Shown here piece after piece: positions 1 to 64,000 of a DNA stretch of 64,000 nt (positions within the stretch are counted from its first letter, which is position 1; each line of letters starts with the position of its first letter). The notes beneath the pieces were generated by a model. That model ran no database searches, had not been told where the DNA came from, and saw only the letters and a program-made list of their open reading frames with translations. The position numbers and the translations under genes were made by a program. Origin of the DNA: Salipaludibacillus agaradhaerens (GTDB lineage Bacteria; Bacillota; Bacilli; Bacillales; Salisediminibacteriaceae); the NCBI RefSeq assembly GCF_002019735.1, contig NZ_KV917378.1:2568869-2632868 (forward strand), in the 5' to 3' direction.

Positions 1-73
1 GAGGGCTATTTTCCCAAAGGACTTTCATGATCTCCCACTCGGATTCAGAAATACTAGGCAGTCGATTAGACAT
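1..73 (-). CDS. blaI: BlaI/MecI-family repressor, N-terminal part (runs off the window)
   Basis: Only the first 24 codons are in the window. The reverse-strand reading begins MSNRLPSISESEWEIMKVLW, which is the start of the winged-helix DNA-binding domain of BlaI/MecI/CopY repressors. A strong ribosome site (AAGGAGGAAGGAG) lies just before the ATG, and the gene starts 22 bases after the blaR1 stop, so the two are co-transcribed. BlaI proteins bind the bla operators as dimers and are inactivated after BlaR1 senses a beta-lactam. The gene is cut by the window edge, not by a visible mutation. Confidence 0.85.
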   Translation of the reverse strand, partial: MSNRLPSISESEWEIMKVLWENSP

Positions 74-95
74 CTCCTTCCTCCTTCTATTCACA

Positions 96-1880
96 TTATT
101 TATAAATCCCTTTGCTACTTAATATGGCTTGCGTAATCTCAGCAGCTTTACTTCCATACGCATGATCTTGATGTTGGATATTCGTTGCAAAGAAATACGT
201 ATCCGTTTCGGTTTCGACGAATCCTATAAACCAACCGTTTACAGCTCGATCATTCACAATCCCTGTACCGGTCTTTCCAAAAAGCGTGCCTTCTTGAGTT
301 TCTTCTAACTTTATGGCCTCTTTAACTAATTGTACATTTTTTTCTTTAAAATGATATTCATTCATATAAAATGATTGAAGGAGTTCTACCTGTTCAATAG
401 GCGAAATCTTTAAAGACGATTCTAGCCAATACTCGTCTAACCGTCCCGACAGATCTTTATTACCATAATCGAACATTTCCAAATAATATTGAATACGATC
501 TCTTTGTATTTGTCGATCTAACTCTTGAAAGTACCAAGTGACCGAGTAGCTCATGGCGGTTCTTAAGTCGTGATTGGCATGCCATTCCTCATAATCATAC
601 TGTAAGCCGTCCCACTCTAATAGTGAATCATCTCCTGTAATCACACCTTCCTCTAACGCCATTAACGCGGTGAACATTTTATAGGAAGAGTTAGGAGAGA
701 CTCTCATGACACTTTTTTCTCGGTTATAAATTTGATATTCATCGTTGCTCGCACTGTATACTACAAAACTACCTTCATTCTCTCCAAAGTATCGACTCAA
801 ATCTTCATATATCGCCCGCTGATCATCAAATAAATAGCGCTCACTAGAAGAAGCGGTTACCGATAAAAGAGGGAATTGAGCGATTAAAAACAGCGTGATA
901 ACGATAAAAATAAACATACTTTTTAATTTTAATAGTTTCGATTCTTCAGTAAAAGAAGCAATATGGATCATCCGTCTTTTTATATGTTTTTCAGAACCTA
1001 ATAATGGCGTTGCTAAATTTAAAATAGCTGATTCCTTATTCCTCTCCACAAATCGAATGATCGTCTTTCCATACTTTTCAAAATCGCATCGATCTATTGA
1101 ATGTAGCACTTCCGTGTCGCAAGCCATTTCCCGATCAAGACGCATTATTTTAAAAGCTTTCCATACAAGCGGATGAAACCAATAAACAATCTGATATAGG
1201 ACAAATAAAAAATTTACTTTAATATGCTTGCTCTTATAATGGTGCAGTTCATGTAGCAAGACATAGTTTATTTCATCATCAGATAAATAGGATGCCATAT
1301 CCTTTGGCAGTAAAATATAGGTGTTAAACAAACCGAATGTCATCGGGGAACGTACACTCGAAGTCTCTAAAATCTTTGGACGCTTCTTTACCCCAAGCTT
1401 TCGTATACAGTCGCTATATAATTTTTTCACCTTTACATTTTTTATTTCTGTGGCAGCTGATATAAGACGTTGTAACTTTGCATAATGATACAATGCCAAA
1501 AGGAAGAAAAGGACCATACCTATAACCCAAATAATGATGAAAAATGATTGGACGAATGAATGGTCAAAACGGCTGACAGAAGTGCCAAAATCATTCACCC
1601 AATTTTCCGATTGATCCACTAAACGCCAACTATCCTGAGTCGAAGAAGACGGCTTTCCTTCACTCTCATGGATCAAAGACAAGCTTGGGATCTCTACAAG
1701 GTGAACGGGTATAAACGGGAAGGTTAAAGCAAAAATAAGCAAAAACCATAAATGATAGCGCCATTTTGCTGATAATTGTTTATAAAAAAATTTCCTTAGG
1801 AGTAGGATTACCGTGATGGTTACCGTTGATAACACAAGAAAAAGTACTATATGTGGCAATGTCATTTTTATTATCTCCAT
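96..1880 (-). CDS. blaR1: BlaR1/MecR1-type beta-lactam sensor-transducer
   Basis: This 594-residue integral membrane protein has the full BlaR1 plan. An N-terminal set of membrane segments surrounds an M56 metalloprotease with the zinc motif HELHH at residues 210-214. A transmembrane segment near 320-340 leads to an extracellular penicillin-binding sensor domain. In that domain SSYK (398-401) supplies the acylated serine and lysine, YSVTWYFQ is the second conserved motif and KTGTG the third. Acylation by a beta-lactam outside the cell activates the protease inside and relieves BlaI repression. The gene is divergent from the beta-lactamase gene and lies directly upstream of blaI, the classic staphylococcal and Bacillus arrangement. 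All key residues are present, so the sensor should work. Confidence 0.93.
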   Translation of the reverse strand: MEIIKMTLPHIVLFLVLSTVTITVILLLRKFFYKQLSAKWRYHLWFLLIFALTFPFIPVHLVEIPSLSLIHESEGKPSSSTQDSWRLVDQSENWVNDFGTSVSRFDHSFVQSFFIIIWVIGMVLFFLLALYHYAKLQRLISAATEIKNVKVKKLYSDCIRKLGVKKRPKILETSSVRSPMTFGLFNTYILLPKDMASYLSDDEINYVLLHELHHYKSKHIKVNFLFVLYQIVYWFHPLVWKAFKIMRLDREMACDTEVLHSIDRCDFEKYGKTIIRFVERNKESAILNLATPLLGSEKHIKRRMIHIASFTEESKLLKLKSMFIFIVITLFLIAQFPLLSVTASSSERYLFDDQRAIYEDLSRYFGENEGSFVVYSASNDEYQIYNREKSVMRVSPNSSYKMFTALMALEEGVITGDDSLLEWDGLQYDYEEWHANHDLRTAMSYSVTWYFQELDRQIQRDRIQYYLEMFDYGNKDLSGRLDEYWLESSLKISPIEQVELLQSFYMNEYHFKEKNVQLVKEAIKLEETQEGTLFGKTGTGIVNDRAVNGWFIGFVETETDTYFFATNIQHQDHAYGSKAAEITQAILSSKGIYK

Positions 1881-1920
1881 TTTTAGTCATTTTTCTTTCC
1901 CCTCTCACTAAAACAATAAA

Positions 1921-1949
1921 ATTCTAACATTTAGATTTAAAGTTGTAAA
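1921..1949 (-). promoter_or_regulatory. Candidate blaR1-blaI promoter
   Basis: On the reverse strand TTTACA (1944-1949) and TAGAAT (1921-1926) are 17 bases apart, a good sigma-A spacing about 45 bases before the blaR1 start. The -35 half overlaps a weak dyad (TTTACAACTTTAAA) resembling a degenerate BlaI operator, which would make the regulator genes self-controlled. This is inferred from sequence only. Confidence 0.5.
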
Positions 1950-1955
1950 TTTCTG

Positions 1956-1983
1956 TTGACATTTTAGATTACATGCGTAATAT
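1956..1983 (+). promoter_or_regulatory. Beta-lactamase gene promoter (sigma-A type)
   Basis: A perfect -35 TTGACA (1956-1961) is followed after 16 bases by TAATAT (1978-1983). The -10 box lies inside the first BlaI-type dyad, so repressor binding would block RNA polymerase directly. The transcript would have an untranslated leader of about 80 bases. Confidence 0.7.
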
Positions 1984-2001
1984 TAGATTACAGGTGTAGT
2001 C
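1968..2001. promoter_or_regulatory. Two tandem BlaI-type operators
   Basis: Two dyads of the TACA/TGTA type sit side by side: ATTACATGCGTAAT (1968-1981) over the -10 region and GATTACAGGTGTAGTC (1986-2001) over the start point. BlaI/MecI operators are known to be such dyads. Their position between blaR1 and the beta-lactamase gene supports the call. The exact binding is inferred. Confidence 0.65.
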
Positions 2002-2069
2002 TATAAACTATTGGCTCCAACCATTATTTTAAGACTCATCAAAATAAATAAAGTCGAAAGGAGATTAAT

Positions 2070-2975
2070 ATGAAGATCACAAAATTAACATGTACCATTC
2101 TCTTAGGAACCTTTCTATTTTTCGGATGTTCGAGTGACCAGGAACAGGCCAGTTCTGATCAACAAGAATCTGAAAAAACCACTCCGACGGTAGAAGACAC
2201 CTTTAGCCAATTAGAGGGAGAATACGATGCCCGATTAGGAGTTTATGCATTAGACACGGGTACAGGTAAGACGGTTACATATCGTTCTGATGAGCGTTTT
2301 ATCTATGCATCTACCCACAAACCACTCTCTGTTGGCGTCCTTCTTCAGCAAAAATCGATAGCGGATTTAGATGAACTCATCACCTATTCAAGTGAAGATT
2401 TAGTCAACTACAATCCGATAACAGAAAATCATATCGATTCAGGATTGACATTAAAAGAGCTTAGTGATGCCTCGATTCGCTACAGTGATAACACAGCTGC
2501 CAATTTAATTTTTCATGAAATCGGTGGACCGGAAGGCTTTAAAGAAGGACTTCGAGCCATTGGAGATAATGTAACCGAGCCTGAAAGAATAGAACCTGAA
2601 TTAAATGATGTAGAACCTGGGGACATTCAAGATACGAGTACACCGGAAGCATTGGCAAAAAGCCTGCAACAATTTACTTTAGGAGATGCACTAGCAGACG
2701 ATAAACAAGCGTTACTAATCGATTGGCTCAAGAGAAACACAACGGGTGACGCTCTTATCCGTGCAGGCGTACCAGAAGGTTGGGAAGTTGGGGACAAAAC
2801 GGGCTCTGGCTCTTATGGGACTCGCAACGACATCGGCATCATCTGGCCGCCAGACAGAGACCCGATTATCCTTTCCGTACTAACAAGTAAAGAAGAACGA
2901 GATGCAGAGCACGATGATGCCCTTATCGCAAGAGCAACAGAAGAAGTCATTAACATTCTTTTTGAGACAGAGTAA
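2070..2975 (+). CDS. bla: Class A beta-lactamase, lipoprotein form
   Basis: The 301-residue product starts with a lipoprotein signal whose lipobox ends FFGC (Cys20), followed by a Ser/Gln/Glu-rich linker, so the enzyme is probably membrane-anchored. The class A serine beta-lactamase motifs are all present and in order: STHK (81-84), SDN (139-141), the omega-loop RIEPELN (173-179) with the general-base glutamate, and KTG near 243. The ATG follows a good ribosome site (GAAAGGAG). The gene has its own operator-controlled promoter divergent from blaR1-blaI, so expression should be induced by beta-lactams. Nothing suggests a carbapenemase or other special class. Confidence 0.93.
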   Translation: MKITKLTCTILLGTFLFFGCSSDQEQASSDQQESEKTTPTVEDTFSQLEGEYDARLGVYALDTGTGKTVTYRSDERFIYASTHKPLSVGVLLQQKSIADLDELITYSSEDLVNYNPITENHIDSGLTLKELSDASIRYSDNTAANLIFHEIGGPEGFKEGLRAIGDNVTEPERIEPELNDVEPGDIQDTSTPEALAKSLQQFTLGDALADDKQALLIDWLKRNTTGDALIRAGVPEGWEVGDKTGSGSYGTRNDIGIIWPPDRDPIILSVLTSKEERDAEHDDALIARATEEVINILFETE

Positions 2976-3013
2976 TGAGTATACGGTTGTTATCAAACTG
3001 TAAGGCTAGGCAT

Positions 3014-3056
3014 AGGGGAGAACCGTTTGATTCAGTTCTCCCCTGATTTTCTTCTT
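3014..3056 (+). terminator. Intrinsic terminator after the beta-lactamase gene
   Basis: A 10-bp perfect stem (AGGGGAGAAC paired with GTTCTCCCCT, 11-base loop) is followed by a T-rich run, about 40 bases after the stop codon. Confidence 0.8.
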
Positions 3057-3161
3057 TGGGTCGCTCGTTTTCTTAGAAGTGAGAAAGGGAGTGGCAGAAA
3101 ATAAAATGGTAAATTAAAACCCTAAATAGGCCCCTACTATCCCCATAATTCCTAATAATGC

Positions 3162-3449
3162 ATGGGTGATGGAATTGGTAACCTTATTTCAGTTTTCAAT
3201 AAAAGTGGTATTACAAAACAGGCATTAATGAATATTGTCATGAATGGATAACGGGAATGATAGTTGTTGCTTTCAATGATGAAATGCTTAGTGATATGAA
3301 TATACACGCTGCTCTTCTTCTGTTGTTACTTAGTAGTTATCTTCTGGCTTCTTCCAACGCTTCTGACAACAGTCATAATAGCTGTCGTTTGAGGCTTTGT
3401 AGGTCGTGCGCGTTACCCCGATTATATAAATGATGAGCAAAGATGCTAA
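3162..3449 (+). pseudogene. Possible decayed membrane-protein gene fragment
   Basis: Three short readings in shifting frames seem to continue one another. The first is a 29-residue piece starting MGDGIGNLISVFNKSG. The second begins EWITGMIVVAFNDEML, and the third is hydrophobic and ends near GFVGRARYPDYIND. Stops and frame changes separate them. The hydrophobic middle and the charged end resemble the C-terminus of an integral membrane transporter, but I cannot name the family. No start signal or intact frame remains. It could also be ordinary non-coding DNA. Confidence 0.3.
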
Positions 3450-3509
3450 AAATTAGTGGACAGTCATCCTATAGTTTTCTTTTTCTTCAAAAAAGGGTAT
3501 ACTGTTATT

Positions 3510-3650
3510 AGAAATAGAATAAATTAAAAACGACTGAAGATGTGCTAGCATCTTCAGTCTATACAATAGCTAGGTTCCCTTCAAGGGGACTGGCACCAAG
3601 CAGAAGAATAATCCACCTGAGCCGCCAAACTCAAGGGTGGATTATTTTTT
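3510..3650 (+). ncRNA. Candidate antisense antitoxin RNA to the holin-like toxin
   Basis: A possible -10 box TATACT (3498-3503) with a weak -35 would start an RNA near 3510. It contains a perfect 11-bp hairpin (GACTGAAGATG at 3532-3542 with CATCTTCAGTC at 3549-3559) and ends at a strong terminator at 3607-3650. The last part is complementary to the 3' end of the toxin reading frame and its tail. This convergent overlap matches the layout of Bacillus type I systems such as txpA/ratA. Expression and function are inferred. Confidence 0.45.
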
Positions 3651-3651
3651 G
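3604..3651. terminator. Bidirectional terminator between toxin gene and candidate antisense RNA
   Basis: An 11-bp stem, AATAATCCACC (3607-3617) with GGTGGATTATT (3636-3646), has a run of T on the plus side and an A-rich flank on the other. It can therefore end transcripts from both strands. An inner stem (GAGCC/GGCTC-like) lengthens it. Confidence 0.65.
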
Positions 3652-3728
3652 TGGTTAAAAGCCAGTAGCGCTATAACAAATATGCCAAACGACAACATAA
3701 GCGATAATGCTTCAAACACAGTTATCAT
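3642..3728 (-). CDS. Putative holin-like toxin (Hol-Tox family), 28 residues
   Basis: A 28-codon frame reads MITVFEALSLMLSFGIFVIA and then a short positively charged tail ending NHKK. This matches the small putative holin-like toxin family: an M-x-x-(V/A)-(F/Y)-E-(A/S)-L start, one membrane span and a lysine end. A very strong ribosome site (AAAGGGGGTGG) precedes the ATG. An extended -10 promoter lies about 75 bases upstream, and a bidirectional terminator overlaps the stop. In this family, over-expressed peptide inserts in the membrane and production is held down by an overlapping antisense RNA. Family assignment is from recognition; toxicity is inferred. Confidence 0.75.
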   Translation of the reverse strand: MITVFEALSLMLSFGIFVIALLAFNHKK

Positions 3729-3803
3729 AGCACCACCCCCTTTCCTGCCTACTGGGGATGATACCGTCACCCTTAAGTAACCTATTTATGCCATTGTAAT
3801 CAA

Positions 3804-3812
3804 ATTATAGCA
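3804..3812 (-). promoter_or_regulatory. Extended -10 promoter of the holin-like toxin gene
   Basis: TGCTATAAT on the reverse strand is a textbook extended -10 box. No good -35 is needed or seen. The predicted start leaves an untranslated leader of about 70 bases before the toxin ribosome site. Confidence 0.55.
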
Positions 3813-3909
3813 TTTACAATAGAGAATTGATAGAACGACTAACATACCAACACCATCTTAAGGTAATATCGCTTGATCTTTTACCTTCTTCACCTAGGAT
3901 CTAAAAACA

Positions 3910-3937
3910 CCCCTTTAGACAATGATATCTAAAGGGG
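3910..3937. repeat. Palindromic repeat family D, copy 1
   Basis: CCCCTTTAGA and TCTAAAGGGG form a perfect 10-bp stem around an 8-base loop. Two near-identical copies lie at 8756-8783 and 11204-11231. About 60-90 bases downstream is a second small shared stretch (AACCCGTTTT followed by A-rich DNA, 3995-4035) that recurs near 8941-9040. No gene is visible between here and the transporter gene that ends at 4166. Confidence 0.6.
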
Positions 3938-4165
3938 CAAACCTGTAATTTTAAAATAAGGTATGATCAAAAACGACTGCTAACGTTGTGTCAGTTAAAA
4001 AGAACCCGTTTTAAAAAAAGTTTGATCTTTTTCTAGGTATGGCATCCTGAAGTCGCCATTTCGTTCAATTTATCTCATACCGAAATAGCTCATCCTTTAA
4101 ATTGTAATGTATCGTATCATTTTTTTGCTTAGATTTTTGAAATTCAGATTAACGTGTTCTATCAC

Positions 4166-6016
4166 TTACTCTACCAATTTTTTAAAATATGCCGTGCGTA
4201 TAATAAGAAAGCTCAGCGTAAACAACAGTAAAATAATGCCTACACCAACCGTAGTCATCTGGAAAAAGGCGGTTGAAAATGCATCACGAATACTGAATAA
4301 CACGGTAAATAATAACATCGCAGCGATTGTAAACGGGACAAAAATCAGTATGGATAATTCTCTTGTCACAATAACACGCACTTCTTTCATAGATAGTCCG
4401 ATTTTGCGCATGCCCAAGTACTTTTCTTTTTCTCCCGCTAAAGAGGTCTGCAAGTAAAAATAAAGAATACTCATGGCTGCACTTAAAAAAATCAGACTAA
4501 GCATAAAACCAATAAAGAAGATGACCCTCTTTACAAATAACTCCTCAGCATATAATGCAATTTTAGAGGAGACATATCGCTCACCTGGTACTGTCATAAT
4601 TTGTGCTTCTATTTTTTCTGCTACATCCCGTTTCTCTGTCCAATCCTTCAATTCATAGGCAAACACATGATATTCTGGATAATTGAGTGCGTCATAAATC
4701 GCATCTGGTATAACATAATATACTGCTCGAAAGCCTGATACAAGAATCATCCGTTCTTCTAATCCTACGTATTGAAGAGGGTCATCCACATAATCCTGAA
4801 TGGCATCCGTATTTGGCATCACCCCCGCATTTCCTGCCACAACATAATATTCATTGTCGCTAAGTGTTATCGCTTCGTGTGTACCAAGTGCATTGAAATA
4901 CGTATTCGATAGGAAGCCAATCCTGCGGTCTTCGTCTGTTTTGAACGCAGATTGATAAGCATCGACATCTCCCTCTGTTTGCTCAAGGGTTGTCTCCATA
5001 AATTCAATGTCTTGCTGTTCTTTTTCTATAGGGTTATTTGGATGTGAAATATATTGAAAGCTATACGGATAGACAGCTTCCGTATTTTCTTCGACATTAT
5101 AATACGAACTATACAAAACACTCGTCGTCACAAATACGGCAAGCAGTAAAATACTGAGCAAATAAATGACATGAGCATGTGAATTGCCTTTGGCTTGTAA
5201 ATTCGATACAAATAACATATTTGTTTTTTTGTAATACGAGGCGCTTTTTTGCAATCTCCGAATCGTAAACAAGATGCCTTGGGTTAATACAATATAAATC
5301 GTCATTAACAGACTGATAAACAACATCATAATATAAACAATGCCTAAGCTTTCAACAACATCTGGGCTCACTTTGAGAGGTAGTAATAAAACTGCACTCA
5401 CTAAGATGGATAAAATAAGTCTCCATGGTGTTGGACGTATTAATTTTTCCTGTGTGACATCTGCTTTTAACAGTTGTACAGCTTCTTCCTTCTTGATAAA
5501 TCGTGTCGTTATTTTGGAAACAATTAAAAATAAAACACTAAATAAAATGAATGTCATGGCAATAGCTTGTATTGGTACATACATGCCAAAGCTATCTGCC
5601 TCTAAGACATTTTTAACGACCATTAAAAACAGAGGAGAAACGATTAATCCAACAACAATGGCTGTTATAATTGCAGCAAAAGCAATCAGCATATTTTCTC
5701 GGAATACCATTTTCTGCACTTGCTTCGTCGATGCTCCAGAAATGATAAAGACGCCAAGGCTTTTGGTTTTCTTCTTTAAAAAAGCCAGCATCGAATAAAT
5801 AATAAATACAAAAGAAAAAATATAGACAATCATACTACAAAGGATCATGACGATTCCAAGTGTGCTATTCGTATCGATAGCTTCCATCATCGGATGAAAT
5901 GCCGTAATCAAAAAAAAGAAAAAGACTAAAATCGAAAAGACACTGCTCAGAAAATAGGAAATATAGGTCCATTTATCCCGTACTATATTTTGAATGACAA
6001 TATGATTAAAGCTCAT
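4166..6016 (-). CDS. BceB-type ABC transporter permease (peptide antibiotic detoxification)
   Basis: This protein of about 616 residues has the layout of BceB permeases: ten predicted membrane spans with FtsX-like segments at both ends and a large extracellular domain (roughly residues 310-500) between spans 7 and 8. That domain binds the antibiotic or lipid II complex in the family and conveys flux to the histidine kinase. The ATG of MSFNHIV is chosen because GGGCGGTGG precedes it; a GTG three codons earlier is possible. It overlaps the ATPase gene end by about ten bases, so the two are translationally coupled. The kinase and response regulator are just upstream. The substrate (bacitracin, nisin-like or other) cannot be read from sequence. 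Confidence 0.85.
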   Translation of the reverse strand: MSFNHIVIQNIVRDKWTYISYFLSSVFSILVFFFFLITAFHPMMEAIDTNSTLGIVMILCSMIVYIFSFVFIIYSMLAFLKKKTKSLGVFIISGASTKQVQKMVFRENMLIAFAAIITAIVVGLIVSPLFLMVVKNVLEADSFGMYVPIQAIAMTFILFSVLFLIVSKITTRFIKKEEAVQLLKADVTQEKLIRPTPWRLILSILVSAVLLLPLKVSPDVVESLGIVYIMMLFISLLMTIYIVLTQGILFTIRRLQKSASYYKKTNMLFVSNLQAKGNSHAHVIYLLSILLLAVFVTTSVLYSSYYNVEENTEAVYPYSFQYISHPNNPIEKEQQDIEFMETTLEQTEGDVDAYQSAFKTDEDRRIGFLSNTYFNALGTHEAITLSDNEYYVVAGNAGVMPNTDAIQDYVDDPLQYVGLEERMILVSGFRAVYYVIPDAIYDALNYPEYHVFAYELKDWTEKRDVAEKIEAQIMTVPGERYVSSKIALYAEELFVKRVIFFIGFMLSLIFLSAAMSILYFYLQTSLAGEKEKYLGMRKIGLSMKEVRVIVTRELSILIFVPFTIAAMLLFTVLFSIRDAFSTAFFQMTTVGVGIILLLFTLSFLIIRTAYFKKLVE

Positions 6017-6767
6017 GATAGCCACCGCCCAGAAATGTCAGTGTATCTACAATTTCTTGATAGAATTGCTGCTTGTGGTCACCCTTCTGTATTTCATTGT
6101 AGAGCATCCCGTCTTGCATAAAAATCACACGCTCAGCAAAACTGGCAACATACGGATCATGTGTGACCATTAATAAAGAGGTTTGAAACGTTTCGTGAAT
6201 GGATTGAAATAGTGTCATCACACTATTGGCTGCTTTAGAGTCCAGATTCCCAGTCGGCTCATCTGCTAATAATAAACTAGGCTCATGAATAACTGCTCGT
6301 GCAATGGCCACACGTTGCTTCTGTCCCCCTGAAATCTCAAAGGTTCTCTTCTTCATAATGTCTTCAATCCCTAAAAACTTAACGACTTCCGCTAAACGGG
6401 TTGTCATTTCTTTTCCATTCACGGCATCGAGTGTCAATGGTAATAAAATGTTTTCTTCTACAGTTAATGTGTGAACCAAGTTAAAATCTTGAAAAACAAA
6501 ACCCAATTCACTTCGTCGAAACTTTGCAAGATCTTCATCATTCAGTTCATATGGATCTTTTTGATTAATTGTCATAGAACCATTTGTCGGACGGTCTATC
6601 GTTGATATACAATTTAAAAATGTCGTCTTCCCACTTCCAGATGGACCCATTACAGAGACAAATTCATTACGTTTTAGTTGAAAGTCAATGCCTTTTAACG
6701 CTTTATAGTTCACCTCTCCCACATAATCTTTATGGAGTTGTTGAACATTTAAAATGATGTCTGACAT
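6006..6767 (-). CDS. BceA-type ABC transporter ATPase
   Basis: The product is a 253-residue MacB/BceA-class ATPase. It has Walker A GPSGSGKTT, the signature ISGGQKQRVAIARA, Walker B LLADEPTGNLD and the H-loop MVTHDP, all intact. The ATG at MSDIILNV is preferred over a longer frame because AGGAGTGG precedes it. It pairs with the downstream permease, which it overlaps, to form a peptide-antibiotic detoxification transporter. In Bce systems this complex also signals to the sensor kinase, and the response regulator then switches on the transporter genes. The 118-base space before it, between the kinase and this gene, would carry that regulated promoter. Confidence 0.88.
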   Translation of the reverse strand: MSDIILNVQQLHKDYVGEVNYKALKGIDFQLKRNEFVSVMGPSGSGKTTFLNCISTIDRPTNGSMTINQKDPYELNDEDLAKFRRSELGFVFQDFNLVHTLTVEENILLPLTLDAVNGKEMTTRLAEVVKFLGIEDIMKKRTFEISGGQKQRVAIARAVIHEPSLLLADEPTGNLDSKAANSVMTLFQSIHETFQTSLLMVTHDPYVASFAERVIFMQDGMLYNEIQKGDHKQQFYQEIVDTLTFLGGGYHEL

Positions 6768-6853
6768 ATATACCACTCCTGTTTTTCTTTTCATTGTTAA
6801 CTTTAATATACCGAAGTCATCCATTCCTTAACATTTAAAAACATGACGGCAAA

Positions 6854-6870
6854 GTGACACTATTGACACA
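6854..6870. promoter_or_regulatory. Candidate response-regulator binding site before the BceAB-like genes
   Basis: Two direct copies of TGACAC (GTGACACTATTGACACA) lie about 90 bases before the ATPase start. BceR-like regulators bind short paired elements upstream of a weak promoter in this position. The actual motif of this regulator is unknown, so this is only a candidate. Confidence 0.35.
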
Positions 6871-6900
6871 TTTAAAACGGCTACCTCAATCGGCAGCCGT
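6870..6900 (-). terminator. Terminator after the BceS-like kinase gene
   Basis: ACGGCT and AGCCGT pair with extra inner CC/GG pairs and are followed by TTTT on the reverse strand. The stem overlaps the kinase stop. It separates the constitutive two-component unit from the inducible transporter unit. Confidence 0.55.
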
Positions 6901-7881
6901 ACGAATACTTTTCGAAAGTTCAACGGTAAAAGTGGTTTCTTGATCATGAGACGTTAACTCAAACGGATGATCTAGCGTCACCAAAATCCTTTTGACTAAG
7001 TATAAACCTATTCCTGTTGCTTCATTCCTTTTCCGTCCTTTTGAACCTGTATAGAACAAATTGAATAAGCGGTTAATCTCGCTCTTTGGAATGGTTTCCC
7101 CTCTGTTACGAATCGATAACTGACCATTCCTGTAATTAATATGAACAGTAGAGTGCTTCTCACCATATTTAATCGCATTACTAAGCAGTTGGTAGATAAC
7201 TACTTTCATCCACTTCCGGTCTGAATAAAGTATAACGTCTTCCGCTATTGTCACCTTAGGGAATAGTTCTTCCTCAATAAAATAATCTTTTAAATCATTA
7301 ATAACTTCTTGTATGATTTTCTTTAATGGCATCGCTTCAATTTTCAAATCAGATAGTAATTGGGTAGAGCGGCTATACGACAATAGCTGATTTAACGAAA
7401 AGTTTATTTTATCGCATTCAGCTTTTACTTTCTGCCATTCTCCCAACGATTTGACGTCGTTTATTTGGTTCGATTGAACAAGCAATTGCATGACAGAAAT
7501 AGGCGTCTTCATCTGATGCACCGCATGTGAAATAAGGAGCTGCTGCTCCTGTAAAAAATCTTGATACGCGTCCTGTTCTTTTAAGAGCAAAGAAGAAAAT
7601 GCCTGTAACTGATTGGCATATGCTTTTTCTATTGGAGCATGTGGACGATAAACAAGAAAACTAGCTTGGTCGACATTTTCTTTCTTTAATTGTATATACA
7701 TTTTTTTACGACGAAGATAGCGAATAACAAGCAGACTAATTAATAAAGTGATAGCTAAAAAACTAAAATAGCCATAATGATTCTCAAAACCATCTAATTG
7801 GTCAATGATAAAAGGCAAGCAGATAAACGTTATCAGATACAAAAGAATAAAGCTGAGATGGTCCTTTATAAATAACGTCAT
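6886..7881 (-). CDS. BceS-type intramembrane-sensing histidine kinase
   Basis: The 331-residue protein has two N-terminal membrane spans (about 7-28 and 38-55) with hardly any loop between them, so it cannot sense a ligand outside by itself. This is the hallmark of intramembrane-sensing kinases that take their signal from a BceAB transporter. The phospho-acceptor motif is HQMKTP with His122. The ATPase domain shows an N box (LLSNAIKYGE) and a glycine box (GIGLYLVK). Its start overlaps the response regulator stop by four bases. The adjacent transporter genes are the expected partner. Confidence 0.88.
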   Translation of the reverse strand: MTLFIKDHLSFILLYLITFICLPFIIDQLDGFENHYGYFSFLAITLLISLLVIRYLRRKKMYIQLKKENVDQASFLVYRPHAPIEKAYANQLQAFSSLLLKEQDAYQDFLQEQQLLISHAVHQMKTPISVMQLLVQSNQINDVKSLGEWQKVKAECDKINFSLNQLLSYSRSTQLLSDLKIEAMPLKKIIQEVINDLKDYFIEEELFPKVTIAEDVILYSDRKWMKVVIYQLLSNAIKYGEKHSTVHINYRNGQLSIRNRGETIPKSEINRLFNLFYTGSKGRKRNEATGIGLYLVKRILVTLDHPFELTSHDQETTFTVELSKSIRTAAD

Positions 7882-8570
7882 GTGTCTTTCTCCATTAATT
7901 GGTAGCCGATTCCTCGAATCGTCTTAAGTTCTAAGGAGGATTGGACATTTTCTAATTTTTTTCGCAATCTTTTGATGTTCACTGTGAGTGTATTTTCTTC
8001 TACAAATCCTTCTTCATCCCATATAACAGAAAGGAGCTGCTGTCTTGTGACAACATTTGGACAAGCCTCAAAAAACATATGACAAAGCTGGAGCTCTTTT
8101 ACCGTCAATACTTCCTCCTGCCTCGGTGTAGATAAACGTACTGTGTCCAAATTTAAGGTAGTATTCCCCACATGTAATAGTCGTCGTTCTGCAGTTTTTG
8201 CATACTCTCCATAGGAACGTCGAATTTGCCCATTGATTTTTGCTACTACGACATCCATTACAAAAGGCTTAGTAATAAAATCATCTGCACCATTTTCAAT
8301 ACCATATATCTGGTCTAGTTCACTCATGCGAGCAGACAAAATCATAATTGGACATGTGGATATCTGCCTTATTTTTCTTGACCAGTAATAGCCATCAAAG
8401 TAAGGAAGGTTGATATCCATAATAACTAAATGCGGTTCTATTTCTTGAAAAACATCCAAAACTTTTTTAAAATCTTCTATTGCGTGACACTCATATCCGT
8501 ATTTTCCAAGACGCTTTTTTAATGTATCAGTAATACTTATTTCATCCTCCACAATTAATATTCTATACAT
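7878..8570 (-). CDS. BceR-type OmpR-family response regulator
   Basis: This 230-residue protein has a receiver domain with acidic pocket EDE (residues 8-10), phospho-acceptor Asp52 in VIMDINLP and the conserved lysine in TKPF. An OmpR/PhoB winged helix follows (about 130-225, with VNIKRLRKKL). It is the first gene of the unit, overlapping the kinase. A GGCGGGGG ribosome site precedes the ATG. It should control the transporter genes downstream. Confidence 0.88.
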   Translation of the reverse strand: MYRILIVEDEISITDTLKKRLGKYGYECHAIEDFKKVLDVFQEIEPHLVIMDINLPYFDGYYWSRKIRQISTCPIMILSARMSELDQIYGIENGADDFITKPFVMDVVVAKINGQIRRSYGEYAKTAERRLLHVGNTTLNLDTVRLSTPRQEEVLTVKELQLCHMFFEACPNVVTRQQLLSVIWDEEGFVEENTLTVNIKRLRKKLENVQSSLELKTIRGIGYQLMEKDT

Positions 8571-9188
8571 AAAATCCCCCGCCTCTTTATTCTCGAAATT
8601 TTTATGTAAACATCGTATTTGTGAATTGATTTTATTTCCGAACGTTATGACTCATTTCCGACAGATGGACGCTTTCCGCAGGGCTCGTCTTCAACTCACC
8701 CACTGCCAGTTCCACTACCTTCTTTTATTCACTCATCAATTTAGAAACAAAAACACCCCTTTAGATAATCATATCCAAAGGGGTAAAAATGTCGCAACTT
8801 TTTTATAGACATTGTGACTTTGTTTTAAATATTTTATCTTTTTTACAAACGTCGCAACTTTATTTCAAAGCTACAACACATGTAGCTTTGGAATAAAGTT
8901 TAAGCAGAAATATCTCACAAACCCACAACCTTACGTTAACTTAAAAGTACCCGTTTGAAAAAAAGATTGATCAAAACGGGTTCTTCATGTTTGTGAAACA
9001 TTACGCATCTTTTGTAAGAAAGTTTGATCATTTTCTGTGATTCGATCTTCATCATAAGCACTCGTTCGATGAAGAAGTGCTAACGATTATCCAACACTTT
9101 ATTTCGTTTAACCAGTGCTTCACTTACTTCTTTTCTTGATTGCTGTTCGGATATTTCAAAGGCAGTTTCTTTTCGAGGAACCCTTGCT
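8571..9188. other. Gene-poor stretch with repeat copies
   Basis: No convincing full gene is present. A degenerate family C repeat (GGACGCTTTCCGCAGGGC, about 8664-8697) is followed by palindrome D copy 2, an A/T-rich shared tail, and a larger version of the CCCGTTT...AAACGGG element at 8941-9040. A 44-codon reverse frame (9080-9214, MGSQNGKFRARVPRKETAFE) lacks a clear ribosome site and is not called. Confidence 0.5.
8756..8783. repeat. Palindromic repeat family D, copy 2
   Basis: CCCCTTTAGA and TCCAAAGGGG form the stem, with one changed base relative to the other copies. The following hundred bases (ACTTTTTTATAGACAT, then TTTCAAAGC) also match the DNA after copy 3 at 11204, so the repeated unit is longer than the palindrome. 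Confidence 0.6.
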
Positions 9189-9383
9189 CTAAATTTCCCA
9201 TTCTGTGAACCCATTGATTTTTGGATATTGCATTCTTGACATTACAATATTCACAAGCTGAAGTAATGATTTTTGATTATCTACAACTTTTAAATTATCA
9301 CTTGAATACATTAGTAACTCATCAGAAACTAATATAATCATTTTAAATCTTGCCTTTGAAATGATAACGTTAAGTCTTTTATG
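9189..9383 (-). pseudogene. C-terminal relic of a superfamily 1 DNA helicase
   Basis: A reverse-strand reading contains HKRLNVIISKARFKMIILVS followed by DELLMYSS and about 40 further residues to a stop. KRLNV-(I/A)-(I/L)-(S/T)-(K/R)-A is the conserved motif VI region near the end of many SF1 helicases of the AAA_12/UvrD type. The rest of the gene is missing and there is no start codon with a ribosome site, so it is a broken remnant. Identification rests on one motif. Confidence 0.45.
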
Positions 9384-9513
9384 GTTTTAAATAAACTCTT
9401 AGGCAATCAAAGCTTGGTCACTTAGAACATAGCTGCAAATCATAATATCTCTTTGCCACCCTTTCCTACTCATTCGCCATTTTAAACTCAATTCCTCTCC
9501 ATATCATTATTTG

Positions 9514-10701
9514 TTATGGCAACTTATAAGTATACTTCCTCCACAGCCATTCCATTGGCCCAGATTTATATCGACTTAACCAGTATCGGCTCATGAATAC
9601 TTGAATCGTAAATATCACCACTGCAAGTAAAAAGCCACCAGCCGGATCAACCGATCCAAATAAACCTAGTCCATAGCTGTAAAAAAGTGTTGTACAGATC
9701 AACGTTTGAAGCAAATAGTTAGTAAAGGCCATCCTTCCAACAGGCTGCAAAAAAGCAACAATAACCCTAAATCGTTGTGATCGCATACACACATAGAGAG
9801 CACTTACATAGAAAAGAGCTAGCGCTGGCCCACTTACAGAATACCCGATATACTGAATCACATAATAAGGTGAGCTAATCGAATCGACATAAGATTGAGC
9901 CCAAATGGACAATAGAGCAAAGGGAAATCCAATACAGAAGCTATAATTCCGAATTCGTTTCATCGTCCCTTGATGTTGCTTGGCATTGGTAATTAATCGA
10001 CTTTGCCATGCGTACATACCAAGTAGAAACAGGCCAAGAATGACAGGAGCCATTAGGATATATCCTTGATAAATCATGGCTATATCAACTAAGCGCTGCA
10101 TAAAGATCTCCCAAGCTGATCCATTCGAATAAGCGTATAGAGCTTGATCATACATATCTCCAGCTACTTGGGGAAAGGAATCTCCTGAATCAAAACCTAT
10201 TAACAATAAGAGAGACAGCAACACCAACGGCATGATTAATAATGCTCCCGACCAAACGAGCAATGTCCTATTCTTCTTTTTCAAATAAAAGGGTAGGAGA
10301 AAAGCGATGAGGGCATATAATGTTAAAATATCTCCATACCAAAATAGGAAGAGATGAATGAGTCCAACAACAAGAAGAAAACGAATCCTCCTTCTATAGA
10401 TTGATCCTGCGTGCACCTCTTTCCTTTGGAGTTTTGAAAGGAACAAAGCAAACCCAACTCCAAACAAAAAAGAAAACAAACTAACAAATTTAAATTCAAA
10501 TGCCACCGCCATAATGACCACAACAATCTCATTTAATAGACCCTCTGATTTTGATAAACCTAGTATATCCACAAGCAAAGCTGGTGTAGAAAAATAGCTC
10601 ATATTTACAACGAGTATGCCAAACAACGCTATTCCTCTGAGTACATCTAACTCTAATAAACGTTCCTTCTCCTGTGTTGGAGCTACTTTACTCTCCATCA
10701 T
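9514..10701 (-). CDS. DUF418 family integral membrane protein (YeiB-like)
   Basis: The 395-residue protein has about ten hydrophobic spans, the N-terminal signature LDVLRGIALFGILVVNM and the C-terminal DUF418 block (MAFTNYLLQTLICTTLFY to GPMEWLWR). The biochemical role of this family is not known; it is related to acyltransferase-3-like membrane proteins. Two ATG codons follow GGAGGGGGG; the second, one codon in, has better spacing. The start overlaps the stop of a 33-residue peptide gene, suggesting translational coupling. A possible Fur box upstream hints at iron control. Confidence 0.8.
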   Translation of the reverse strand: MMESKVAPTQEKERLLELDVLRGIALFGILVVNMSYFSTPALLVDILGLSKSEGLLNEIVVVIMAVAFEFKFVSLFSFLFGVGFALFLSKLQRKEVHAGSIYRRRIRFLLVVGLIHLFLFWYGDILTLYALIAFLLPFYLKKKNRTLLVWSGALLIMPLVLLSLLLLIGFDSGDSFPQVAGDMYDQALYAYSNGSAWEIFMQRLVDIAMIYQGYILMAPVILGLFLLGMYAWQSRLITNAKQHQGTMKRIRNYSFCIGFPFALLSIWAQSYVDSISSPYYVIQYIGYSVSGPALALFYVSALYVCMRSQRFRVIVAFLQPVGRMAFTNYLLQTLICTTLFYSYGLGLFGSVDPAGGFLLAVVIFTIQVFMSRYWLSRYKSGPMEWLWRKYTYKLP

Positions 10702-10799
10702 CCCCCCTCCGTATCATCTAACTCTTGCTCTGACGTTGTAGCACACGTTCCTATGATAAAAGTAATAACCAAAACGATTATTCCAGTAAACCATTTCAC
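10698..10799 (-). CDS. Small membrane-anchored or secreted peptide, 33 residues
   Basis: A GTG-started frame (KWFTGIIVLVITFIIGTC, then an acidic tail ending DDTEGG) has one hydrophobic span. The span ends in GTC, a possible but imperfect lipobox. It follows a GAAGGGAAA ribosome site and overlaps the DUF418 gene by four bases (ATGA), so it probably belongs to the same transcript and may serve as a coupling or accessory peptide. I do not recognise a family. A longer upstream frame in the same phase is tyrosine-rich, lacks a start signal and crosses the promoter. Confidence 0.5.
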   Translation of the reverse strand: MKWFTGIIVLVITFIIGTCATTSEQELDDTEGG

Positions 10800-10839
10800 T
10801 TTCCCTTCACGACCTTTCTTTTCATATGTATAATAATAG

Positions 10840-10854
10840 TAATAATCATTATCA
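10840..10854. promoter_or_regulatory. Candidate Fur box before the small peptide/DUF418 genes
   Basis: TAATAATCATTATCA differs from the 15-base Fur consensus TGATAATNATTATCA at one position. It lies just downstream of a TATAAT (reverse strand) and before the two-gene unit. A/T-rich DNA can mimic this motif, so binding is inferred. Confidence 0.45.
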
Positions 10855-10873
10855 ATTATAGGAATAGTCACTA

Positions 10874-10903
10874 TAAAAAAATATCCCACATAGTTGGGAT
10901 ATT
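10874..10903 (-). terminator. Intrinsic terminator on the reverse strand
   Basis: AATATCCCA pairs with TGGGATATT around a 6-base loop and is followed by seven T on the reverse strand. It would stop transcripts arriving from the glmS side and insulate the Fur-box promoter. Confidence 0.65.
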
Positions 10904-11132
10904 GATTATAGCTAGGGGGATTTATGCTCTTAGTAATCGTTACACACACATTTTAGCACCTGCTGGATTTCATGTTGAGCTGCGTACCGCATTAATCTGT
11001 CAAGGAAAGTGTTGGGGATATGTAACACTTTTTCGTTCCAAGCATCAGCTCGCTTTTTCAAAAGAAGATCAACAACTCATCCAAAGACTACTACCTACTT
11101 TAACGAAAACCATGGTTTATATTCTGAACTAA
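10902..11132 (+). pseudogene. Truncated GAF/LuxR-type regulator fragment
   Basis: About 60 residues (HILAPAGFHVELRTALICQG, then WGYVTLFR and FSKEDQQLIQRLLPTL) match the end of the ligand-sensing half of a class of LuxR-type transcription factors. Both the upstream part and the C-terminal helix-turn-helix are gone; a stop follows ILN. No ribosome site is present and the frame starts inside a terminator, so this is a relic. Confidence 0.5.
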
Positions 11133-11203
11133 AACCTGAGCCGCCGCCTTCTTTTATCCATTTCTCAATTTTAGATGTTCTTTTTCTTTTCGACATAAAA
11201 GCA

Positions 11204-11231
11204 CCCCTTTAGATAATCATATCTAAAGGGG
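11204..11231. repeat. Palindromic repeat family D, copy 3
   Basis: CCCCTTTAGA and TCTAAAGGGG flank an 8-base loop. It lies between the truncated regulator fragment and the 3' end of glmS, and shares its downstream flank with copy 2. It might also act as a weak terminator for glmS, although no clear T-run follows. Confidence 0.6.
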
Positions 11232-11306
11232 TAAAACGGTTTAACTTTTTATAAACATCGCGACTTTTTTTCAAAGCCACACAACACACATATGTTGTTT
11301 TATTAT

Positions 11307-13109
11307 TTATTCCACTGTCACACTCTTCGCAAGGTTACGTGGTTTATCCACGTCGCAACCTCTGTGAAGGGCGGCATAGTAAGAGATAAGCTGTAATGGC
11401 AGGACGCTCACCAATGGTGTGAGGTAGTCGTGGACTTTCGGGATGACGATGTTGTCGTCGTCTTCCTGGAAGCCTTCCATACTGATCATGCAAGGGTTAG
11501 CGCCACGGGCTACAACCTCTTTCATGTTACCGCGTAAGTTAAGGTGCACATTCTCTTGCGTGGCAAGACCGATAACTGGTGTGCCTTCTTCAATAAGTGC
11601 AATCGTCCCGTGCTTTAATTCACCACCAGCAAAGCCTTCTGCTTGAATGTATGAAATCTCTTTAAGCTTTAATGCTCCTTCCATACACACATGGTAGTCT
11701 GCGGCACGCCCGATAAAGAAGCAGTTGCGCGAGACGCTGAGATAATCACGGGCAATCTGTTCAAGAACGTCCTTCTGTTCTGTGAAGATTTCCATGGCGT
11801 TCGCTACGATACCAAGCTCTTGCAACGGATCGAAGTTCATTTCCATACCGGATGCACGGGCAGCATCCACCGCCATGATCGCAAGCACAGCCATTTGTGC
11901 TGTGTACGCCTTCGTTGACGCTACGGCAATTTCAGGACCTGCATACGTGTGTAAAGTGTAGTCTGCTTCTCGGGATAAAGTTGATCCCGGAACATTTGTA
12001 ATTGTTAATGTACTGTGGCCTAGCTTTTTCACATTCACGAGAACACCACGGGAGTCCGCTGTTTCACCGCTTTGTGAAATGAAAATAAAGAGTGGTTTTT
12101 GACTTAATAACGGCATGTTATACAGAAATTCGCTAGCAATGTGCGTTTCAACTGGAATACCAGCAATCTTTTCGATTAATTCTTTACCCACAAGGCCTGC
12201 GTGGTAACTTGTACCTGCCGCAATAATATAAATACGGTCCGCTCCTAGAACAGCTTGACGAACGTTTTCATCGAGCTTAATGTTCTCGTTATCATCTTTA
12301 TATTTCGTGATGATGTTCCGAATAACGAACGGCTGTTCATCAATTTCTTTGAGCATATAGTGAGGGTATGTGCCTTTTTCAATGTCACCAGCATCTAGTT
12401 CAGCAACATAAGGAGCACGCTCTACGGTATCACCAGCAAGTGTTTTAATTGTCACATCGTCTTTTGTCACGATGACGATCTCTTCATCCATAATTTCAAC
12501 GAATTCATTCGTCACTTGGATCATCGCCATAGCATCACTTGCTACTACGTTCACACCATCACTCACACCTACAAGAAGTGGACTTTTATTTTTTCCTACA
12601 TAAATTGTGTTTGGATCTTCAAGGTCTAACAGAGCTGTAGCATAAGACCCTTTCAATAAGCTTAACGCTTTGCGGAAGGCTTCTTCTGTGGAAGCACCTT
12701 CATTAGCGAATTTCTCCACTAATTGGACGATGATCTCTGTATCCGTATCACTGACCATCTCCACGTCAGAAAGGTAATCTCTGCGCACATGTTCGTAGTT
12801 TTCAATCACTCCGTTATGAACGATCGTATACCGAGCACTTGTACTTTGGTGCGGGTGAGCATTCAACTGGCTTGGCACACCGTGTGTTGCCCAGCGTGTA
12901 TGTCCGATTCCGACAGTAGCTGACTGCGACTGATCAACGATGTCACGTAATGACGCGATACGTCCCTTCTCTTTATAGACGTGAATGCCGTCATGATTTG
13001 AGATCGCGATACCTGCAGAGTCATAGCCTCGGTATTCTAATTTTTCAAGACCTTTTAAGAGAATTTCCTTTGCATCCTCTGTTCCTACATATCCAACAAT
13101 TCCACACAT
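11307..13109 (-). CDS. glmS: Glutamine-fructose-6-phosphate aminotransferase
   Basis: The 600-residue enzyme makes glucosamine-6-phosphate from fructose-6-phosphate and glutamine, the first step toward UDP-GlcNAc. The start is the ATG of MCGIVGYVG, because Cys (residue 2 before Met removal) must be the N-terminal nucleophile of the glutaminase domain; a longer frame upstream only reads through the ribozyme. Two SIS sugar-isomerase domains follow ([12 protein letters not shown] near 350; the C-terminal [12 protein letters not shown] is conserved). The ribosome site GGGAGG is good. The leader contains a glmS ribozyme, so the mRNA should be cleaved when glucosamine-6-phosphate is plentiful. glmM, normally its neighbour, is 6.6 kb away across the mannitol operon. 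Confidence 0.96.
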
Positions 13110-13128
13110 ACTATCATTTCCTCCCTCG

Positions 13129-13164
13129 GTGGGGCAAGAAATGCTCGGGGCATACTTGCCCCAC
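13129..13164 (-). other. GC-rich hairpin between glmS ribozyme and ribosome site
   Basis: GTGGGGCAAG pairs perfectly with CTTGCCCCAC around a 16-base loop, itself partly complementary. It sits right before GGGAGG, has no T-run, and is not part of the ribozyme core. It may stabilise the cleaved mRNA end or affect ribosome access. Confidence 0.55.
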
Positions 13165-13199
13165 TCTTTATCTTTGTTAGTTGTTATATTTGGAATCAT

Positions 13200-13347
13200 C
13201 GGTACATCAGCCATTGTTCAGAAAGTCGCCTTTCTGGTTTGGGCTCATGCTTTCGGTTGCGATGAACAACCGGGAGGCATCCGCCGAACATTTCGATAAA
13301 CCTCCACCTCGTCAGCTGTGTTTTTCTCGATCTCACAGCCCTGGCGC
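13200..13347 (-). ncRNA. glmS ribozyme-riboswitch
   Basis: The reverse strand shows the conserved order of the self-cleaving glmS RNA. GCGCCAGGGC follows the cleavage point (predicted before the G at 13347). Then come GACGAGGTGGAGGTTTATCG, TTCGGCGGATGCCTCCCGG, and GCAACCGAAAGC with the P3/P4 region. These match the core known from Bacillus and Thermoanaerobacter, where glucosamine-6-phosphate acts as cofactor for cleavage and lowers glmS expression. The exact 3' limit is approximate. Confidence 0.93.
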
Positions 13348-13401
13348 TTTGTATTGCGTTGTCTTACTTGTCTGACCTCCTCTCATGTGTTGAATAGCCT
13401 A

Positions 13402-13431
13402 ATCATACTACAGGTGTAAAATTGTGGTCAA
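13402..13431 (-). promoter_or_regulatory. glmS promoter
   Basis: TTGACC (13426-13431) and TATGAT (13402-13407) are 18 bases apart on the reverse strand. Transcription would start near 13395, about 48 bases before the ribozyme cleavage site, a normal layout for this leader. Confidence 0.7.
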
Positions 13432-13929
13432 TGTTTTTTTAACCGAACATCATCATAGTTCAGTTAAATAGGGAAAGAGTCCCTTGTCACACTATATGCG
13501 TGTTACATCTAAATGGTCATCACTTTTAATAAAATGGGCACAATAAGCGAGTACGTCTATCTAAATTACCACACTTATATAACCTTTATACGTCATTATG
13601 AAAGGTGTTCGCTGACACTGAACGTCAGCGGTGTTAACGTCTTTGTAAATGGTCTCCAGTGTCAAAGAATGACTTGTCAATAAGTGAATTTTACGATGCG
13701 GGTGTGAGAATGAGATGCTGTCACGCATTCTTTCTATAAAAAGATTTGATTAAGAGGGAAGACCCATGATTTCTTATAAAATGGTTTAAATGGGCTTAAA
13801 CGGGTAAGGGTTAATATAAGTCTCTTCCTGTTTCTTAAAATGAACACACCTAGAGTGAAGATACCCCTTTTAAACGAAATTGGCCCTTTTCTCCTAAATT
13901 TTTTAGATGCTACATGTTTCTTCTATATA
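13432..13929. other. Long intergenic region between the glmS and mtlA promoters
   Basis: I see no gene here. A small hairpin (GCTGAC...GTCAGC near 13611-13628) and A/T-rich DNA are present. No reading frame has a ribosome site. The region separates divergent glmS and the mannitol operon. Confidence 0.5.
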
Positions 13930-14030
13930 AAACAAACCTTCAATTAGGACATTAGCGTCCGTTAGCTCCGCCTAAATAGATTTTCTCTCCTCTCTATTTT
14001 GAGACGGGCGTTTTACGGATTATCAATAGT
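13930..14030 (+). repeat. Dispersed structured repeat family A, copy A1
   Basis: The unit reads CCTTCAATTAGGACATTAGC, then CGTCCGTTAGC, CCTAAATAGA, CTCTATTTTGAGACGGGC and GTTTTACGGA. The CTAAATAGA/TCTATTTTGAG and CGTCC/GGA(C)G parts can pair as a long interrupted hairpin. This copy lacks the first (CAATCAGTG) hairpin seen in full copies. Confidence 0.7.
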
Positions 14031-14114
14031 TAAGCATTGAGAAGTAGACCTGCGCCGGGACACCTTGTGCCCCAATCGATTCGCAGCTTAGTGCAAAAGA
14101 TGTCAACAATGCTT

Positions 14115-14168
14115 ATGACGAAATTAGCTTTTCATTCAATTGTATTCGTCATGATAGCGCTTTACTAT
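14115..14168 (+). promoter_or_regulatory. mtl operon promoter with candidate MtlR operator
   Basis: TTGTAT (14140-14145) and TACTAT (14163-14168) with a 17-base spacer lie about 50 bases before mtlA. An inverted repeat, ATGACGAAAT at 14115 and TATTCGTCAT at 14143-14152, overlaps the -35 zone, where the MtlR activator would be expected to bind. Both calls are from pattern only. Confidence 0.45.
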
Positions 14169-14220
14169 TGAATTAGACAAGGAACATGTCTAAATGCCTA
14201 AAAAGAGGAGGAAAACGATA

Positions 14221-15633
14221 ATGGCACAAGAAAAAGGGTCAATACGTACTCGTGTTCAAAAGTTCGGTAACTTTTTAAGTAGTATGATTATGCCGAACAT
14301 CGGCGCGTTCATTGCCTGGGGGTTGATTACTGCACTTTTTATTCCTGATGGCTGGTTCCCGAATGAATCGTTCGCTGAAATGGTCGGACCAATGATTACG
14401 TACTTATTACCATTATTAATCGGTTTCACAGGAGGTAAGTTAGTTCACGGTACACGTGGGGGTGTCGTAGGGGCAACAGCTACGATGGGGGTTATTGTAG
14501 GCGCAGAGATTCCTATGTTTATCGGCGCAATGATTATGGGACCACTCGGTGGTTTTGTCATTAAACAGCTCGATAAAGCGATTGAAGGCAAAATTAAGCC
14601 TGGTTTTGAAATGTTAATTAACAACTTCTCAGCTGGTATCTTCGGTGGTGCCCTTGCTATCCTCGGTCTCGTAGGTGTAGGGCCGTTAGTTAATGCTTTC
14701 AGCCAAGCGGCAGGTGTAGGGGTAGAAATAATTGTAGACGCAGGTTTATTACCGCTTGCAAGTATTCTCATTGAACCTGCGAAAGTGTTGTTCTTAAATA
14801 ACGCTATCAATCACGGTGTTCTGACACCACTTGGCCTTGAACAGGCTTCTGATGTTGGACGCTCGATTCTATTCCTGTTAGAAACAAATCCGGGACCTGG
14901 TCTTGGTATTCTTCTTGCATATATGTTCGTCGGTAAAGGAATGGCAAAACGTTCTGCACCAGGCGCAGCAATTATTCACTTTTTCGGTGGGATTCATGAA
15001 ATCTACTTCCCGTATATTTTAATGAAACCAACGTTAATTATCGCAGCTATTGCTGGCGGCATGGGCGGGGTATTCACGTTTAACTTGCTTGGTGCTGGAT
15101 TGCCTGCCAGTCCATCTCCAGGTAGTATCATCGCTTATACTATCTTAATTCAACCTGGTAACTATATCGCAGTATATGCAGGCGTCATTGTCGCTACCGT
15201 TATCTCCTTTGCCGTTGCGGCTGTCATATTGAAAGCGAGCAAAAATAAAGGTGAAGAGGATCTATCGGAAGCAACATCAAAGATGGAATCGATGAAAGGT
15301 AAGAAAAGTTCAGTGTCTTCTACTTTAACTGAGGGTGACCATGATGAAGTTAGTGCGGACACAGTCAACAAAATTATCTTTGCTTGTGACGCTGGTATGG
15401 GGTCCAGTGCAATGGGGGCCTCCATCCTTCGCGATAAAGTAAAGAAAGCGGGTCTAAGCATTGAGGTCGCTAACACAGCCATTAGTCAATTACCTGATGA
15501 TGCTGATGTGGTGATAACGCACAAGGACTTAACACCACGAGCCAAACAAAAGCTTTCTTCTGCTCATCACATTTCGGTCGATAATTTCTTGAGCAGTCCA
15601 GAATATGATAAGCTGATCGATCAGCTAAAGTGA
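14221..15633 (+). CDS. mtlA: Mannitol-specific PTS enzyme IICB
   Basis: The 470-residue permease imports mannitol and phosphorylates it to mannitol-1-phosphate. Residues 1-340 form the membrane EIIC domain with the conserved GGIHE motif (about 256-260). After a charged linker, the EIIB domain carries the phospho-cysteine in IIFACDAGMGSS (Cys389). No IIA domain is fused; mtlF supplies it. The ATG of MAQEKGS is chosen for its strong ribosome site (AGAGGAGG); nine upstream codons in frame have none. It is the first gene of mtlA-mtlR-mtlF-mtlD, an order known from Geobacillus stearothermophilus. Confidence 0.95.
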   Translation: MAQEKGSIRTRVQKFGNFLSSMIMPNIGAFIAWGLITALFIPDGWFPNESFAEMVGPMITYLLPLLIGFTGGKLVHGTRGGVVGATATMGVIVGAEIPMFIGAMIMGPLGGFVIKQLDKAIEGKIKPGFEMLINNFSAGIFGGALAILGLVGVGPLVNAFSQAAGVGVEIIVDAGLLPLASILIEPAKVLFLNNAINHGVLTPLGLEQASDVGRSILFLLETNPGPGLGILLAYMFVGKGMAKRSAPGAAIIHFFGGIHEIYFPYILMKPTLIIAAIAGGMGGVFTFNLLGAGLPASPSPGSIIAYTILIQPGNYIAVYAGVIVATVISFAVAAVILKASKNKGEEDLSEATSKMESMKGKKSSVSSTLTEGDHDEVSADTVNKIIFACDAGMGSSAMGASILRDKVKKAGLSIEVANTAISQLPDDADVVITHKDLTPRAKQKLSSAHHISVDNFLSSPEYDKLIDQLK

Positions 15634-15665
15634 TACAGCCTATCGCTGTAACGGAGTGATTAACC

Positions 15666-17783
15666 ATGATGTATGTGTCTGCTAGGGACCGCTACATTTT
15701 AGATAAACTAATTGAACAACCTGAGGGAGTGACGATCCGGGAGATCGCCAGCTCCCTTCAAGTCAGTGAGCGAACCATTCACCGTGACTTAACGACGTTT
15801 GATGCGCTTCTACGCCCTTATGAATTAACGTTGAAGAAAAAAACGGGTAAAGGAATTTACCTACAAGGGGCTAAGGAACAAATTAAGCAGTTCGCTCAAG
15901 ACTTACAAGATTCAAAGCATGTGGATTTCATGCCTGAACAGCGTCAGGTGATCATTACGTGTAAATTGCTAGAAGCGTTTGAGCCTACAAAGCTGCAATC
16001 CCTCGCTTCAGATCTAAATGTCACTGTGGCGACTGTTAGTAATGATTTAGAAAAAGTCGCTGAATGGCTGGCCAAGTACGATTTAAACCTAAAGAAACGG
16101 CGCGGATACGGCATCCAAGTCACTGGTCTTGAATCAGCAAAACGCCGCGCCATCAGTGGTATTCTTGCGGAAAACTTCGATGAAGCTGACATTCTCCAAT
16201 ATATCCGGCGACAACTGCCTTCAGAAAGTGCTGCAGTGAGTCAGTCGATCGCTGGACAATTACTTGGCTTTATAAATGTGGAGAAGTTGAAGCAAGTGGA
16301 GGAAGCGGTTGAAAGAATCAGCCGCTCTTTAGATTATCGTCTGGCAGATTCCGCATACATTGCTCTTGTTGTGCACTTAACACTCGCTATTGAACGTATT
16401 TTAAAAGGCGAAAACATTCAAATGAACGATGAGTTAATGGACCGTCTCAAAGGAAAAAAAGAATTTAAGCTTGCAGCAGAAATGGCACAGCAGCTTGAAG
16501 ACACTTTTTCGTTAAAAATCCCTGATGCCGAGGTCGGGTACATTACCATGCATTTACGGGGGGCAAAGATACGGCAAGATACGGCCGTCTTGTTTACCGA
16601 AGAAAATATGGATACGGCTATGATTGCTAAAAAGCTAACGGAACAAGTTAGTCAACGGGTAAAGATAGACTTGCAGAAAGATCTGTCCCTCTATCAAGGA
16701 CTGATGGCTCACTTAGACCCAGCCCTTTATCGCTTAAAACAAGGCATGCACATTTACAATCCTTTGCAGGACAAAATACAGCAAAACTATCCTGAACTTT
16801 TCACGATTGTTAAAGAAGCTTTTCAACAGGTCCTCACAGACCTTCCCATTCCCGATGAAGAAATTGGCTTTCTCGTCCTTCATTTCGGTTCAGCGATTGA
16901 ACGGGATAATCAGCGGAGAACCCATGAAGCCGTGGTTATTTGCTCCAGTGGTATTGGGTCATCCAAGATGATCGCAAGTCGGTTGCAGAATGAATTTCCT
17001 GCTATTACAAAGGTTAAAAATATGTCCCTGTTTGATTTAGATGATATGAAGCCTGAAGAACTCGATTTAGTCATCTCCACCATTCCGTTAGTAGATTATT
17101 CGGTGGATTATGTCCAGGTGAACCCCTTCTTAACAAAGGAAGACGTGTTAAAAATCCAAGAGTATATCGACAGGCAAGAACGTCAAAAAACCATGCCGAA
17201 ACAAACGGTGCCATCTATCAAAAAAGAATTGAAAAGCACTCATGCAGCACAGAGTGTATTTATGAAAATGCAACAAAGTCTCACCTGCACAGTGGCATTG
17301 CTAGAACATTTTAGACTTATCAAGAGCACAAAAACTGGCTCGCTCTGGCCCTCTCTTACAGAAACGATGGAGACATTAAAAGAAAAAGGCCTCATTACTC
17401 ATGTCGAGGCTGTCATAAGCAAACTAAAAGAACGCGCTAAAATGTCTGGGTTAGGGCTGCCTAACACCACTATGGCCCTTTATCACGCAAGAAGTGAACA
17501 CGTCTTTCAGCCACTCTTTCTCATACATGAATTGGCACAACCCGTCACCGTTGACGCAATGGATTCACGCACCATTGAGATGAAAAGGGTGCTGATTATG
17601 CTTGGTCCAGTCGATATGACGCAGGAAGAGACTGATATATTAAGTTCAATCAGCAGCATGATCATCGAAAATGATGACAGCCTTCACTTATTTCAATATG
17701 GAAGTGAAGAGGACATCTCACATTTCATCAGTCATCGGTTGATGACGTACTATCAAAATTATTTTAATGAAGGAGATTCATAA
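15666..17783 (+). CDS. mtlR: PRD-containing mannitol operon activator
   Basis: This 705-residue regulator has N-terminal helix-turn-helix domains (SLQVSERTIHRDLTTF, about 25-45), two PTS regulation domains (about 190-400), an EIIB-like domain with a cysteine in VVICSSGIGSSK, and a C-terminal EIIA-like domain. In Bacillus-type MtlR, phosphorylation of PRD2 by HPr activates it, and interaction with MtlA/MtlF phosphorylation states turns it off when mannitol is absent. The gene sits between mtlA and mtlF and ends two bases before mtlF, so it is in the operon it controls. Two ATG codons in tandem follow a GGAG site. Confidence 0.92.
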   Translation: MMYVSARDRYILDKLIEQPEGVTIREIASSLQVSERTIHRDLTTFDALLRPYELTLKKKTGKGIYLQGAKEQIKQFAQDLQDSKHVDFMPEQRQVIITCKLLEAFEPTKLQSLASDLNVTVATVSNDLEKVAEWLAKYDLNLKKRRGYGIQVTGLESAKRRAISGILAENFDEADILQYIRRQLPSESAAVSQSIAGQLLGFINVEKLKQVEEAVERISRSLDYRLADSAYIALVVHLTLAIERILKGENIQMNDELMDRLKGKKEFKLAAEMAQQLEDTFSLKIPDAEVGYITMHLRGAKIRQDTAVLFTEENMDTAMIAKKLTEQVSQRVKIDLQKDLSLYQGLMAHLDPALYRLKQGMHIYNPLQDKIQQNYPELFTIVKEAFQQVLTDLPIPDEEIGFLVLHFGSAIERDNQRRTHEAVVICSSGIGSSKMIASRLQNEFPAITKVKNMSLFDLDDMKPEELDLVISTIPLVDYSVDYVQVNPFLTKEDVLKIQEYIDRQERQKTMPKQTVPSIKKELKSTHAAQSVFMKMQQSLTCTVALLEHFRLIKSTKTGSLWPSLTETMETLKEKGLITHVEAVISKLKERAKMSGLGLPNTTMALYHARSEHVFQPLFLIHELAQPVTVDAMDSRTIEMKRVLIMLGPVDMTQEETDILSSISSMIIENDDSLHLFQYGSEEDISHFISHRLMTYYQNYFNEGDS

Positions 17784-17785
17784 TC

Positions 17786-18223
17786 ATGAGTAAACCAATC
17801 TTACCGAAAGAAAATGTTAAATTAAGCGCTGCTATTTCTACTAAGGAAGAAGCAATTCGTGAAGCTGGTCGCGTTCTCGTCAAAGGCGGCTATGTGGATG
17901 AAGCCTACGTGGATAAAATGTTTGAACGAGAAGAGCTCACATCTACGTTTATGGGTAATTACATTGCTATTCCACATGGAACAGAAGATGCTAAAGATAC
18001 TGTTCTTGCATCAGGTATCTCCATTCTTCAGCTAGCCAGTCCCATTGATTATGGTGATGGCAATCAAGTAAAAATGATCTTTGGAATTGCTGGGAAAAAC
18101 AATGAACACCTTGATATTCTTTCTAAAATTGCAATTGTGTGCTCTGATGAAGCTAATATTACTAAAATGGTGAATGCGTCCAGTGAAGATGAGCTTTTAT
18201 CCTTGTTTAGCGAGGTGAATTAA
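17786..18223 (+). CDS. mtlF: Mannitol-specific PTS enzyme IIA
   Basis: The 145-residue protein is a stand-alone EIIA of the fructose/mannitol class. The phospho-histidine is His64 in AIPHGTED. It takes the phosphate from HPr and passes it to Cys389 of MtlA. A GAAGGAG ribosome site precedes the ATG, and the stop is one base before mtlD. The length is normal for the family. Confidence 0.95.
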   Translation: MSKPILPKENVKLSAAISTKEEAIREAGRVLVKGGYVDEAYVDKMFEREELTSTFMGNYIAIPHGTEDAKDTVLASGISILQLASPIDYGDGNQVKMIFGIAGKNNEHLDILSKIAIVCSDEANITKMVNASSEDELLSLFSEVN

Positions 18224-18224
18224 C

Positions 18225-19364
18225 ATGCAGGTTGTTCATTTTGGCGCTGGTAATATCGGACGGGGCTTTATTGGCAAAATTCTAGCGGAAGCAGGATATG
18301 ACATCATCTTCGTAGATGTGAATGAGACGATTATTAACGAGATCAATGTGCAGGGACACTATAACGTGTTTTATGCTGAAGAAGAAAAGCGCTCGTTTAC
18401 AGTAAGTGGTGTAAAGGGGCTCCATTCAGTCCATGATGAGGAAAGCGTGATTCAAGCTATTACTGAAGCGACGTTAGTTACGACTGCCGTCGGTGCTCAT
18501 ATCCTTCCTCATGTCGCTCCTGTTATTGCGAAAGGACTCATTAAACGCGTGATCATGACAGACGACCCGTTAAATGTCATTGCTTGTGAAAATGCGATCG
18601 GTGGATCAGATCTTTTAAAAGAAGCGATTCATAACCATCTTGAAGAAGATACTACTGAGCATATTGAGCGTCTAATTGGTTTTCCAAATGCGGCCGTTGA
18701 CCGTATCGTACCTAATCAGTCTCAAGCGAATGTTCTAGATGTCCTCGTCGAGCCATTCTTTGAATGGGTTGTGGATAAGAGTGGAATTAAAGGAGAGCTT
18801 CCACCGGTTAAAGACATCCATTTTGTTGATCAGCTTGAAGCCTATATTGAAAGAAAGTTATTTACAGTGAACACAGGGCATGCTCTCGCCGCTTATGCTG
18901 GATATAAAGCCGGCAAAAAAACCGTGCAAGATGCATTAAATGATGACACTATATTAGCCTCTATCCGAAAAGGCCTCCAAGAAACCGGCCGTTTAATTGT
19001 GGAAAAACACGGCTTCAACGCTTCTGAACATGACCACTATATTGAGAAAATTCTCGGGCGATTTTCTAACCCTTTCATTATTGACGAGGTGACTCGTGTG
19101 GCTCGTCAACCTATCAAGAAATTAGGCTACAATGAACGGTTAATTAGTCCTGTACGACAGTTAAAAGAGCGCAGCCTATCAGCCGATGGCTTAATAGCTG
19201 TCATTGTAGCTGCCCTTCAATATGATTATTCAGAAGATACTGAAGCTGTCGAATTACAACAGAAAATAAAAGAGAAGGGTGTTCAAGCGGCCTTTTGTGA
19301 GGTTTCAAGATTATCTCCTGAAGACAGTATTACTGCAGAAGTGATATCTCTTTATAATCGCTAG
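18225..19364 (+). CDS. mtlD: Mannitol-1-phosphate 5-dehydrogenase
   Basis: The 379-residue cytoplasmic enzyme oxidises mannitol-1-phosphate to fructose-6-phosphate with NAD+. The start HFGAGNIGRGFIG is the Rossmann dinucleotide-binding loop, and KLFTVNTGHALAAYAG is the conserved active-site block of polyol dehydrogenases. It is the last gene of the operon, followed by a terminator. Its product feeds directly into GlmS as well as glycolysis. Confidence 0.95.
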   Translation: MQVVHFGAGNIGRGFIGKILAEAGYDIIFVDVNETIINEINVQGHYNVFYAEEEKRSFTVSGVKGLHSVHDEESVIQAITEATLVTTAVGAHILPHVAPVIAKGLIKRVIMTDDPLNVIACENAIGGSDLLKEAIHNHLEEDTTEHIERLIGFPNAAVDRIVPNQSQANVLDVLVEPFFEWVVDKSGIKGELPPVKDIHFVDQLEAYIERKLFTVNTGHALAAYAGYKAGKKTVQDALNDDTILASIRKGLQETGRLIVEKHGFNASEHDHYIEKILGRFSNPFIIDEVTRVARQPIKKLGYNERLISPVRQLKERSLSADGLIAVIVAALQYDYSEDTEAVELQQKIKEKGVQAAFCEVSRLSPEDSITAEVISLYNR

Positions 19365-19418
19365 AGAAATAATGCCTTGTATAAAACATGAGCGTTATCT
19401 TCATATTAAGTTTATATG

Positions 19419-19450
19419 AGCGACTCATTCTATTGAGTCGCTTTCGTCGT
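19419..19450 (+). terminator. Terminator of the mtl operon
   Basis: GCGACTCA and TGAGTCGC form a perfect 8-bp stem with a 6-base loop followed by a short T-rich stretch, 55 bases after the mtlD stop. Confidence 0.6.
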
Positions 19451-19707
19451 GTTATTACGGTAACTACAATAAAGAGTAGTGAAGCCATCATCTCGTTATT
19501 AATTTTACCCGTTCTTTTATTTCTGTCACCACAAGCTTTCGTCAAACTATGCCCTTCGCATTTTTAAGTAAATTCAGTGTGAATGCATGTATTTTGCTTC
19601 TTGTTGGACCAACTGCTGATTTAATCTTTGTCTTATATACGGTTTATTCCTATTGCCTTAAGCATGTGCCGAGTCACTTAGGCATATTCTTTCATAGTCA
19701 ATTAACA
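19451..19707. other. Intergenic region between converging mtlD and glmM
   Basis: No supported gene. The plus strand could read a short hydrophobic stretch (ISLLILPVLLFLSPQAF), but it is broken by stops and has no ribosome site, so at most it is a relic. Confidence 0.4.
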
Positions 19708-19750
19708 CAAAAAAGGCCAACGTAGCAGCAAATTCCTGCGCAGTCAGCCT
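19708..19750 (-). terminator. Terminator after glmM
   Basis: On the reverse strand AGGCTGAC pairs with GTTGGCCT (two G-U pairs), with an inner GCAG/CTGC stem, and is followed by six T. Confidence 0.6.
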
Positions 19751-19762
19751 CCCTTTATGCGT

Positions 19763-21124
19763 CTATTCTAATGACCCTAGTTCGCGTTTAACAACGCCAA
19801 CAATTTTATCCACATATTTATCGCAAAGCTCTACAGTTGGAGCCTCTGCCATAACACGGACGAGCGGTTCTGTACCAGATGGTCTGACGAGCACTCTTCC
19901 TTCACCGTTCATTTCACTTTCGACAATATTAATTTCATCAGCGATAATACTATTATTATGGAGAGCGTTTTTATCTGCTACACGAACATTAACGAGCTTT
20001 TGCGGGTACTTCGTGACTTCCGCAGCAAGCTCAGACAATGCTTTACCTGTCGCCTTCACAATTTGAACAAGTTGAAGAGCTGATAACAATCCGTCTCCTG
20101 TCGTGGTGTAATCTAAGAAGATGATATGTCCCGACTGCTCACCACCCAGGTTAAAGCCGCCTTTTCTCATCTCTTCCATAACATAACGATCACCCACAGC
20201 TGTTTGCTTCGTATCAATATCTGTATGTTCAAGCGCTTTGTAAAAACCAAGATTACTCATGACAGTTGTCACAATCGTATTATGCTTCAACTGTCCTTTT
20301 TCCTTCATATACTTTGCACAAATATACATGATTTGGTCGCCATCAACGATGTTGCCATTTTCATCAACCGCAATTAAACGATCCGCATCTCCATCAAAAG
20401 CAAGGCCAATATCAGCGCCTTTCTCTTTCACGAGAGCAACTAGCTCTTCCGGGTGAGTTGAACCGAATCCATCATTAATATTAACTCCGTTTGGTGAAGA
20501 ACCAATACAAGAGATTTGGTCAGCTTCCAAATCAGCAAACAAATGGTTCGCTAAAGGTGAAGCCGCTCCATGAGCACAATCAATGGCAATATGTAAGCCA
20601 GAGAAATCTTCTGTAACTGTCTGTTTGAGGAATTGTAAATATTTTTGTCCACCCTCAAAATAATCATTAACGGAACCAATTTCTCCGCCAACTGGCCGTG
20701 GGAGGTCGTCTTCCATATCATCCTCTTGTTCTAGTAGTTTTTCGATCTCTTCTTCTTGACTATCAAGTAGTTTAAAGCCATCAGAGCCGAAAAACTTAAT
20801 CCCGTTGTCCTCCACAGGATTATGAGAGGCAGAAATCATGACCCCTGCGTCAGCACTGAGCGCTTTTGTCAAAAATGCCACGCCAGGAGTCGAGATAACT
20901 CCGAGTCGCATAACCTCTGCGCCGATGGATAAAAGGCCTGCTACGAGAGCTCCTTCAAGCATATGACCAGAGATACGAGTATCCCGCCCAATTAGAATTT
21001 TAGGTTTATCCGTTTCTTTCGTCAGAATGTAGCCACCGAACCTCCCCAGCTTAAACGCAAGTTCAGGTGTAAGTTCTTTATTTGCAACCCCTCTCACACC
21101 ATCAGTACCAAAAAATTTACCCAT
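19763..21124 (-). CDS. glmM: Phosphoglucosamine mutase
   Basis: The 453-residue enzyme converts glucosamine-6-phosphate to glucosamine-1-phosphate on the way to UDP-GlcNAc. It begins with the family signature [11 protein letters not shown]. The phosphoserine loop is [17 protein letters not shown] (about 98-115), the metal loop is DGDADR, and the sugar-phosphate loop is [11 protein letters not shown] near the end. It is the third gene of cdaA-cdaR-glmM, the conserved Firmicutes arrangement in which GlmM is known to interact with and restrain CdaA. glmS, usually next, has been separated by the mtl operon. Confidence 0.96.
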
Positions 21125-21192
21125 TCATATCGCTCCTTCAGAAGTTAAAAATTCAATATATATATATCACCGAATATGACGCCCTTATTCAT

Positions 21193-22572
21193 TCAGGACG
21201 TGTCCTCTTCCTCATGCTCATTGTTCACATTTTCTGATTCTTCTTCTTCATTATTGTCGTCTTCAGGCTCTTCTTCCTCATTATTGTCTTCCTCATCATT
21301 TTTTTCTTGATTCGTGTTTGCCTGACTGACGCTTCCCCGAGGTGTTTCAGTAATAATAAATGTGACTGTCATGCCTTGCTGAGGAAAGCGAAGATTCTGC
21401 GGGCCACTAATCTCAATATTTGCTTCATGCTCCCCGGCTTCTAATCCCTCTACATCTAGAAGAGCTTGTAATTCAGAACGTTCCAATCTTCCTAAAAGAG
21501 TCGAACTTCCATTAACGATGAGATCGAATTGACCATCGTCAGGAGAGGTTATCTCTATTGATTGATTATCTTCCAACCCTTCAACATCAATCGAAAAATC
21601 AGAAAACTCTCTTTCCTCTTCTTCAGTTACTTCGATATCTACGGTAACTGTTTCTGGACTAACGCTTTCCACGCCGTCTGGCAAAGGGACTTCTAATTCG
21701 AATGTATCATCTCCAGAAATCTCGCTTAAATCAATGTTAGGTAGATCGACAAAGGTAATATCATTAATAACCTCCACTGGGCCATAAATCGTCACATTTT
21801 CGGGATTTAGTCTGACAGTATCTATTGCCATACCATCGGGAAGCTGTCCCTCTCTCCCAAGCCTAACTGGCACTTCCTTATTCGGGCTTGTGACCGGCAC
21901 AGAAACTTCAACAGCTGGTGGATCTGCATTTAACTCTAAATCGTTGCCATTCTCATCATAAAAAATGACCGCCACGGATTCCTCAAATGAGGAATCTCGG
22001 CTAGATAAATCTATGACGGCTTTCGCTGATACAATCTGTTCAATCATCCCTTGAGCAGCTGTAATATCAACGGTCGAAGGGGTCACTTCGGGGGTTCCAA
22101 CCACATACCCTTCTTCCATTTGCCCTTCATTGATGAGCTCTACCTCCACGGGGAAGGACACCGTCTGTTTCTCTTGAATCGTCACCCTAACGGTCATAGG
22201 AACGATAGAAAGCGTGAGATCACTAGGGAACCCACTATGCTGCACGCGTTCATAATAAACACCCTGTTCTTTGTCAGTTAAGTCTACATACACTTCCTGC
22301 TGTGGCTGAGTGACTTGGGCTAAAGTCAAGATATTTTGCGGTCCCCTCAGTGTCACTTGTACCGTTTCTGGCGCCTCAGTAAGTACATAATTTTCCTCGT
22401 CATAATAGACTGTTAACGCCACTTCTTCCATGACTCTTGAGCCATCAGTTATACCGGGAATCCCCCCTGGCTGATTCGGAGTGCCATCCATATTGACCAT
22501 GAGAAATAACATGATGGCAATCACTAGTGAACTCAGTTTAATGAACCAATTTCTATTAAACCATTTATCCAT
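21193..22572 (-). CDS. cdaR: CdaR (YbbR-domain regulator of the c-di-AMP cyclase)
   Basis: The 459-residue protein has one N-terminal membrane span (about 9-27) and an extracellular part made of four YbbR repeats of about 85 residues. The C-terminal 50 residues are almost entirely Glu, Asp and Asn, an acidic tail plausible for a salt-loving organism. CdaR binds CdaA at the membrane and tunes c-di-AMP production. Its start overlaps the cdaA stop by eight bases. Confidence 0.9.
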   Translation of the reverse strand: MDKWFNRNWFIKLSSLVIAIMLFLMVNMDGTPNQPGGIPGITDGSRVMEEVALTVYYDEENYVLTEAPETVQVTLRGPQNILTLAQVTQPQQEVYVDLTDKEQGVYYERVQHSGFPSDLTLSIVPMTVRVTIQEKQTVSFPVEVELINEGQMEEGYVVGTPEVTPSTVDITAAQGMIEQIVSAKAVIDLSSRDSSFEESVAVIFYDENGNDLELNADPPAVEVSVPVTSPNKEVPVRLGREGQLPDGMAIDTVRLNPENVTIYGPVEVINDITFVDLPNIDLSEISGDDTFELEVPLPDGVESVSPETVTVDIEVTEEEEREFSDFSIDVEGLEDNQSIEITSPDDGQFDLIVNGSSTLLGRLERSELQALLDVEGLEAGEHEANIEISGPQNLRFPQQGMTVTFIITETPRGSVSQANTNQEKNDEEDNNEEEEPEDDNNEEEESENVNNEHEEEDTS

Positions 22573-23401
22573 TTTTCTTCCCTCCCCATTGCCAACGGGA
22601 AGATGAACCGTTACCTTCTGGCTTTAACAGTTCTTTTTCTAATAAGTTTCGTAATGCTTCCTCATCTAAACTTCGATGGAGCTCTCCATTTTTTGTCACG
22701 GAAATGCCACCTGTTTCCTCAGATATGGCAATCGTGATAGCATCCGTCACTTCACTGACACCTAAGGCTGCTCTGTGCCGTGTCCCTAACTCTTTCGAAA
22801 TAAATGGATTTTCTGATAATGGTAAATAGCATCCTGCGGCCATTATCTCATTATTTTTCAAAATAACAGCACCATCATGAAGCGGTGTATTTGGGATAAA
22901 TACGTTAATAAGAAGTTCGGACGTCAGTTTAGCATGCATACTGATACCTGTCTCCACATAATCTGTCATCCCTGTTTCTCGCTCCAACGCAATCAGTGCC
23001 CCAATTCGCCTTTTCCCCATATAGTTAGACGCTTTAATAATATGTTCAATCGTTTGTTTAATTTCATCATCATCGGCAATGGAGCTGGAATGAAAGAAGC
23101 GCCCTCTTCCAAGCTGTTCTAAAGCCCGCCTTAATTCAGGCTGAAAAATAATAATAATAGCTAACAACCCGTATGTAACAGCTTGCTGCATAATCCATTG
23201 CAATGTATTTAAGCCGAGGTAGCCACTCAAAAACCACACAGCCAAAATGACTGTGATCCCTTTAACAAGCTGAACGGCACGTGTTCCTTTTATCACCATA
23301 ATTAATTTATATATAACAAAGGCTACGAGCAGGATATCCGCTATGATAGCCAAAGCTCTAAAAAATGAAATGCCTTCGATCAGATTCATCAGGTTCGTCA
23401 T
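22565..23401 (-). CDS. cdaA: Membrane diadenylate cyclase
   Basis: The 278-residue protein makes c-di-AMP from two ATP. Three N-terminal membrane spans (about 10-80) lead to a DAC domain with both catalytic signatures, LHDGAVI (about 170-176) and RHRAALG (about 205-211). It is the first gene of cdaA-cdaR-glmM, with GGAGG before the ATG and an extended -10 promoter close by. The DAC motifs are complete. This cyclase links osmotic and cell-wall control to the GlmM step. Confidence 0.95.
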   Translation of the reverse strand: MTNLMNLIEGISFFRALAIIADILLVAFVIYKLIMVIKGTRAVQLVKGITVILAVWFLSGYLGLNTLQWIMQQAVTYGLLAIIIIFQPELRRALEQLGRGRFFHSSSIADDDEIKQTIEHIIKASNYMGKRRIGALIALERETGMTDYVETGISMHAKLTSELLINVFIPNTPLHDGAVILKNNEIMAAGCYLPLSENPFISKELGTRHRAALGVSEVTDAITIAISEETGGISVTKNGELHRSLDEEALRNLLEKELLKPEGNGSSSRWQWGGKKNG

Positions 23402-23451
23402 GTTCGTTCCTCCAAAATGCCATACTCAGCAAACATGTACTCAACTCGTAT

Positions 23452-23460
23452 ATTATAACA
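23452..23460 (-). promoter_or_regulatory. Extended -10 promoter of cdaA-cdaR-glmM
   Basis: TGTTATAAT on the reverse strand is an extended -10 element about 50 bases before cdaA. No good -35 is seen. Confidence 0.5.
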
Positions 23461-23714
23461 TATTTTCATGCTGTATCATTCTAACTAAGATGATTAATGT
23501 TTCTGCTGGCTTAATATAAATATAGAGACATTTTTTAGACGCTAAAAGAACACAAAACGTTTCTTGATTACTTAAGGAAATTTAATGCATGTTCAAATTT
23601 ACGATACCCGATCAATCTCATCAAACAAAAACGACTCATACAGGGATGTCGTATTACAGACAGATGTTTTCCCATGGGCTCTACTTTAGTTAAAAAATAT
23701 GAAAATATGCCCCT
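23461..23714. other. Intergenic region upstream of cdaA
   Basis: A/T-rich DNA without a supported reading frame. It lies between the cdaA promoter and repeat copy A2. Confidence 0.4.
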
Positions 23715-23821
23715 CTTTCTCCCACTGATTAGTCATTGATTCAATTAGGACATTACTGGCCGTAGCTCACGCCTATATGGATGTCGTCTCCTCTATTTTG
23801 AGCAGGGGGCTTTACATGATA
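23715..23821 (+). repeat. Dispersed structured repeat family A, copy A2
   Basis: Recognised by CCCACTGATTAG, CAATTAGGACATTAC, CGTAGCTCACGCC, CTCTATTTTGAGCAGGGGGC and TTTACATGATAAA. It lies between rsiW and cdaA, pointing opposite to both genes. Confidence 0.65.
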
Positions 23822-23849
23822 AAAGCATACAGTCTTTTCTGTATGCTTT
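23822..23849 (-). terminator. Terminator after rsiW
   Basis: AAAGCATACAG pairs with CTGTATGCTTT around a 6-base loop and is followed by TTATC on the reverse strand. The stem includes the rsiW stop codon. Confidence 0.65.
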
Positions 23850-24504
23850 ATTCTAAGTTATTTTGGCTATCGTTATGTGTCTCCTTCTCTACAAAGCTAA
23901 CTACTTCAGAAAAGAAGGATTTCGTTTGGTACCATAGCCACTCCATGGCTTGATTGATTTCCTTTATTTCTCCTGTTACTTGGTCTGCTGAGGCTAAAAG
24001 ATGTTCTCCGTTAATGATAGTAATATTCCCTGTAACCTCACCCTCAATTTCTATATCCCCGTTACGAATGATTAAATCCCCTTCAATATTTTCTCCTTCA
24101 GGGATAATGACGACGCCTCGCTCCTGATCAACGATAAATCCGCCATCTCCTTGAACGACAATCTCTTTATTGTCATCAGAAAAGGTAGCTGAAAGGCTGA
24201 TCACGAACAGAAGGAAAAATGTTGCTGCCGCTAAGATAAATGGATGTTTCCTCACCCAGTGCTTCCATTTATATGTTTTGGATTGTTTCGGTAATTGCTT
24301 CATAACATTTTCGGTAAAATTAGCCGGTGCTTCAAAATGGGAGCCACTTTGGACAAGGGCGATGGTTTTACGTAATTCCTTAAGATCTTGTTCACAATCC
24401 TTACAAGTCATTATATGTTGTTCAAATTGCTTTTTTTCAAGCAATGTCATGTCTTCATCTAAATATTGATGGATAAGAACTTTATTTTCCTTTGAACAGG
24501 CCAT
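23848..24504 (-). CDS. rsiW: Anti-sigma-W factor
   Basis: The protein of about 218 residues binds and silences sigma-W. Its N-terminus is a zinc anti-sigma domain with HIMTCKDC (H-x3-C-x2-C). One membrane span follows (about residues 85-105), and the extracellular part has repeating beta elements ending in the conserved GEIKEINQAMEWLWYQTK. Sigma-W is freed when regulated proteolysis destroys RsiW. The ATG of MACSKENK is preferred because AAAGGAGTG lies eight bases before it; a GTG three codons earlier overlaps that site. It follows sigW, as in Bacillus subtilis. Confidence 0.93.
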   Translation of the reverse strand: MACSKENKVLIHQYLDEDMTLLEKKQFEQHIMTCKDCEQDLKELRKTIALVQSGSHFEAPANFTENVMKQLPKQSKTYKWKHWVRKHPFILAAATFFLLFVISLSATFSDDNKEIVVQGDGGFIVDQERGVVIIPEGENIEGDLIIRNGDIEIEGEVTGNITIINGEHLLASADQVTGEIKEINQAMEWLWYQTKSFFSEVVSFVEKETHNDSQNNLE

Positions 24505-24525
24505 TCCTGTCACTCCTTTCCACGA

Positions 24526-25089
24526 CTATGAATGTTTAAGCCGCTTACGCAACGCTTCTCTCCCTCGATGTATCCTCGTTTTTACCGTTGCGACTGGAAG
24601 ATTTAATATCTCACTAATCTCTTTTAAAGAGAGGTCCTCTAGGTACTTTAGAATTATAGCTGACCTATATTTAGGTGGTAACGCCATGATTTCCTGCTGT
24701 ACCCATTCCTGCATTTCTAATTGGACAACCTGATCTTCAGGTAATTCTTCTTCTGATGAGATTTGTGAATAATATGTAAGATCCTCTGTTCCTGCTACTT
24801 GATCTTCCAGGTGAAAGTCCGGTTTTTTCTTCCGTATTCGGTCAATGGCCAAATTCGTAGCGATTCTGAACAGCCACGTAGAAAATTTCCGATTAATATC
24901 GTAGGAATCAATGTTCGTGTATGCCCTAAGAAACGCTTCCTGCGCTACATCTTGTGCTTCATGAACGTTTCCTAACATCCGGTAAGCAATATGGTACACT
25001 TTATCTTTATAAAGATCCATTAACTCTCCGAAAGCTTGTTGATCCCCTTTTTTAACTTCAACAATAATTTTTTTAACAACAATATCCAT
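24526..25089 (-). CDS. sigW: ECF sigma factor sigma-W
   Basis: The 187-residue protein has sigma region 2 (AYRMLGNVHEAQDVAQEAFL and NRKFSTWLFRIATNLAIDRI) and region 4 (LKEISEILNLPVATVKTRIH). It is nearly the same as Bacillus subtilis SigW, including length. It directs the cell-envelope stress regulon against antibiotics, alkali and detergents. The ATG of MDIVVKK is chosen because it fits the family length and has GGAGG upstream. A perfect sigma-W promoter precedes it, so the gene is self-activating, and rsiW follows. Confidence 0.96.
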   Translation of the reverse strand: MDIVVKKIIVEVKKGDQQAFGELMDLYKDKVYHIAYRMLGNVHEAQDVAQEAFLRAYTNIDSYDINRKFSTWLFRIATNLAIDRIRKKKPDFHLEDQVAGTEDLTYYSQISSEEELPEDQVVQLEMQEWVQQEIMALPPKYRSAIILKYLEDLSLKEISEILNLPVATVKTRIHRGREALRKRLKHS

Positions 25090-25123
25090 ACCGCATAACC
25101 TCCGCTTCACTGCGGTTACCTTG

Positions 25124-25151
25124 TATACGTTCACGCAAATGAAAGGTTTCA
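25124..25151 (-). promoter_or_regulatory. Autoregulatory sigma-W promoter of sigW-rsiW
   Basis: On the reverse strand TGAAAC (25146-25151), 16 bases and CGTATA (25124-25129) match the sigma-W consensus exactly. It ends about 35 bases before the sigW start. Confidence 0.88.
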
Positions 25152-25335
25152 ATTTAATACACAATCTTTATTTTATCACTTAAAAGCAAAAAAAGAATAG
25201 AGGGTTTCCATTAAATCCACGTTTACTAAAAAATTGTAAAGGGTATTATAAGAATAAATATTTAAACTTTAGTGACAGATGTTCCCTACTGTACAACCAT
25301 TGGTGCACACTACGTGTAGAAGGGGGTCATTGACG

Positions 25336-25530
25336 ATGACTGTGGCTGTTCAAAATCTTTCTAAACACGCTTTACTCACGGAAATCGAGAAAACCCGTTC
25401 AAAGATGCACTATCTTACAGCTAAAAAACATCGCACATCTGAAGAAGTTGTGGAAATAAGTACACATTTAGATAAACTCCTAAACCAATACCAATCGATG
25501 CAACTAAAAAATAACAGCTCGCTCTTATGA
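25336..25530 (+). CDS. Spo0E-family aspartyl-phosphate phosphatase
   Basis: The 64-residue helical protein fits the Spo0E-like family, small phosphatases that remove phosphate from Spo0A and so delay sporulation. The second helix carries STHLDKLLNQY, matching the family S-x-x-L-D core. The ATG of MTVAVQNL follows AAGGGGG; a longer frame upstream lacks a ribosome site. It is divergent from sigW and is followed by a terminator, so it is a single-gene unit. Which member of the family it is cannot be said. Confidence 0.8.
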   Translation: MTVAVQNLSKHALLTEIEKTRSKMHYLTAKKHRTSEEVVEISTHLDKLLNQYQSMQLKNNSSLL

Positions 25531-25539
25531 CAGAAGAAT

Positions 25540-25588
25540 AGGCTTGTAGCCAAAATATTATCGGGCATACAAGCCTTCATTTTTCTTT
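25540..25588 (+). terminator. Terminator after the Spo0E-like gene
   Basis: AGGCTTGTA/ATACAAGCCT with extra GCC/GGGC pairs forms a stem followed by TTCATTTTTCTTT, ten bases after the stop. Confidence 0.75.
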
Positions 25589-26090
25589 ATAAACGACTTT
25601 TAAACTACCTATATATCACGAACACATCCTGACTAAACATAGTGTAGTGTGGCTTTTTATTTTGTGAAGGCACCACGAACTCTCCTTTAATCCTCTCGTC
25701 AATTCTTCACGTTGATCTATGCCTCACACGCCCTTCAAGGTAGTCCTTGTCACTTTATAACGAACCGAATTATTAGAAAACATTTTCATCTGACAAAACA
25801 CCCCTATTTAGCACAACTCATCCAGCGATCTTCCGCTATAGACGGATACTTTCCCAAGGGCTTGTCTTCAGATAATATATTTGTATTCGACTTGACCGTG
25901 CTCCACTCTTTTCGTATGATCAGAAGTTCAACAAGTGAATCACCGATAGCTGGGGAAGGAAACGGATCAAACGAGTCTTCCTTAGGAGAAAAAGAAATGT
26001 TGCAGCTAGCAATCGAAAGGGAGAAGTGAGAAAACCGTGGAGGTGCTTTATAAAAAGATACTGATTCCCAACTCTGGGGTCGTGAGGGGC
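25589..26090. other. Gene-free stretch with a family C relic
   Basis: An open frame of about 100 codons on the plus strand crosses the repeat relic at 25841-25871 and has no ribosome site or recognisable domain, so I do not call a gene. The rest is featureless. Confidence 0.45.
25841..25871 (+). repeat. Degenerate repeat family C, copy 2
   Basis: GACGGATACTTTCCCAAGGG followed by CTTGTCTTCAG resembles GGACGCTTTCCGCAGGGC/TCGTCTTCAAC at 8664-8697. Similar short intergenic repeats occur in other Bacillaceae as far as I recall. Confidence 0.4.
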
Positions 26091-26343
26091 CGCTCTTATC
26101 GGTTTGGGGATAAGGTTAAGAATCCAATTAGAGAAATAGACGAAAAAAATCCTCTTAAATAGCTACTGGCCCTGACAATAGCTTAATTAAGCGGAGAGAC
26201 TCCGCTAATGACCCGGAAAATCTGAGAAATAGGTCTTCTCGCTTTGGATAATCGGAAAATTTCCTCTTATATTCCTAAAAATGAGCTCTCTCCTGCATCT
26301 AACCGAAAAATTTCCGCTTATTTTACTCTCACTCGATAGTGAC
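26091..26343 (+). repeat. Dispersed repeat family B, copy B1
   Basis: About 250 bases closely related to B2 at 34771-35018. Shared blocks in the same order are GGTTAAGAA, GAGAAATAGACG(G)AAAAAA, CTCTTAAATAG, CGGAGA-A-TCCGCT, ATGAGCTCTCTCCTGCAT and TTTCCGCTTATTTTACTC. Several short inverted repeats built on AAGCGGA/TCCGCTT lie within it. No protein can be read through both copies. Confidence 0.75.
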
Positions 26344-26421
26344 AAGACATCTTATCTAGGGTGTATTTCATTGTTCGATTTTAGGCGTTAAAAATGTCTT
26401 TGGGACCTTCATTCAAACGAT

Positions 26422-26450
26422 TATAAAAACCCTAGAGATAGCCTCCAGGG
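26422..26450 (-). terminator. Terminator after tRNA-Ala
   Basis: CCCTGGAG pairs with CTCTAGGG (one G-U) around five bases, followed by TTTTTATAA on the reverse strand. It ends the four-tRNA unit. Confidence 0.7.
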
Positions 26451-26464
26451 ATTAGTCATATGTA

Positions 26465-26540
26465 TGGTGGAGCCTAGCGGGATCGAACCGCTGACCTCCT
26501 GCGTGCAAAGCAGGCGCTCTCCCAGCTGAGCTAAGGCCCC
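26465..26540 (-). tRNA. tRNA-Ala (anticodon TGC)
   Basis: A 76-base cloverleaf with encoded CCA. The acceptor stem is GGGGCCT with AGGCTCC, the D arm has AGCTCAGCTGGGAGAGC, the anticodon loop is TTTGCAC and the T arm is GGTTCGATCC. It is last in the Glu-Gln-Lys-Ala unit. Confidence 0.96.
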
Positions 26541-26592
26541 GTCGTGTAGTTATAGATATTTCACGACTAAATATATTTTCATTGATTAGGTA

Positions 26593-26668
26593 TGGTGAGC
26601 CATGGAGGATTCGAACCTCCGACCCTCTGATTAAAAGTCAGATGCTCTACCAGCTGAGCTAATGGCTC
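26593..26668 (-). tRNA. tRNA-Lys (anticodon TTT)
   Basis: A 76-base cloverleaf with encoded CCA. Acceptor GAGCCAT pairs with ATGGCTC, the anticodon loop is CTTTTAA and the T arm is GGTTCGAATCC. Confidence 0.96.
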
Positions 26669-26724
26669 ACTGTCTTAAATAACTGATTGGCTGTTTACGG
26701 TTCTGTCCACTGAGGCTCTTAAAA

Positions 26725-26840
26725 AACTTTATAAAACGAACCTTCAATCAGTGGCAGAGACTTTAGCAGTCGTTATCTCTCGTCGAAAAGGTTTCTCTAT
26801 ATTTGAGCCGACAGTTTTACGGACGATTATCTGTTATAAA
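26725..26840 (+). repeat. Dispersed structured repeat family A, copy A3, inside the tRNA unit
   Basis: ACGAACCTTCAATCAGTGG, TTAGCAGTCGTTATCTC, CTCTATATTTGAGC and GTTTTACGGACGATTATCTG mark this copy. It occupies most of the 181-base gap between tRNA-Lys and tRNA-Gln and is transcribed in antisense with the tRNAs. Confidence 0.6.
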
Positions 26841-26849
26841 ATAAAAAAA

Positions 26850-26924
26850 TGGCAGGGCTAGCAGGATTCGAACCTGCGAATCACGGAATCAAAATCCGAT
26901 GCCTTACCGCTTGGCTATAGCCCT
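26850..26924 (-). tRNA. tRNA-Gln (anticodon TTG)
   Basis: A 75-base cloverleaf with encoded CCA. Acceptor AGGGCTA pairs with TAGCCCT, the anticodon loop is TTTTGAT and the T arm is GGTTCGAATCC. The first base is A where U is usual for glutamine tRNAs, but pairing is kept. Confidence 0.95.
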
Positions 26925-27093
26925 ATGTATGTCAAATGGTTGTTTACCCTCACACCAATAAATCCGTAATAGTTACTATCTCCCTCTTTCTAAAAATATA
27001 TACGCCAATCATTAGAAGTAGGAGGAATGCTTATAGGTAGTCAACATAGAAAAACAAATTGTGCATTCACACAATTCGCTAATATAAAATAGT

Positions 27094-27168
27094 TGGTGAC
27101 CCGTACGGGATTCGAACCCGTGTTACCGCCGTGAAAGGGCGGTGTCTTAACCACTTGACCAACGGGCC
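27094..27168 (-). tRNA. tRNA-Glu (anticodon TTC)
   Basis: A 75-base cloverleaf with encoded CCA. Acceptor GGCCCGT pairs with ACGGGTC, the anticodon loop is CTTTCAC and the T arm is GGTTCGAATCC. It is the first gene of the second tRNA unit, about 55 bases after its promoter. Confidence 0.96.
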
Positions 27169-27229
27169 AAATCTCCTTTTTAATATGTTCCCTCATTTTT
27201 AAATGACGGGGGAACCTTTACCAAAAAAG

Positions 27230-27258
27230 ATAATAACAAATATATTTAAGTTTGACAA
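27230..27258 (-). promoter_or_regulatory. Promoter of the tRNA Glu-Gln-Lys-Ala unit
   Basis: TTGTCA (27253-27258), a 17-base spacer and TATTAT (27230-27235) on the reverse strand make a strong sigma-A promoter. It lies between the terminator of the upstream unit and tRNA-Glu. Confidence 0.75.
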
Positions 27259-27439
27259 TACTTTTTATAAAAAAAGTATTATTCAGTCGTAATAAATCAA
27301 AATACGGCGTTTTTAACAGTCTTTTGTCACCTTGATACTCAATTAAATTACACCATTTCGGGATTAACAATAGAAGATGAAAGGAAAAATTTAGACAACA
27401 ACAGGTTGCCACACATAGCCAGTTTTCTATTGACCATGC

Positions 27440-27469
27440 AAAAAAGGAATCCTTTATATCGGATCCCTT
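27440..27469 (-). terminator. Terminator after tRNA-Thr
   Basis: AAGGGATCC pairs with GGATTCCTT around eight bases, followed by TTTTTT on the reverse strand. It closes the 5S-Asn-Thr unit. Confidence 0.75.
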
Positions 27470-27487
27470 GTCATTACAAGCTTTATC

Positions 27488-27563
27488 TGGAGCTTCCTAG
27501 CGGGCTTGAACCGCTGACCTCATCCTTACCATGGATGCGCTCTACCAACTGAGCTAAGGAAGC
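27488..27563 (-). tRNA. tRNA-Thr (anticodon GGT)
   Basis: A 76-base cloverleaf with encoded CCA. Acceptor GCTTCCT pairs with AGGAAGC, the anticodon loop is ATGGTAA and the T arm is GGTTCAAGCC. The loop start ATGG in place of CTGG or TTGG is unusual: position 32 is A. Confidence 0.94.
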
Positions 27564-27564
27564 A

Positions 27565-27639
27565 TGGCTCCACAGGTAGGATTCGAACCTACGACCGATC
27601 GGTTAACAGCCGATTGCTCTACCACTGAGCTACTGTGGA
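27565..27639 (-). tRNA. tRNA-Asn (anticodon GTT)
   Basis: A 75-base cloverleaf with encoded CCA. Acceptor TCCACAG pairs with CTGTGGA, the anticodon loop is CTGTTAA and the T arm is GGTTCGAATCC. It directly follows the 5S gene in the transcript and is one base from tRNA-Thr. Confidence 0.96.
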
Positions 27640-27937
27640 ATAATGTTTTATTGGTAATAAGCGGCGAATATCTTCGTCAGCTTCGCTCTCTCATTTCTTC
27701 ACGTATGTCTAATACGCTCAGTCACTCTTTCCCTTGCTTCCTCGATCTTCTTGCTTCTTCCCAATAAAATAATATTGGCATAACTGGCGAATCTTCGACG
27801 CACAGGACGTGCTAGTGCAGGCGTTGTCACACGACGTGACGTTCTTAGCCTGTATTCCTTTAAAACAAGCAGCGGAATCACAAATAATTTACTCAAAATC
27901 CCCTGAAATATGTAGCCTACACCCTTTAAGGGTTGAG

Positions 27938-28053
27938 CTTAGCGACGTCCTACTTTCACAGGGGGAGAGCCCCCAACTATCATCGGCGCTGGAGAGCTTA
28001 ACTGCCGTGTTCGGCATGGGAACGGGTGTGACCTCTCCGCGATTGTCACTAAA
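27938..28053 (-). rRNA. rrf: 5S ribosomal RNA
   Basis: The 116-base gene has the conserved landmarks GAGGTCACACCCGTTCCCAT, GCCGAACACGGCAGTTAAGC, CAGCGCCGATG and AGTAGGACGTCGC, with complementary ends (TTTAGTGACAATC side and CGTCGCTAAGC side). No 16S or 23S gene precedes it; instead it has its own promoter and processing stem. Ends may be off by one or two bases. Confidence 0.93.
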
Positions 28054-28058
28054 CTCCG

Positions 28059-28085
28059 TCTCCACAAAGTATAACTTTGTGAGAC
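28059..28085 (-). other. Processing-type hairpin in the 5S leader
   Basis: GTCTC-ACAAAGT pairs with ACTTTGT-GGAGAC just before the 5S sequence. It is probably a leftover or working part of the precursor stem used to mature 5S rRNA. Confidence 0.5.
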
Positions 28086-28092
28086 AGTAGCT

Positions 28093-28121
28093 ATCATACT
28101 ATTTTTTTTCATCCATTTCAA
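28093..28121 (-). promoter_or_regulatory. Promoter of the 5S-tRNA-Asn-Thr unit
   Basis: TTGAAA (28116-28121), a 17-base spacer and TATGAT (28093-28098) on the reverse strand lie about 40 bases before the 5S gene, showing that the 5S gene is transcribed without a 16S-23S operon. Confidence 0.7.
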
Positions 28122-28172
28122 GTAGTTGTCCAAAAAAATATCCAATAAGATAACTTTTAAAGTAATCTCACT

Positions 28173-28388
28173 TCAAGTACTTGGATGGCGCAAGTACTTA
28201 AGGACTTCCTTAGGTGGTGCCAACCTTTTATAAAGCTTATATATAACCGTATATCTCGCTTCCATCGCTTGGCGAATTTGCCCGTCAAGCCGCTCATCCA
28301 TGAGGTCAAGTAAAAGCTCTTCTAGCTCCCTTTTTAACATATACTCAAATTCTTCCGCTTCTTGCTCTTTCAACATAAATCCAATCAC
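28173..28388 (-). CDS. Conserved-looking small helical protein, 71 residues
   Basis: The frame starts with GTG eight bases after AAGGGGGG and encodes a highly charged, helical, soluble protein (EQEAEEFEYMLKRELEELLL...). It ends YLRHPST. The gene lies between the 5S promoter and pdaB and is divergent from pdaB. I believe similar proteins occur at this place in related bacilli but cannot name a family or function. An ATG four codons in is an alternative start. Confidence 0.65.
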   Translation of the reverse strand: MIGFMLKEQEAEEFEYMLKRELEELLLDLMDERLDGQIRQAMEARYTVIYKLYKRLAPPKEVLKYLRHPST

Positions 28389-28444
28389 GAACAGCCCCCC
28401 TTTTCGTCGTCTTAAAAATTATTTTCCTGTTTCACTATTTTTAT

Positions 28445-28471
28445 TCATAATTGCCTGTCCTGCGAATACAT
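28445..28471 (+). promoter_or_regulatory. Candidate sigma-E promoter of pdaB
   Basis: TCATAAT (28445-28451), 13 bases and AATACAT (28465-28471) resemble the sigma-E -35/-10 pair and lie about 35 bases before the pdaB start. pdaB is a mother-cell and forespore gene in Bacillus subtilis, which fits. Confidence 0.4.
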
Positions 28472-28505
28472 ATGTGATAAAGACGGACAAGGGGGCACAA
28501 AACGC

Positions 28506-29267
28506 ATGAATTTCATTTGGATATGGCGCGCTAAATCATTAAAGCGATTTATGATTATAAGTATTGCAGCCTTTTTTACAGCAGGAATTTTATACGTTGA
28601 ATCACCTCTTCTACCGGTATTTTCTACGGGGGATAAACCTGTAGCCATACATCGCGTAGAAGCTGAGCGACCAGATTTGGCACTGACGTTTGATATTAGC
28701 TGGGGAGAAGAACAATTAGAACCAATTTTAGCTGTCTTAAAAGAGGAAAAAGTTGAAGAGGCCACTTTTTTCGTCTCTGGCGCTTGGGCTGAGAGACATC
28801 CAGACCTTCTAGAAAAAATTGATGAAGCTGGTTACGAAATTGGCAGTCACGGTTACCGTCACGAGCACTATACATTATGGGAAGAAGAAGATGTCAAAAA
28901 AGATATTCAAAGAGCCCATAATGCCATATCAGAATTAACCGAAGAACAACCTAAGTATCTACGTCCACCAAACGGAAGCTTTGATGACAGGATTTTAGAA
29001 GTAGCCGAGGACCTTAATTATGATGTCATACATTGGAGCATTCATACACACGATTGGGAAAACCCTGGTGTGGATACAATCGTAGCCAATGCCACAACGA
29101 ACGTAGAGAATGGAGATATTATTCTTTTCCATGCCTCAGATTCCGCTAAACAGACCGTAGAGGCACTCCCGATCGTTCTAGAAAAACTTAAGAAAGATGG
29201 TTTCTCATTCGTCTCTATCTCTCATTTATTATCAGGGGCTTCAGTGGATGCTAAAGAAATTGATTAG
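28506..29267 (+). CDS. pdaB: Spore polysaccharide deacetylase-like protein PdaB
   Basis: The 253-residue protein has an N-terminal membrane anchor (about 14-35) and a NodB-type deacetylase domain. Motif 1 is LTFDISWG, which has one aspartate fewer than the usual TFDDG and is typical of PdaB. Motif 2 is SHGYRHEH with both metal-binding histidines, and RPPNGSFDD and HASDSAKQT follow. PdaB is needed for spores to stay dormant late in sporulation; its activity is debated. Here the H-x3-H pair is intact, while I recall it being lost in the Bacillus subtilis protein. It is the first gene of the sporulation block. Confidence 0.93.
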   Translation: MNFIWIWRAKSLKRFMIISIAAFFTAGILYVESPLLPVFSTGDKPVAIHRVEAERPDLALTFDISWGEEQLEPILAVLKEEKVEEATFFVSGAWAERHPDLLEKIDEAGYEIGSHGYRHEHYTLWEEEDVKKDIQRAHNAISELTEEQPKYLRPPNGSFDDRILEVAEDLNYDVIHWSIHTHDWENPGVDTIVANATTNVENGDIILFHASDSAKQTVEALPIVLEKLKKDGFSFVSISHLLSGASVDAKEID

Positions 29268-29297
29268 CCCACACATTTTACTCCCCTCTTCAAACGA

Positions 29298-29416
29298 TAA
29301 ATCTTCAATCAGTGGGCGTTTTGGTAGATGAATCAAGACTTTAGCTCCCGCCTAAATAGAGTTGTCTCCACTCGCTATTTTTGAGACGGGAGCTTTACGT
29401 AGGTTACCTATGATAA
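29298..29416 (+). repeat. Dispersed structured repeat family A, copy A4
   Basis: CTTCAATCAGTGGG, TTTAGCTCCCGCC, TAAATAGAG, CTATTTTTGAGACGGGAGC and TTTACG mark this copy. AGCTCCCG pairs perfectly with CGGGAGCT, whereas copy A8 has AGCTACTGC with GCAGGGAGCT, a compensated change. Confidence 0.75.
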
Positions 29417-29417
29417 A

Positions 29418-29456
29418 CAAAAGTCCGCCCCCTATTTAGGATGGCGGCTTTTTGTT
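29418..29456. terminator. Bidirectional terminator between pdaB and kbaA
   Basis: AAAGTCCGCC and GGCGGCTTTTT form the stem with an inner CCTA/TAGG pairing. Both sides have T or A runs, so it can serve the converging pdaB and kbaA transcripts. Confidence 0.7.
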
Positions 29457-30084
29457 ATCGTTCATTTTTTATATCTTCCACACTCGGCTGCTTCCCATTT
29501 GGCTGACGATGTAAGCGGTGGAGTACAAGGATTTGCCATGTGTTAGCCACAAGCAATGGTACAATGGCATTTATCATGAAGGTCACGTCATTTTCCCTTA
29601 GGGCTGGAATCCATTCGATCGTCGTCACTACGACGATGAAAAAGACCGTCGGAACAAATGCTGTCCGCTCTGTTTCTTTCCTCTTTACATAGGCTACAAT
29701 GAGACCGTATGCAAGAAGCATTAATGGCATTACCGCATACCCACGCATGGACTCCCCTTCAGCCGCAAAAAAGTAATGTCTGAAAAACATTAAATCAAAT
29801 AAGGCAAAAACAATGAGAACAATTTGTACCTTATTCCAAAGGCTAACCGATTTGAAAATACCTAAGCCGAACCGATGGATGGTTAAATAAGCAAAAAAGC
29901 CCATCTGTGCAATCACGGTCCAAATAGCCGCTGTAATAGCCACCATGACGACACCGCCAAAACTTAAGTTAGCCATATCACTTATATGGGTTTGCCAATC
30001 AAGTAATAACCCAATTATAAAACCTGCGGAAGTCCCCATAATAAAGGTTGAGTTAAATAAAAATACCACTTTTCTTGAATTCAC
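29455..30084 (-). CDS. kbaA: KinB signalling pathway activation protein KbaA
   Basis: The 209-residue integral membrane protein has six predicted spans and matches KbaA, which is needed in Bacillus subtilis for the KinB branch of the sporulation phosphorelay. Its mechanism is unknown. The GTG start follows GGAGGAGAACGGAC. The position between pdaB and gerD is the same as in Bacillus subtilis, but here the gene is on the opposite strand to both. Confidence 0.85.
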   Translation of the reverse strand: MNSRKVVFLFNSTFIMGTSAGFIIGLLLDWQTHISDMANLSFGGVVMVAITAAIWTVIAQMGFFAYLTIHRFGLGIFKSVSLWNKVQIVLIVFALFDLMFFRHYFFAAEGESMRGYAVMPLMLLAYGLIVAYVKRKETERTAFVPTVFFIVVVTTIEWIPALRENDVTFMINAIVPLLVANTWQILVLHRLHRQPNGKQPSVEDIKNER

Positions 30085-30328
30085 GTCCGTTCTCCTCCAA
30101 TCACACCCTATATTGTATCAAAGTTTGGACGTAATACCCAGCTTTTTCAACACGCTTCCGTTTGTTTTCAGTATCGTTAATTTTTCCTTTTTGCCCCTTT
30201 TTAAATCACCACATTTCCAACATTATTTTAACTATTAGTGACAAACGCAAATACCTGCGTTATAAGAGTAGCCGAATAAATAGCTTAAAACATATTTCCA
30301 AACTCTCTAATGAGAGGGACAATCCACC
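30085..30328. other. Intergenic region between kbaA and the gerD promoter
   Basis: A/T-rich DNA with no supported gene. A kbaA promoter should lie here but none is convincing. Confidence 0.4.
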
Positions 30329-30359
30329 TGCATAAAAATCAAAGTATTTTCCCATATTA
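30329..30359 (+). promoter_or_regulatory. Sigma-G promoter of gerD
   Basis: TGCATA (30329-30334), 18 bases and CATATTA (30353-30359) each differ from the sigma-G consensus (TGAATA, CATACTA) at one position. gerD is a forespore gene in Bacillus subtilis. Confidence 0.65.
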
Positions 30360-30391
30360 ACACTAGTGATGACCATAAAGGAGGGATCAAT

Positions 30392-31012
30392 ATGCGATGT
30401 TATTCTGCCATGATTTTCTTTATAATATTATCTTCTCTTTTCGCCTCGGCTTGCACGGTAACAGACGATCAAGGGCAACAAGCGGATTATGAAGCGACGA
30501 AGCAAATGGTCGTGGATGTGTTGCAAACAGAAGAAGGAAAAAAAGCGGTTCAAGAAGTGGTACAAGATGAAGAAATACAGGAACAGCTTATCATGGAGCA
30601 GGACTTTATAAAAGAAACGATTCAAACGACTTTGGCATCTGAAGAAGGACAGGAGTATTGGCAAGAGGTGATGAAGGACCCTGAGTTTGCGAAAACATTC
30701 GCAGAAAGTATGCAGGAGGAGAATGAGAACTTATTAAAGGGATTGATGAAAGACCCTGAGTATCAGTCCATGATGCTTGACATCATGAAAGATCCTGAGA
30801 TGGAACAAAATTATGTGGAACTAATGGAAACGAAGGATTATCGTGAACAAGTGAGAGCTATTGTCATGGAAGCGATGGAAAGTCCGTTATTTGTTGCTCG
30901 TCTCAATGAGTTGTTACAACAGATGGCGAAAGAAGAACTCAAAAGTGGGGAAGCACCTGATAATGGTGGCGGTGAAGGAGAAGAAGGCGCTCAAGGTGAT
31001 GGTGGTTCGTAA
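30392..31012 (+). CDS. gerD: Spore germination lipoprotein GerD
   Basis: The 206-residue protein has a lipoprotein signal with Cys21 (SLFASAC). A helical core has the repeated pattern EEGKKAV, EEGQEYW and KDPE(F/Y/M), and the C-tail is Gly/Glu-rich and disordered. GerD is the scaffold of the germinosome, clustering nutrient receptors in the spore inner membrane. AAGGAGG precedes the ATG and a sigma-G promoter lies 30-60 bases upstream. The C-terminal low-complexity tail is common in the family. Confidence 0.92.
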   Translation: MRCYSAMIFFIILSSLFASACTVTDDQGQQADYEATKQMVVDVLQTEEGKKAVQEVVQDEEIQEQLIMEQDFIKETIQTTLASEEGQEYWQEVMKDPEFAKTFAESMQEENENLLKGLMKDPEYQSMMLDIMKDPEMEQNYVELMETKDYREQVRAIVMEAMESPLFVARLNELLQQMAKEELKSGEAPDNGGGEGEEGAQGDGGS

Positions 31013-31056
31013 CCGATAGAACCTTCACATACGTGCCTATATTGCTCACTTAAAAT

Positions 31057-31096
31057 GAAAGCCTGTTCTGACAAAAGGTCAAAACAGGCTTTTTTG
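31057..31096. terminator. Bidirectional terminator between gerD and salA
   Basis: AAAGCCTGTT pairs with AACAGGCTTTTTT, with an inner GAC/GTC pairing. A and T runs on both sides suit the converging genes. Confidence 0.75.
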
Positions 31097-31100
31097 CTCG

Positions 31101-32153
31101 TCAGGATTCAATCTTTTTAATGACGTTATCCGCCATTTTCATGTAAATCTTTCCTATAGGATGAGATTCATCGTATACAGATGGGGCGAAATCATTTTCA
31201 TCGATGTCAGGCTGACCTAACGGAATATGAGCTAAAACTTCCGTTTGTAGTTCTTCGGCAAGTTTCGGTCCGCCTCCTTTACCAAAGACGTATTCCTTCT
31301 CCCCTGTAAGCTTGCTTTCAAAATAAGCCATGTTTTCTACAACACCTAGAATATCATGCTCCGTTTTAATCGCCATCGCACCAGCACGAGCAGCTACAAA
31401 TGCAGCGGTTGCATGGGGTGTCGTGACAATGACTTCCTTTGAATGAGGGAGCATGGAATGAATATCAAGTGCTACATCCCCTGTTCCTGGCGGTAAATCA
31501 AGAATGAGATAGTCAAGGTCTTGCTCCCATTCCACTTCATTAAAGAAGTTATTAAGCATTTTTCCGAGCATAGGCCCGCGCCAAATGATTGGAGAGTTAT
31601 CTTCCACGAAGAAGCCCATAGAAATGACTTGCACACCGAAACGTTCAACTGGGTAAATACGCTGTCCCACTACTTTCGGTCGTTCTTCAATGCCCATCAT
31701 ATCTGGAATACTAAACCCGTATATATCGGCGTCAATAATCCCGACCTTCTTGCCTTTCCGCGCTAACGATGTGGCTAAGTTAACTGACACTGTGGATTTT
31801 CCCACACCGCCTTTTCCGCTCGTCACAGCAATGAATGTCGTATGCTTGCTATCTAACAATGAGGTGCTGTTACTCTCTTCCGTTTCAGCGCCATGTTTGG
31901 CAAGCTCCTCGTCAGACAGTTGCTCGAATCGCAAACCGACAGACTCGGCCCCGGCAGTTTTCACGGCGTTCACCACTTCTTGCTGTAGCTGCATCTGTTC
32001 AGCGGTTCCTGGCTGCGCCACCGCCAACTTGAGGCTCACAAGCTCCTTTTTAATTTTAATTTCTTTCACAGCTCCGATTTCAAGCAAACCTTTATTCAAA
32101 TGTGGGTCTTTCACAGGCTCTAACGCTTTAAGCACTTGCTCTTCTGTTAACAT
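31101..32153 (-). CDS. salA: Mrp/NBP35-family ATPase (SalA)
   Basis: The 350-residue protein has an N-terminal MIP18/DUF59 domain (about 1-90) and an Mrp-type P-loop ATPase with the deviant Walker A GKGGVGKST (about 113-121). Family members carry iron-sulfur clusters or, as SalA in Bacillus subtilis, act on expression of scoC and exoprotease genes. The CxxC cluster ligands of true carriers are not evident here. Its position between gerD and cwlD is the Bacillus arrangement. Confidence 0.9.
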   Translation of the reverse strand: MLTEEQVLKALEPVKDPHLNKGLLEIGAVKEIKIKKELVSLKLAVAQPGTAEQMQLQQEVVNAVKTAGAESVGLRFEQLSDEELAKHGAETEESNSTSLLDSKHTTFIAVTSGKGGVGKSTVSVNLATSLARKGKKVGIIDADIYGFSIPDMMGIEERPKVVGQRIYPVERFGVQVISMGFFVEDNSPIIWRGPMLGKMLNNFFNEVEWEQDLDYLILDLPPGTGDVALDIHSMLPHSKEVIVTTPHATAAFVAARAGAMAIKTEHDILGVVENMAYFESKLTGEKEYVFGKGGGPKLAEELQTEVLAHIPLGQPDIDENDFAPSVYDESHPIGKIYMKMADNVIKKIES

Positions 32154-32386
32154 GAAGACACCATCCTTTATTCATTATGTATGCACTCCCACTACGTCGC
32201 TATTATAACATATATGTACACCGACTATGGTGATACATCGCACACTCCTTTTGTTTTAACTCAGATGAAAGACCCTTACATCTAAGAAAAGGCGATGCGT
32301 CATTGAAATCCTCTACAAGACACGTTTACATTATCATATACGCTTGAGCACCGATTCATGCCTCTGGACCACTAGTACAGAGAATG
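32154..32386. other. Intergenic region upstream of salA
   Basis: No gene seen. This holds the salA leader; no clear promoter was found. Confidence 0.35.
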
Positions 32387-32426
32387 AAAAATGGCCCTCA
32401 TCCAAGTAAGAGTGAGGGCCATTTTT
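32387..32426. terminator. Terminator after cwlD
   Basis: AAAAATGGCCCTCA pairs perfectly over 14 bp with TGAGGGCCATTTTT, with T-rich flanks on both strands. It ends cwlD on the reverse strand. Confidence 0.8.
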
Positions 32427-32438
32427 ATTTATCCAGTC

Positions 32439-33152
32439 TTAAGGTTCGGGAAAGGGCTCATTATTGGCATATCGTAAAATCCCATGATAAATAGAAGCGG
32501 CCACCTTTTTTTGATACGCATCAGTACTAAGAAGTTCTGCTTCTTCTGGATTAGATAAAAATCCTACTTCCACGAGAGCACCTGGAATGGCTGCTTGTTG
32601 AATGAGATACACATTGTGAATGGGCTTCGGTAAGCGGGTCGTATTTTCTAAATTACGAATCAGCTCAAGTTGAACATGTTTAGCTAACGCTTCGTTCCCT
32701 TCAATAGCACGGTTATAAAACGTTTGAGCGCCCGACCAACGTGACTCCCCAATGGCATTTAAATGTAGGCTAATGAATAAATCAGCATCTGATTGGTTTA
32801 TAAGGCGAACTCGCTCTTTCAAATCCTCCACCTTACGAGAGCGAACACGTTTGGTATCAGGTGAAGCCAAGTCTTTATCTTCTTCACGTGTCATGAGGAC
32901 GAGGGCGCCGGCTTCCTGCAAATAATCACGCAAATATAAACTAATAGCTAAACTCACATCTTTTTCTAAAAGGCCGGATTTAGCACTCGCTCCGCCATCA
33001 ATTCCGCCATGCCCAGGATCTAAAATAATGTATTGCCCGGAGAGGGGCAATCCATAACCTGATGAATCTTCCGTCGTTATTAATAAAGGTGTTATTGCCA
33101 GTACAGTGGCAATGACAAGCGTTAACGTCAGTATTCCCCACCATTTTTTCAT
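32439..33152 (-). CDS. cwlD: Germination-specific N-acetylmuramoyl-L-alanine amidase
   Basis: The 237-residue zinc amidase_3 enzyme has an N-terminal signal or anchor (about 5-25) and the motifs ILDPGHGGIDGG (zinc His), LEKDV (zinc Glu), SLHLNA (zinc His) and LVEVGFLSN (catalytic Glu). CwlD acts with PdaA to make muramic-delta-lactam in the spore cortex, the mark recognised by germination enzymes. The start follows GGGAGGGG. A sigma-E-like promoter is just upstream. Confidence 0.94.
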   Translation of the reverse strand: MKKWWGILTLTLVIATVLAITPLLITTEDSSGYGLPLSGQYIILDPGHGGIDGGASAKSGLLEKDVSLAISLYLRDYLQEAGALVLMTREEDKDLASPDTKRVRSRKVEDLKERVRLINQSDADLFISLHLNAIGESRWSGAQTFYNRAIEGNEALAKHVQLELIRNLENTTRLPKPIHNVYLIQQAAIPGALVEVGFLSNPEEAELLSTDAYQKKVAASIYHGILRYANNEPFPEP

Positions 33153-33178
33153 TCATTGTCCCCTCCCTGCCTGTACTA

Positions 33179-33206
33179 TATATATGGGACAACTAAGAAA
33201 ATATGT
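33179..33206 (-). promoter_or_regulatory. Candidate sigma-E promoter of cwlD
   Basis: On the reverse strand ACATATT (33200-33206), 13 bases and CATATATA (33179-33186) resemble a sigma-E promoter. It lies about 30 bases before cwlD. Confidence 0.4.
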
Positions 33207-33226
33207 GTGGTTTACGACAGTTAATA

Positions 33227-33670
33227 TTAATGTAGCTTCAATTGATGTCGTTTCCGTCCTTCATCAAAGCCTTGGCGCCACCACTCATATATAAAACCAG
33301 TGGCCACTTCTTTATATACCGCGGTTTGTGCATCATCTAATTTAAGCCATGCTACAAACTGAGCAACTGTTTGGTCAATTTGCATGTTTATCTCCCCCGC
33401 ACAACGACGCATGACCGTAAATTCAGGTTCCCCGTAGTAACCAAAACGGGCAAACTCAGCTCCCAAGAGGAAAGCATCAATACCCACATCCAAGCAAAAA
33501 TCCTGGAGGTACAATTGCGAAACAGTTTCCTCCATCTCATGTGCGAAAAACCGACGTTGGACATCTTTTTTCATGTCATTTATCGATAACGTCCGGAGCA
33601 TGCTTCGTTGATATTTCCATTGCTTTTCCTTCCGCTTTTCTCCTAACGTAAAAATCACATTCATCCCCAT
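33227..33670 (-). CDS. DUF2521 family protein (YbaK-like)
   Basis: The 147-residue soluble protein matches the DUF2521 family found just upstream of cwlD in Bacillus. The C-terminal half (FVAWLKLDDAQTAVYKEVATGFIYEWWRQGFDEGRK) is conserved. No function is known; a late-sporulation role is suggested only by the neighbourhood. Confidence 0.8.
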   Translation of the reverse strand: MGMNVIFTLGEKRKEKQWKYQRSMLRTLSINDMKKDVQRRFFAHEMEETVSQLYLQDFCLDVGIDAFLLGAEFARFGYYGEPEFTVMRRCAGEINMQIDQTVAQFVAWLKLDDAQTAVYKEVATGFIYEWWRQGFDEGRKRHQLKLH

Positions 33671-34240
33671 TGCTACTCCCCTTTTTTCTCTCTTTTCGTA
33701 CCCTTAGTGTCCATTGAAATGCTTATTTCATAACGGCAAATATCTGGTATAACAGGGAGCGCAAGAGGTGTATTATGTAAAATACTTTACTAAAGCTATG
33801 CCACGTAATAGCATTCTCACAGTTGGGAAAAATGAATGTAAGCAGTCAATGCTCATTACCAAATACAACGTAGGTTCTTCTATTCGCCAGTCCATAGTAG
33901 TGGGGTCATTGTGTCCATCCTTCTTTGGTGCAACAATTCTAATGATTGGATTCATATCGGTTTCATTTCATGTCCCTATAAAGGTTCTAGTTGACCGCTT
34001 TGTAAAACGAGTAATTTCATACCTGTCTTGCTCACAAAAGGGGCTCAAGCCTTAACTTTCGTTGAACAGTTTAAAAACGACAACATCACGTAAAATCCTA
34101 GGTTCCTGCATATTACTTTTTAGGTTAAACAACCGGGTTATCGTGATACGTGTTAGATCTATCCAGGCAACATCTAGCTAGTATAACATTCCCGCTGATG
34201 GACACATTATAATAAAAAAAGCGAGGTACTTACTGTAGGA
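33671..34240. other. Gene-free stretch after the sporulation block
   Basis: Two overlapping frames on opposite strands (about 60 and 95 codons, 33768-34055) have no ribosome site and no recognisable domain, so neither is called. The region marks the end of the syntenic block. Confidence 0.45.
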
Positions 34241-34383
34241 CTTTATAATGAACCTTTAATCAGTGGTATTTTCGTTTTTCTCTCACTGATTGGTAGTTTT
34301 TAGTGATCGTTAGCTTACGCCTAAATAGATTTTTTCCTCTCTATTTTGTCACGGGCGGTTACGGACGGTTATTTGTGATAAAA
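34241..34383 (+). repeat. Dispersed structured repeat family A, copy A5 (full length)
   Basis: This copy has both parts. The first hairpin is AATCAGTG with CACTGATTG. The second unit has GATCGTTAGCTTACGCCTAA, ATAGA/TCTAT, ACGGGCGG and TTACGGACGGTTATTTGTGA. Confidence 0.75.
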
Positions 34384-34411
34384 AAGAACCTTCCTTAGTT
34401 CTAAGAAGATT
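34384..34411 (-). terminator. Terminator of the 66-residue membrane protein gene
   Basis: GAATCTTCTTAG pairs with CTAAGGAAGGTTC (small bulge) and is followed by TTTTTT on the reverse strand. The stem includes the stop codon. Confidence 0.6.
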
Positions 34412-34601
34412 CCTGTCTTATCTGTTCGAGATGACGCTTTTTTGTAAAGGGGAGTATGATACCCACTAATATGGGGACAAAAGGGAAACGCTCATCAGTC
34501 AAACTAAAATAGACGAACAAATTGATTGGAATGACACACCCGTATAAGAAGATAAATAACAATATATAAAAACGTCTCCAGCGCCTCTCTCTTTTAGACA
34601 T
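34401..34601 (-). CDS. Small two-span membrane protein, 66 residues
   Basis: A basic start (SKRERRWRR) leads to two hydrophobic spans (about 12-32 and 39-54) and a charged end. GAGGTGATAAG before the ATG and the terminator overlapping the stop support a real gene. I do not recognise a family. Confidence 0.6.
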   Translation of the reverse strand: MSKRERRWRRFYILLFIFLYGCVIPINLFVYFSLTDERFPFVPILVGIILPFTKKRHLEQIRQESS

Positions 34602-34671
34602 CTTATCACCTCAATGGTTATCAACTTTCATAATGGTTATTTTAGTTAGACATAGTTGCCATGGACTAATT

Positions 34672-34723
34672 TATCTAGGCAATCTTCTCAATGGAGCGTT
34701 TTACGGACGATTGTTATCTATGT
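34672..34723 (+). repeat. Dispersed repeat family A, partial copy A6
   Basis: Only the right end remains: ATCTAGGCAATCTTC, GGAGCGTTTTACGGACGATT and GTTATCTATG. Confidence 0.5.
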
Positions 34724-34770
34724 TAAAGATCAAGACACTCGTGTTGCATAAATAAATTTGTCTTAATGAT

Positions 34771-35018
34771 TGTCTCTTATCGATTAGGGGCTCAGGTTAA
34801 GAACTTGATCTGAGAAATAGACGGAAAAAATACTCTTAAATAGTTATTAGCAATGAAAATAGCTTAAATAGACGGAGAAATTCCGCTTATTAACTCGAAA
34901 AATCTGAAAATAACTCGTTTTGCTCTGCATAAGCGGAAAAATTCCTTCTATATACCCAAAAATGAGCTCTCTCCTGCATTTAACCGAAACATATCCGCTT
35001 ATTTTACTCGCACTAATG
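34771..35018 (+). repeat. Dispersed repeat family B, copy B2
   Basis: Related to B1 at 26091-26343 throughout its length and in the same orientation. Differences are scattered single bases plus small gaps. It lies between two genes of unknown function and encodes nothing visible. Confidence 0.75.
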
Positions 35019-35087
35019 ACGCAATTATTAACAAAGCTTCTTCTTTAAAGGTAAAGAGGTGAATAGGTTTATAAAATAATGACATTT

Positions 35088-35618
35088 TTATGCCATGCTA
35101 GTGAGATCAAGGGTATCCGTTAAAGTGGTGTAGTGTGTTCTCAGACCATCAGCCTCGTTACGAATGGCATCACTACGAAAGACAACGAGCAATGAGTCAC
35201 TGTCAGGTTCTTCAACCTCATAGTCAAATCCAACTGTCAGTGTTTCCCCTGGCGCTATTTGCGTGAAATCACCCTCCCCTTTATGAAGGCTGATCCCTTG
35301 AACTTGTTCATCATCTGCATGCTGATCAGCATCTGACCGATTAATAGTCTCAGTATAAGAAGCATTATCTTCTGATAAATGAGTCTCTTTCGTCATCTCA
35401 TCGACAAAGATATGATTCGTTTCTAATGTCCAGTCGCTTCCATTAGTGATTTCAACCTCAATATAATAGCTATGATCTGTTTGTTGGTCGCTAGAGATAA
35501 TGTGAAACTGGACGTCTTCGTTTTTGACGGTTTGGGATGATTTTGTGTTTAAGACAAATAAAGCAGTCACTATGAGAGTACTGATCACAAATAAGAAAGT
35601 GCCTAGTGTACGTTTCAC
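35088..35618 (-). CDS. Secreted or membrane-anchored protein of unknown function
   Basis: The 176-residue protein has an N-terminal hydrophobic segment (about 5-23) without a clear cleavage site. An acidic extracellular domain follows that looks like a beta-sandwich (IEVEITNGSDWTLETNHIFV; APGETLTVGFDYEV), similar in feel to DUF4352/DUF5067-type domains. The GTG start follows GGAGGAGAG. The acidity (many Asp/Glu) fits a protein exposed to salt. No neighbour suggests a role. Confidence 0.6.
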   Translation of the reverse strand: MKRTLGTFLFVISTLIVTALFVLNTKSSQTVKNEDVQFHIISSDQQTDHSYYIEVEITNGSDWTLETNHIFVDEMTKETHLSEDNASYTETINRSDADQHADDEQVQGISLHKGEGDFTQIAPGETLTVGFDYEVEEPDSDSLLVVFRSDAIRNEADGLRTHYTTLTDTLDLTSMA

Positions 35619-36120
35619 TTTCTCTCCTCCTCGTAACCCATTCTATTTCGCTGAAGACACGAAACCATTTTCTCATTTGGCCATTTATGTTGCAACACAT
35701 AGATAAAGAACCTAACAAACCGTTAGCAAGGATCTAGACATAATTTGAACGACTTTGTATTACAACCAGTTCACCCATCTGTATAAGCAAACCTCTCCCG
35801 AGGGCAAGTCTTCAGGGGTAAAGGATGCGACAAACCTTATCCTAATATCATTCGAAAATTAGATCTCGCTTCGGGAGCCTGTTAAGGTAACTATTTTTTT
35901 ACCTAGTGTTTGTTTATTAACTGTTTCGTGTTGTAACTTTTGTAGTTGGGAAAATTTATTGTAGTTAGTTTCTATATCTGCATTTATATCCACTTCTCTT
36001 TTGAATGCCATTAAGTTTGTATCGTTTATGTAAAGATTTCCTCATGATAAAGGAGTTTTTCTGTTAGCAACAGAATAGTTCCTTTGAACATAGATTTTTA
36101 TTGAAGGAGTTGGTCACGTC
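35619..36120. other. Intergenic region with a family C relic
   Basis: CAAACCTCTCCCGAGGGC/AAGTCTTCAG at 35788-35816 is a third degenerate copy of repeat C. No gene is supported. The leader of the phosphodiesterase gene is A/T-rich and its promoter is not clear. Confidence 0.4.
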
Positions 36121-36867
36121 ATGACACAACAGACATTAATTTTCGCTCATCGTGGGGCATCTGGTACTTACCCGGAGAATACGATGGACGCTTATAAAGC
36201 TGCCGCTGAAGCGGGAGCTGATGGATTGGAAGTGGATGTACAATTGTCGAAAGACGGTGTCCCTGTCCTGATCCATGATGAAACCGTTAATCGGACGACA
36301 AATGGAGAAGGCTGGGTGAAAGATCTGACTTATGAAGAATTACAGACAATGGATGCTGGCAGCTGGTTTCATGACGATTTTTCCCATGCGACCATACCAT
36401 CATTAGAAGAGTTACTCATCTGGTTAAGGGGACAGTCGTTACAATTAAATATTGAATTAAAAACGGGAATCGTTGACTATCCTGGGATAGAGAAGGCCGT
36501 CATTGAACTTATAAAGCATTACGATCTGATAGACCGTGTTATTTTGTCATCGTTTAATCATTATAGCCTCGTAACTGTTAGACAACTGCACCCAACTATC
36601 GAAACGGCCATTTTGTTTATGGAAGGCCTATATGAGCCATGGAATTATGCTAAAACAGTAGGTGCTCAATCACTACACTGCTCGTTACCGGTGGCAGTCC
36701 CTAAACTACTCATGGCAGCCGCAGAAGCTGACACACCTGTCAGACCTTTTACAGTCAATGAGCCCTCACATATGAAAGCTCTTTTTCAAGCTAAGTGTGC
36801 TGCTATTATGACTGATTGGCCTGAACAAGCCCTGCAAGTACGACAGGAAATAACGAAAACATCATGA
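36121..36867 (+). CDS. Glycerophosphodiester phosphodiesterase
   Basis: The 248-residue cytoplasmic protein is a GDPD-family TIM barrel. It has FAHRGASGTYPENT with the first catalytic His/Arg pair, LEVDVQLSKDGVPVLIHDE with metal and catalytic residues, and LNIELKTG. It hydrolyses glycerophosphodiesters from lipids to glycerol-3-phosphate and an alcohol. No signal peptide is present. The MFS transporter gene follows by 16 bases, suggesting that the pair imports and degrades a substrate. Confidence 0.88.
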   Translation: MTQQTLIFAHRGASGTYPENTMDAYKAAAEAGADGLEVDVQLSKDGVPVLIHDETVNRTTNGEGWVKDLTYEELQTMDAGSWFHDDFSHATIPSLEELLIWLRGQSLQLNIELKTGIVDYPGIEKAVIELIKHYDLIDRVILSSFNHYSLVTVRQLHPTIETAILFMEGLYEPWNYAKTVGAQSLHCSLPVAVPKLLMAAAEADTPVRPFTVNEPSHMKALFQAKCAAIMTDWPEQALQVRQEITKTS

Positions 36868-36883
36868 AGGGTGGTGCGTTTGA

Positions 36884-38164
36884 ATGGGGACAAATCGTAT
36901 ATCCTATGGCAAGATCGCTGTCATCGGATGTGGCTTTTTTGCTTTAACCCTTATTTGGACGTTTTACAATGCCTATATGCCTCTTATTCTCGGTGACTTT
37001 ATTGAAAGCCGGGCAATTCGAGGTGGGATCATGGGGCTTGATAACGTTCTTGCCGTCTTGCTGATCCCAATCATTGGAGCGTGGTCTGATCGTGTCAAAA
37101 CACCGCTTGGCAATAGACTTCCGTTCCTCATCGTTGGGATGCCATTAGCCGCCTTGTTTTTTATGCTTATTCCTTACAGCGCCAAGTCAACGTTATGGCT
37201 TTTGTTGGTGGTGGATATTCTCTTTCTACTGGCTATGACCATTTATCGAGCACCGGTGATTGCGCTCATGCCTGACCATACACCCCCACAAAAACGCTCC
37301 TCCGCCAACGGTATCATTAACGTTATGGGCGGTATAGGTGCGATTATCGCTTTATTCGGATTATCACAACTTTATCGGCTGAATAGCGCTTATCCTTTCC
37401 TTGTAGCAGGTGGGTTATTACTTCTCTCATTCATGCTGCTGTATCTGATTGTGGATCGTAAACCACCTTATGCAGAAACGTCTTCTGATGATATGGCAGG
37501 GATGAAAAAAGACGGTTCCTATATCCACGGACTTAAAACACTTTTCGTTCCTTCCTTTAGAGGTGAGCTGTTTATTCTACTTGCTATCTTTTTTTATTTC
37601 ATCGGGTACGCTGGCGTGGAAGCGCAATTCACCGTTTATGCAGTGGAATATTTAGGTATGGCGGAAAGTACGGCTGGGGTAACACTTGGCTTTTTCAGCT
37701 TGTCATTTGTGTTATTCGCTATTCCTGCCGGTTTAATTGGAAACAAATGGGGCAAGACACCTGCCATGCTTATTGGGCTAGTCGGTTTACCGCTTATCTT
37801 TATATGTATTCCTCTTATTCCATTTATCACTAGCATATGGCCAATGGCGGATACCGTTCTTTTACAAATTCTCCTGCTTACCGGCGGGTTGTTCTGGGCC
37901 TTTATCAATGTTCAAGCTTATCCTCTCGTAGCTGACTTAGGTGGGACGAAAAAAATCGGCTATTTTACAGGACTCTATTATCTATTTTCCATGGCTTCTT
38001 CCATCGTGGCTCCCGGTTTTTTAGGACTTCTCATGGATATCTTTTCACACCCGGCTCTGTTCTATGGTGCCGCTGTCAGCTTTATTATCGCGTTTGGCTT
38101 CCTTAAAGCAGGCAGTTACCTTACTCGTTCAGGCTCCAGATACGTCTCCTCCCAAGCAAAATAA
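36884..38164 (+). CDS. MFS transporter, GPH/SLC45-like
   Basis: The 426-residue protein has twelve predicted spans. The conserved loop after span 2 (GAWSDRVKTPLGNRLPFLIVG) is typical of the sugar:cation symporter branch (GPH/SLC45-like). It is in an apparent operon with the phosphodiesterase, so a glycerophosphodiester or related sugar-alcohol phosphate derivative is a possible substrate; this is inference. Confidence 0.78.
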   Translation: MGTNRISYGKIAVIGCGFFALTLIWTFYNAYMPLILGDFIESRAIRGGIMGLDNVLAVLLIPIIGAWSDRVKTPLGNRLPFLIVGMPLAALFFMLIPYSAKSTLWLLLVVDILFLLAMTIYRAPVIALMPDHTPPQKRSSANGIINVMGGIGAIIALFGLSQLYRLNSAYPFLVAGGLLLLSFMLLYLIVDRKPPYAETSSDDMAGMKKDGSYIHGLKTLFVPSFRGELFILLAIFFYFIGYAGVEAQFTVYAVEYLGMAESTAGVTLGFFSLSFVLFAIPAGLIGNKWGKTPAMLIGLVGLPLIFICIPLIPFITSIWPMADTVLLQILLLTGGLFWAFINVQAYPLVADLGGTKKIGYFTGLYYLFSMASSIVAPGFLGLLMDIFSHPALFYGAAVSFIIAFGFLKAGSYLTRSGSRYVSSQAK

Positions 38165-38186
38165 GACCGCCCAGAATTGGGCGGTC
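38165..38186. terminator. Terminator-like hairpin after the MFS gene
   Basis: GACCGCCC and GGGCGGTC pair perfectly one base after the stop codon. No T-run follows, so it may mainly protect the mRNA end. Confidence 0.45.
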
Positions 38187-38254
38187 AACCAACGTTAGAG
38201 GGTCCAATATAGCAAAATCATCCCCCTCCTACACCTCATAAAATGTAGTTCCCT

Positions 38255-38416
38255 TTAGAATAATGGATAATTCTCTTCCACTCGGACATTCGTGTAAAAC
38301 GGTGGCCGTGGGCCGATTTTCGGCATGGCCCATGTGTATGGGTTGTGGTTATAAAGCATTTGCACCGTTTCATCGGAATCGTTTACTAGTAGCAGCCACT
38401 CTTCTTGTTGGGTCAT
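38255..38416 (-). CDS. Small protein of unknown function, 53 residues
   Basis: The frame begins MTQQEEWLLLVNDSDETVQM and continues with a Pro/aromatic-rich half (PYTWAMPKIGPRPPFYTN) to a stop after NYPLF. A strong site, GAGAGGAGG, lies eight bases before the ATG. The composition is protein-like and not a shadow of any gene. I do not recognise a family. Confidence 0.55.
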   Translation of the reverse strand: MTQQEEWLLLVNDSDETVQMLYNHNPYTWAMPKIGPRPPFYTNVRVEENYPLF

Positions 38417-38552
38417 TCATCATTCCTCCTCTCACACTTATCGTTAGCCTATGCATACATGCGTAAGATGAGCACGTATCACAATTGGACATTCACACAA
38501 TTTTCTTCAATACATAGAGTGATAATGATATTTAACTAGGAGGCCAGTGATT

Positions 38553-39467
38553 ATGACAAAAGAACGTGATTACCCACTTTATCCAAACTACGGGAAGGTG
38601 ACGCGATATGAAGATATTCCGATCAATGTCCCTGAACAAAGACAACTGAGACAGCCTGGTTACGAAAAGCTAATGGATCCACCGCCCATTATTGAAAGGC
38701 CAGATAATAAGGGAAGTGGCAAGCTAACAGGCAAAACCGCTCTCATTACCGGCGGAGACAGCGGAATCGGAGCCGCTGTTGCGATTGCGTTTGCAAAAGA
38801 GGGGGCAAATATCGCTATCTCGTATTTAGATGAACACGAAGACGCTCAACGCACGAAAGATCGTGTGGAAACAATCGGCCAGCAATGTCTTCTGATGCCC
38901 GGCGACTTAAGGGAAAAAGAACAGAACCTCGCCATTGTAGCCGAAACCGTTCAAACATTTGCTGACCTTCACATCCTTGTTAATCATGTAGGAATTCAAT
39001 TTCAACAGCCAAGCTTACTCGATATTACTGACGAACAGTTTGATGACACATTTAAGGTGAACATCTACTCGCACTTTTACACGACTCGGGCTGCCCTTCC
39101 TCATATGCCTGTTGGCAGTTCGATTATTAACACCGCTTCTGTTGTGGCTTTTGCTGGTGAACCACAAATGATTGATTACACGGCTACTAAGGCTGCCAAC
39201 GTTGGTTTCACTCGGGCACTGGCCAACAATGTGGTTGATAAGGGGATTCGTGTCAACGCTGTCGCTCCTGGGCGTACATGGACACCGTTGATTCCTGCCA
39301 GCTTTTCTTCGGATGAGGTCGCTATTTTTGGTTCGTTTAATCCGATGGAGCGCATGGCCCAACCGTTCGAGCTAGCCCCAACATACGTCTATCTCGCCTC
39401 GGATGATTCTCGTTTCGTCACCGGTCAAACCCTTCATGTGAACGGCGGTGAATGGACGTCTTCATAA
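38553..39467 (+). CDS. SDR-family oxidoreductase (general-stress YdaD/YhxD-like)
   Basis: The 304-residue NAD(P)-dependent short-chain dehydrogenase has a 50-residue N-terminal extension typical of the stress-type subgroup ([17 protein letters not shown]). Then come the cofactor loop TGGDSGIG, the active-site pair Ser (INTASVV) and Tyr/Lys (YTATKAA), and a C-terminal VNGGEW. The usual NNAG structural motif is changed to NHVG. The ATG after AGGAGG is used; a GTG two codons earlier is too close. Substrate unknown. Confidence 0.85.
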
Positions 39468-39632
39468 GTAAAAGCTGAGACAAATGGGCCACTTCATATG
39501 GTATTTTTGGAAGCGTCATAGTCTTGTAGGTACCACACCTACGACCATTCTCGTTGAGGTTCTCATGGAAAATCTTATCCCTCTAGCAATGAAAGGTTAA
39601 TTTAAAGTTATTTTGCAATCAAAACATTTGAC

Positions 39633-39676
39633 TAAAAAACAGCCTGCCGCTAGACCTCACATTAAGCGACAGGCTA
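39633..39676 (-). terminator. Terminator after the PTS EIIBCA gene
   Basis: AGCCTGTCGCTTA pairs with TAGCGGCAGGCT (one G-U) and is followed by GTTTTTTAG on the reverse strand. Confidence 0.75.
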
Positions 39677-39698
39677 TTTCGTTATGGTTTAACTTCAT

Positions 39699-41630
<1,932 letters not shown>

Positions 41631-41650
41631 CTACTTTCATCAATTGTCAT

Positions 41651-41697
41651 AACCCAAAATAAAGCAAGCACTCTCTGTCTATTTAAAGTGCTCACTT
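41651..41697 (-). terminator. Second terminator-like hairpin in the EIIBCA leader
   Basis: AAGTGAGCACT pairs with AGTGCTTGCTT (two internal mismatches) and is followed by TTTATTTTGG, only about 33 bases before the start codon. Confidence 0.5.
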
Positions 41698-41768
41698 CCA
41701 GTTTTGTTTATTCCTCACATCATGCTCCTATGGAAATGACTCTCTTACTTATTCGACTATTTAAATAC

Positions 41769-41800
41769 GCAAAAACCGTCAACATTTCAACGTTGACGGT
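41769..41800 (-). terminator. Intrinsic terminator inside the EIIBCA leader (attenuator candidate)
   Basis: ACCGTCAAC and GTTGACGGT form a perfect 9-bp stem followed by TTTTTGC on the reverse strand. It lies between the predicted promoter and the coding region and works only in the direction of that gene, so read-through must be controlled. No LicT/SacT-type antiterminator target (RAT) could be recognised overlapping it. Confidence 0.6.
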
Positions 41801-41871
41801 CTCCTGTTTCAAGCGTGATACAATACGTCGTTCAAGATACATCTCGTGGTAGCTCTCCTGAGTAAAGTGGC

Positions 41872-41901
41872 TTTATAACGACGTTAAAACAACTCTTCCA
41901 A
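41872..41901 (-). promoter_or_regulatory. Candidate promoter of the PTS EIIBCA gene
   Basis: TTGGAA (41896-41901), 18 bases and TATAAA (41872-41877) on the reverse strand. The start would give a leader of about 250 bases holding two terminator-like hairpins. Confidence 0.5.
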
Positions 41902-41923
41902 AAAGGGCTACGCTCATAGCCAA

Positions 41924-41952
41924 TTGATTAAACATACAAGACGAGGTACACT
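41924..41952 (+). promoter_or_regulatory. Candidate manR promoter
   Basis: TTGATT (41924-41929), 17 bases and TACACT (41947-41952), about 30 bases before the manR start. Confidence 0.45.
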
Positions 41953-41982
41953 TTTTATATCACGTATTAAGTAGGTGCAGGG

Positions 41983-43911
41983 ATGAATCATCGACAAAAT
42001 GAACTACTTAAGCTTTTACTTATGAAAGAACAAAAAACGATCCAAATTAAAGAGTTGGCTAAACAAGTGGGATGTGCGGAAAAAACAGTACGTAATGATC
42101 TGGATCGCTTGGCGTCCTACTTACAAGAACACTTCAAGGCTTCTCTCATCCGTAAGCCCGGTCTCGGTATTGATATCCAAATTAGTCAAAACGAACGACT
42201 GAAGCTGTTAAACACCCTCTTATTAAACGAACCGAAAAAGCAAGACGAACGCGTGTTGGAAATGACGTATGACGTATTAACGAGCGAAAAAGCGAAAACT
42301 TTACAGGAGTGGGCCGACCGCTACTACGTGTCAAAGGCAGTCATTAAATCTGATTTAATTACCATCACGAGCTGGCTTCAAAAGTTTCATTTAAATCTCG
42401 TGTCCAAACAACGCCTAGGCCATGTAGTCGAAGGGACGGAATTACATAAGCGAAACGCCTTAGCCCGTTTACCCGAGCTCATTCCAAATGCCTCACAATC
42501 GAACGTCATATTGGATTTATTTATGCCTTATGAAATCACGCTTGTCAGAAAAGCACTAGAGGACATGCAGAGTTCCTCCTCCCTTCGTTTCGCCGATGGT
42601 GTGCTTGAAAATTTAGAAGTACACACGCTTATCATGATTAAGCGAATACGCCAGCAAGCGACAGTATTTGTTCAAGAATCTGAAAAGTCAGCGGTTTATC
42701 AGTATAAAGAATACGGCTATGCACAAGCGTTTTTCCGTCAGCTCGAATCAGCGTTTCGCCTCAGATTTCCAGAGGAAGAGCTTGTTTACTTTACGTGGCA
42801 TTTAATTAGCAGTAAACGCCTTGATGACGATTTGGCAAACAGCCTCCACTTCAATGATGACGTGTCAAACACAGTACTAGCTCTTATTACAAAAATGTCA
42901 CAACTAACGCTCACACAGTTTGAAGATGATGAGATTCTTGCTAATGGACTTGCTTTGCATATGCACTCTGTCATAAACCGGATTAAATTCGGCTTTCCAA
43001 TCACGAACCCGCTACTCCAACAAATTAAACAGATGTATCCGTACATGTTTAATATGGTGATTTTAACATTTGAAGAGCTTAAAACGACACATGAACTAGA
43101 TATTCCCGAACATGAAGCGGCCTACATCGTCCTTCATTTCCAAGCGGCTATCGAGCGAATGGCTGGGAAACGTGATGCTAAAAAAAGGGTCCTCATCGTC
43201 TGTCATATGGGTGTTGGCATGTCACATTTACTAGAAGCAAAGCTTGCGCAGAGTTATGACGGAATTGACGTAGTAGCGTGTGTCGGACAAGCAGATATGC
43301 CGGAGTATCTCAAACAACACGATGTGGATTTTATTATCTCCACGGTCCCTATCGATATCCCATTGGTAGATCACATCGTTATTTCACCGCTATTTAATCA
43401 GCAGGATAAACAGGCATTGAATCAGTTCATAGAGCAGCTCAATAAAGCACCTGAAGATGTCGCAGGTCACCATGTGATCATTCGCTCTACTGCTGAAGAC
43501 CTTGTCTTTTTTAACGTGACTAAGGACCATCGATACCAAGTGGTCGAAATGCTTGCTACTGCCTTATTTAATAAAGGCTATGTTCAGCGTGACTTTATTC
43601 ATAATGCCGTTAACCGTGAGCGAAAATCAGCCACAGGTGTTGGCGGTGGCATTGCCATCCCCCATGGTGACCCGGCATTCATCCGTACGTCTGCCCTGGC
43701 GATAGCCATTATTAAAAAGCCAATGGCGTGGGGAAACGAAGACGTCTCACTCGTATTCATGCTCGCCTTGGCAAAAGAAAACCAGCAGACACACCGAGCC
43801 ATCATCGCTAACATCGCCTCACTCAGTGAAGCGCCTTTAGTCGTTCATAAACTGACAGCGGCCAACGATTTTGACATGTTTACATCCATATTAGAAGAAC
43901 ACTCGTCATAA
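41983..43911 (+). CDS. manR: PRD-containing transcriptional activator, ManR-like
   Basis: The 642-residue protein has two N-terminal helix-turn-helix units (IKELAKQVGCAEKTVRNDLD), two PTS regulation domains (about 190-400), an EIIB-like domain with a cysteine in VLIVCHMGVGMSH, and a C-terminal EIIA-like domain with histidine in GIAIPHGDPAF. This is the ManR/LicR plan, in which sugar transport and HPr phosphorylation set activity. Its place before manP and manA is the Bacillus subtilis mannose arrangement. It is also divergent from the EIIBCA gene and may control it. Confidence 0.85.
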   Translation: MNHRQNELLKLLLMKEQKTIQIKELAKQVGCAEKTVRNDLDRLASYLQEHFKASLIRKPGLGIDIQISQNERLKLLNTLLLNEPKKQDERVLEMTYDVLTSEKAKTLQEWADRYYVSKAVIKSDLITITSWLQKFHLNLVSKQRLGHVVEGTELHKRNALARLPELIPNASQSNVILDLFMPYEITLVRKALEDMQSSSSLRFADGVLENLEVHTLIMIKRIRQQATVFVQESEKSAVYQYKEYGYAQAFFRQLESAFRLRFPEEELVYFTWHLISSKRLDDDLANSLHFNDDVSNTVLALITKMSQLTLTQFEDDEILANGLALHMHSVINRIKFGFPITNPLLQQIKQMYPYMFNMVILTFEELKTTHELDIPEHEAAYIVLHFQAAIERMAGKRDAKKRVLIVCHMGVGMSHLLEAKLAQSYDGIDVVACVGQADMPEYLKQHDVDFIISTVPIDIPLVDHIVISPLFNQQDKQALNQFIEQLNKAPEDVAGHHVIIRSTAEDLVFFNVTKDHRYQVVEMLATALFNKGYVQRDFIHNAVNRERKSATGVGGGIAIPHGDPAFIRTSALAIAIIKKPMAWGNEDVSLVFMLALAKENQQTHRAIIANIASLSEAPLVVHKLTAANDFDMFTSILEEHSS

Positions 43912-43920
43912 CTGTGGGCG

Positions 43921-44045
43921 TCTCTCCCACTGAGAGGTAGTTACGCGAATCAGAACACTAGCGTCCATTATCTCTCACCTCACTAGATTTATCTCTGCTC
44001 TCTATTTTGTTGCGGGCGTTTTACGGACGGTTATCTGTCATAAAT
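43921..44045 (+). repeat. Dispersed structured repeat family A, copy A7
   Basis: CCCACTGAGAGGTAG, ACTAGCGTCCATTATCTC, CTCTCTATTTTG, GCGGGCG and TTTTACGGACGGTTATCTG mark this copy, between manR and the manP control region. Confidence 0.7.
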
Positions 44046-44139
44046 GATTCTTCGGCTAACATCTTAGTCCACTGCTGCCACTTACGTCATAGTGCGCTCA
44101 TTACCAACACCGTCCCTATGTTTTACAGGAAAAAGAGAT

Positions 44140-44153
44140 TGTAAGCGCTAATA
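44140..44153 (+). promoter_or_regulatory. CcpA cre site 1 upstream of manP
   Basis: TGTAAGCGCTAATA matches the cre consensus TGWAANCGNTNWCA at all but one position. It lies 114 bases before the manP start. Confidence 0.65.
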
Positions 44154-44222
44154 AATTCATTTTTACTGTCACTTCCGGTAAAAACAAAAAATTTAAAACC
44201 TGTGTTCCTCCATTAAGATATA

Positions 44223-44236
44223 AGTAAGCGATAACA
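44223..44236 (+). promoter_or_regulatory. CcpA cre site 2 upstream of manP
   Basis: AGTAAGCGATAACA matches the cre consensus except at the first base and lies 30 bases before the manP start, a location where bound CcpA would block transcription. Confidence 0.6.
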
Positions 44237-44266
44237 TAACTAGTTTTAATAGAGGAGGAAATAGCG

Positions 44267-46207
44267 ATGGGAAAAATATTGGCTGTTACGGCTTGTCCAG
44301 TTGGTATTGCACATACGTATATGGCGTCTGAAAACTTGCAAAAAGCAGGGGAAGCTCTAGGCGTCGATATTAAAGTTGAGACGCAAGGTTCCATTGGGGT
44401 GGAGAACGCGTTAACGGATCAGGAAATTGCTGAGGCAGACGGGATCATTATAGCCGCAGATAAAGAGGTGTCAAAGGAACGGTTCGTTGGTAAAAAAGTG
44501 ATTGTCACAGGAGTTCAGGAAGGGATTCGGCAACCAGAAAAACTCATTAAGCGGATTCAAAATGGCGATGCCCCTGTGTATAAAGCAGAATTGGCCACTT
44601 CCCAAGCGTCAGGAGAAAAGCAGCGCAAGGAAAATCCGATTTACCGTCACTTAATGAATGGCGTCTCGTACATGGTCCCTTTCATCGTCGTCGGTGGTTT
44701 GTTAATTGCACTGGCCTTGACGCTTGGCGGAGAACAAACACCAGGTGGCCTCGTCATTCCAGAAGATTCGATATGGAAACAAGTTGAAAGTCTTGGTGCT
44801 ACATCCTTTATGTTTATGATTCCTATTTTAGCCGGGTTTATTGCTGTGAGTATCGCAGATCGCCCTGGACTTGTTCCAGGAATGATCGGCGGTTATATTG
44901 CCGCAACTGGGGACTTTTATGGAAGTGAAGCAGGAGCTGGTTTTATCGGGGGGATCCTCGCAGGCTTTTTAGCAGGATACGTCGCGTTAGCCATTAAAAA
45001 GATAAAAGTGCCAAAGTCTGTTCAACCTGTTATGCCAATTATTTTTATTCCAATCATTTCAAGTGTCATTATCGGTTTATTATTCATTTATGTGATCGGT
45101 GCTCCGGTTGCCCAAGTGTTTGAATCATTGACATTATGGCTCGCCAGCATGCAAGGCGGTAGTTCGATCGTGTTAGCACTTATTCTTGGTGCCATGATTG
45201 CGGTGGATATGGGTGGTCCATTTAATAAAGTGGCTTTTCTATTCGGCGCAGCGATGATTGCTGAAGGTAATTATAGTATTATGGGACCGATTGCCGTGGC
45301 AATTTGTATTCCACCGCTCGGTTTAGGTCTCGCTACATTTATTAACAAGCGAAAATTCAGTGCCACAGAGCGAGAAGCTGGTAAAGCCTCGTTTACGATG
45401 GGATTCTTCGGGATTACTGAAGGAGCCATCCCGTTCGCCGCTCAAGACCCGTTACGTGTTATTCCGAGCATTGTGACCGGTTCCATGGTGGGCTCTGTGA
45501 TTGCGATGATGGCTAATGTTGGTGACAGGGTGGCGCACGGAGGTCCGATTGTTGCGGTATTAGGAGCCGTAGACAATGTCTTGATGTTCTTTGTTGCCGC
45601 GATTATCGGGGTTCTTGTGACGGCGTTTATGGTAACTGCATTGAAAAAAGATGTGGATGCTTTACCTCAAACAACAAGTGCAAGTCTGAATGGCACAAAG
45701 CAGACGCAGGCCCCGACTAAAAGCAAAGTGACTCCGTCTCATTCACAGGTGCAAAAACTGACGGACATTACGAATTTACAGTTGATTGATAGTGATTTAA
45801 TAGGTAGTACACGGGATGAAGTGATCACGTCATTAATTAATAAATTAGATGAAGCCGATGTTCTCTCATCAGCTGACGATTTTCAAAAGGCAATCCTTCG
45901 CCGCGAAGAACAAAGCTCCACAGGGCTTGGCATGAATATCGCCATCCCTCACGGAAAATCCGCTGCTGTGAAACGACCTGCTATCGCTTTCGGTATTAAC
46001 CGTACCGGTGTTAATTGGCAAAGTCCTGATGGCAGTGAAGCAAAATTAATTTTTATGATTGCCGTTCCTGAAGAAGCAGCAGGCGATGAACACTTAAAAA
46101 TTTTACAAATGCTGTCCCGCAAGCTCATGGACGAGCAATTTAGAGAACAGCTTCTTGCAGTCACTTCAGCAGAAGAAGCTTATGACTTGCTCGATACCAT
46201 TCACTAA
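44267..46207 (+). CDS. manP: PTS mannose-specific enzyme IIBCA (fructose superfamily)
   Basis: The 646-residue permease has an N-terminal fructose-type EIIB domain (VTACPVGIAHT with Cys10), an EIIC domain of about ten spans (about 125-470), a linker, and a C-terminal EIIA domain with histidine in IAIPHGKS. It imports mannose as mannose-6-phosphate. The family also includes fructose permeases; the mannose call rests on manR before it and manA after it. The ribosome site AGAGGAGG is strong and two cre sites lie upstream. Confidence 0.85.
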   Translation: MGKILAVTACPVGIAHTYMASENLQKAGEALGVDIKVETQGSIGVENALTDQEIAEADGIIIAADKEVSKERFVGKKVIVTGVQEGIRQPEKLIKRIQNGDAPVYKAELATSQASGEKQRKENPIYRHLMNGVSYMVPFIVVGGLLIALALTLGGEQTPGGLVIPEDSIWKQVESLGATSFMFMIPILAGFIAVSIADRPGLVPGMIGGYIAATGDFYGSEAGAGFIGGILAGFLAGYVALAIKKIKVPKSVQPVMPIIFIPIISSVIIGLLFIYVIGAPVAQVFESLTLWLASMQGGSSIVLALILGAMIAVDMGGPFNKVAFLFGAAMIAEGNYSIMGPIAVAICIPPLGLGLATFINKRKFSATEREAGKASFTMGFFGITEGAIPFAAQDPLRVIPSIVTGSMVGSVIAMMANVGDRVAHGGPIVAVLGAVDNVLMFFVAAIIGVLVTAFMVTALKKDVDALPQTTSASLNGTKQTQAPTKSKVTPSHSQVQKLTDITNLQLIDSDLIGSTRDEVITSLINKLDEADVLSSADDFQKAILRREEQSSTGLGMNIAIPHGKSAAVKRPAIAFGINRTGVNWQSPDGSEAKLIFMIAVPEEAAGDEHLKILQMLSRKLMDEQFREQLLAVTSAEEAYDLLDTIH

Positions 46208-46273
46208 CCAATCGTTAGGGGGTCCTTTACAAGTCCCATTAGCCAGCTTAAGAGAGCCTTTTGCTCCCTTTAA

Positions 46274-46428
46274 GATGAACCTTCAATCAGTGGGAGGGTT
46301 CTTCCCTCTCACACTGATTGGTAGTTGAGTCAATCAGGACATTACCGTCCGTTAGCTACTGCCTAAATACATTGAGCTCTACCCCTTATTTTGAGCAGGG
46401 AGCTTTACGGACAGTTATCTATGAAAAA
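46274..46428 (+). repeat. Dispersed structured repeat family A, copy A8 (full length)
   Basis: The best-preserved copy. Hairpin 1 is CAATCAGTGGGAGGG with TCCCTC-ACACTGATTG. Hairpin 2 pairs CCGTCCGTTAGCT with AGCTTTACGGACAG and CTGC with GCAG, and the CTAAATA block with TATTTTGAG. It sits between manP and manA and ends about 25 bases before the manA start, so it would be part of the mRNA. Confidence 0.8.
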
Positions 46429-46453
46429 TTCTTTAGTATGGAGGTTTTACAAG

Positions 46454-47413
46454 ATGTATACGACTGAACCACTATTTTTACAACCGGTCTTTCAAGAAAG
46501 AATTTGGGGAGGCTCAAAGTTAAAAGATGAATTTGATTATGACATTCCTTCGTCACAAACAGGAGAAGCTTGGGTCGTTTCGGCTCACCCCCATGGGCCG
46601 AGCGTTATTAAAAATGGCCCTCTTGCCGGGAAAACGTTAGCTGACGCCTGGAAAGATCATGGCAATTTATTTAATAAAAAAGCTGATAATGATGAAGCCT
46701 ACCCCCTCCTCGTTAAAATACTTGATGCAGCAGATGATCTATCAGTTCAAGTTCACCCTAATGATTCATTTGCACGAGATGTAGAAGGCGTACCTTATGG
46801 CAAAACTGAATGTTGGTATGTGCTGAGTGCTGAAGAAGGAGCAGAGCTTGTGCTAGGCCATCAAGCTCAGTCAAAAGAGCAATTAGCAAACATGATGGAT
46901 GATGGGGAGTGGGATAACTTATTACGCCGCGTTAACGTAAAAGCCGGCGATTTCGTGTATGTTCCAAGCGGTACGATCCATGCTATTGGTAAAGGGATCG
47001 TCATTCTTGAAACACAACAGAGTTCCGATATTACCTATCGCGTGTACGATTACGATCGGAAGGATGCATCTGGTCAAAGACGGGAGTTGCATTTGGAGCG
47101 AGCGAAAGATGTGACAACTGCGCCACACGCAGCTGCAGATGTTGTTCAAACAGAAACTATTCATGGGGGATTAACAGAGAAAAGACTTGTGCAAGAACAC
47201 TATTTTACGGTTTACCACTGGCAGTTAGCCGGTGAAGCACAACGTCGGTTAGAACAAGATTATTTGCAAGTGAGCGTCATTGAAGGCACTGCTCAGTTAT
47301 CAATCGGCTCCAATACGTTTACCATTGCCAAAGGCAGCCATTTCGTCATACCAGCTGGCGTCCGAGAATACCACCTTTCAGGTAATGCAGAAATGATTGT
47401 CTCTCACCCTTAA
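46454..47413 (+). CDS. manA: Mannose-6-phosphate isomerase, class I
   Basis: The 319-residue zinc enzyme converts mannose-6-phosphate to fructose-6-phosphate. It shows PVFQERIWGG at the start, the metal-binding VQVHPND (about 95-101) with the distal Glu in YGKTECWYVL, and the active-site GTIHAIGKG (about 173). The ATG of MYTTEPL is used because GGAGG precedes it; a longer frame upstream runs through a repeat element. It completes the manR-manP-manA set. Confidence 0.93.
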   Translation: MYTTEPLFLQPVFQERIWGGSKLKDEFDYDIPSSQTGEAWVVSAHPHGPSVIKNGPLAGKTLADAWKDHGNLFNKKADNDEAYPLLVKILDAADDLSVQVHPNDSFARDVEGVPYGKTECWYVLSAEEGAELVLGHQAQSKEQLANMMDDGEWDNLLRRVNVKAGDFVYVPSGTIHAIGKGIVILETQQSSDITYRVYDYDRKDASGQRRELHLERAKDVTTAPHAAADVVQTETIHGGLTEKRLVQEHYFTVYHWQLAGEAQRRLEQDYLQVSVIEGTAQLSIGSNTFTIAKGSHFVIPAGVREYHLSGNAEMIVSHP

Positions 47414-47418
47414 AATAA

Positions 47419-47458
47419 GGTGTCCCCACAGTGATATTCGTGGGGGCGCCTTTCTTTT
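47419..47458 (+). terminator. Terminator after manA
   Basis: GGTGTCCCCAC pairs with GTGGGGGCGCC (small mismatch) and is followed by TTTCTTTT, six bases after the stop. Confidence 0.75.
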
Positions 47459-47620
47459 GAATACGGAGTAACCTAGTAAATTGGTTACAGCGAAAAACTG
47501 CACCTCCAATTTGTTAAATGTGATCAACAATGGGGGTAGTTCAGTTAGTAAAGCGATTTCCACGTCTTCTAAGTGTGGCTATACTTAAAATCTTGTGACC
47601 AACACCACGACAATGACGGT

Positions 47621-47833
47621 TTATTGGTGGTTATGCTCCTGCTCTCGTGGAGGCTTTGCTTCCCGCTGTTTTTTTGAAATGATTGAATTTAATAACGTCC
47701 CTACCACTACCGCTCCAAAGATGACCAATAGAATGTCTAAACCTGTTTGAACAGGACCACCAAACGGGTACTCTCTCGTCGTTAAATGGCCAACGGCTAA
47801 AATGATAAATAAGATAACCATACCGATTTTCAC
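47621..47833 (-). CDS. Small two-span membrane protein, 70 residues
   Basis: The GTG start follows GAGGAGGAGG at good spacing. The protein has two spans (KIGMVILFIILAVGHL and GLDILLVIFGAVVVGTLL) and a hydrophilic end rich in Lys, Arg, Glu and His. A longer upstream frame would put the ribosome site inside the gene and is less likely. It may share a transcript with the ClC gene. No family recognised. Confidence 0.6.
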   Translation of the reverse strand: MKIGMVILFIILAVGHLTTREYPFGGPVQTGLDILLVIFGAVVVGTLLNSIISKKQREAKPPREQEHNHQ

Positions 47834-47960
47834 AATAATCCTCCTCCTCTTCAGCTCGTTATAACTGCCATTACCGTTATGAGGCGGATTCAAACGTTTT
47901 ACTTTCTGACTAGTTTCAAACATTTAATCTAATAAATAGCTTTGAGCTCCCCTCAGTCAT

Positions 47961-49268
47961 TTATAAGCGCAGCTTTTTATTCCGTTTTTTCTGCTCGGCT
48001 TTTTTAATCGTCTCCCCAGGAGCGATTTCAAATAAGCGACTTTTTGGTTCATAAATTTTTTGGGAAGGCCAGAGGCCATGATGTCCAGAGAAAATGAAAC
48101 TCGTTAAACAAATCACAAAAAAATAATCAATCCCTTTAGCATCAAACATTTCTACCGCTAGCAAAAATGCTGCAATTGGCGTATTAGCCCCTCCACAAAA
48201 AGTTGCAATGAGCCCAACACCCGCAAGGAAGGAGAGAGGAAAATCAACAAATTGATAGAGGGTATTCCCTAAAGTAGCACCGATAAAAAACAGCGGGATA
48301 GCTTCACCACCTACAAAACCTGTTCCTAGTGTCACCGCAGTAAAAATAAGTTTGGCAAGGAACGCAAAAGAAGGGACGTCCTGTTTAAACGATTGTTCAA
48401 GCATATCTAAACCACGGCCGTTATAGTCATAAGACCCAACAAGTATGGTGAGCAAAACGATGATTATGCCACCCACCAACGCCCGTATCATATGATTTTT
48501 CTTCGTTAGCTTCTCAGAAAAAGTGTGGATGCCGTGTCTAAGTTGGCAGTAAAACACACTGACAAGGCTAAAAAGAATGGCTAATAATATCACTTTGACA
48601 AAGGCGCCAATAGAGTGTTCTGGAACAGCCTGAATAATAAATGTTTCGTGCGTTACTCCCCACACGTTTTCAGTCACAAAATGACCGATAAAACTAGCTG
48701 TCATACACGGTATAAGCGCTTCATATTTCATCCTTCCTAAAGCGATCATCTCCATACCAAACACTGCTCCAGTAATCGGTGTCCCGAAAGCAGCTCCGAA
48801 GCCTGCACTTATACCACTCATCAGCAAAATTTTTGTATCAATTTTCGGTACTTTGAAATAGGTGTTAACTGTCTGGGCCACACTTCCCCCCATTTGGATC
48901 GCTGCCCCTTCCCTTCCTGTGGAACCGCCGAACAATACAGTCAAAAATGTGCCAAAATAAACGAGGGGACCAAGCCTTTTCAACATAGGATGACGCCCAT
49001 GCACCGCTTCAATAACAAGATTATTTCCTTTATATAATTCATTGCCACTCTTTGTACCAAGCACTATGTACATAAAGCCAAGGACAAAACCGGCTAAAGG
49101 CAGACAATAAATAAGCCACGAATTTTGCTCTCTCACTTCACCAAGCCAATCATTTGTTGTTAACAAAAATGCGGTTGTAGAACCAATGATTAAACCGATA
49201 AGCCCACCTAAAAACAGCCACTTTAATAAAGTTGCAATGAATGTTTTATTCAGGAACACGCCTCTCAT
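47961..49268 (-). CDS. ClC-family chloride channel/transporter
   Basis: The 435-residue membrane protein has the ClC fold signature GREGAAIQMGGSVAQ, where the glutamate is the proton/gating residue (GREGP in most members), and GxFxGG-type GTGFVGGEAIPLFFIG in the second half. It is probably a Cl-/H+ or fluoride-type exchanger; the exact ion is not clear. Its ATG overlaps the DUF421 stop (ATGA), and GGAGG lies at the end of that gene, so the pair is translationally coupled. No CBS domains are attached. Confidence 0.83.
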   Translation of the reverse strand: MRGVFLNKTFIATLLKWLFLGGLIGLIIGSTTAFLLTTNDWLGEVREQNSWLIYCLPLAGFVLGFMYIVLGTKSGNELYKGNNLVIEAVHGRHPMLKRLGPLVYFGTFLTVLFGGSTGREGAAIQMGGSVAQTVNTYFKVPKIDTKILLMSGISAGFGAAFGTPITGAVFGMEMIALGRMKYEALIPCMTASFIGHFVTENVWGVTHETFIIQAVPEHSIGAFVKVILLAILFSLVSVFYCQLRHGIHTFSEKLTKKNHMIRALVGGIIIVLLTILVGSYDYNGRGLDMLEQSFKQDVPSFAFLAKLIFTAVTLGTGFVGGEAIPLFFIGATLGNTLYQFVDFPLSFLAGVGLIATFCGGANTPIAAFLLAVEMFDAKGIDYFFVICLTSFIFSGHHGLWPSQKIYEPKSRLFEIAPGETIKKAEQKKRNKKLRL

Positions 49269-49876
49269 TTCAAATGGTCCTCCGGTTGTTTTTTATGCTT
49301 ATTCGTCACGACCTCTGAAAACAAATGGCTTGAGGCAGGCTTATTTTTCTTTGGAAGATCGTGATCTACCTGAGGCAACGCTACACGAAGGGCATCTATA
49401 AGCTGTTGAATATCTTCTTTTGTTGCCGGTTCCTTTTCAGGCTTAAACATATAGCCTAATTGCCCATTAGATTCGATGGTCGCCCATTGAACATCATGGA
49501 TATTTTTAATGCCTTGCTGTCTCAATCGCACTTCAAGCATATCTACAGTCAACCTTAATTTTTTTAAATTTTGTTCAACAATACGCCCATTTTCTATGAC
49601 AATTATTGCTTTACTATAGAAAAAACTCTCGAGCGTATCATTTTTCATCACTAAATATTCAATAAATAGAAGGGTAAGGACTAGCAACAACGTAATGATT
49701 AATGTGATCCAAATATTTCGATCGCCAACAGGCTGAATAATTAACGACCCAACCGCAATCATTAACACAGTTTGTGCCACCGTTAATTGCGAAATGGACT
49801 TTCTTCCAGCAAGTCTCAAAATAAGCACGCCGCCGAATACAATGACGACTGCTTTCCATATGAAATGTAAGTCCAT
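49265..49876 (-). CDS. DUF421 family membrane protein (YetF-like)
   Basis: The protein of about 203 residues has three N-terminal spans (about 5-80) and a cytoplasmic DUF421/DUF3290-type domain with the family marks RLAGRKSISQLT, and GRIVEQNLKKLRLTVDMLEVRLRQQG. Bacillus YetF is known to sit in the spore membrane; its function is uncertain. The ATG of MDLHFIWK follows AGGGGGC. It is coupled to the ClC gene. A short decayed copy of its 3' end lies at 62009-62112. Confidence 0.82.
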   Translation of the reverse strand: MDLHFIWKAVVIVFGGVLILRLAGRKSISQLTVAQTVLMIAVGSLIIQPVGDRNIWITLIITLLLVLTLLFIEYLVMKNDTLESFFYSKAIIVIENGRIVEQNLKKLRLTVDMLEVRLRQQGIKNIHDVQWATIESNGQLGYMFKPEKEPATKEDIQQLIDALRVALPQVDHDLPKKNKPASSHLFSEVVTNKHKKQPEDHLK

Positions 49877-50231
49877 ATTGAGCCCCCTATCTCCAAAATA
49901 CATTATTTTATTTTTTACGATAATGGATGATTTATGTAAAAATGATTGAGATAGGAAAAGACAGCTAGTCGAAAACGAATAAGACCATCACTAAAACTGG
50001 ACGAAATTCTCGTATTCTTCCTTCATTAGAAAAGAATTTAAAAGCTTCTTATTCCTCTTACATATCTGATATAGAGACTAATGATGCTCCGTAAACTTTC
50101 ATGGATAATCCCTGTCCTGAAGCTTAGTTTCCCTCTAGTTTCATTTATTACAATCAAACTCTCATAGCCGCTATTTTGCGATCATTGTTATTTTGTAACG
50201 TTACCTCATTTATATTTAGAGGCTCTGAACA
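49877..50231. other. Intergenic region before DUF421/ClC
   Basis: No gene seen; A/T-rich. It carries the DUF421 leader and separates it from the catabolic operon. Confidence 0.4.
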
Positions 50232-50266
50232 AGAAAATCCCCCTATGGTAATAGCTAGGGGGAATT
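50232..50266 (-). terminator. Terminator of the acid-sugar operon
   Basis: TTCCCCCTA pairs with TAGGGGGA (9-10 bp) and is followed by TTTTC on the reverse strand, about 25 bases after the DctM-like stop. Confidence 0.75.
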
Positions 50267-50289
50267 CGTGTGTTAAAATTAGTTTTTTA

Positions 50290-51591
50290 TCAGTTTATCA
50301 GCAAATTCGGCAAGAATGTCACAATTCCAGGAAATATAATAATCAGTAGAATAGCCACGAGATAAATAAATACAAAGATAAGAATATGCCTCATCATTTT
50401 TAATACATTCGTGCCGGCGACCTTCGCTGCAAGAAGACTTGATAATCCATAGGGAGGTGTGACAGTTCCTAAACGAATGGCCATTACGGTAACGATTCCT
50501 GCTACCACAGGATCAATTTGAAGACCTTGCATAACTGGCAACAGCAGCGGCACAAAGATAAGCATCGCCGAATTGGGTTCCATAAATGTGCCTAAAAAAA
50601 CATATAGCATGGTCAGCATTAATAAAAATAACAGCGGGCTAAAATTATTTTCCAATAAGAAATCAATCAATGGCTGCATCGCTTGGTAGTAAGTTAAAAC
50701 CCAAGATAACAGTGCAGCTGCCGCAATTAAAATATAAATTGTTGCTGAATCTATAACGGCTTTCCGCGTTACCGCCATGTATTCTCTAACATTTCGTTGT
50801 TTGCGAATAAAGAATGCGACGATAAAGACATAGATAACGGCAATACTAGCTGCCTCAGTTGCTGTAAAAACGCCAGACATAATCCCAACAATGACAATTA
50901 AAAATAAACTTAATGGGAAAATCCCCTTCTTTAAGGCAACAATTTTTGATAGTTTTTCATCTTCTGCTAAGCCAATTTCTTTATTATCTATGGCCCCAAC
51001 ATCATTTTTAGCCGCATAAAGATACGCATAAATCATCTGAGTAATTCCAATTAAAATACCAGGCACAATCCCTGCAATAAATAATGCAGCGACTGACGTT
51101 TGAGCTAGTGCGCCATAAACAATGAGTAATATACTCGGCGGGATGATCGAGCCAATTGTCGATGAAGCGGCAGTAACTGTTGCTGCAAATTCCCTACTAT
51201 ACCCCGCCTTTATCATGGCAGGAATGAGAATTCGTCCTAATGACGCAACATCAGCAACCGATGACCCCGATATCGCACCAAAAAAAATACTTGTTATAAT
51301 ATTCATATGCGCTAGACTTCCTTTGAACTTGCCTACTAATGCTTTTGAAATATATATTAAGTCATCCGTCACTTTCGTTAAGTTCATTAAAGCTCCAGCA
51401 AAAATAAATAAAGGAATTGCTAGCAAGGTAAAGCTTGAGAATGATTCAATCATAATGGAACTCACTTGTGTTAAACTGACAAGTGGCTCTAGCAAAATAG
51501 GAACTGATGAGGCAATGATAATACTGAAGGCAACGGGTACGCCTAATAGTAAACAAACAAAAAAGATAGCAATAATGGAAAGCAGTATCAC
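50290..51591 (-). CDS. TRAP transporter large permease (DctM-like)
   Basis: The 433-residue protein has about twelve spans and the DctM family blocks FAGALMNLT, GAISGSSVADVASLG and SRIP-like AATSSIGSIIPPSI. It is the ion-coupled channel half of a tripartite transporter for an organic or sugar acid. The GTG start follows AAGGGGTG and overlaps the DctQ stop by four bases. It is the last gene of the operon. Confidence 0.92.
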   Translation of the reverse strand: MILLSIIAIFFVCLLLGVPVAFSIIIASSVPILLEPLVSLTQVSSIMIESFSSFTLLAIPLFIFAGALMNLTKVTDDLIYISKALVGKFKGSLAHMNIITSIFFGAISGSSVADVASLGRILIPAMIKAGYSREFAATVTAASSTIGSIIPPSILLIVYGALAQTSVAALFIAGIVPGILIGITQMIYAYLYAAKNDVGAIDNKEIGLAEDEKLSKIVALKKGIFPLSLFLIVIVGIMSGVFTATEAASIAVIYVFIVAFFIRKQRNVREYMAVTRKAVIDSATIYILIAAAALLSWVLTYYQAMQPLIDFLLENNFSPLLFLLMLTMLYVFLGTFMEPNSAMLIFVPLLLPVMQGLQIDPVVAGIVTVMAIRLGTVTPPYGLSSLLAAKVAGTNVLKMMRHILIFVFIYLVAILLIIIFPGIVTFLPNLLIN

Positions 51592-52085
51592 TGTTTCTTC
51601 ACCCCTTTTCTACTAAACACATTTTTAAACTGTTCGAGGTGAAAATACGACATGAACAGCGAACCAACTAAAAAGGCTGAATAATAGTAAATAAGGGATG
51701 GAGGAGATGATAGAAACCGGATAGAAACCAATTCACTTCGTGACAAACCAGAATTAAACGCAGCCACCCCTATGAAAATTAAAATACTGATAGCAAAGAG
51801 AACTAACACATAGACAATCATATTTTTTATACGTACGTGACTATCACTCATATAATCTGATAAGATGTCAATCTCTAAATGTAGTTTTTCTTTTACAGCA
51901 ATAGCAGACCCCATAAAAACAAGCCACATAATAGAAAATTTACGGACTACTTCAATTTCAGGAATAGAATAAGAAAATACATATCGGGCAATAACACCTA
52001 TAAAAAGGGATAGAGCTAACGTTATTAGCATCGCAATGCTTATGGCACTAGCCACTTTGCTTATCAACTCTTTTAGCTTCTTCAT
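51588..52085 (-). CDS. TRAP transporter small permease (DctQ-like)
   Basis: The 165-residue protein has four spans. The central RKFSIMWLVFMGSAIAVKEK is the DctQ signature. It binds DctM to make the membrane complex. GGGGGTGTG lies before the ATG. Confidence 0.9.
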   Translation of the reverse strand: MKKLKELISKVASAISIAMLITLALSLFIGVIARYVFSYSIPEIEVVRKFSIMWLVFMGSAIAVKEKLHLEIDILSDYMSDSHVRIKNMIVYVLVLFAISILIFIGVAAFNSGLSRSELVSIRFLSSPPSLIYYYSAFLVGSLFMSYFHLEQFKNVFSRKGVKKQ

Positions 52086-52118
52086 TCTTAATCACACCCC
52101 CATATTCAAAGAAGACAG

Positions 52119-52164
52119 GGAAGGTATAGCGGCTCCATCAACAAGTTTTGGAGCCGTTCCTTCC
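52119..52164 (-). other. Stem-loop between the DctP- and DctQ-like genes
   Basis: CGGCTCC and GGAGCCG pair, extended by GGAAGG/CCTTCC beyond an internal loop. No T-run follows, so it is more likely an mRNA-stabilising element that lets the binding protein be made in excess of the permeases. Confidence 0.5.
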
Positions 52165-52175
52165 TAGCAAAAAAT

Positions 52176-53219
52176 TTAGTTAAAAATATCTTCTACAATA
52201 TCAAGAACATCGTGTTCTTCTGCTATCTCTTCCATTTGAAGTCGTGATTTTTCAATGAATTCTTCACGGTCTGGGTCAGTAAATGTAACACCAAATTCGT
52301 CAATTAATACGTCCATACTTTCGTCTGCCTGTTCAAATGCTTTCGCAATGTATTCTGGTTGTATAATGTCAGCTGCCTGCTGGATTGCTTCTTTATGCTC
52401 ATCACTCAAGGACTCATAGCGGTCATTATTCATGACAATAAACCCTAATGTGAGGTTGTGCTGGGTACGTGCTACATACTCTCCAACTTCCCCGAAGCGT
52501 TGCTCAATCATAGCGTCTAGACTGTTTTGCGAGCCTTCAGCAACGCCAGTTTGAAGAGCCGAATACACTTCATTAAAGTCAATTGTCGTTGGATTTGCTC
52601 CTAAATTTCTCCACCATTCCATTTCCGCAGAACTGCCTCCACTTCTCATAGCTCGTCCTTCCAAATCAGATGCAGTTTCAATAGGAAATGTACTAATAAT
52701 ATTTCGTTCTAGACCACCTGCAAACATGACATTTTTCAGGCCTGGACTTTCTATAAGTAGATCTTCAAAATAGGAAAGCTTTCCATCACTATTCACGATT
52801 GTTTCATAATGTTCTTGATCTTCAAAAAGGTAATTTGTACTTAAAATATCAAAGACGGGATTGTGCTCAGCAAACCATCCTGTATCAGAATAAATCATGT
52901 CAATATCTCCGGAGATAACAGATTGGTAAAGGCTAGAAGCATTGCCCACCGTTCCCCCGGTATGGACAGTAAACGTAATTTGCCCATCACTTTGGTTTTC
53001 AATCTCTTCTGTAAACGCTACCAAAGTTTCCGCCAACAAAGAATCACTTGGATTAATTGTAGCTGCTACTAATTCAATACTCTCTCCACTGTTAGTTTCA
53101 TTCTGACTATTGCTGTTATTGCTATTTGTTCCATTCGCATTACCGCACGCTGTCAACACAAGTATCAATGCAACCGCACTAGAGACACCAACCAACTTTT
53201 TCAGGGAATTCATTTTCAT
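52176..53219 (-). CDS. TRAP transporter substrate-binding lipoprotein (DctP-like)
   Basis: The 347-residue protein has a lipoprotein signal with VLTAC (Cys25), an Asn/Ser-rich linker, then the DctP fold. The family pattern is visible in MRSGGSSAEMEWWRNLGANP (about 180-200), including the arginine that holds the substrate carboxylate. The ligand should therefore be an acid. GGAGG precedes the ATG. The linker of Asn and Ser is unusual but harmless. Confidence 0.92.
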   Translation of the reverse strand: MKMNSLKKLVGVSSAVALILVLTACGNANGTNSNNSNSQNETNSGESIELVAATINPSDSLLAETLVAFTEEIENQSDGQITFTVHTGGTVGNASSLYQSVISGDIDMIYSDTGWFAEHNPVFDILSTNYLFEDQEHYETIVNSDGKLSYFEDLLIESPGLKNVMFAGGLERNIISTFPIETASDLEGRAMRSGGSSAEMEWWRNLGANPTTIDFNEVYSALQTGVAEGSQNSLDAMIEQRFGEVGEYVARTQHNLTLGFIVMNNDRYESLSDEHKEAIQQAADIIQPEYIAKAFEQADESMDVLIDEFGVTFTDPDREEFIEKSRLQMEEIAEEHDVLDIVEDIFN

Positions 53220-53247
53220 TTTTCATTCCTCCTTGTAGGTTTTAATT

Positions 53248-54339
53248 TTAGCGATAAAGAACTTGTTCATCGACAATTACATGTTGAATATACTGCCGTA
53301 AATACGTAAATGTTATATGAATTTTTCCTTCTCTGTCCTGTTTAATAGAAGGATACGAAAATTCTGGTTCGCTGTTTATATCTTGACTTTCTATAACCGA
53401 TTTCACATGCTTCCATGTCAAGCCTTCATCCTCAGAGACGGCAATGGAAAGAGGGTTTCTAACCACACCCCAAATGGCATCTGACTGATTCTCTTTATTA
53501 ACACCGACTTTATCCATGTCACTTGGATCAAACCATGGTGGCCTATTTTCCTTTGGTGGGCGCTCTTCAGCATTTATATTGTTAAATACCATCACAAGTT
53601 GTCCTCTGGACAGCTTTGTCGCTTGAATAGAAGCATTGTTATTAGGGAGGTGTGTAGGAGATGGCTTGCTCCACGTAAAACCTAAATCATTGGACACCGT
53701 CCGATAAATCTTATCCGCTTTACGACTTCTGAAAAAACCAACGAGCCGTTGACCTTCTAAATGCACTAGCGACAAGTGAACAAGACCTTCACTTCCTTCA
53801 ATTTTAGTCTCTTCCCATGTGTTACCGTTATCTTTAGACCTTTTTACGACACTATAATCATTTCCTAAAAACCCATTCGTTGATTTCAGACAATAATACG
53901 CTGGTAAAATAATGTCATTATTTTCAGTAATAACGGGCGGATTTCGGACAAACGTTCCCGGTTTATCAAATAAATCTTTAACCTTACTCCATGTCACCCC
54001 TTCATCATCTGACACGCTATATCTGACAACGGAAGAATCCTGATGCACCGCATACTGTGCCGTATAGATTAACCAAATTTGCCCATTAGGATTTTTAAAT
54101 AGAATAGGATTTTGCTCGGATCTTGTTGAATCGTCAGAAACAGCTTGAGGTGGATGCCATGTTCGGTTCTCTTTAGAAAATGTTGATACCATAACCGTAA
54201 TATCCGCCTTACCTTCTTTAGAGCCGCCGAACCAAGTACAGAGTAAATCACCACTGTCTAGTTCCAACAGGTTAGAGGCATGATTATGTGGATAGAGAAT
54301 AGGTATCTTATACTGTTCATCAATAAATGTTCCAAGCAT
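53248..54339 (-). CDS. BNR-repeat sialidase-like protein, cytoplasmic
   Basis: The 363-residue protein is a six-bladed propeller of the BNR_2/sialidase-like type. Four Asp-boxes are visible: SVSDDEGVTWSKV, RSKDNGNTWEE, TVSNDLGFTWSKP and AVSEDEGLTWKHV. It has no signal peptide, unlike secreted sialidases, and the N-terminal arginine motif (RIP) appears as KIP. It may act on an imported acidic sugar derivative as a hydrolase, lyase or isomerase-like enzyme. It sits between the transporter and the SDR, in the same transcript. True sialidase activity is not assured. Confidence 0.75.
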   Translation of the reverse strand: MLGTFIDEQYKIPILYPHNHASNLLELDSGDLLCTWFGGSKEGKADITVMVSTFSKENRTWHPPQAVSDDSTRSEQNPILFKNPNGQIWLIYTAQYAVHQDSSVVRYSVSDDEGVTWSKVKDLFDKPGTFVRNPPVITENNDIILPAYYCLKSTNGFLGNDYSVVKRSKDNGNTWEETKIEGSEGLVHLSLVHLEGQRLVGFFRSRKADKIYRTVSNDLGFTWSKPSPTHLPNNNASIQATKLSRGQLVMVFNNINAEERPPKENRPPWFDPSDMDKVGVNKENQSDAIWGVVRNPLSIAVSEDEGLTWKHVKSVIESQDINSEPEFSYPSIKQDREGKIHITFTYLRQYIQHVIVDEQVLYR

Positions 54340-54350
54340 AGTAGCCCTCC

Positions 54351-55097
54351 TTAATTCATATAGGTTCCGCCATTAATGTTGATGGTTTCCCCTGTGATAA
54401 AGCCTGATAAATCAGAAGCGAGAAATAATGCTGCACCTGCTATATCTTTCGGTTTTCCTAAGCGCTTCAACGGCACCTTAGTTAGTACATTTTTTCGATA
54501 TTCATCATGCCATTGTTGAACCATTTCTGTCTCAATAGGCCCTGGTGAGAGCCCATTTACCACAATATTATAAGGCGCCATTTCTAAAGCAAGATGCTTA
54601 GTTAAATAATCCACAGCTGCTTTTGAGGCGCCATACGAGGGTGCTGCATTCGGGTGGCCAGATTTTGCCGCAGTAGAGCTGATGTTAATGATTTTTCCTT
54701 GCTTTTGTTTGATCATATATAGGAGTACTGCTCGTGAAAAATACAAATTACCATTTAAATTAGTATCAATGACACGTTTCCAATCATTAATAGCCATATC
54801 AAGCGTTGAAGAGCGTTGATTGACACCGGCATTGTTCACTAAAATATCTACCCGCTGGAACTGGTTTATTGCTTCTTGGACCACTTTCTCCGCCGTTTCT
54901 TCTTCTCTTACATCGCCAGACATGGCAATACATTCAACACCTTTTAGACTTATATCTTCATAAAGTGCCTGTAGACGGGCATGGTTAGTTCCTGTCATGA
55001 CTATCTTAGCCCCATTTTCTGCATAGGTTCTTGCGATTTCCCGTCCAATACCCCGGGTTGCTCCTGTGATAACGGCTACTTTGTCTTTTAACATCAT
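54351..55097 (-). CDS. SDR-family oxidoreductase of the acid-sugar operon
   Basis: The 248-residue classical short-chain dehydrogenase has the cofactor loop TGATRGIGREIA, NNAGVN, catalytic Ser in INISSTAA, YGASKAA with Tyr/Lys, and the C-terminal GxxINGGTYMN typical of the FabG/gluconate-5-dehydrogenase type. It probably oxidises or reduces a hydroxyl of the imported sugar acid. It lies between the PdxA-like and sialidase-like genes with gaps of 11 to 19 bases. Confidence 0.88.
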   Translation of the reverse strand: MMLKDKVAVITGATRGIGREIARTYAENGAKIVMTGTNHARLQALYEDISLKGVECIAMSGDVREEETAEKVVQEAINQFQRVDILVNNAGVNQRSSTLDMAINDWKRVIDTNLNGNLYFSRAVLLYMIKQKQGKIINISSTAAKSGHPNAAPSYGASKAAVDYLTKHLALEMAPYNIVVNGLSPGPIETEMVQQWHDEYRKNVLTKVPLKRLGKPKDIAGAALFLASDLSGFITGETININGGTYMN

Positions 55098-55116
55098 ACC
55101 CGCCCTTTCTTCGCGT

Positions 55117-56130
55117 TTATTCTATGCATGAACCTAATTCCTTAGGGGCCATCTCAGCAGCTATTTTAAGTGCCTCAATCATACTCCTTGCATCAGCTTT
55201 TTGTTTTCCTGCAATATCAAAGGCTGTACCGTGATCCACGGATGTACGGATGACGCCACCACGAAGGCCAACGGTAATATTAACCCCCTCTTCCAATCCC
55301 AATACTTTAATAGGAACATGCCCTTGATCATGGTAGCAGGCAACAACGATATCGAAATCTCCTTTTACAGCTCGATAGAATAGGGTATCTGCCGGATAAG
55401 GACCAGAAACTGAAATACCCTCTTGTTGCGCTTTTGTTATACCAGGGACTAATTTTGTTTCCTCTTCACCATGACCAAATAATCCGTTTTCACCTGCATG
55501 TGGATTGATTCCGCACACAGCAATTTTTGGTGACGTATACCCTGCTTTTCTTAAAGCTGTATCAGCTAAACGTATTACTTGATAGGTGCGCTCTTCTGTA
55601 ATTGATTCGATAGCATCCAACAAGCCAAGATGGGTTGTCAAATGGATGACTTTTAATTTAGGTGAGCTAAGCATCATTGAATATGTCTTTGTGTTCGTAA
55701 GTTCTGCTAAAATTTCAGTGTGGCCTGGGTAAATATGTCCTCCTTTATGCAGGGCTTCTTTATTTAACGGTGCCGTAGAAACACCATGTATTTTAAACGT
55801 CTTTGCTAACTCAATAGCTTTTTCTAAATAACGAAAAGCTGCATTTCCAGCATCGCCAGACACACGACCGTAAGGAAGATCTGCTGGTAATAGATCTAAG
55901 TCAATACAATCAATGCTACCATACTGAAAGTGAGCGTCATCCACATCTCCTATCGTATTGATCTTTAAATCAATCTCTAATAATTGAAGTTCCCTTTGAA
56001 GGATTTTCTCATCACCGATAACAAATGGCCGACAGCGTTCATAAATGGCTTCATCACGGAAGGCTTTACAAATAATTTCTGGACCTACTCCTGTGCAATC
56101 CCCCATCGTTACTGCAATAATCGGTTTCAT
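55117..56130 (-). CDS. PdxA-family 4-phospho-acid-sugar dehydrogenase (PdxA2-like)
   Basis: The 337-residue enzyme has the PdxA landmarks TMGDCTGVGPEI, zinc-site YPGHTEILAE, AVCGINPHAGENGLFG and CYHDQGHVPIKVLG. True PdxA makes vitamin B6, but the gene is next to a DUF1537 kinase. Such pairs have been shown to phosphorylate four-carbon acid sugars (threonate, erythronate) and then oxidise and decarboxylate them to dihydroxyacetone phosphate. GGAAGGAGG precedes the ATG. The B6 role is unlikely because the other pdx genes of that pathway are absent. Confidence 0.88.
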   Translation of the reverse strand: MKPIIAVTMGDCTGVGPEIICKAFRDEAIYERCRPFVIGDEKILQRELQLLEIDLKINTIGDVDDAHFQYGSIDCIDLDLLPADLPYGRVSGDAGNAAFRYLEKAIELAKTFKIHGVSTAPLNKEALHKGGHIYPGHTEILAELTNTKTYSMMLSSPKLKVIHLTTHLGLLDAIESITEERTYQVIRLADTALRKAGYTSPKIAVCGINPHAGENGLFGHGEEETKLVPGITKAQQEGISVSGPYPADTLFYRAVKGDFDIVVACYHDQGHVPIKVLGLEEGVNITVGLRGGVIRTSVDHGTAFDIAGKQKADARSMIEALKIAAEMAPKELGSCIE

Positions 56131-56147
56131 TTTGCTCCTCCTTCCCG

Positions 56148-57314
56148 TTAAGGTAATAGTTTTTGATAAATGCTCTTTATATCATCAATTGTCAGTTCCT
56201 TTGGATTATTATTTAATAATCGCGTCACCTTGGAAGCAGCCACCGCTAATTCATCTAAATCCTCATTTGTGACACCGAAATCTGCTATATTTTGAGGAAT
56301 ATTTAGCTTTGCAGTCCAAGTTTCAATAAGCTCTACGACGTCTCTAGCTACCTTCTCTTTTGGTTTCCCTTCAATTGATAACCCCATAGGTTCAGCAACT
56401 AAATTTAAGCGGTCTATGATGGCATTCATGTTAACATTCATAACGTGTGGCAGTAACATGGAATTAGCTTCTCCATGAGGAATATGATATTTCCCTCCGA
56501 GTGGATAAGCCAATGCATGCACTGCAGCTGTACCAGCGGCTGTTAAAGCCATTCCTCCATACATAGAGCCAACTAACATTTTCTCCCTTGCTTCTATAGA
56601 AGAGCCATTTTCATAAGCAATTAAAATACTAGATGAAATGAGTCGAATAGACTCCAATGCAAACATATCGCTAAATGGATTTGCTTTATTAGAAATAAAG
56701 GACTCTAAAGAATGGGTAAAAGCATCCATACCTGTGGCCGCTGTTATGGACTTAGGTAAGCTCAAGGTTAATGATGGATCAAGGACAACTAAGTTTGGAA
56801 GTAGATACTGACTGACTATCCCGACCTTTAGCTCCTCATCAGGAAGTGTTACGATAGCATTTGGTGTCACTTCCGAGCCTGTACCAGATGTTGTTGGGAT
56901 TAATATGGTTGGAACACCTGGCTTTTCGACTTGATTAGTCCCGAGCATGTTCTCAACTGAAAGGGAGTTTGTCATAAGAACAGCAAGAATTTTCGTAGCA
57001 TCTAGTACACTACCTCCACCAATACCGATCACCACATCATATCGTTCACCTTGAATATTCTCATAAACTTCTTCTATATTATCAATTGTCGGTTCCGGTA
57101 ATATGTCAATATTCACGTCCACTTTTGCTCCCATAGTAAGCAGCTGATCTTCAATGATATGAGTAAATCCTAGATCTTGAATAGCTCCTTGGGTAACGAT
57201 AAGAGCGTGACCAATCGAGTCCGATAGTCCTCCAAGAGGTTCTTTAAGATCTTTTATTACATGAGACCCTAACATAATGTGTTTCGCCGTTTGAAAATGA
57301 GCTTGCTTCTTCAT
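56148..57314 (-). CDS. Iron-containing alcohol dehydrogenase
   Basis: The protein of about 388 residues is a group III Fe-dependent alcohol dehydrogenase. It has GIGGGSVLDATKIL (NAD binding), TTSGTGSEVTPNAIV, and metal ligands in MDAFTHSLESF and YPLGGKYHIPHGEANSMLLPH. It would reduce or oxidise an aldehyde such as glycolaldehyde, lactaldehyde or a semialdehyde made by the lyase. The ATG of MKKQAHF is chosen because the longer frame overlaps the DapA-like gene deeply; the ribosome site (GAAAGTTGGTG) is modest. Confidence 0.88.
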   Translation of the reverse strand: MKKQAHFQTAKHIMLGSHVIKDLKEPLGGLSDSIGHALIVTQGAIQDLGFTHIIEDQLLTMGAKVDVNIDILPEPTIDNIEEVYENIQGERYDVVIGIGGGSVLDATKILAVLMTNSLSVENMLGTNQVEKPGVPTILIPTTSGTGSEVTPNAIVTLPDEELKVGIVSQYLLPNLVVLDPSLTLSLPKSITAATGMDAFTHSLESFISNKANPFSDMFALESIRLISSSILIAYENGSSIEAREKMLVGSMYGGMALTAAGTAAVHALAYPLGGKYHIPHGEANSMLLPHVMNVNMNAIIDRLNLVAEPMGLSIEGKPKEKVARDVVELIETWTAKLNIPQNIADFGVTNEDLDELAVAASKVTRLLNNNPKELTIDDIKSIYQKLLP

Positions 57315-57330
57315 GACTACACCAACTTTC

Positions 57331-58209
57331 TCATTTTTGCCAATATTTTGATAATACTTGTCGTAACTGTTCTTCAACTTCTTGACTGACGTCACGAATG
57401 GGATGTATTGGCGCCCCTACTTTTATTCCCTGGACTTCCAGTGCTTTTTTTATCACTGCTGGAATGGTACCTTTTGAAAAAAGGGCTCTAATAGGAGCTA
57501 ATTTTTCTTGGGCCTGACGTGCTTTGTCCCTTTCACCTTGTTTCCAATACTCATAAATGTTATTAACAACGCTTGGTACAATATTTGCAGTAGCGGCTAC
57601 AGCCCCTGTACCTCCCGCTTCTAAAGTATCGAGAATGAGAGAGTCGGTTCCAGCGAGTACGACAAATTCCTCCTCTGCTGTTACCCGGATATAGTTCTCG
57701 ATGAGCTCAAACTGTCCGCTACTATCTTTAATCCCGACGATGTTTTTTTCCCTCGCTAATTCACATACTGTTTCCGGTTCCAATGTCACACCCGTCTTTT
57801 TAGGGATGTTATACATGAGAAGCGGAAGTTCTACCGCTTTAGCTATTGCGCGATAATGATCAATCAATTCATCTTGAGTCGGCTGGATAAAGTAAGGTGT
57901 GATAATAGACAAAACGTCTGCACCAGCTTCTTTTAATACTTTGCTCAACTCTATGACTTCCTTTGTGCTGTTGCTACCGGCGCCAACAATCAGAGGAACT
58001 GCACCATTTACTTCCGTTGCCACCGTTTTTGTAAATGCTACTTTTTCTTCAGTGGTGAGCATATGAAATTCACCATTTGTGCCGAGAATAAATAATCCAG
58101 CTGCTCCCTTGCCAAGTAATTCACGTGTCAATTGCACCGTTACAGAGTGATTAATGCGTTGGTCTTCGGTGATGGGCGTTACCATTGCTGGAATAATGCC
58201 ATGTATCAT
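57331..58209 (-). CDS. DapA/NanA-family aldolase or dehydratase
   Basis: The 292-residue TIM barrel belongs to the class I lyases of the dihydrodipicolinate synthase/N-acetylneuraminate lyase superfamily. The Schiff-base lysine is in GIKDSSG (about 160), the tyrosine in MYNIPKKTG (about 132), and the GTNGEF loop takes the place of GTTGE. The superfamily splits or dehydrates 2-keto sugar acids, so here it is probably a catabolic aldolase rather than a lysine-biosynthesis enzyme. It starts three bases after the kinase stop. Confidence 0.88.
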   Translation of the reverse strand: MIHGIIPAMVTPITEDQRINHSVTVQLTRELLGKGAAGLFILGTNGEFHMLTTEEKVAFTKTVATEVNGAVPLIVGAGSNSTKEVIELSKVLKEAGADVLSIITPYFIQPTQDELIDHYRAIAKAVELPLLMYNIPKKTGVTLEPETVCELAREKNIVGIKDSSGQFELIENYIRVTAEEEFVVLAGTDSLILDTLEAGGTGAVAATANIVPSVVNNIYEYWKQGERDKARQAQEKLAPIRALFSKGTIPAVIKKALEVQGIKVGAPIHPIRDVSQEVEEQLRQVLSKYWQK

Positions 58210-58212
58210 TGT

Positions 58213-59499
58213 CTATTTCCCTCCTAGCGCCAGATAAGCATGGACCAATGAATGTTCTTCGCCGAACCCTCCAGCTTTTGTAATTGTTAATAGCTCATAT
58301 TTCCCTTCCAATACTCCAACCGGAACACCTTCTTCAATCACATCTATAAGATGGAATTGATCACATCCAATGTGTTCAGCTACCCTTTTAGCTGTATCAC
58401 CACCTGTAAGGATCGCCCGACCAATGGATATGCTCTCCATTAATTGTTTCACTAAAATACCTATGCTGCTCGATATCATGTAACTTAATTCTGCGTTAGT
58501 GATTTTTTTCTCTTTAGCAAGCTTTTGAACGCCTCGTCTAGTCTCAGTATCAGCCATAGTATATAAAGCCACATTTTGTTCACTTCTATACGCCATCATC
58601 GCTCGTTGATACGCTTTTTCCAGTTCTTTTTTTTTCGAATCCTCTGACTTCAGAAGATTGGCGGTAAGAATATCTATTCCTACGATTGATGTTTCTTCAA
58701 GTAAATAGTCTAATTGCTTTCTCGTCATATCGTGTACGCTTCCTACGCCGATTAAAATAGGTCCTTGGCCAAAATTAAGTTTATTTTTAGGTACGTCTGC
58801 TCCCTTGGATAAATACATAGCGAGTTGCTCGGCCATTCCAGCAGATCCACACCAAACAAATGGTTCAATATAATGAAGGAAAGAATGAAAAAGTGTATGG
58901 AGGTCCTCACGATTGGCAGAATCACACACGATAATTTCCACATTATCTTGTCTTAGCTCATGAATTTTTTCTTGAACATGACTCTTGCCATTTGAAAGGT
59001 CATCAATTGTAATTGAGCCAATTTTTCTATCCGATGTTTCTTCGATGATTGTTTGGACAGCTGAGCTTTTAATAGGGGTACTTACATCGTTAGCAAAATA
59101 GGTTTTTTCTAATAAATGATTTCCAACATAAATATTCCCATTTCTTATTATGCGATGATTGTCTGGATATCCAGGTGCCATTACAATGAATTTTGCATCA
59201 CTATGGTTCAAAATAGCATCCAATTCGACACCAATATTCCCTCTCATGGTTGAATCAACTTTTTTATAAATCCACTTCATATCATATGATTTTACTGCTT
59301 CAAGTGCCTGTTTCACCTTTTCATAAGCTTCATGATAGGGTGATGAACGACTGTCCGTATCCAATACGAGTATGTCTATATCCTTATCTATCAATGCCTC
59401 TTTATTTATAAGCACTTTTGTCTGAAGATGTCTTCGTGCAAATTGCACCCCTGTGTCATTTGCACCTGTTAAGTCATCTGCAATGATTAAGACTTCCAT
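58213..59499 (-). CDS. DUF1537 four-carbon acid sugar kinase
   Basis: The 428-residue protein has the N-terminal substrate motif IIADDLTGANDTGVQFA and the C-terminal nucleotide motif LTGGDTAKRV of the acid sugar kinase family (OtnK/DtnK/LtnK type). These phosphorylate threonate, erythronate or 3-oxo-tetronate at O4. The ATG of MEVLIIADD follows GCGGGAGGTGATGAG; six codons upstream overlap that site. It is the first gene of the operon, behind a cre site and a dyad. Confidence 0.9.
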   Translation of the reverse strand: MEVLIIADDLTGANDTGVQFARRHLQTKVLINKEALIDKDIDILVLDTDSRSSPYHEAYEKVKQALEAVKSYDMKWIYKKVDSTMRGNIGVELDAILNHSDAKFIVMAPGYPDNHRIIRNGNIYVGNHLLEKTYFANDVSTPIKSSAVQTIIEETSDRKIGSITIDDLSNGKSHVQEKIHELRQDNVEIIVCDSANREDLHTLFHSFLHYIEPFVWCGSAGMAEQLAMYLSKGADVPKNKLNFGQGPILIGVGSVHDMTRKQLDYLLEETSIVGIDILTANLLKSEDSKKKELEKAYQRAMMAYRSEQNVALYTMADTETRRGVQKLAKEKKITNAELSYMISSSIGILVKQLMESISIGRAILTGGDTAKRVAEHIGCDQFHLIDVIEEGVPVGVLEGKYELLTITKAGGFGEEHSLVHAYLALGGK

Positions 59500-59519
59500 C
59501 TCATCACCTCCCGCCAAAT

Positions 59520-59533
59520 AGAAAACGCTTTCA
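59520..59533 (-). promoter_or_regulatory. CcpA cre site before the acid-sugar operon
   Basis: TGAAAGCGTTTTCT on the reverse strand matches the cre consensus at all but the last base and sits 20 bases before the kinase start, where it would act as a road-block. Confidence 0.7.
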
Positions 59534-59566
59534 ATGTAATTTCATCTTAAGGGGAGGTAAAAAAAA

Positions 59567-59586
59567 TTTCAACTAATTAGCTGAAA
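59567..59586. promoter_or_regulatory. 20-bp dyad, candidate operator of the PrpR-type regulator
   Basis: TTTCAACTAATTAGCTGAAA is a palindrome with one non-matching pair. It lies between the regulator terminator and the cre site, about 70-85 bases before the operon start. No -24/-12 (sigma-54) promoter is visible near it. Confidence 0.5.
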
Positions 59587-59633
59587 AAAATATATTATTA
59601 AATTTAAATAAGTATTTTGTTTTATTTTGCAAC

Positions 59634-59662
59634 AAAAAACCTCAATAACTTATTGAGGTTTT
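59634..59662 (-). terminator. Terminator of the PrpR-type regulator gene
   Basis: AAAACCTCAATAA pairs with TTATTGAGGTTTT and is followed by TTGTTGC; the stem holds the last codons of the gene. It separates the regulator from the operon. Confidence 0.7.
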
Positions 59663-61443
59663 ATCGATCTATTCATTTTTCGCCACAATGTCGAACGATT
59701 CATTCCTAATCGCTTCGCTGTTTTTGATTGATTTTCACCTTCTTGTCTATACACTTCTTTAATCACATCTCGTTCAATCCCTTCCATCGTTTGCTGAAGA
59801 TTAATAGGTACAAAGGTTCCGTTTCCATATGAAGGTTCATTTTGTACTTCTTTTAACGTTTGCTCTACGTGTTTGATATAAACATCCGAGGATCGTTGAA
59901 CAAGTCGTTTAACAACCTTCCTTAGTTCAATCATATTACCATACCAAGGGTAGTTCAGCAGCTTCACCATAGCCTCCTTTTCAAGTCCAATCACCTGTTT
60001 TCCATATAACTCATTGAAGTAGAGAATAAAGGTATGAATATAATGCTCTAATTTTTCTTCACGGGAACGCAAAGGAGGAAAAAACAGTTCAAACTGTTTA
60101 ATCATTTTTTTCAAATTCTGCTGAAAACGTTCGGTAACTTCAATGAATCGTTCCTCCCCTCCCACCATCGAAAATACCGATTGAAAGGAGCCATGCTCAA
60201 TAGCTTCTGCTAGTCTTTTTTGCTGCGTTGATGTTAGCTTTTCTAAAAAACAAAAATGCACTATATCTTGCTCATTAAACTCACCTAAAAAAGTCATCAC
60301 GCGATTGAAAGTACTTGTACTGGGATGATTAAAACTAATTTCTGTAATCGTCCCCTGTTTAAAACGTGGGCTCTCCCATAAAATTCGGAGAAGCATTCGC
60401 TTTCCAGTCCCTCGTTCACCTACAATCGTAAAAGGGTTGTTGTTAGACGTTTGAATAATGGTGTTTATTGCGTCATGATAAAGGGCGTCAGATGCAATTA
60501 ACTGAGGGATATTTTCCATATTTGAATCGTAGAAAATGACTTCAGCTTCTGATTTATCAAAGGCGTCACTTCTTTCAAATTCAATAAAATTATAAACCGT
60601 CAGTGCTGAGTTGCTTACTCGGCCAATATTCATACGATATGGTTGGCGAAATGGACTGTCACTAACAAAAAAAGTAATTGGATAATCGTGCATTTCTTGC
60701 TTTAAAGCAATCGAAATATTTGGGTGAAGCGCTAAAAAATTTGACTGCTGAATACTTGAAAATTGTTTCCTTAACGCTGTATTTGCAAAAATCACTTCTC
60801 CATCTTCTGCTAAGAGAGTTACAGGATTCGTCAATTGATTTAATAAACGATCAAATAGTTCTGCTCTTGATGAATACTTTGATATTTCATATTTCAATCG
60901 TTTAGCTTTATTAAATGCTTCGTATACTGACTCTTTTCCAGATGTAATCAAAACACCTTGTACACCAAGGGCAGTGGCGTTTTTTACTGTTACTGCATCC
61001 CCAACAATAATTTGTATCCCTTGTTCTTTAAGCTCTTTTAAGGTGTCGATAACTTCTGATTCTTCCTTAACAACTCTGTACTCAACATCGACATTAATTA
61101 CTGACGAAACCGCTTCAAAGCTATAAATTACATTTTTAAAGCCGACCATTCCAATTTTTGCATGATAACTCTTTAGTAACGTCAATATACGGAGAATATC
61201 ATAGCCGGATATATCAATATCTATAACAGGAATGGCTGTGCTTTCTCGCAACACTTTCGCTGTTCCACCTCTACTAATAATGACATCAAAGGATTCCTTT
61301 GACCTTTTATACTCATTCAGTAAACGCTTACTTTCGTCCAAATCAGCAACATGTATGCTAATTGTAAACTCCCATAGTTCATGTTCCATAGACTTAATTA
61401 ATTCTGCTAACCCTTTATACGGCGCAATTAATAAAACCTTCAT
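59650..61443 (-). CDS. PrpR-type regulator with degenerate AAA+ domain
   Basis: The 597-residue protein has an N-terminal PrpR_N sensor domain (about 1-180; SRGGTAKVLRESTAIPVIDI is its signature), a PAS domain (about 200-300), an AAA+ ATPase of the sigma-54 activator type, and a C-terminal Fis-type helix-turn-helix (SKTAKRLGMNRSTLWRKMNR). Walker A is GERGTGKRML, but the GAFTGA loop that contacts sigma-54 is missing and the ATPase is poorly conserved. It probably acts as a sigma-A activator or repressor, like TyrR. The sugar acid or a product is the likely ligand. AGGGAGG precedes the ATG. Confidence 0.82.
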   Translation of the reverse strand: MKVLLIAPYKGLAELIKSMEHELWEFTISIHVADLDESKRLLNEYKRSKESFDVIISRGGTAKVLRESTAIPVIDIDISGYDILRILTLLKSYHAKIGMVGFKNVIYSFEAVSSVINVDVEYRVVKEESEVIDTLKELKEQGIQIIVGDAVTVKNATALGVQGVLITSGKESVYEAFNKAKRLKYEISKYSSRAELFDRLLNQLTNPVTLLAEDGEVIFANTALRKQFSSIQQSNFLALHPNISIALKQEMHDYPITFFVSDSPFRQPYRMNIGRVSNSALTVYNFIEFERSDAFDKSEAEVIFYDSNMENIPQLIASDALYHDAINTIIQTSNNNPFTIVGERGTGKRMLLRILWESPRFKQGTITEISFNHPSTSTFNRVMTFLGEFNEQDIVHFCFLEKLTSTQQKRLAEAIEHGSFQSVFSMVGGEERFIEVTERFQQNLKKMIKQFELFFPPLRSREEKLEHYIHTFILYFNELYGKQVIGLEKEAMVKLLNYPWYGNMIELRKVVKRLVQRSSDVYIKHVEQTLKEVQNEPSYGNGTFVPINLQQTMEGIERDVIKEVYRQEGENQSKTAKRLGMNRSTLWRKMNRSIKPQ

Positions 61444-62008
61444 TCAAGCAACCTCCCTAAGGTGCTATTAAATAAAATCTACTTTTAAAAGTTACTTGAA
61501 TTTTACAACGAAACAGTTGAATTATGCAAATAAATATAAAATTTACAATTATATATTTTTAAAATATCTATAATGTATTAAAACGCAACACTTCTTTCTT
61601 GTCTACTGATACATATTACGTCATTTAACTGGTCCTTTTAATTTACCTCAACTCTTTTCAGCTGCAGTTCATTGTTATTAAATTTCTGCCTAATAATTAA
61701 AGGTTCTAGTGGACTATATCGATGTAAAACATTTTTCTACTACTTTATACTGTTTAGCTTAGAGAGTCTTCAACTCGTTGACAATCAAACGTATTTTTTC
61801 GCTCCTGTATAATTTACAGTTTCGCACTTCTTATCAAAACTGTCGCATTGATATGAACACCCTTTGGTCCACCTATATACATAAAAACAATGGTGATACC
61901 AGCTTATGAAGAAAATAAAATAAGCCACGCGTGTTGTTAACAAACAGGCTGTGGGGCAATGATTAAGGCGATTTTAGAACGAACATGTTGTTCATGAGAT
62001 CTGTCCCT
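61444..62008. other. Gene-free, A/T-rich stretch
   Basis: No gene, RNA or clear promoter is supported. The regulator leader is at its left end. Confidence 0.4.
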
Positions 62009-62112
62009 TCATCTGGTCATCCAGCTGCTCTTATGCTTATCCGTCACCACTTCTTAAAAAGCTATAAGTCATCAATAGATGAAGAAGACTACTAGCTAAA
62101 AACGAACAAAAG
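62009..62112 (-). pseudogene. Relic of a DUF421-type gene 3' end
   Basis: On the reverse strand VVTDKHKSSWMTR before a stop matches the VVTNKHKKQPEDHLK end of the DUF421 protein encoded at 49265. The DNA just beyond (GACTACTAGCTAAAAACGAA) resembles the region upstream of that gene (GACAGCTAGTCGAAAACGAA). It looks like a decayed duplicate with a large internal deletion. Confidence 0.4.
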
Positions 62113-62228
62113 ATTAATTTAAATATTTTTCCATTTTAATAGTTTTTACATAACTTATAACTAATGACCTTTTATAAAAATAGAACTATATACTTATCAA
62201 TATTTTCCAAACATTGACGATATTACAA

Positions 62229-62390
62229 ATGGAAGGAGGAGTGGATAAAACAAGGACTAAAGACCTTGGAAAAGAGGTAACAGAGACGTTAAAGCTCATT
62301 TTATTAAAAACCTGTTATCATTTTTTCAGTCGGTTAATACGTGCAGTTCTAAGAGATCCATTGGTTGTAAAAGGTTTTCACTTCTACTGA
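62229..62390 (+). CDS. Doubtful small frame, 53 codons
   Basis: The frame begins MEGGVDKTRTKDLGKEVTE and has a hydrophobic, basic second half ending KGFHFY. The only purine-rich site (GGAAGGAGGAG) is inside the first codons, so the true start, if any, is unclear. No family recognised; it may be a leader stretch of the next gene. Confidence 0.25.
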   Translation: MEGGVDKTRTKDLGKEVTETLKLILLKTCYHFFSRLIRAVLRDPLVVKGFHFY

Positions 62391-62444
62391 GTAAACAGTA
62401 TTAGGTGTTACGTTTTAAAAAATTTATGAAAATGAGGGATATCA

Positions 62445-63398
62445 ATGAAGCTATTAAGACTTTTAGTCGTAGTTGCCCTGACTCTTATTTTGACTAGTCC
62501 TAGTTTGTCAGTACACGCCAATGAAAATCAAAAACTAGCACATTTAGAAACTGACACTACCGTATTTGATGCCTTTAGTGACGTAAGCGAAAATCCTACG
62601 TTGACGAAAGATACAGATATCGATACCTTGCTAAAAGCTGCTCCTGAACTAAGCACACACGATGCGTCAACTCAAAATGACCCTTATGAGCCAAATGATA
62701 CAATAGACACAGCCGCTTCTATACCTTATGGTTCAACGATTCGTGCCAATATTAGTAGAGAAGATGATATCGACTGGTATCGGGTCCACTTAACTGCGGG
62801 AACAGATGTGGCTTTTCTGTTAAAAGACATTCCTAGTGGCACGGACTACGATCTCTATGTATTCGATCCAAACTTAAATTATGCAGTCTCAGAAAATCCC
62901 GGAAATCAAGACGAAAAGTTATACCTTTCAGTTCAAACAACAGGCACTTGGTATGTAGCTGTAGTCCCTTATGAAGGCTTTAATCCCGATGAAGATTACA
63001 GCTTATACGTGGGCAATGCATGGCGAAATGGCAGCTATTCAACCCCTACCTCCATGACCTTCAACTATAACGCCACGAATGTTGGAAGGATGCTTCCTCA
63101 TCAAACATTAGACTTATCAAACCAACCGACGATTCCAGATACAGCGCTTGTGACAAGTATTACATTTTATACGGCCAGCTCTTCTGGTAATTGGGGGAAT
63201 CAAGTGAAACACATTTATTCCTATCAAACTGGACGTTGGTATGAAACATTCGTAGGGCTAAACTATGTCCTCGATCTGCCAAATAACCTTGTGTTAAAAC
63301 AGCAATGGCCGATCACCACAAGTGTGGAGAGACTTTTTACGTCAACAGCCAGCTATAGGCCAGGGATAAACTTCGCTTATCGTTATCTCATTGACTGA
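62445..63398 (+). CDS. Secreted protein with a pre-peptidase C-terminal (PPC) domain
   Basis: The 317-residue protein has a signal peptide cleaved near SVHA-NEN (about residue 26) and a PPC domain (about 77-195: DPYEPNDTIDTAASIP, DIDWYRVHL, YDLYVFDP, GTWYVAVVPYEGF). The last 120 residues have an unrecognised beta-rich fold ending FAYRYLID. PPC domains usually trail secreted proteases and help binding or folding; here no peptidase is attached. The protein is acidic, as expected for export into salty surroundings. GAGGGATATCA precedes the ATG. Confidence 0.75.
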   Translation: MKLLRLLVVVALTLILTSPSLSVHANENQKLAHLETDTTVFDAFSDVSENPTLTKDTDIDTLLKAAPELSTHDASTQNDPYEPNDTIDTAASIPYGSTIRANISREDDIDWYRVHLTAGTDVAFLLKDIPSGTDYDLYVFDPNLNYAVSENPGNQDEKLYLSVQTTGTWYVAVVPYEGFNPDEDYSLYVGNAWRNGSYSTPTSMTFNYNATNVGRMLPHQTLDLSNQPTIPDTALVTSITFYTASSSGNWGNQVKHIYSYQTGRWYETFVGLNYVLDLPNNLVLKQQWPITTSVERLFTSTASYRPGINFAYRYLID

Positions 63399-63693
63399 CA
63401 GGATCATATTATGGTTTCAGCTTGAGGGGAGACATTAGAAAGTTAATTCGAACTTTCTCTCTCATACAGTCGTATGTCGCTGCTACCAACAGTGAAAATG
63501 AACATCCCAAATCTCAAACAGTTAGAAATATAGAAAGCACTTTCACCAAGATGAGTTGAGGCGCTAAAAGGCATGGAACGCTTTAACTAAAATCGGGGAT
63601 AAATACTTGTTACCCTTTCTATATTTATGGCTAAGACATTGAAAATGGCGCCAAATTAAAGCGCCTTATCCGGCAAAAATATGTATTTACTAG

Positions 63694-63740
63694 GTTTCTT
63701 TCATGTGAGTCACACGGCTCACATGAAAGAAACTTTTTAT
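63694..63740 (+). terminator. Strong terminator downstream of the PPC-domain gene
   Basis: GTTTCTTTCATGTGAG pairs perfectly over 16 bp with CTCACATGAAAGAAAC around a 7-base loop and is followed by TTTTTATATT. It lies about 300 bases after the stop; the space between holds no gene. Confidence 0.75.
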
Positions 63741-63796
63741 ATTATACGTTTTAGTTACTCAGAGAGAAGGTTCGGGATTGATTTATTTTGTATTTT

Positions 63797-64000
63797 TTCA
63801 ATTTAATGGTTTAATAGTGTATACTATAGAAAACGAGTTAATGAGGAAAGTTAACGCCTAAACTTAGTCCTGCTCCCACTTCATAGTTCTTACTAGTTAA
63901 GCTAACATAATGACGTTCTAAGTGACACTACATAAGACCCCAACCTATAAAAAGAAGGAAAAGACTCACCAGTGAGAAGGACTTATGAGTATTAATATGA
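63797..64000 (+). other. Promoter region and possible gene start at the window edge
   Basis: TTCAAT (63797-63802) and TATACT (63820-63825) with 17-base spacing may be a promoter. A long leader of about 150 bases leads to ATG at 63985 (MSINM...) after GAGAAGG with short spacing. Too little remains to name a gene. Confidence 0.3.

Follow-up and report, generated by a model that had tools for sequence, protein, structure and literature searches.

The window analysed here, a stretch of 64,000 nucleotides from Salipaludibacillus agaradhaerens, carries a gene cluster that may encode the cleavage of a C7 3-deoxy-2-ulosaric acid (Dha) to pyruvate and a C4 acid, the latter being carried on via D-threonate to dihydroxyacetone phosphate (DHAP). 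We put the probability of this reading, which was built from sequence and gene context, at roughly 0.4. A further reading appeared somewhat more doubtful: no catabolic route for Dha would have been recognised before this one, in which a reverse-DHDPS-like aldolase would lead to D-threonate and DHAP, and the BNR protein, with Tyr/His instead of the sialidase Tyr/Glu pair, would act on ulosonates in the cytoplasm. Several bacteria from soil and plants share the gene set. Neither a catabolic pathway for Dha nor a match to the gene set of the module was found in the open-access literature searched, and the remark in the first-pass annotation that the cluster fits no known pathway was not contradicted there.

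All ten genes named in that annotation were found at the place claimed, on the minus strand, with the families given. Nine of them form a tight run with gaps of -4 to 90 bp: a DUF1537 acid-sugar kinase with SBD_N and NBD_C domains (58213..59517; PF07005 and PF17042), a DapA-family class I aldolase of the DHDPS family (57331..58209; PF00701, 272 bits), an Fe-type alcohol dehydrogenase (ADH) (56148..57314; PF25137/PF00465), a PdxA-like dehydrogenase/decarboxylase (55117..56130; PF04166, 351 bits), an SDR oxidoreductase (54351..55097; PF13561, 218 bits), a BNR/sialidase-like propeller (BNR_2; 53248..54339; PF13088, 224 bits), and the TRAP solute-binding protein DctP (52176..53219; PF03480, 168 bits), small permease DctQ (51588..52085; PF04290, 66 bits), and large permease DctM (50290..51591; PF06808, 333 bits). 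The start of the ADH gene was revised from the GTG at 57395 of the longest ORF to the ATG at 57314 (388 aa), the most likely start because 15 Bacillota homologues are 386–393 aa long. The tenth gene encodes a regulator with PrpR_N, degenerate AAA+, and Fis-HTH domains (59650..61443; PF06506, 172 bits; PF25601; PF02954). A distance of 132 bp separates this gene from the run downstream of it, and an 11-nt perfect inverted repeat with a T run comes after it; it is therefore probably transcribed separately. The hairpin, terminator-like and located where the regulator gene ends (59638..59660, minus strand), was not among the nine matches of the terminator scan. The ten genes are not a chance cluster, because their enzyme core is found again in both Bacillota and Proteobacteria.

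In the proposed scheme, the acid would be imported by the TRAP transporter, and elsewhere by the SSS, DASS-type, Nramp-like, or ABC transporters found at other module loci. The ulosonate would be freed or opened by the BNR protein, in some enterobacteria also by a YhcH-family anomerase. The DapA-family enzyme would then split the C7 ulosarate by a Schiff-base retro-aldol reaction to pyruvate and the C4 semialdehyde acid D-threuronate, which the Fe-type ADH would reduce to D-threonate. Phosphorylation by the DUF1537 kinase would give D-threonate 4-phosphate, and PdxA would oxidise and decarboxylate this compound to DHAP and CO2. We take Dha of rhamnogalacturonan-II (RG-II), a polysaccharide of land plants, to be the natural C7 acid, among those known to us, with the fitting stereochemistry; the match was worked out by hand.

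The distribution of the core argued for this scheme. Among the genomes of the order, those with a BNR protein at E ≤ 1e-20 were counted (n = 15, window included), and in all of them the genes for the DapA-like lyase, Fe-type ADH, DUF1537 kinase, and PdxA adjoin the BNR gene. On plasmids, where the count covered the opened loci with a BNR protein of at least 33% identity (n = 13), the lyase, ADH, and PdxA genes adjoin it in 13/13 and a DUF1537 kinase gene is present in 11/13. The lack of a DUF1537 gene on two Pantoea plasmids carrying the module counted against the scheme. Further support came from Niallia taxi, in which the lyase-ADH-kinase-PdxA core occurs with neither BNR nor SDR, and from Caballeronia (L042), in which the kinase and PdxA are fused in one protein of 768 aa. 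A DapA-family lyase was present in all module loci, and the transporters and regulators differed between loci; DctM was 74–89% identical in the TRAP-bearing relatives (L017, which is Halalkalibacter hemicellulosilyticus JCM 9152, and L025–L027). A phylum-wide BNR search gave 2 positives among 398, one of them the window's own genome; the other (L072) was dropped as distant and in a different context. The BNR matches L018–L022 and L049 (23–30% identity) were dropped as lying outside the module, and L016, L023, and L024 were left out of the module analysis.

In the DHDPS reaction, a C7 diacid is formed from pyruvate and a C4 semialdehyde acid, and the chemistry proposed for the module lyase is the reverse; Tyr107 and the GTTGE motif are catalytic features of DHDPS. 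The module lyases resemble the DHDPS of lysine synthesis in family, Schiff-base Lys161, Tyr133, and Arg/Lys138, and differ from it in having Phe for Tyr107 and Asn for Thr45. Y133 and K161 were present in 29/29 sequences, and N45, F107, and Arg/Lys138 in 25/29, whereas positions 45, 107, and 138 are T, Y, and R in Bacillus DHDPS. The window lyase has F107 and GTNGE, and scored 234 bits with the DHDPS model, above the TIGR00674 cut-off, versus at most 178 bits with NanA models. This residue pattern was consistent with the Dha route; four proteobacterial loci with a lyase of another DapA subfamily (T45, Y107, no Arg/Lys138) counted against it. A role in lysine synthesis was ruled out, because two canonical DHDPS with PYYN and GTTGE are encoded elsewhere in the same genome. 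Context and sequence favoured the earlier proposal that the DapA-like enzyme may yield pyruvate and a C4 piece.

The best NCBIfam model for the window kinase was D-threonate kinase (NF047819; 311 bits, below the cut-off of 450), as it was for 9/9 other module kinases tested and for a paralogue outside the module. This result agreed with a passage through D-threonate, but it is a weak pointer, since at most three DUF1537 models matched and the paralogue shares the best one. PdxA, which shares the operon of the kinase in the window and is 47–77% identical across the Bacillota loci, scored 341 bits with the D-threonate 4-phosphate dehydrogenase model (NF002891), below the cut-off of 583. Vitamin B6 synthesis was rejected as its role because PdxS is present in the genome, and this freedom from a B6 role also spoke for the proposed route. 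D224, H228, H293, and H307 of the Fe-type ADH (longest-ORF numbering) were invariant in 27 sequences, and an action of this enzyme on an aldehyde, as first suggested, found support in context and sequence. The module resembles the D-threonate pathway (DtnK and PdxA2) in its adjacent kinase and PdxA genes, which belong to the same families, but adds a conserved lyase, Fe-type ADH, BNR protein, and mostly an SDR, and its proteins score below the equivalog cut-offs. The same genome has a separate operon with DUF1537, PdxA, and GntP genes and without lyase, ADH, or BNR genes, which likewise pointed to the Dha route. Together with the Niallia core, this tetronate-type operon suggested that the substrate may indeed be larger than a tetronate, as had been supposed.

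The model of the BNR protein (pLDDT 89.6) matched sialidase entries in 49 of the 50 Foldseek matches listed and a designed protein in the other (TMq 0.68–0.76); according to this model, the protein has a six-bladed sialidase propeller fold. No signal peptide was seen by eye, and the protein is probably cytoplasmic. His188, present in 29/29 sequences, aligns with the sialidase Glu located 16 residues ahead of Arg, which we take to be the catalytic Glu. Y329 is kept; the protein thus has His188 in place of the Glu of the GH33 Tyr/Glu nucleophile pair. R204 aligns with a sialidase Arg, while R294 as Arg3 and H20 in place of Arg1 of the GH33 arginine triad are presumed from spacing only; five Arg were invariant among the positions tallied. 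The first-pass annotation had assigned the sialidase-like protein to opening or removing a decoration, and plain sialidase action found no support because of the His at the catalytic position. Nor was a defined role found for the SDR in setting up a keto group: a close homologue (at least 52%) occurred in 11/15 module genomes of the order, window included, and a distant member in 7/13 plasmid loci.

A YhcH-family gene lies between the BNR and SDR genes in 3/13 plasmid loci, in favour of the Dha route; its absence from the window's whole genome and from all 16 Bacillota loci searched counted against that route. YhcH supplies the NanA aldolase with the open form of the ulosonate, according to one report (PMC8141875). 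The module shares with nan sialic acid catabolism similar transporter classes (TRAP/SSS), a sialidase-fold protein, a NanA/DapA-family lyase, and, though in those three loci only, a YhcH-family gene. It differs in ending with a DUF1537 kinase and PdxA rather than with the ManNAc route, in the missing signal peptide and the His188 of its BNR protein, and in a lyase closer to DHDPS than to NanA models. The best PDB sequence matches of DctP were 4nx1/4ovp, 4mnp (named N-acetylneuraminate-binding), and 4pf6; its structure model (pLDDT 53.7) was too poor to use, and the Foldseek list was set aside.

UxaC, a hexuronate isomerase, was encoded in 11/15 module genomes and in 118/382 others. It was located at most 50 kb from the module in 7 of the 11 genomes (5/8 genera), a limit that was set after the distances had been seen, with genus counts as the only control for kinship. 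This link to hexuronate genes favoured the Dha route, as did the occurrence of Dha as a sugar of RG-II, which is stated in three papers (PMC8218411, PMC6353982, PMC7939467); no commercial standard of Dha exists, according to the first of these. The 4/15 module genomes without UxaC counted against it, and so did the presence of GH28 in no more than 6/15 module genomes and the fact that, in the loci read, the surroundings of the module showed no glycosidase specific to RG-II. The GH28 count was 6/15 in module genomes versus 35/382 in others (p 0.002) and, by genus, 4/10 versus 14/125 (p 0.03), or 5/10 versus 13/125 (p 0.004) if a module genus whose other members alone have GH28 is counted on the module side; being weak and confounded by kinship, this association was not used as support. 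A paper in ISME J (PMC12904279) names, among GWAS candidates, genes on S. meliloti pSymB for DUF1537 kinases and for a member of the dihydrodipicolinate synthase family, which need not belong to the module.

The PrpR-type regulator first described was borne out by its PrpR_N domain. It retains Walker A, but the GAFTGA motif was absent from the AAA+ domain in 16/16 module regulators (window included), and the protein therefore does not resemble a normal sigma-54 activator. Sigma-54 control was rejected on this ground and because no -24/-12-like site was found upstream of the operon with one simple pattern, whose two matches in the window both lie elsewhere. A candidate sigma-70 promoter of the operon (TTGAAA-17-TAAGAT, 9/12) is located at 59544..59572 on the minus strand; matches of this kind numbered 35 in all, against 41 expected from shuffled sequences, and were thus no more frequent than by chance. 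A cre-like site (CcpA) ahead of the kinase gene (59520..59533, minus strand) had 0 mismatches to the cre consensus used, and 0/300 shuffled sequences were equally good. The site is not firmly conserved, since only 3 of 17 upstream regions matched fully (window, L025, and L026); seven had one mismatch, and seven had two, no better than shuffles.

Kdo and sialic acids were rejected as substrates on chemical grounds: the aldolase product of Kdo, D-arabinose, is no acid and no substrate for the kinase or PdxA, and that of sialic acids is similarly unfit. Another ulosonic acid of C7 or larger could enter the same lyase-ADH-kinase-PdxA sequence, as the chemical logic constrains chain length and acid groups more tightly than it does the compound itself. 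Such an acid might derive from a microbial polysaccharide, for instance, or the BNR protein might first cut a conjugate. The invariant Arg and sialidase fold of the BNR protein are in line with this, and several rhizobial-type loci have ABC transporters, one annotated as oligopeptide/dipeptide, that may carry larger solutes. We nevertheless considered it unlikely: Rhizobium, Sinorhizobium, Pantoea, and Agrobacterium account for most plasmid records with a BNR gene (250/314), the modules of Bacillota show linkage to hexuronate genes, and we know of no second abundant natural 3-deoxy-heptulosaric acid.

It seemed improbable that the cluster is a tetronate operon, in which the kinase and PdxA act on imported D-threonate or erythronate and the lyase, ADH, BNR protein, and SDR on a second acid brought in by the same transporter. 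Zhang reportedly described in 2016 that DUF1537 and PdxA proteins alone are enough for D-threonate catabolism, and every kinase tested was closest to D-threonate kinase; however, the genome already has its DUF1537-PdxA-GntP operon, and across Bacillota and Proteobacteria it is the transporters that vary, with the lyase, ADH, and PdxA remaining together. The linkage to hexuronate genes would also suit a C6 route, in which a 2-keto-3-deoxy hexonate is split to pyruvate and glyceraldehyde, the ADH forms glycerol, and the kinase and PdxA handle a by-product. This appeared slightly less credible still, as it leaves the kinase and PdxA without a substrate despite the constancy of the core in 15/15 genomes, a dehydratase is missing from the cluster, and genes for KDPG aldolase and a PfkB-type kinase already lie beside UxaC in the window's genome. 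The fungal galacturonate pathway, as given in PMC6353982, similarly has an aldolase yielding pyruvate and an aldehyde that is then reduced, but starts from a C6 substrate, ends in glycerol, and has no DUF1537 kinase or PdxA.

If the Dha route is correct, it would provide a bacterial fate for one of the rarest plant sugars and a natural source for D-threonate. In many of the plasmid records listed, the names dihydrodipicolinate synthase and exo-alpha-sialidase would then stand for proteins with other functions, and a vague annotation would become a four-enzyme scheme with defined substrates and products.

The ten genes that the first-pass annotation had placed at 50290–61443 of the window were all borne out in coordinates, minus strand and families by ORF reading and family profile searches. 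Nine of them, from the DUF1537 kinase through DctM, lay in a tight run with gaps of −4 to 90 bp, and the regulator gene (59650–61443, minus strand) was located 132 bp upstream of this run, with an inverted repeat and a T run at its end. A cre-like site, identical to the CcpA consensus, was found immediately ahead of the kinase gene and would fit a carbon-catabolic operon. The regulator contained PrpR_N and a Fis-type HTH and kept Walker A, while GAFTGA was absent from it and its 15 homologues (16/16 sequences examined). A PrpR_N family with Walker A and without GAFTGA is possibly a sigma-70-type branch.

The sialidase-like BNR protein was matched in 15 of 397 Bacillales genomes, the window's own counted (E ≤ 1e-20). 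Examination of the 20-kb stretches around it in the other 14 genomes indicated that the DapA-like lyase, Fe-ADH, DUF1537 kinase and PdxA genes were beside BNR in 14/14 (15/15 with the window); the regulator was found in 14/15 and a close SDR in 11/15 loci. The entire operon including TRAP was present in Halalkalibacter hemicellulosilyticus, from a separate collection. BNR relatives were also identified in 314 plasmid records; Rhizobium, Sinorhizobium, Pantoea and Agrobacterium accounted for 250 of these. The neighbourhoods of 14 of these matches were opened, and all 13 with BNR identity of at least 33% had lyase, Fe-ADH and PdxA, in broken frames at one S. meliloti locus (L045). The kinase was found in 11/13; on two Pantoea plasmids, no DUF1537 kinase gene was found anywhere. 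Around the 14th match (a haloarchaeon, 28% identity), the module was not found. A search with PdxA revealed the regulator, lyase, ADH, kinase and PdxA on a Niallia taxi megaplasmid, where the genes after PdxA encoded a D-2-hydroxyacid dehydrogenase and an MFS-like carrier (locus L053, 11032–13397); no BNR, SDR or TRAP match was obtained at this locus. We concluded that the gene set is a conserved module. At L045 (strain AK57), the lyase, ADH and kinase frames were split, perhaps by sequencing errors.

The transporter class differed among module loci, comprising TRAP, SSS (PF00474, locus L028), Nramp-fold (L030) and CitMHS/DASS type (L035), with ABC-type transporters in rhizobial-type plasmid records; outside the window, three carriers were assigned by Pfam scan and the others by sequence likeness or record annotation.

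DUF1537 and PdxA2 jointly turn D-threonate into DHAP. D-threonate kinase was the top NCBIfam model for the window kinase, for 9/9 other module kinases tested and for a paralogue in the same genome (L061), with all scores below cut-off; because at most three DUF1537 models matched, this model is a pointer only. Module kinases of four loci (L046, L047, L048 and L051) were 339–342 aa, ~80–90 aa below the usual length, and those of L046 and L047 matched the D-threonate kinase model over about the first 125 residues only. A Caballeronia locus (L042, 5022–7328) carried a natural kinase-PdxA fusion of 768 aa.

Tyr133 and Lys161 were present in all 29 module lyases aligned, the window's among them. 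In 25/29, N and F replaced T45 and Y107 of DHDPS (reference residues from the Bacillus enzyme 1xky), and Arg/Lys was kept at 138, the position that binds the carboxylate of the C4 semialdehyde in DHDPS. The lyases of four proteobacterial loci (L040, L043, L044 and L047) belonged to a different DapA subfamily, with T45 and Y107 and without Arg/Lys138, and are therefore outside this residue argument. Two canonical DHDPS copies occurred elsewhere in the window's genome and were separate from the main-clade module lyases in the tree, in which some joins were on long branches. At L064 (4220–9291), the genome's fourth DapA-family gene was close to an apparent LacI regulator and to genes resembling a tripartite tricarboxylate transporter, all named by eye, as in another acid-catabolic locus. 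For the Fe-ADH, the ErcA model scored best, and sulfoacetaldehyde reductase, lactaldehyde reductase and 4-hydroxybutyrate dehydrogenase followed in that order, all well under cut-off; apart from ErcA, these enzymes act on short aldehydes, most of them acidic.

The pyruvate-aldolase-family lyase and the aldehyde reductase would stand ahead of kinase and PdxA and supply a C4 acid. C1–C3 of the substrate would become pyruvate; in the tetronate, C4 would derive from the aldehyde and the carboxylate from the opposite end of the substrate. This mapping implies a seven-carbon 3-deoxy-2-ulosaric acid. Cleavage and reduction of D-lyxo Dha would give D-threonate (stereochemistry worked out by hand). Excerpts of three papers (PMC8218411, PMC6353982, PMC7939467) describe Dha as a constituent of rhamnogalacturonan-II (RG-II). 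We infer from the gene content that the module may degrade a C7 3-deoxy-2-ulosaric acid such as Dha, via D-threonate to DHAP.

The structure model of the BNR protein was confident (pLDDT 89.6), and sialidase entries made up 49 of the best 50 Foldseek matches listed. HMM alignment placed H188 on a sialidase Glu, which we take to be the catalytic one, and R204, 16 residues further, on an Arg. These fold hits, together with His at the Glu position, indicated that BNR is sialidase-like by fold and not a canonical GH33. H20, D46, R132, H188, R204, R206, R294, Y329, H341 and R348 were invariant in 29/29, and no signal peptide was seen by eye at the N-termini of 29 rows, L048 being left aside as its longest frame begins upstream of the annotated start. 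The protein may cleave an ulosonide, or open a ring or lactone. A distant relative (about 30% identity) outside the module adjoined a rhamnosidase-like gene (L072, 6710–10445), with arabinose-isomerase-like and fucosidase-like genes close by (names assigned by eye).

A YhcH-family gene lay between BNR and SDR in 3/13 plasmid loci, two of Pantoea and one of Klebsiella (L039 called by Pfam, the others by phmmer). In an excerpt of PMC8141875, YhcH is described as supplying the open form of sialic acid to NanA, which supports an ulosonate as lyase substrate at these three loci. YhcH was not found in the window's whole genome; its role here would thus be missing or taken by another protein.

The same genome carries another DUF1537-PdxA pair about 25 kb past the window's right end, accompanied by a GntP permease (L061, 8074–11966). 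Lyase, ADH and BNR were absent from this operon, which, judged from its genes, is a plain tetronate-type operon. A glucuronate/mannonate-type operon (L080, 11689–17720; 2641–2648 kb of the contig), with UxaC by family search and, by eye, UxuA-like, SDR, KDPG aldolase, kinase and glycosidase genes, sits between the two DUF1537 operons, so that a sugar-acid island spans about 41 kb. A pectin region at 3.80–3.82 Mb holds UxaC together with GH28 and a GH88-family gene. UxaC was found in 11/15 module genomes versus 118 of the order's 382 other genomes (Fisher p 0.001), or 8/10 module genera versus 48/125 others (p 0.013), with kinship controlled by genus only. It lay within 50 kb of the module, a limit chosen after the distances were seen, in 7 of the 11 UxaC-bearing module genomes and 5/8 genera (p about 5e-6 versus random placement, one genome per genus). 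This proximity may come from general clustering of sugar-acid operons. The distance between UxaC and the module was 9 kb in three genomes, all of the genus g48, where genes for GH28 and altronate dehydratase lay between the two or next to them. On an Agrobacterium fabrum plasmid (L070, 5552–7504), a GH127 beta-L-arabinofuranosidase and a sugar ABC transporter adjoined the module; arabinofuranose is reported attached to Dha in RG-II.

Among the titles and abstract openings of the open-access papers listed, none described Dha catabolism or this gene set; a match published elsewhere may exist. The earlier suggestion of a substrate larger than a tetronate is supported by the genomic context. Here, we propose a specific, testable catabolic route for the module, with Dha or a related acid as its putative substrate.
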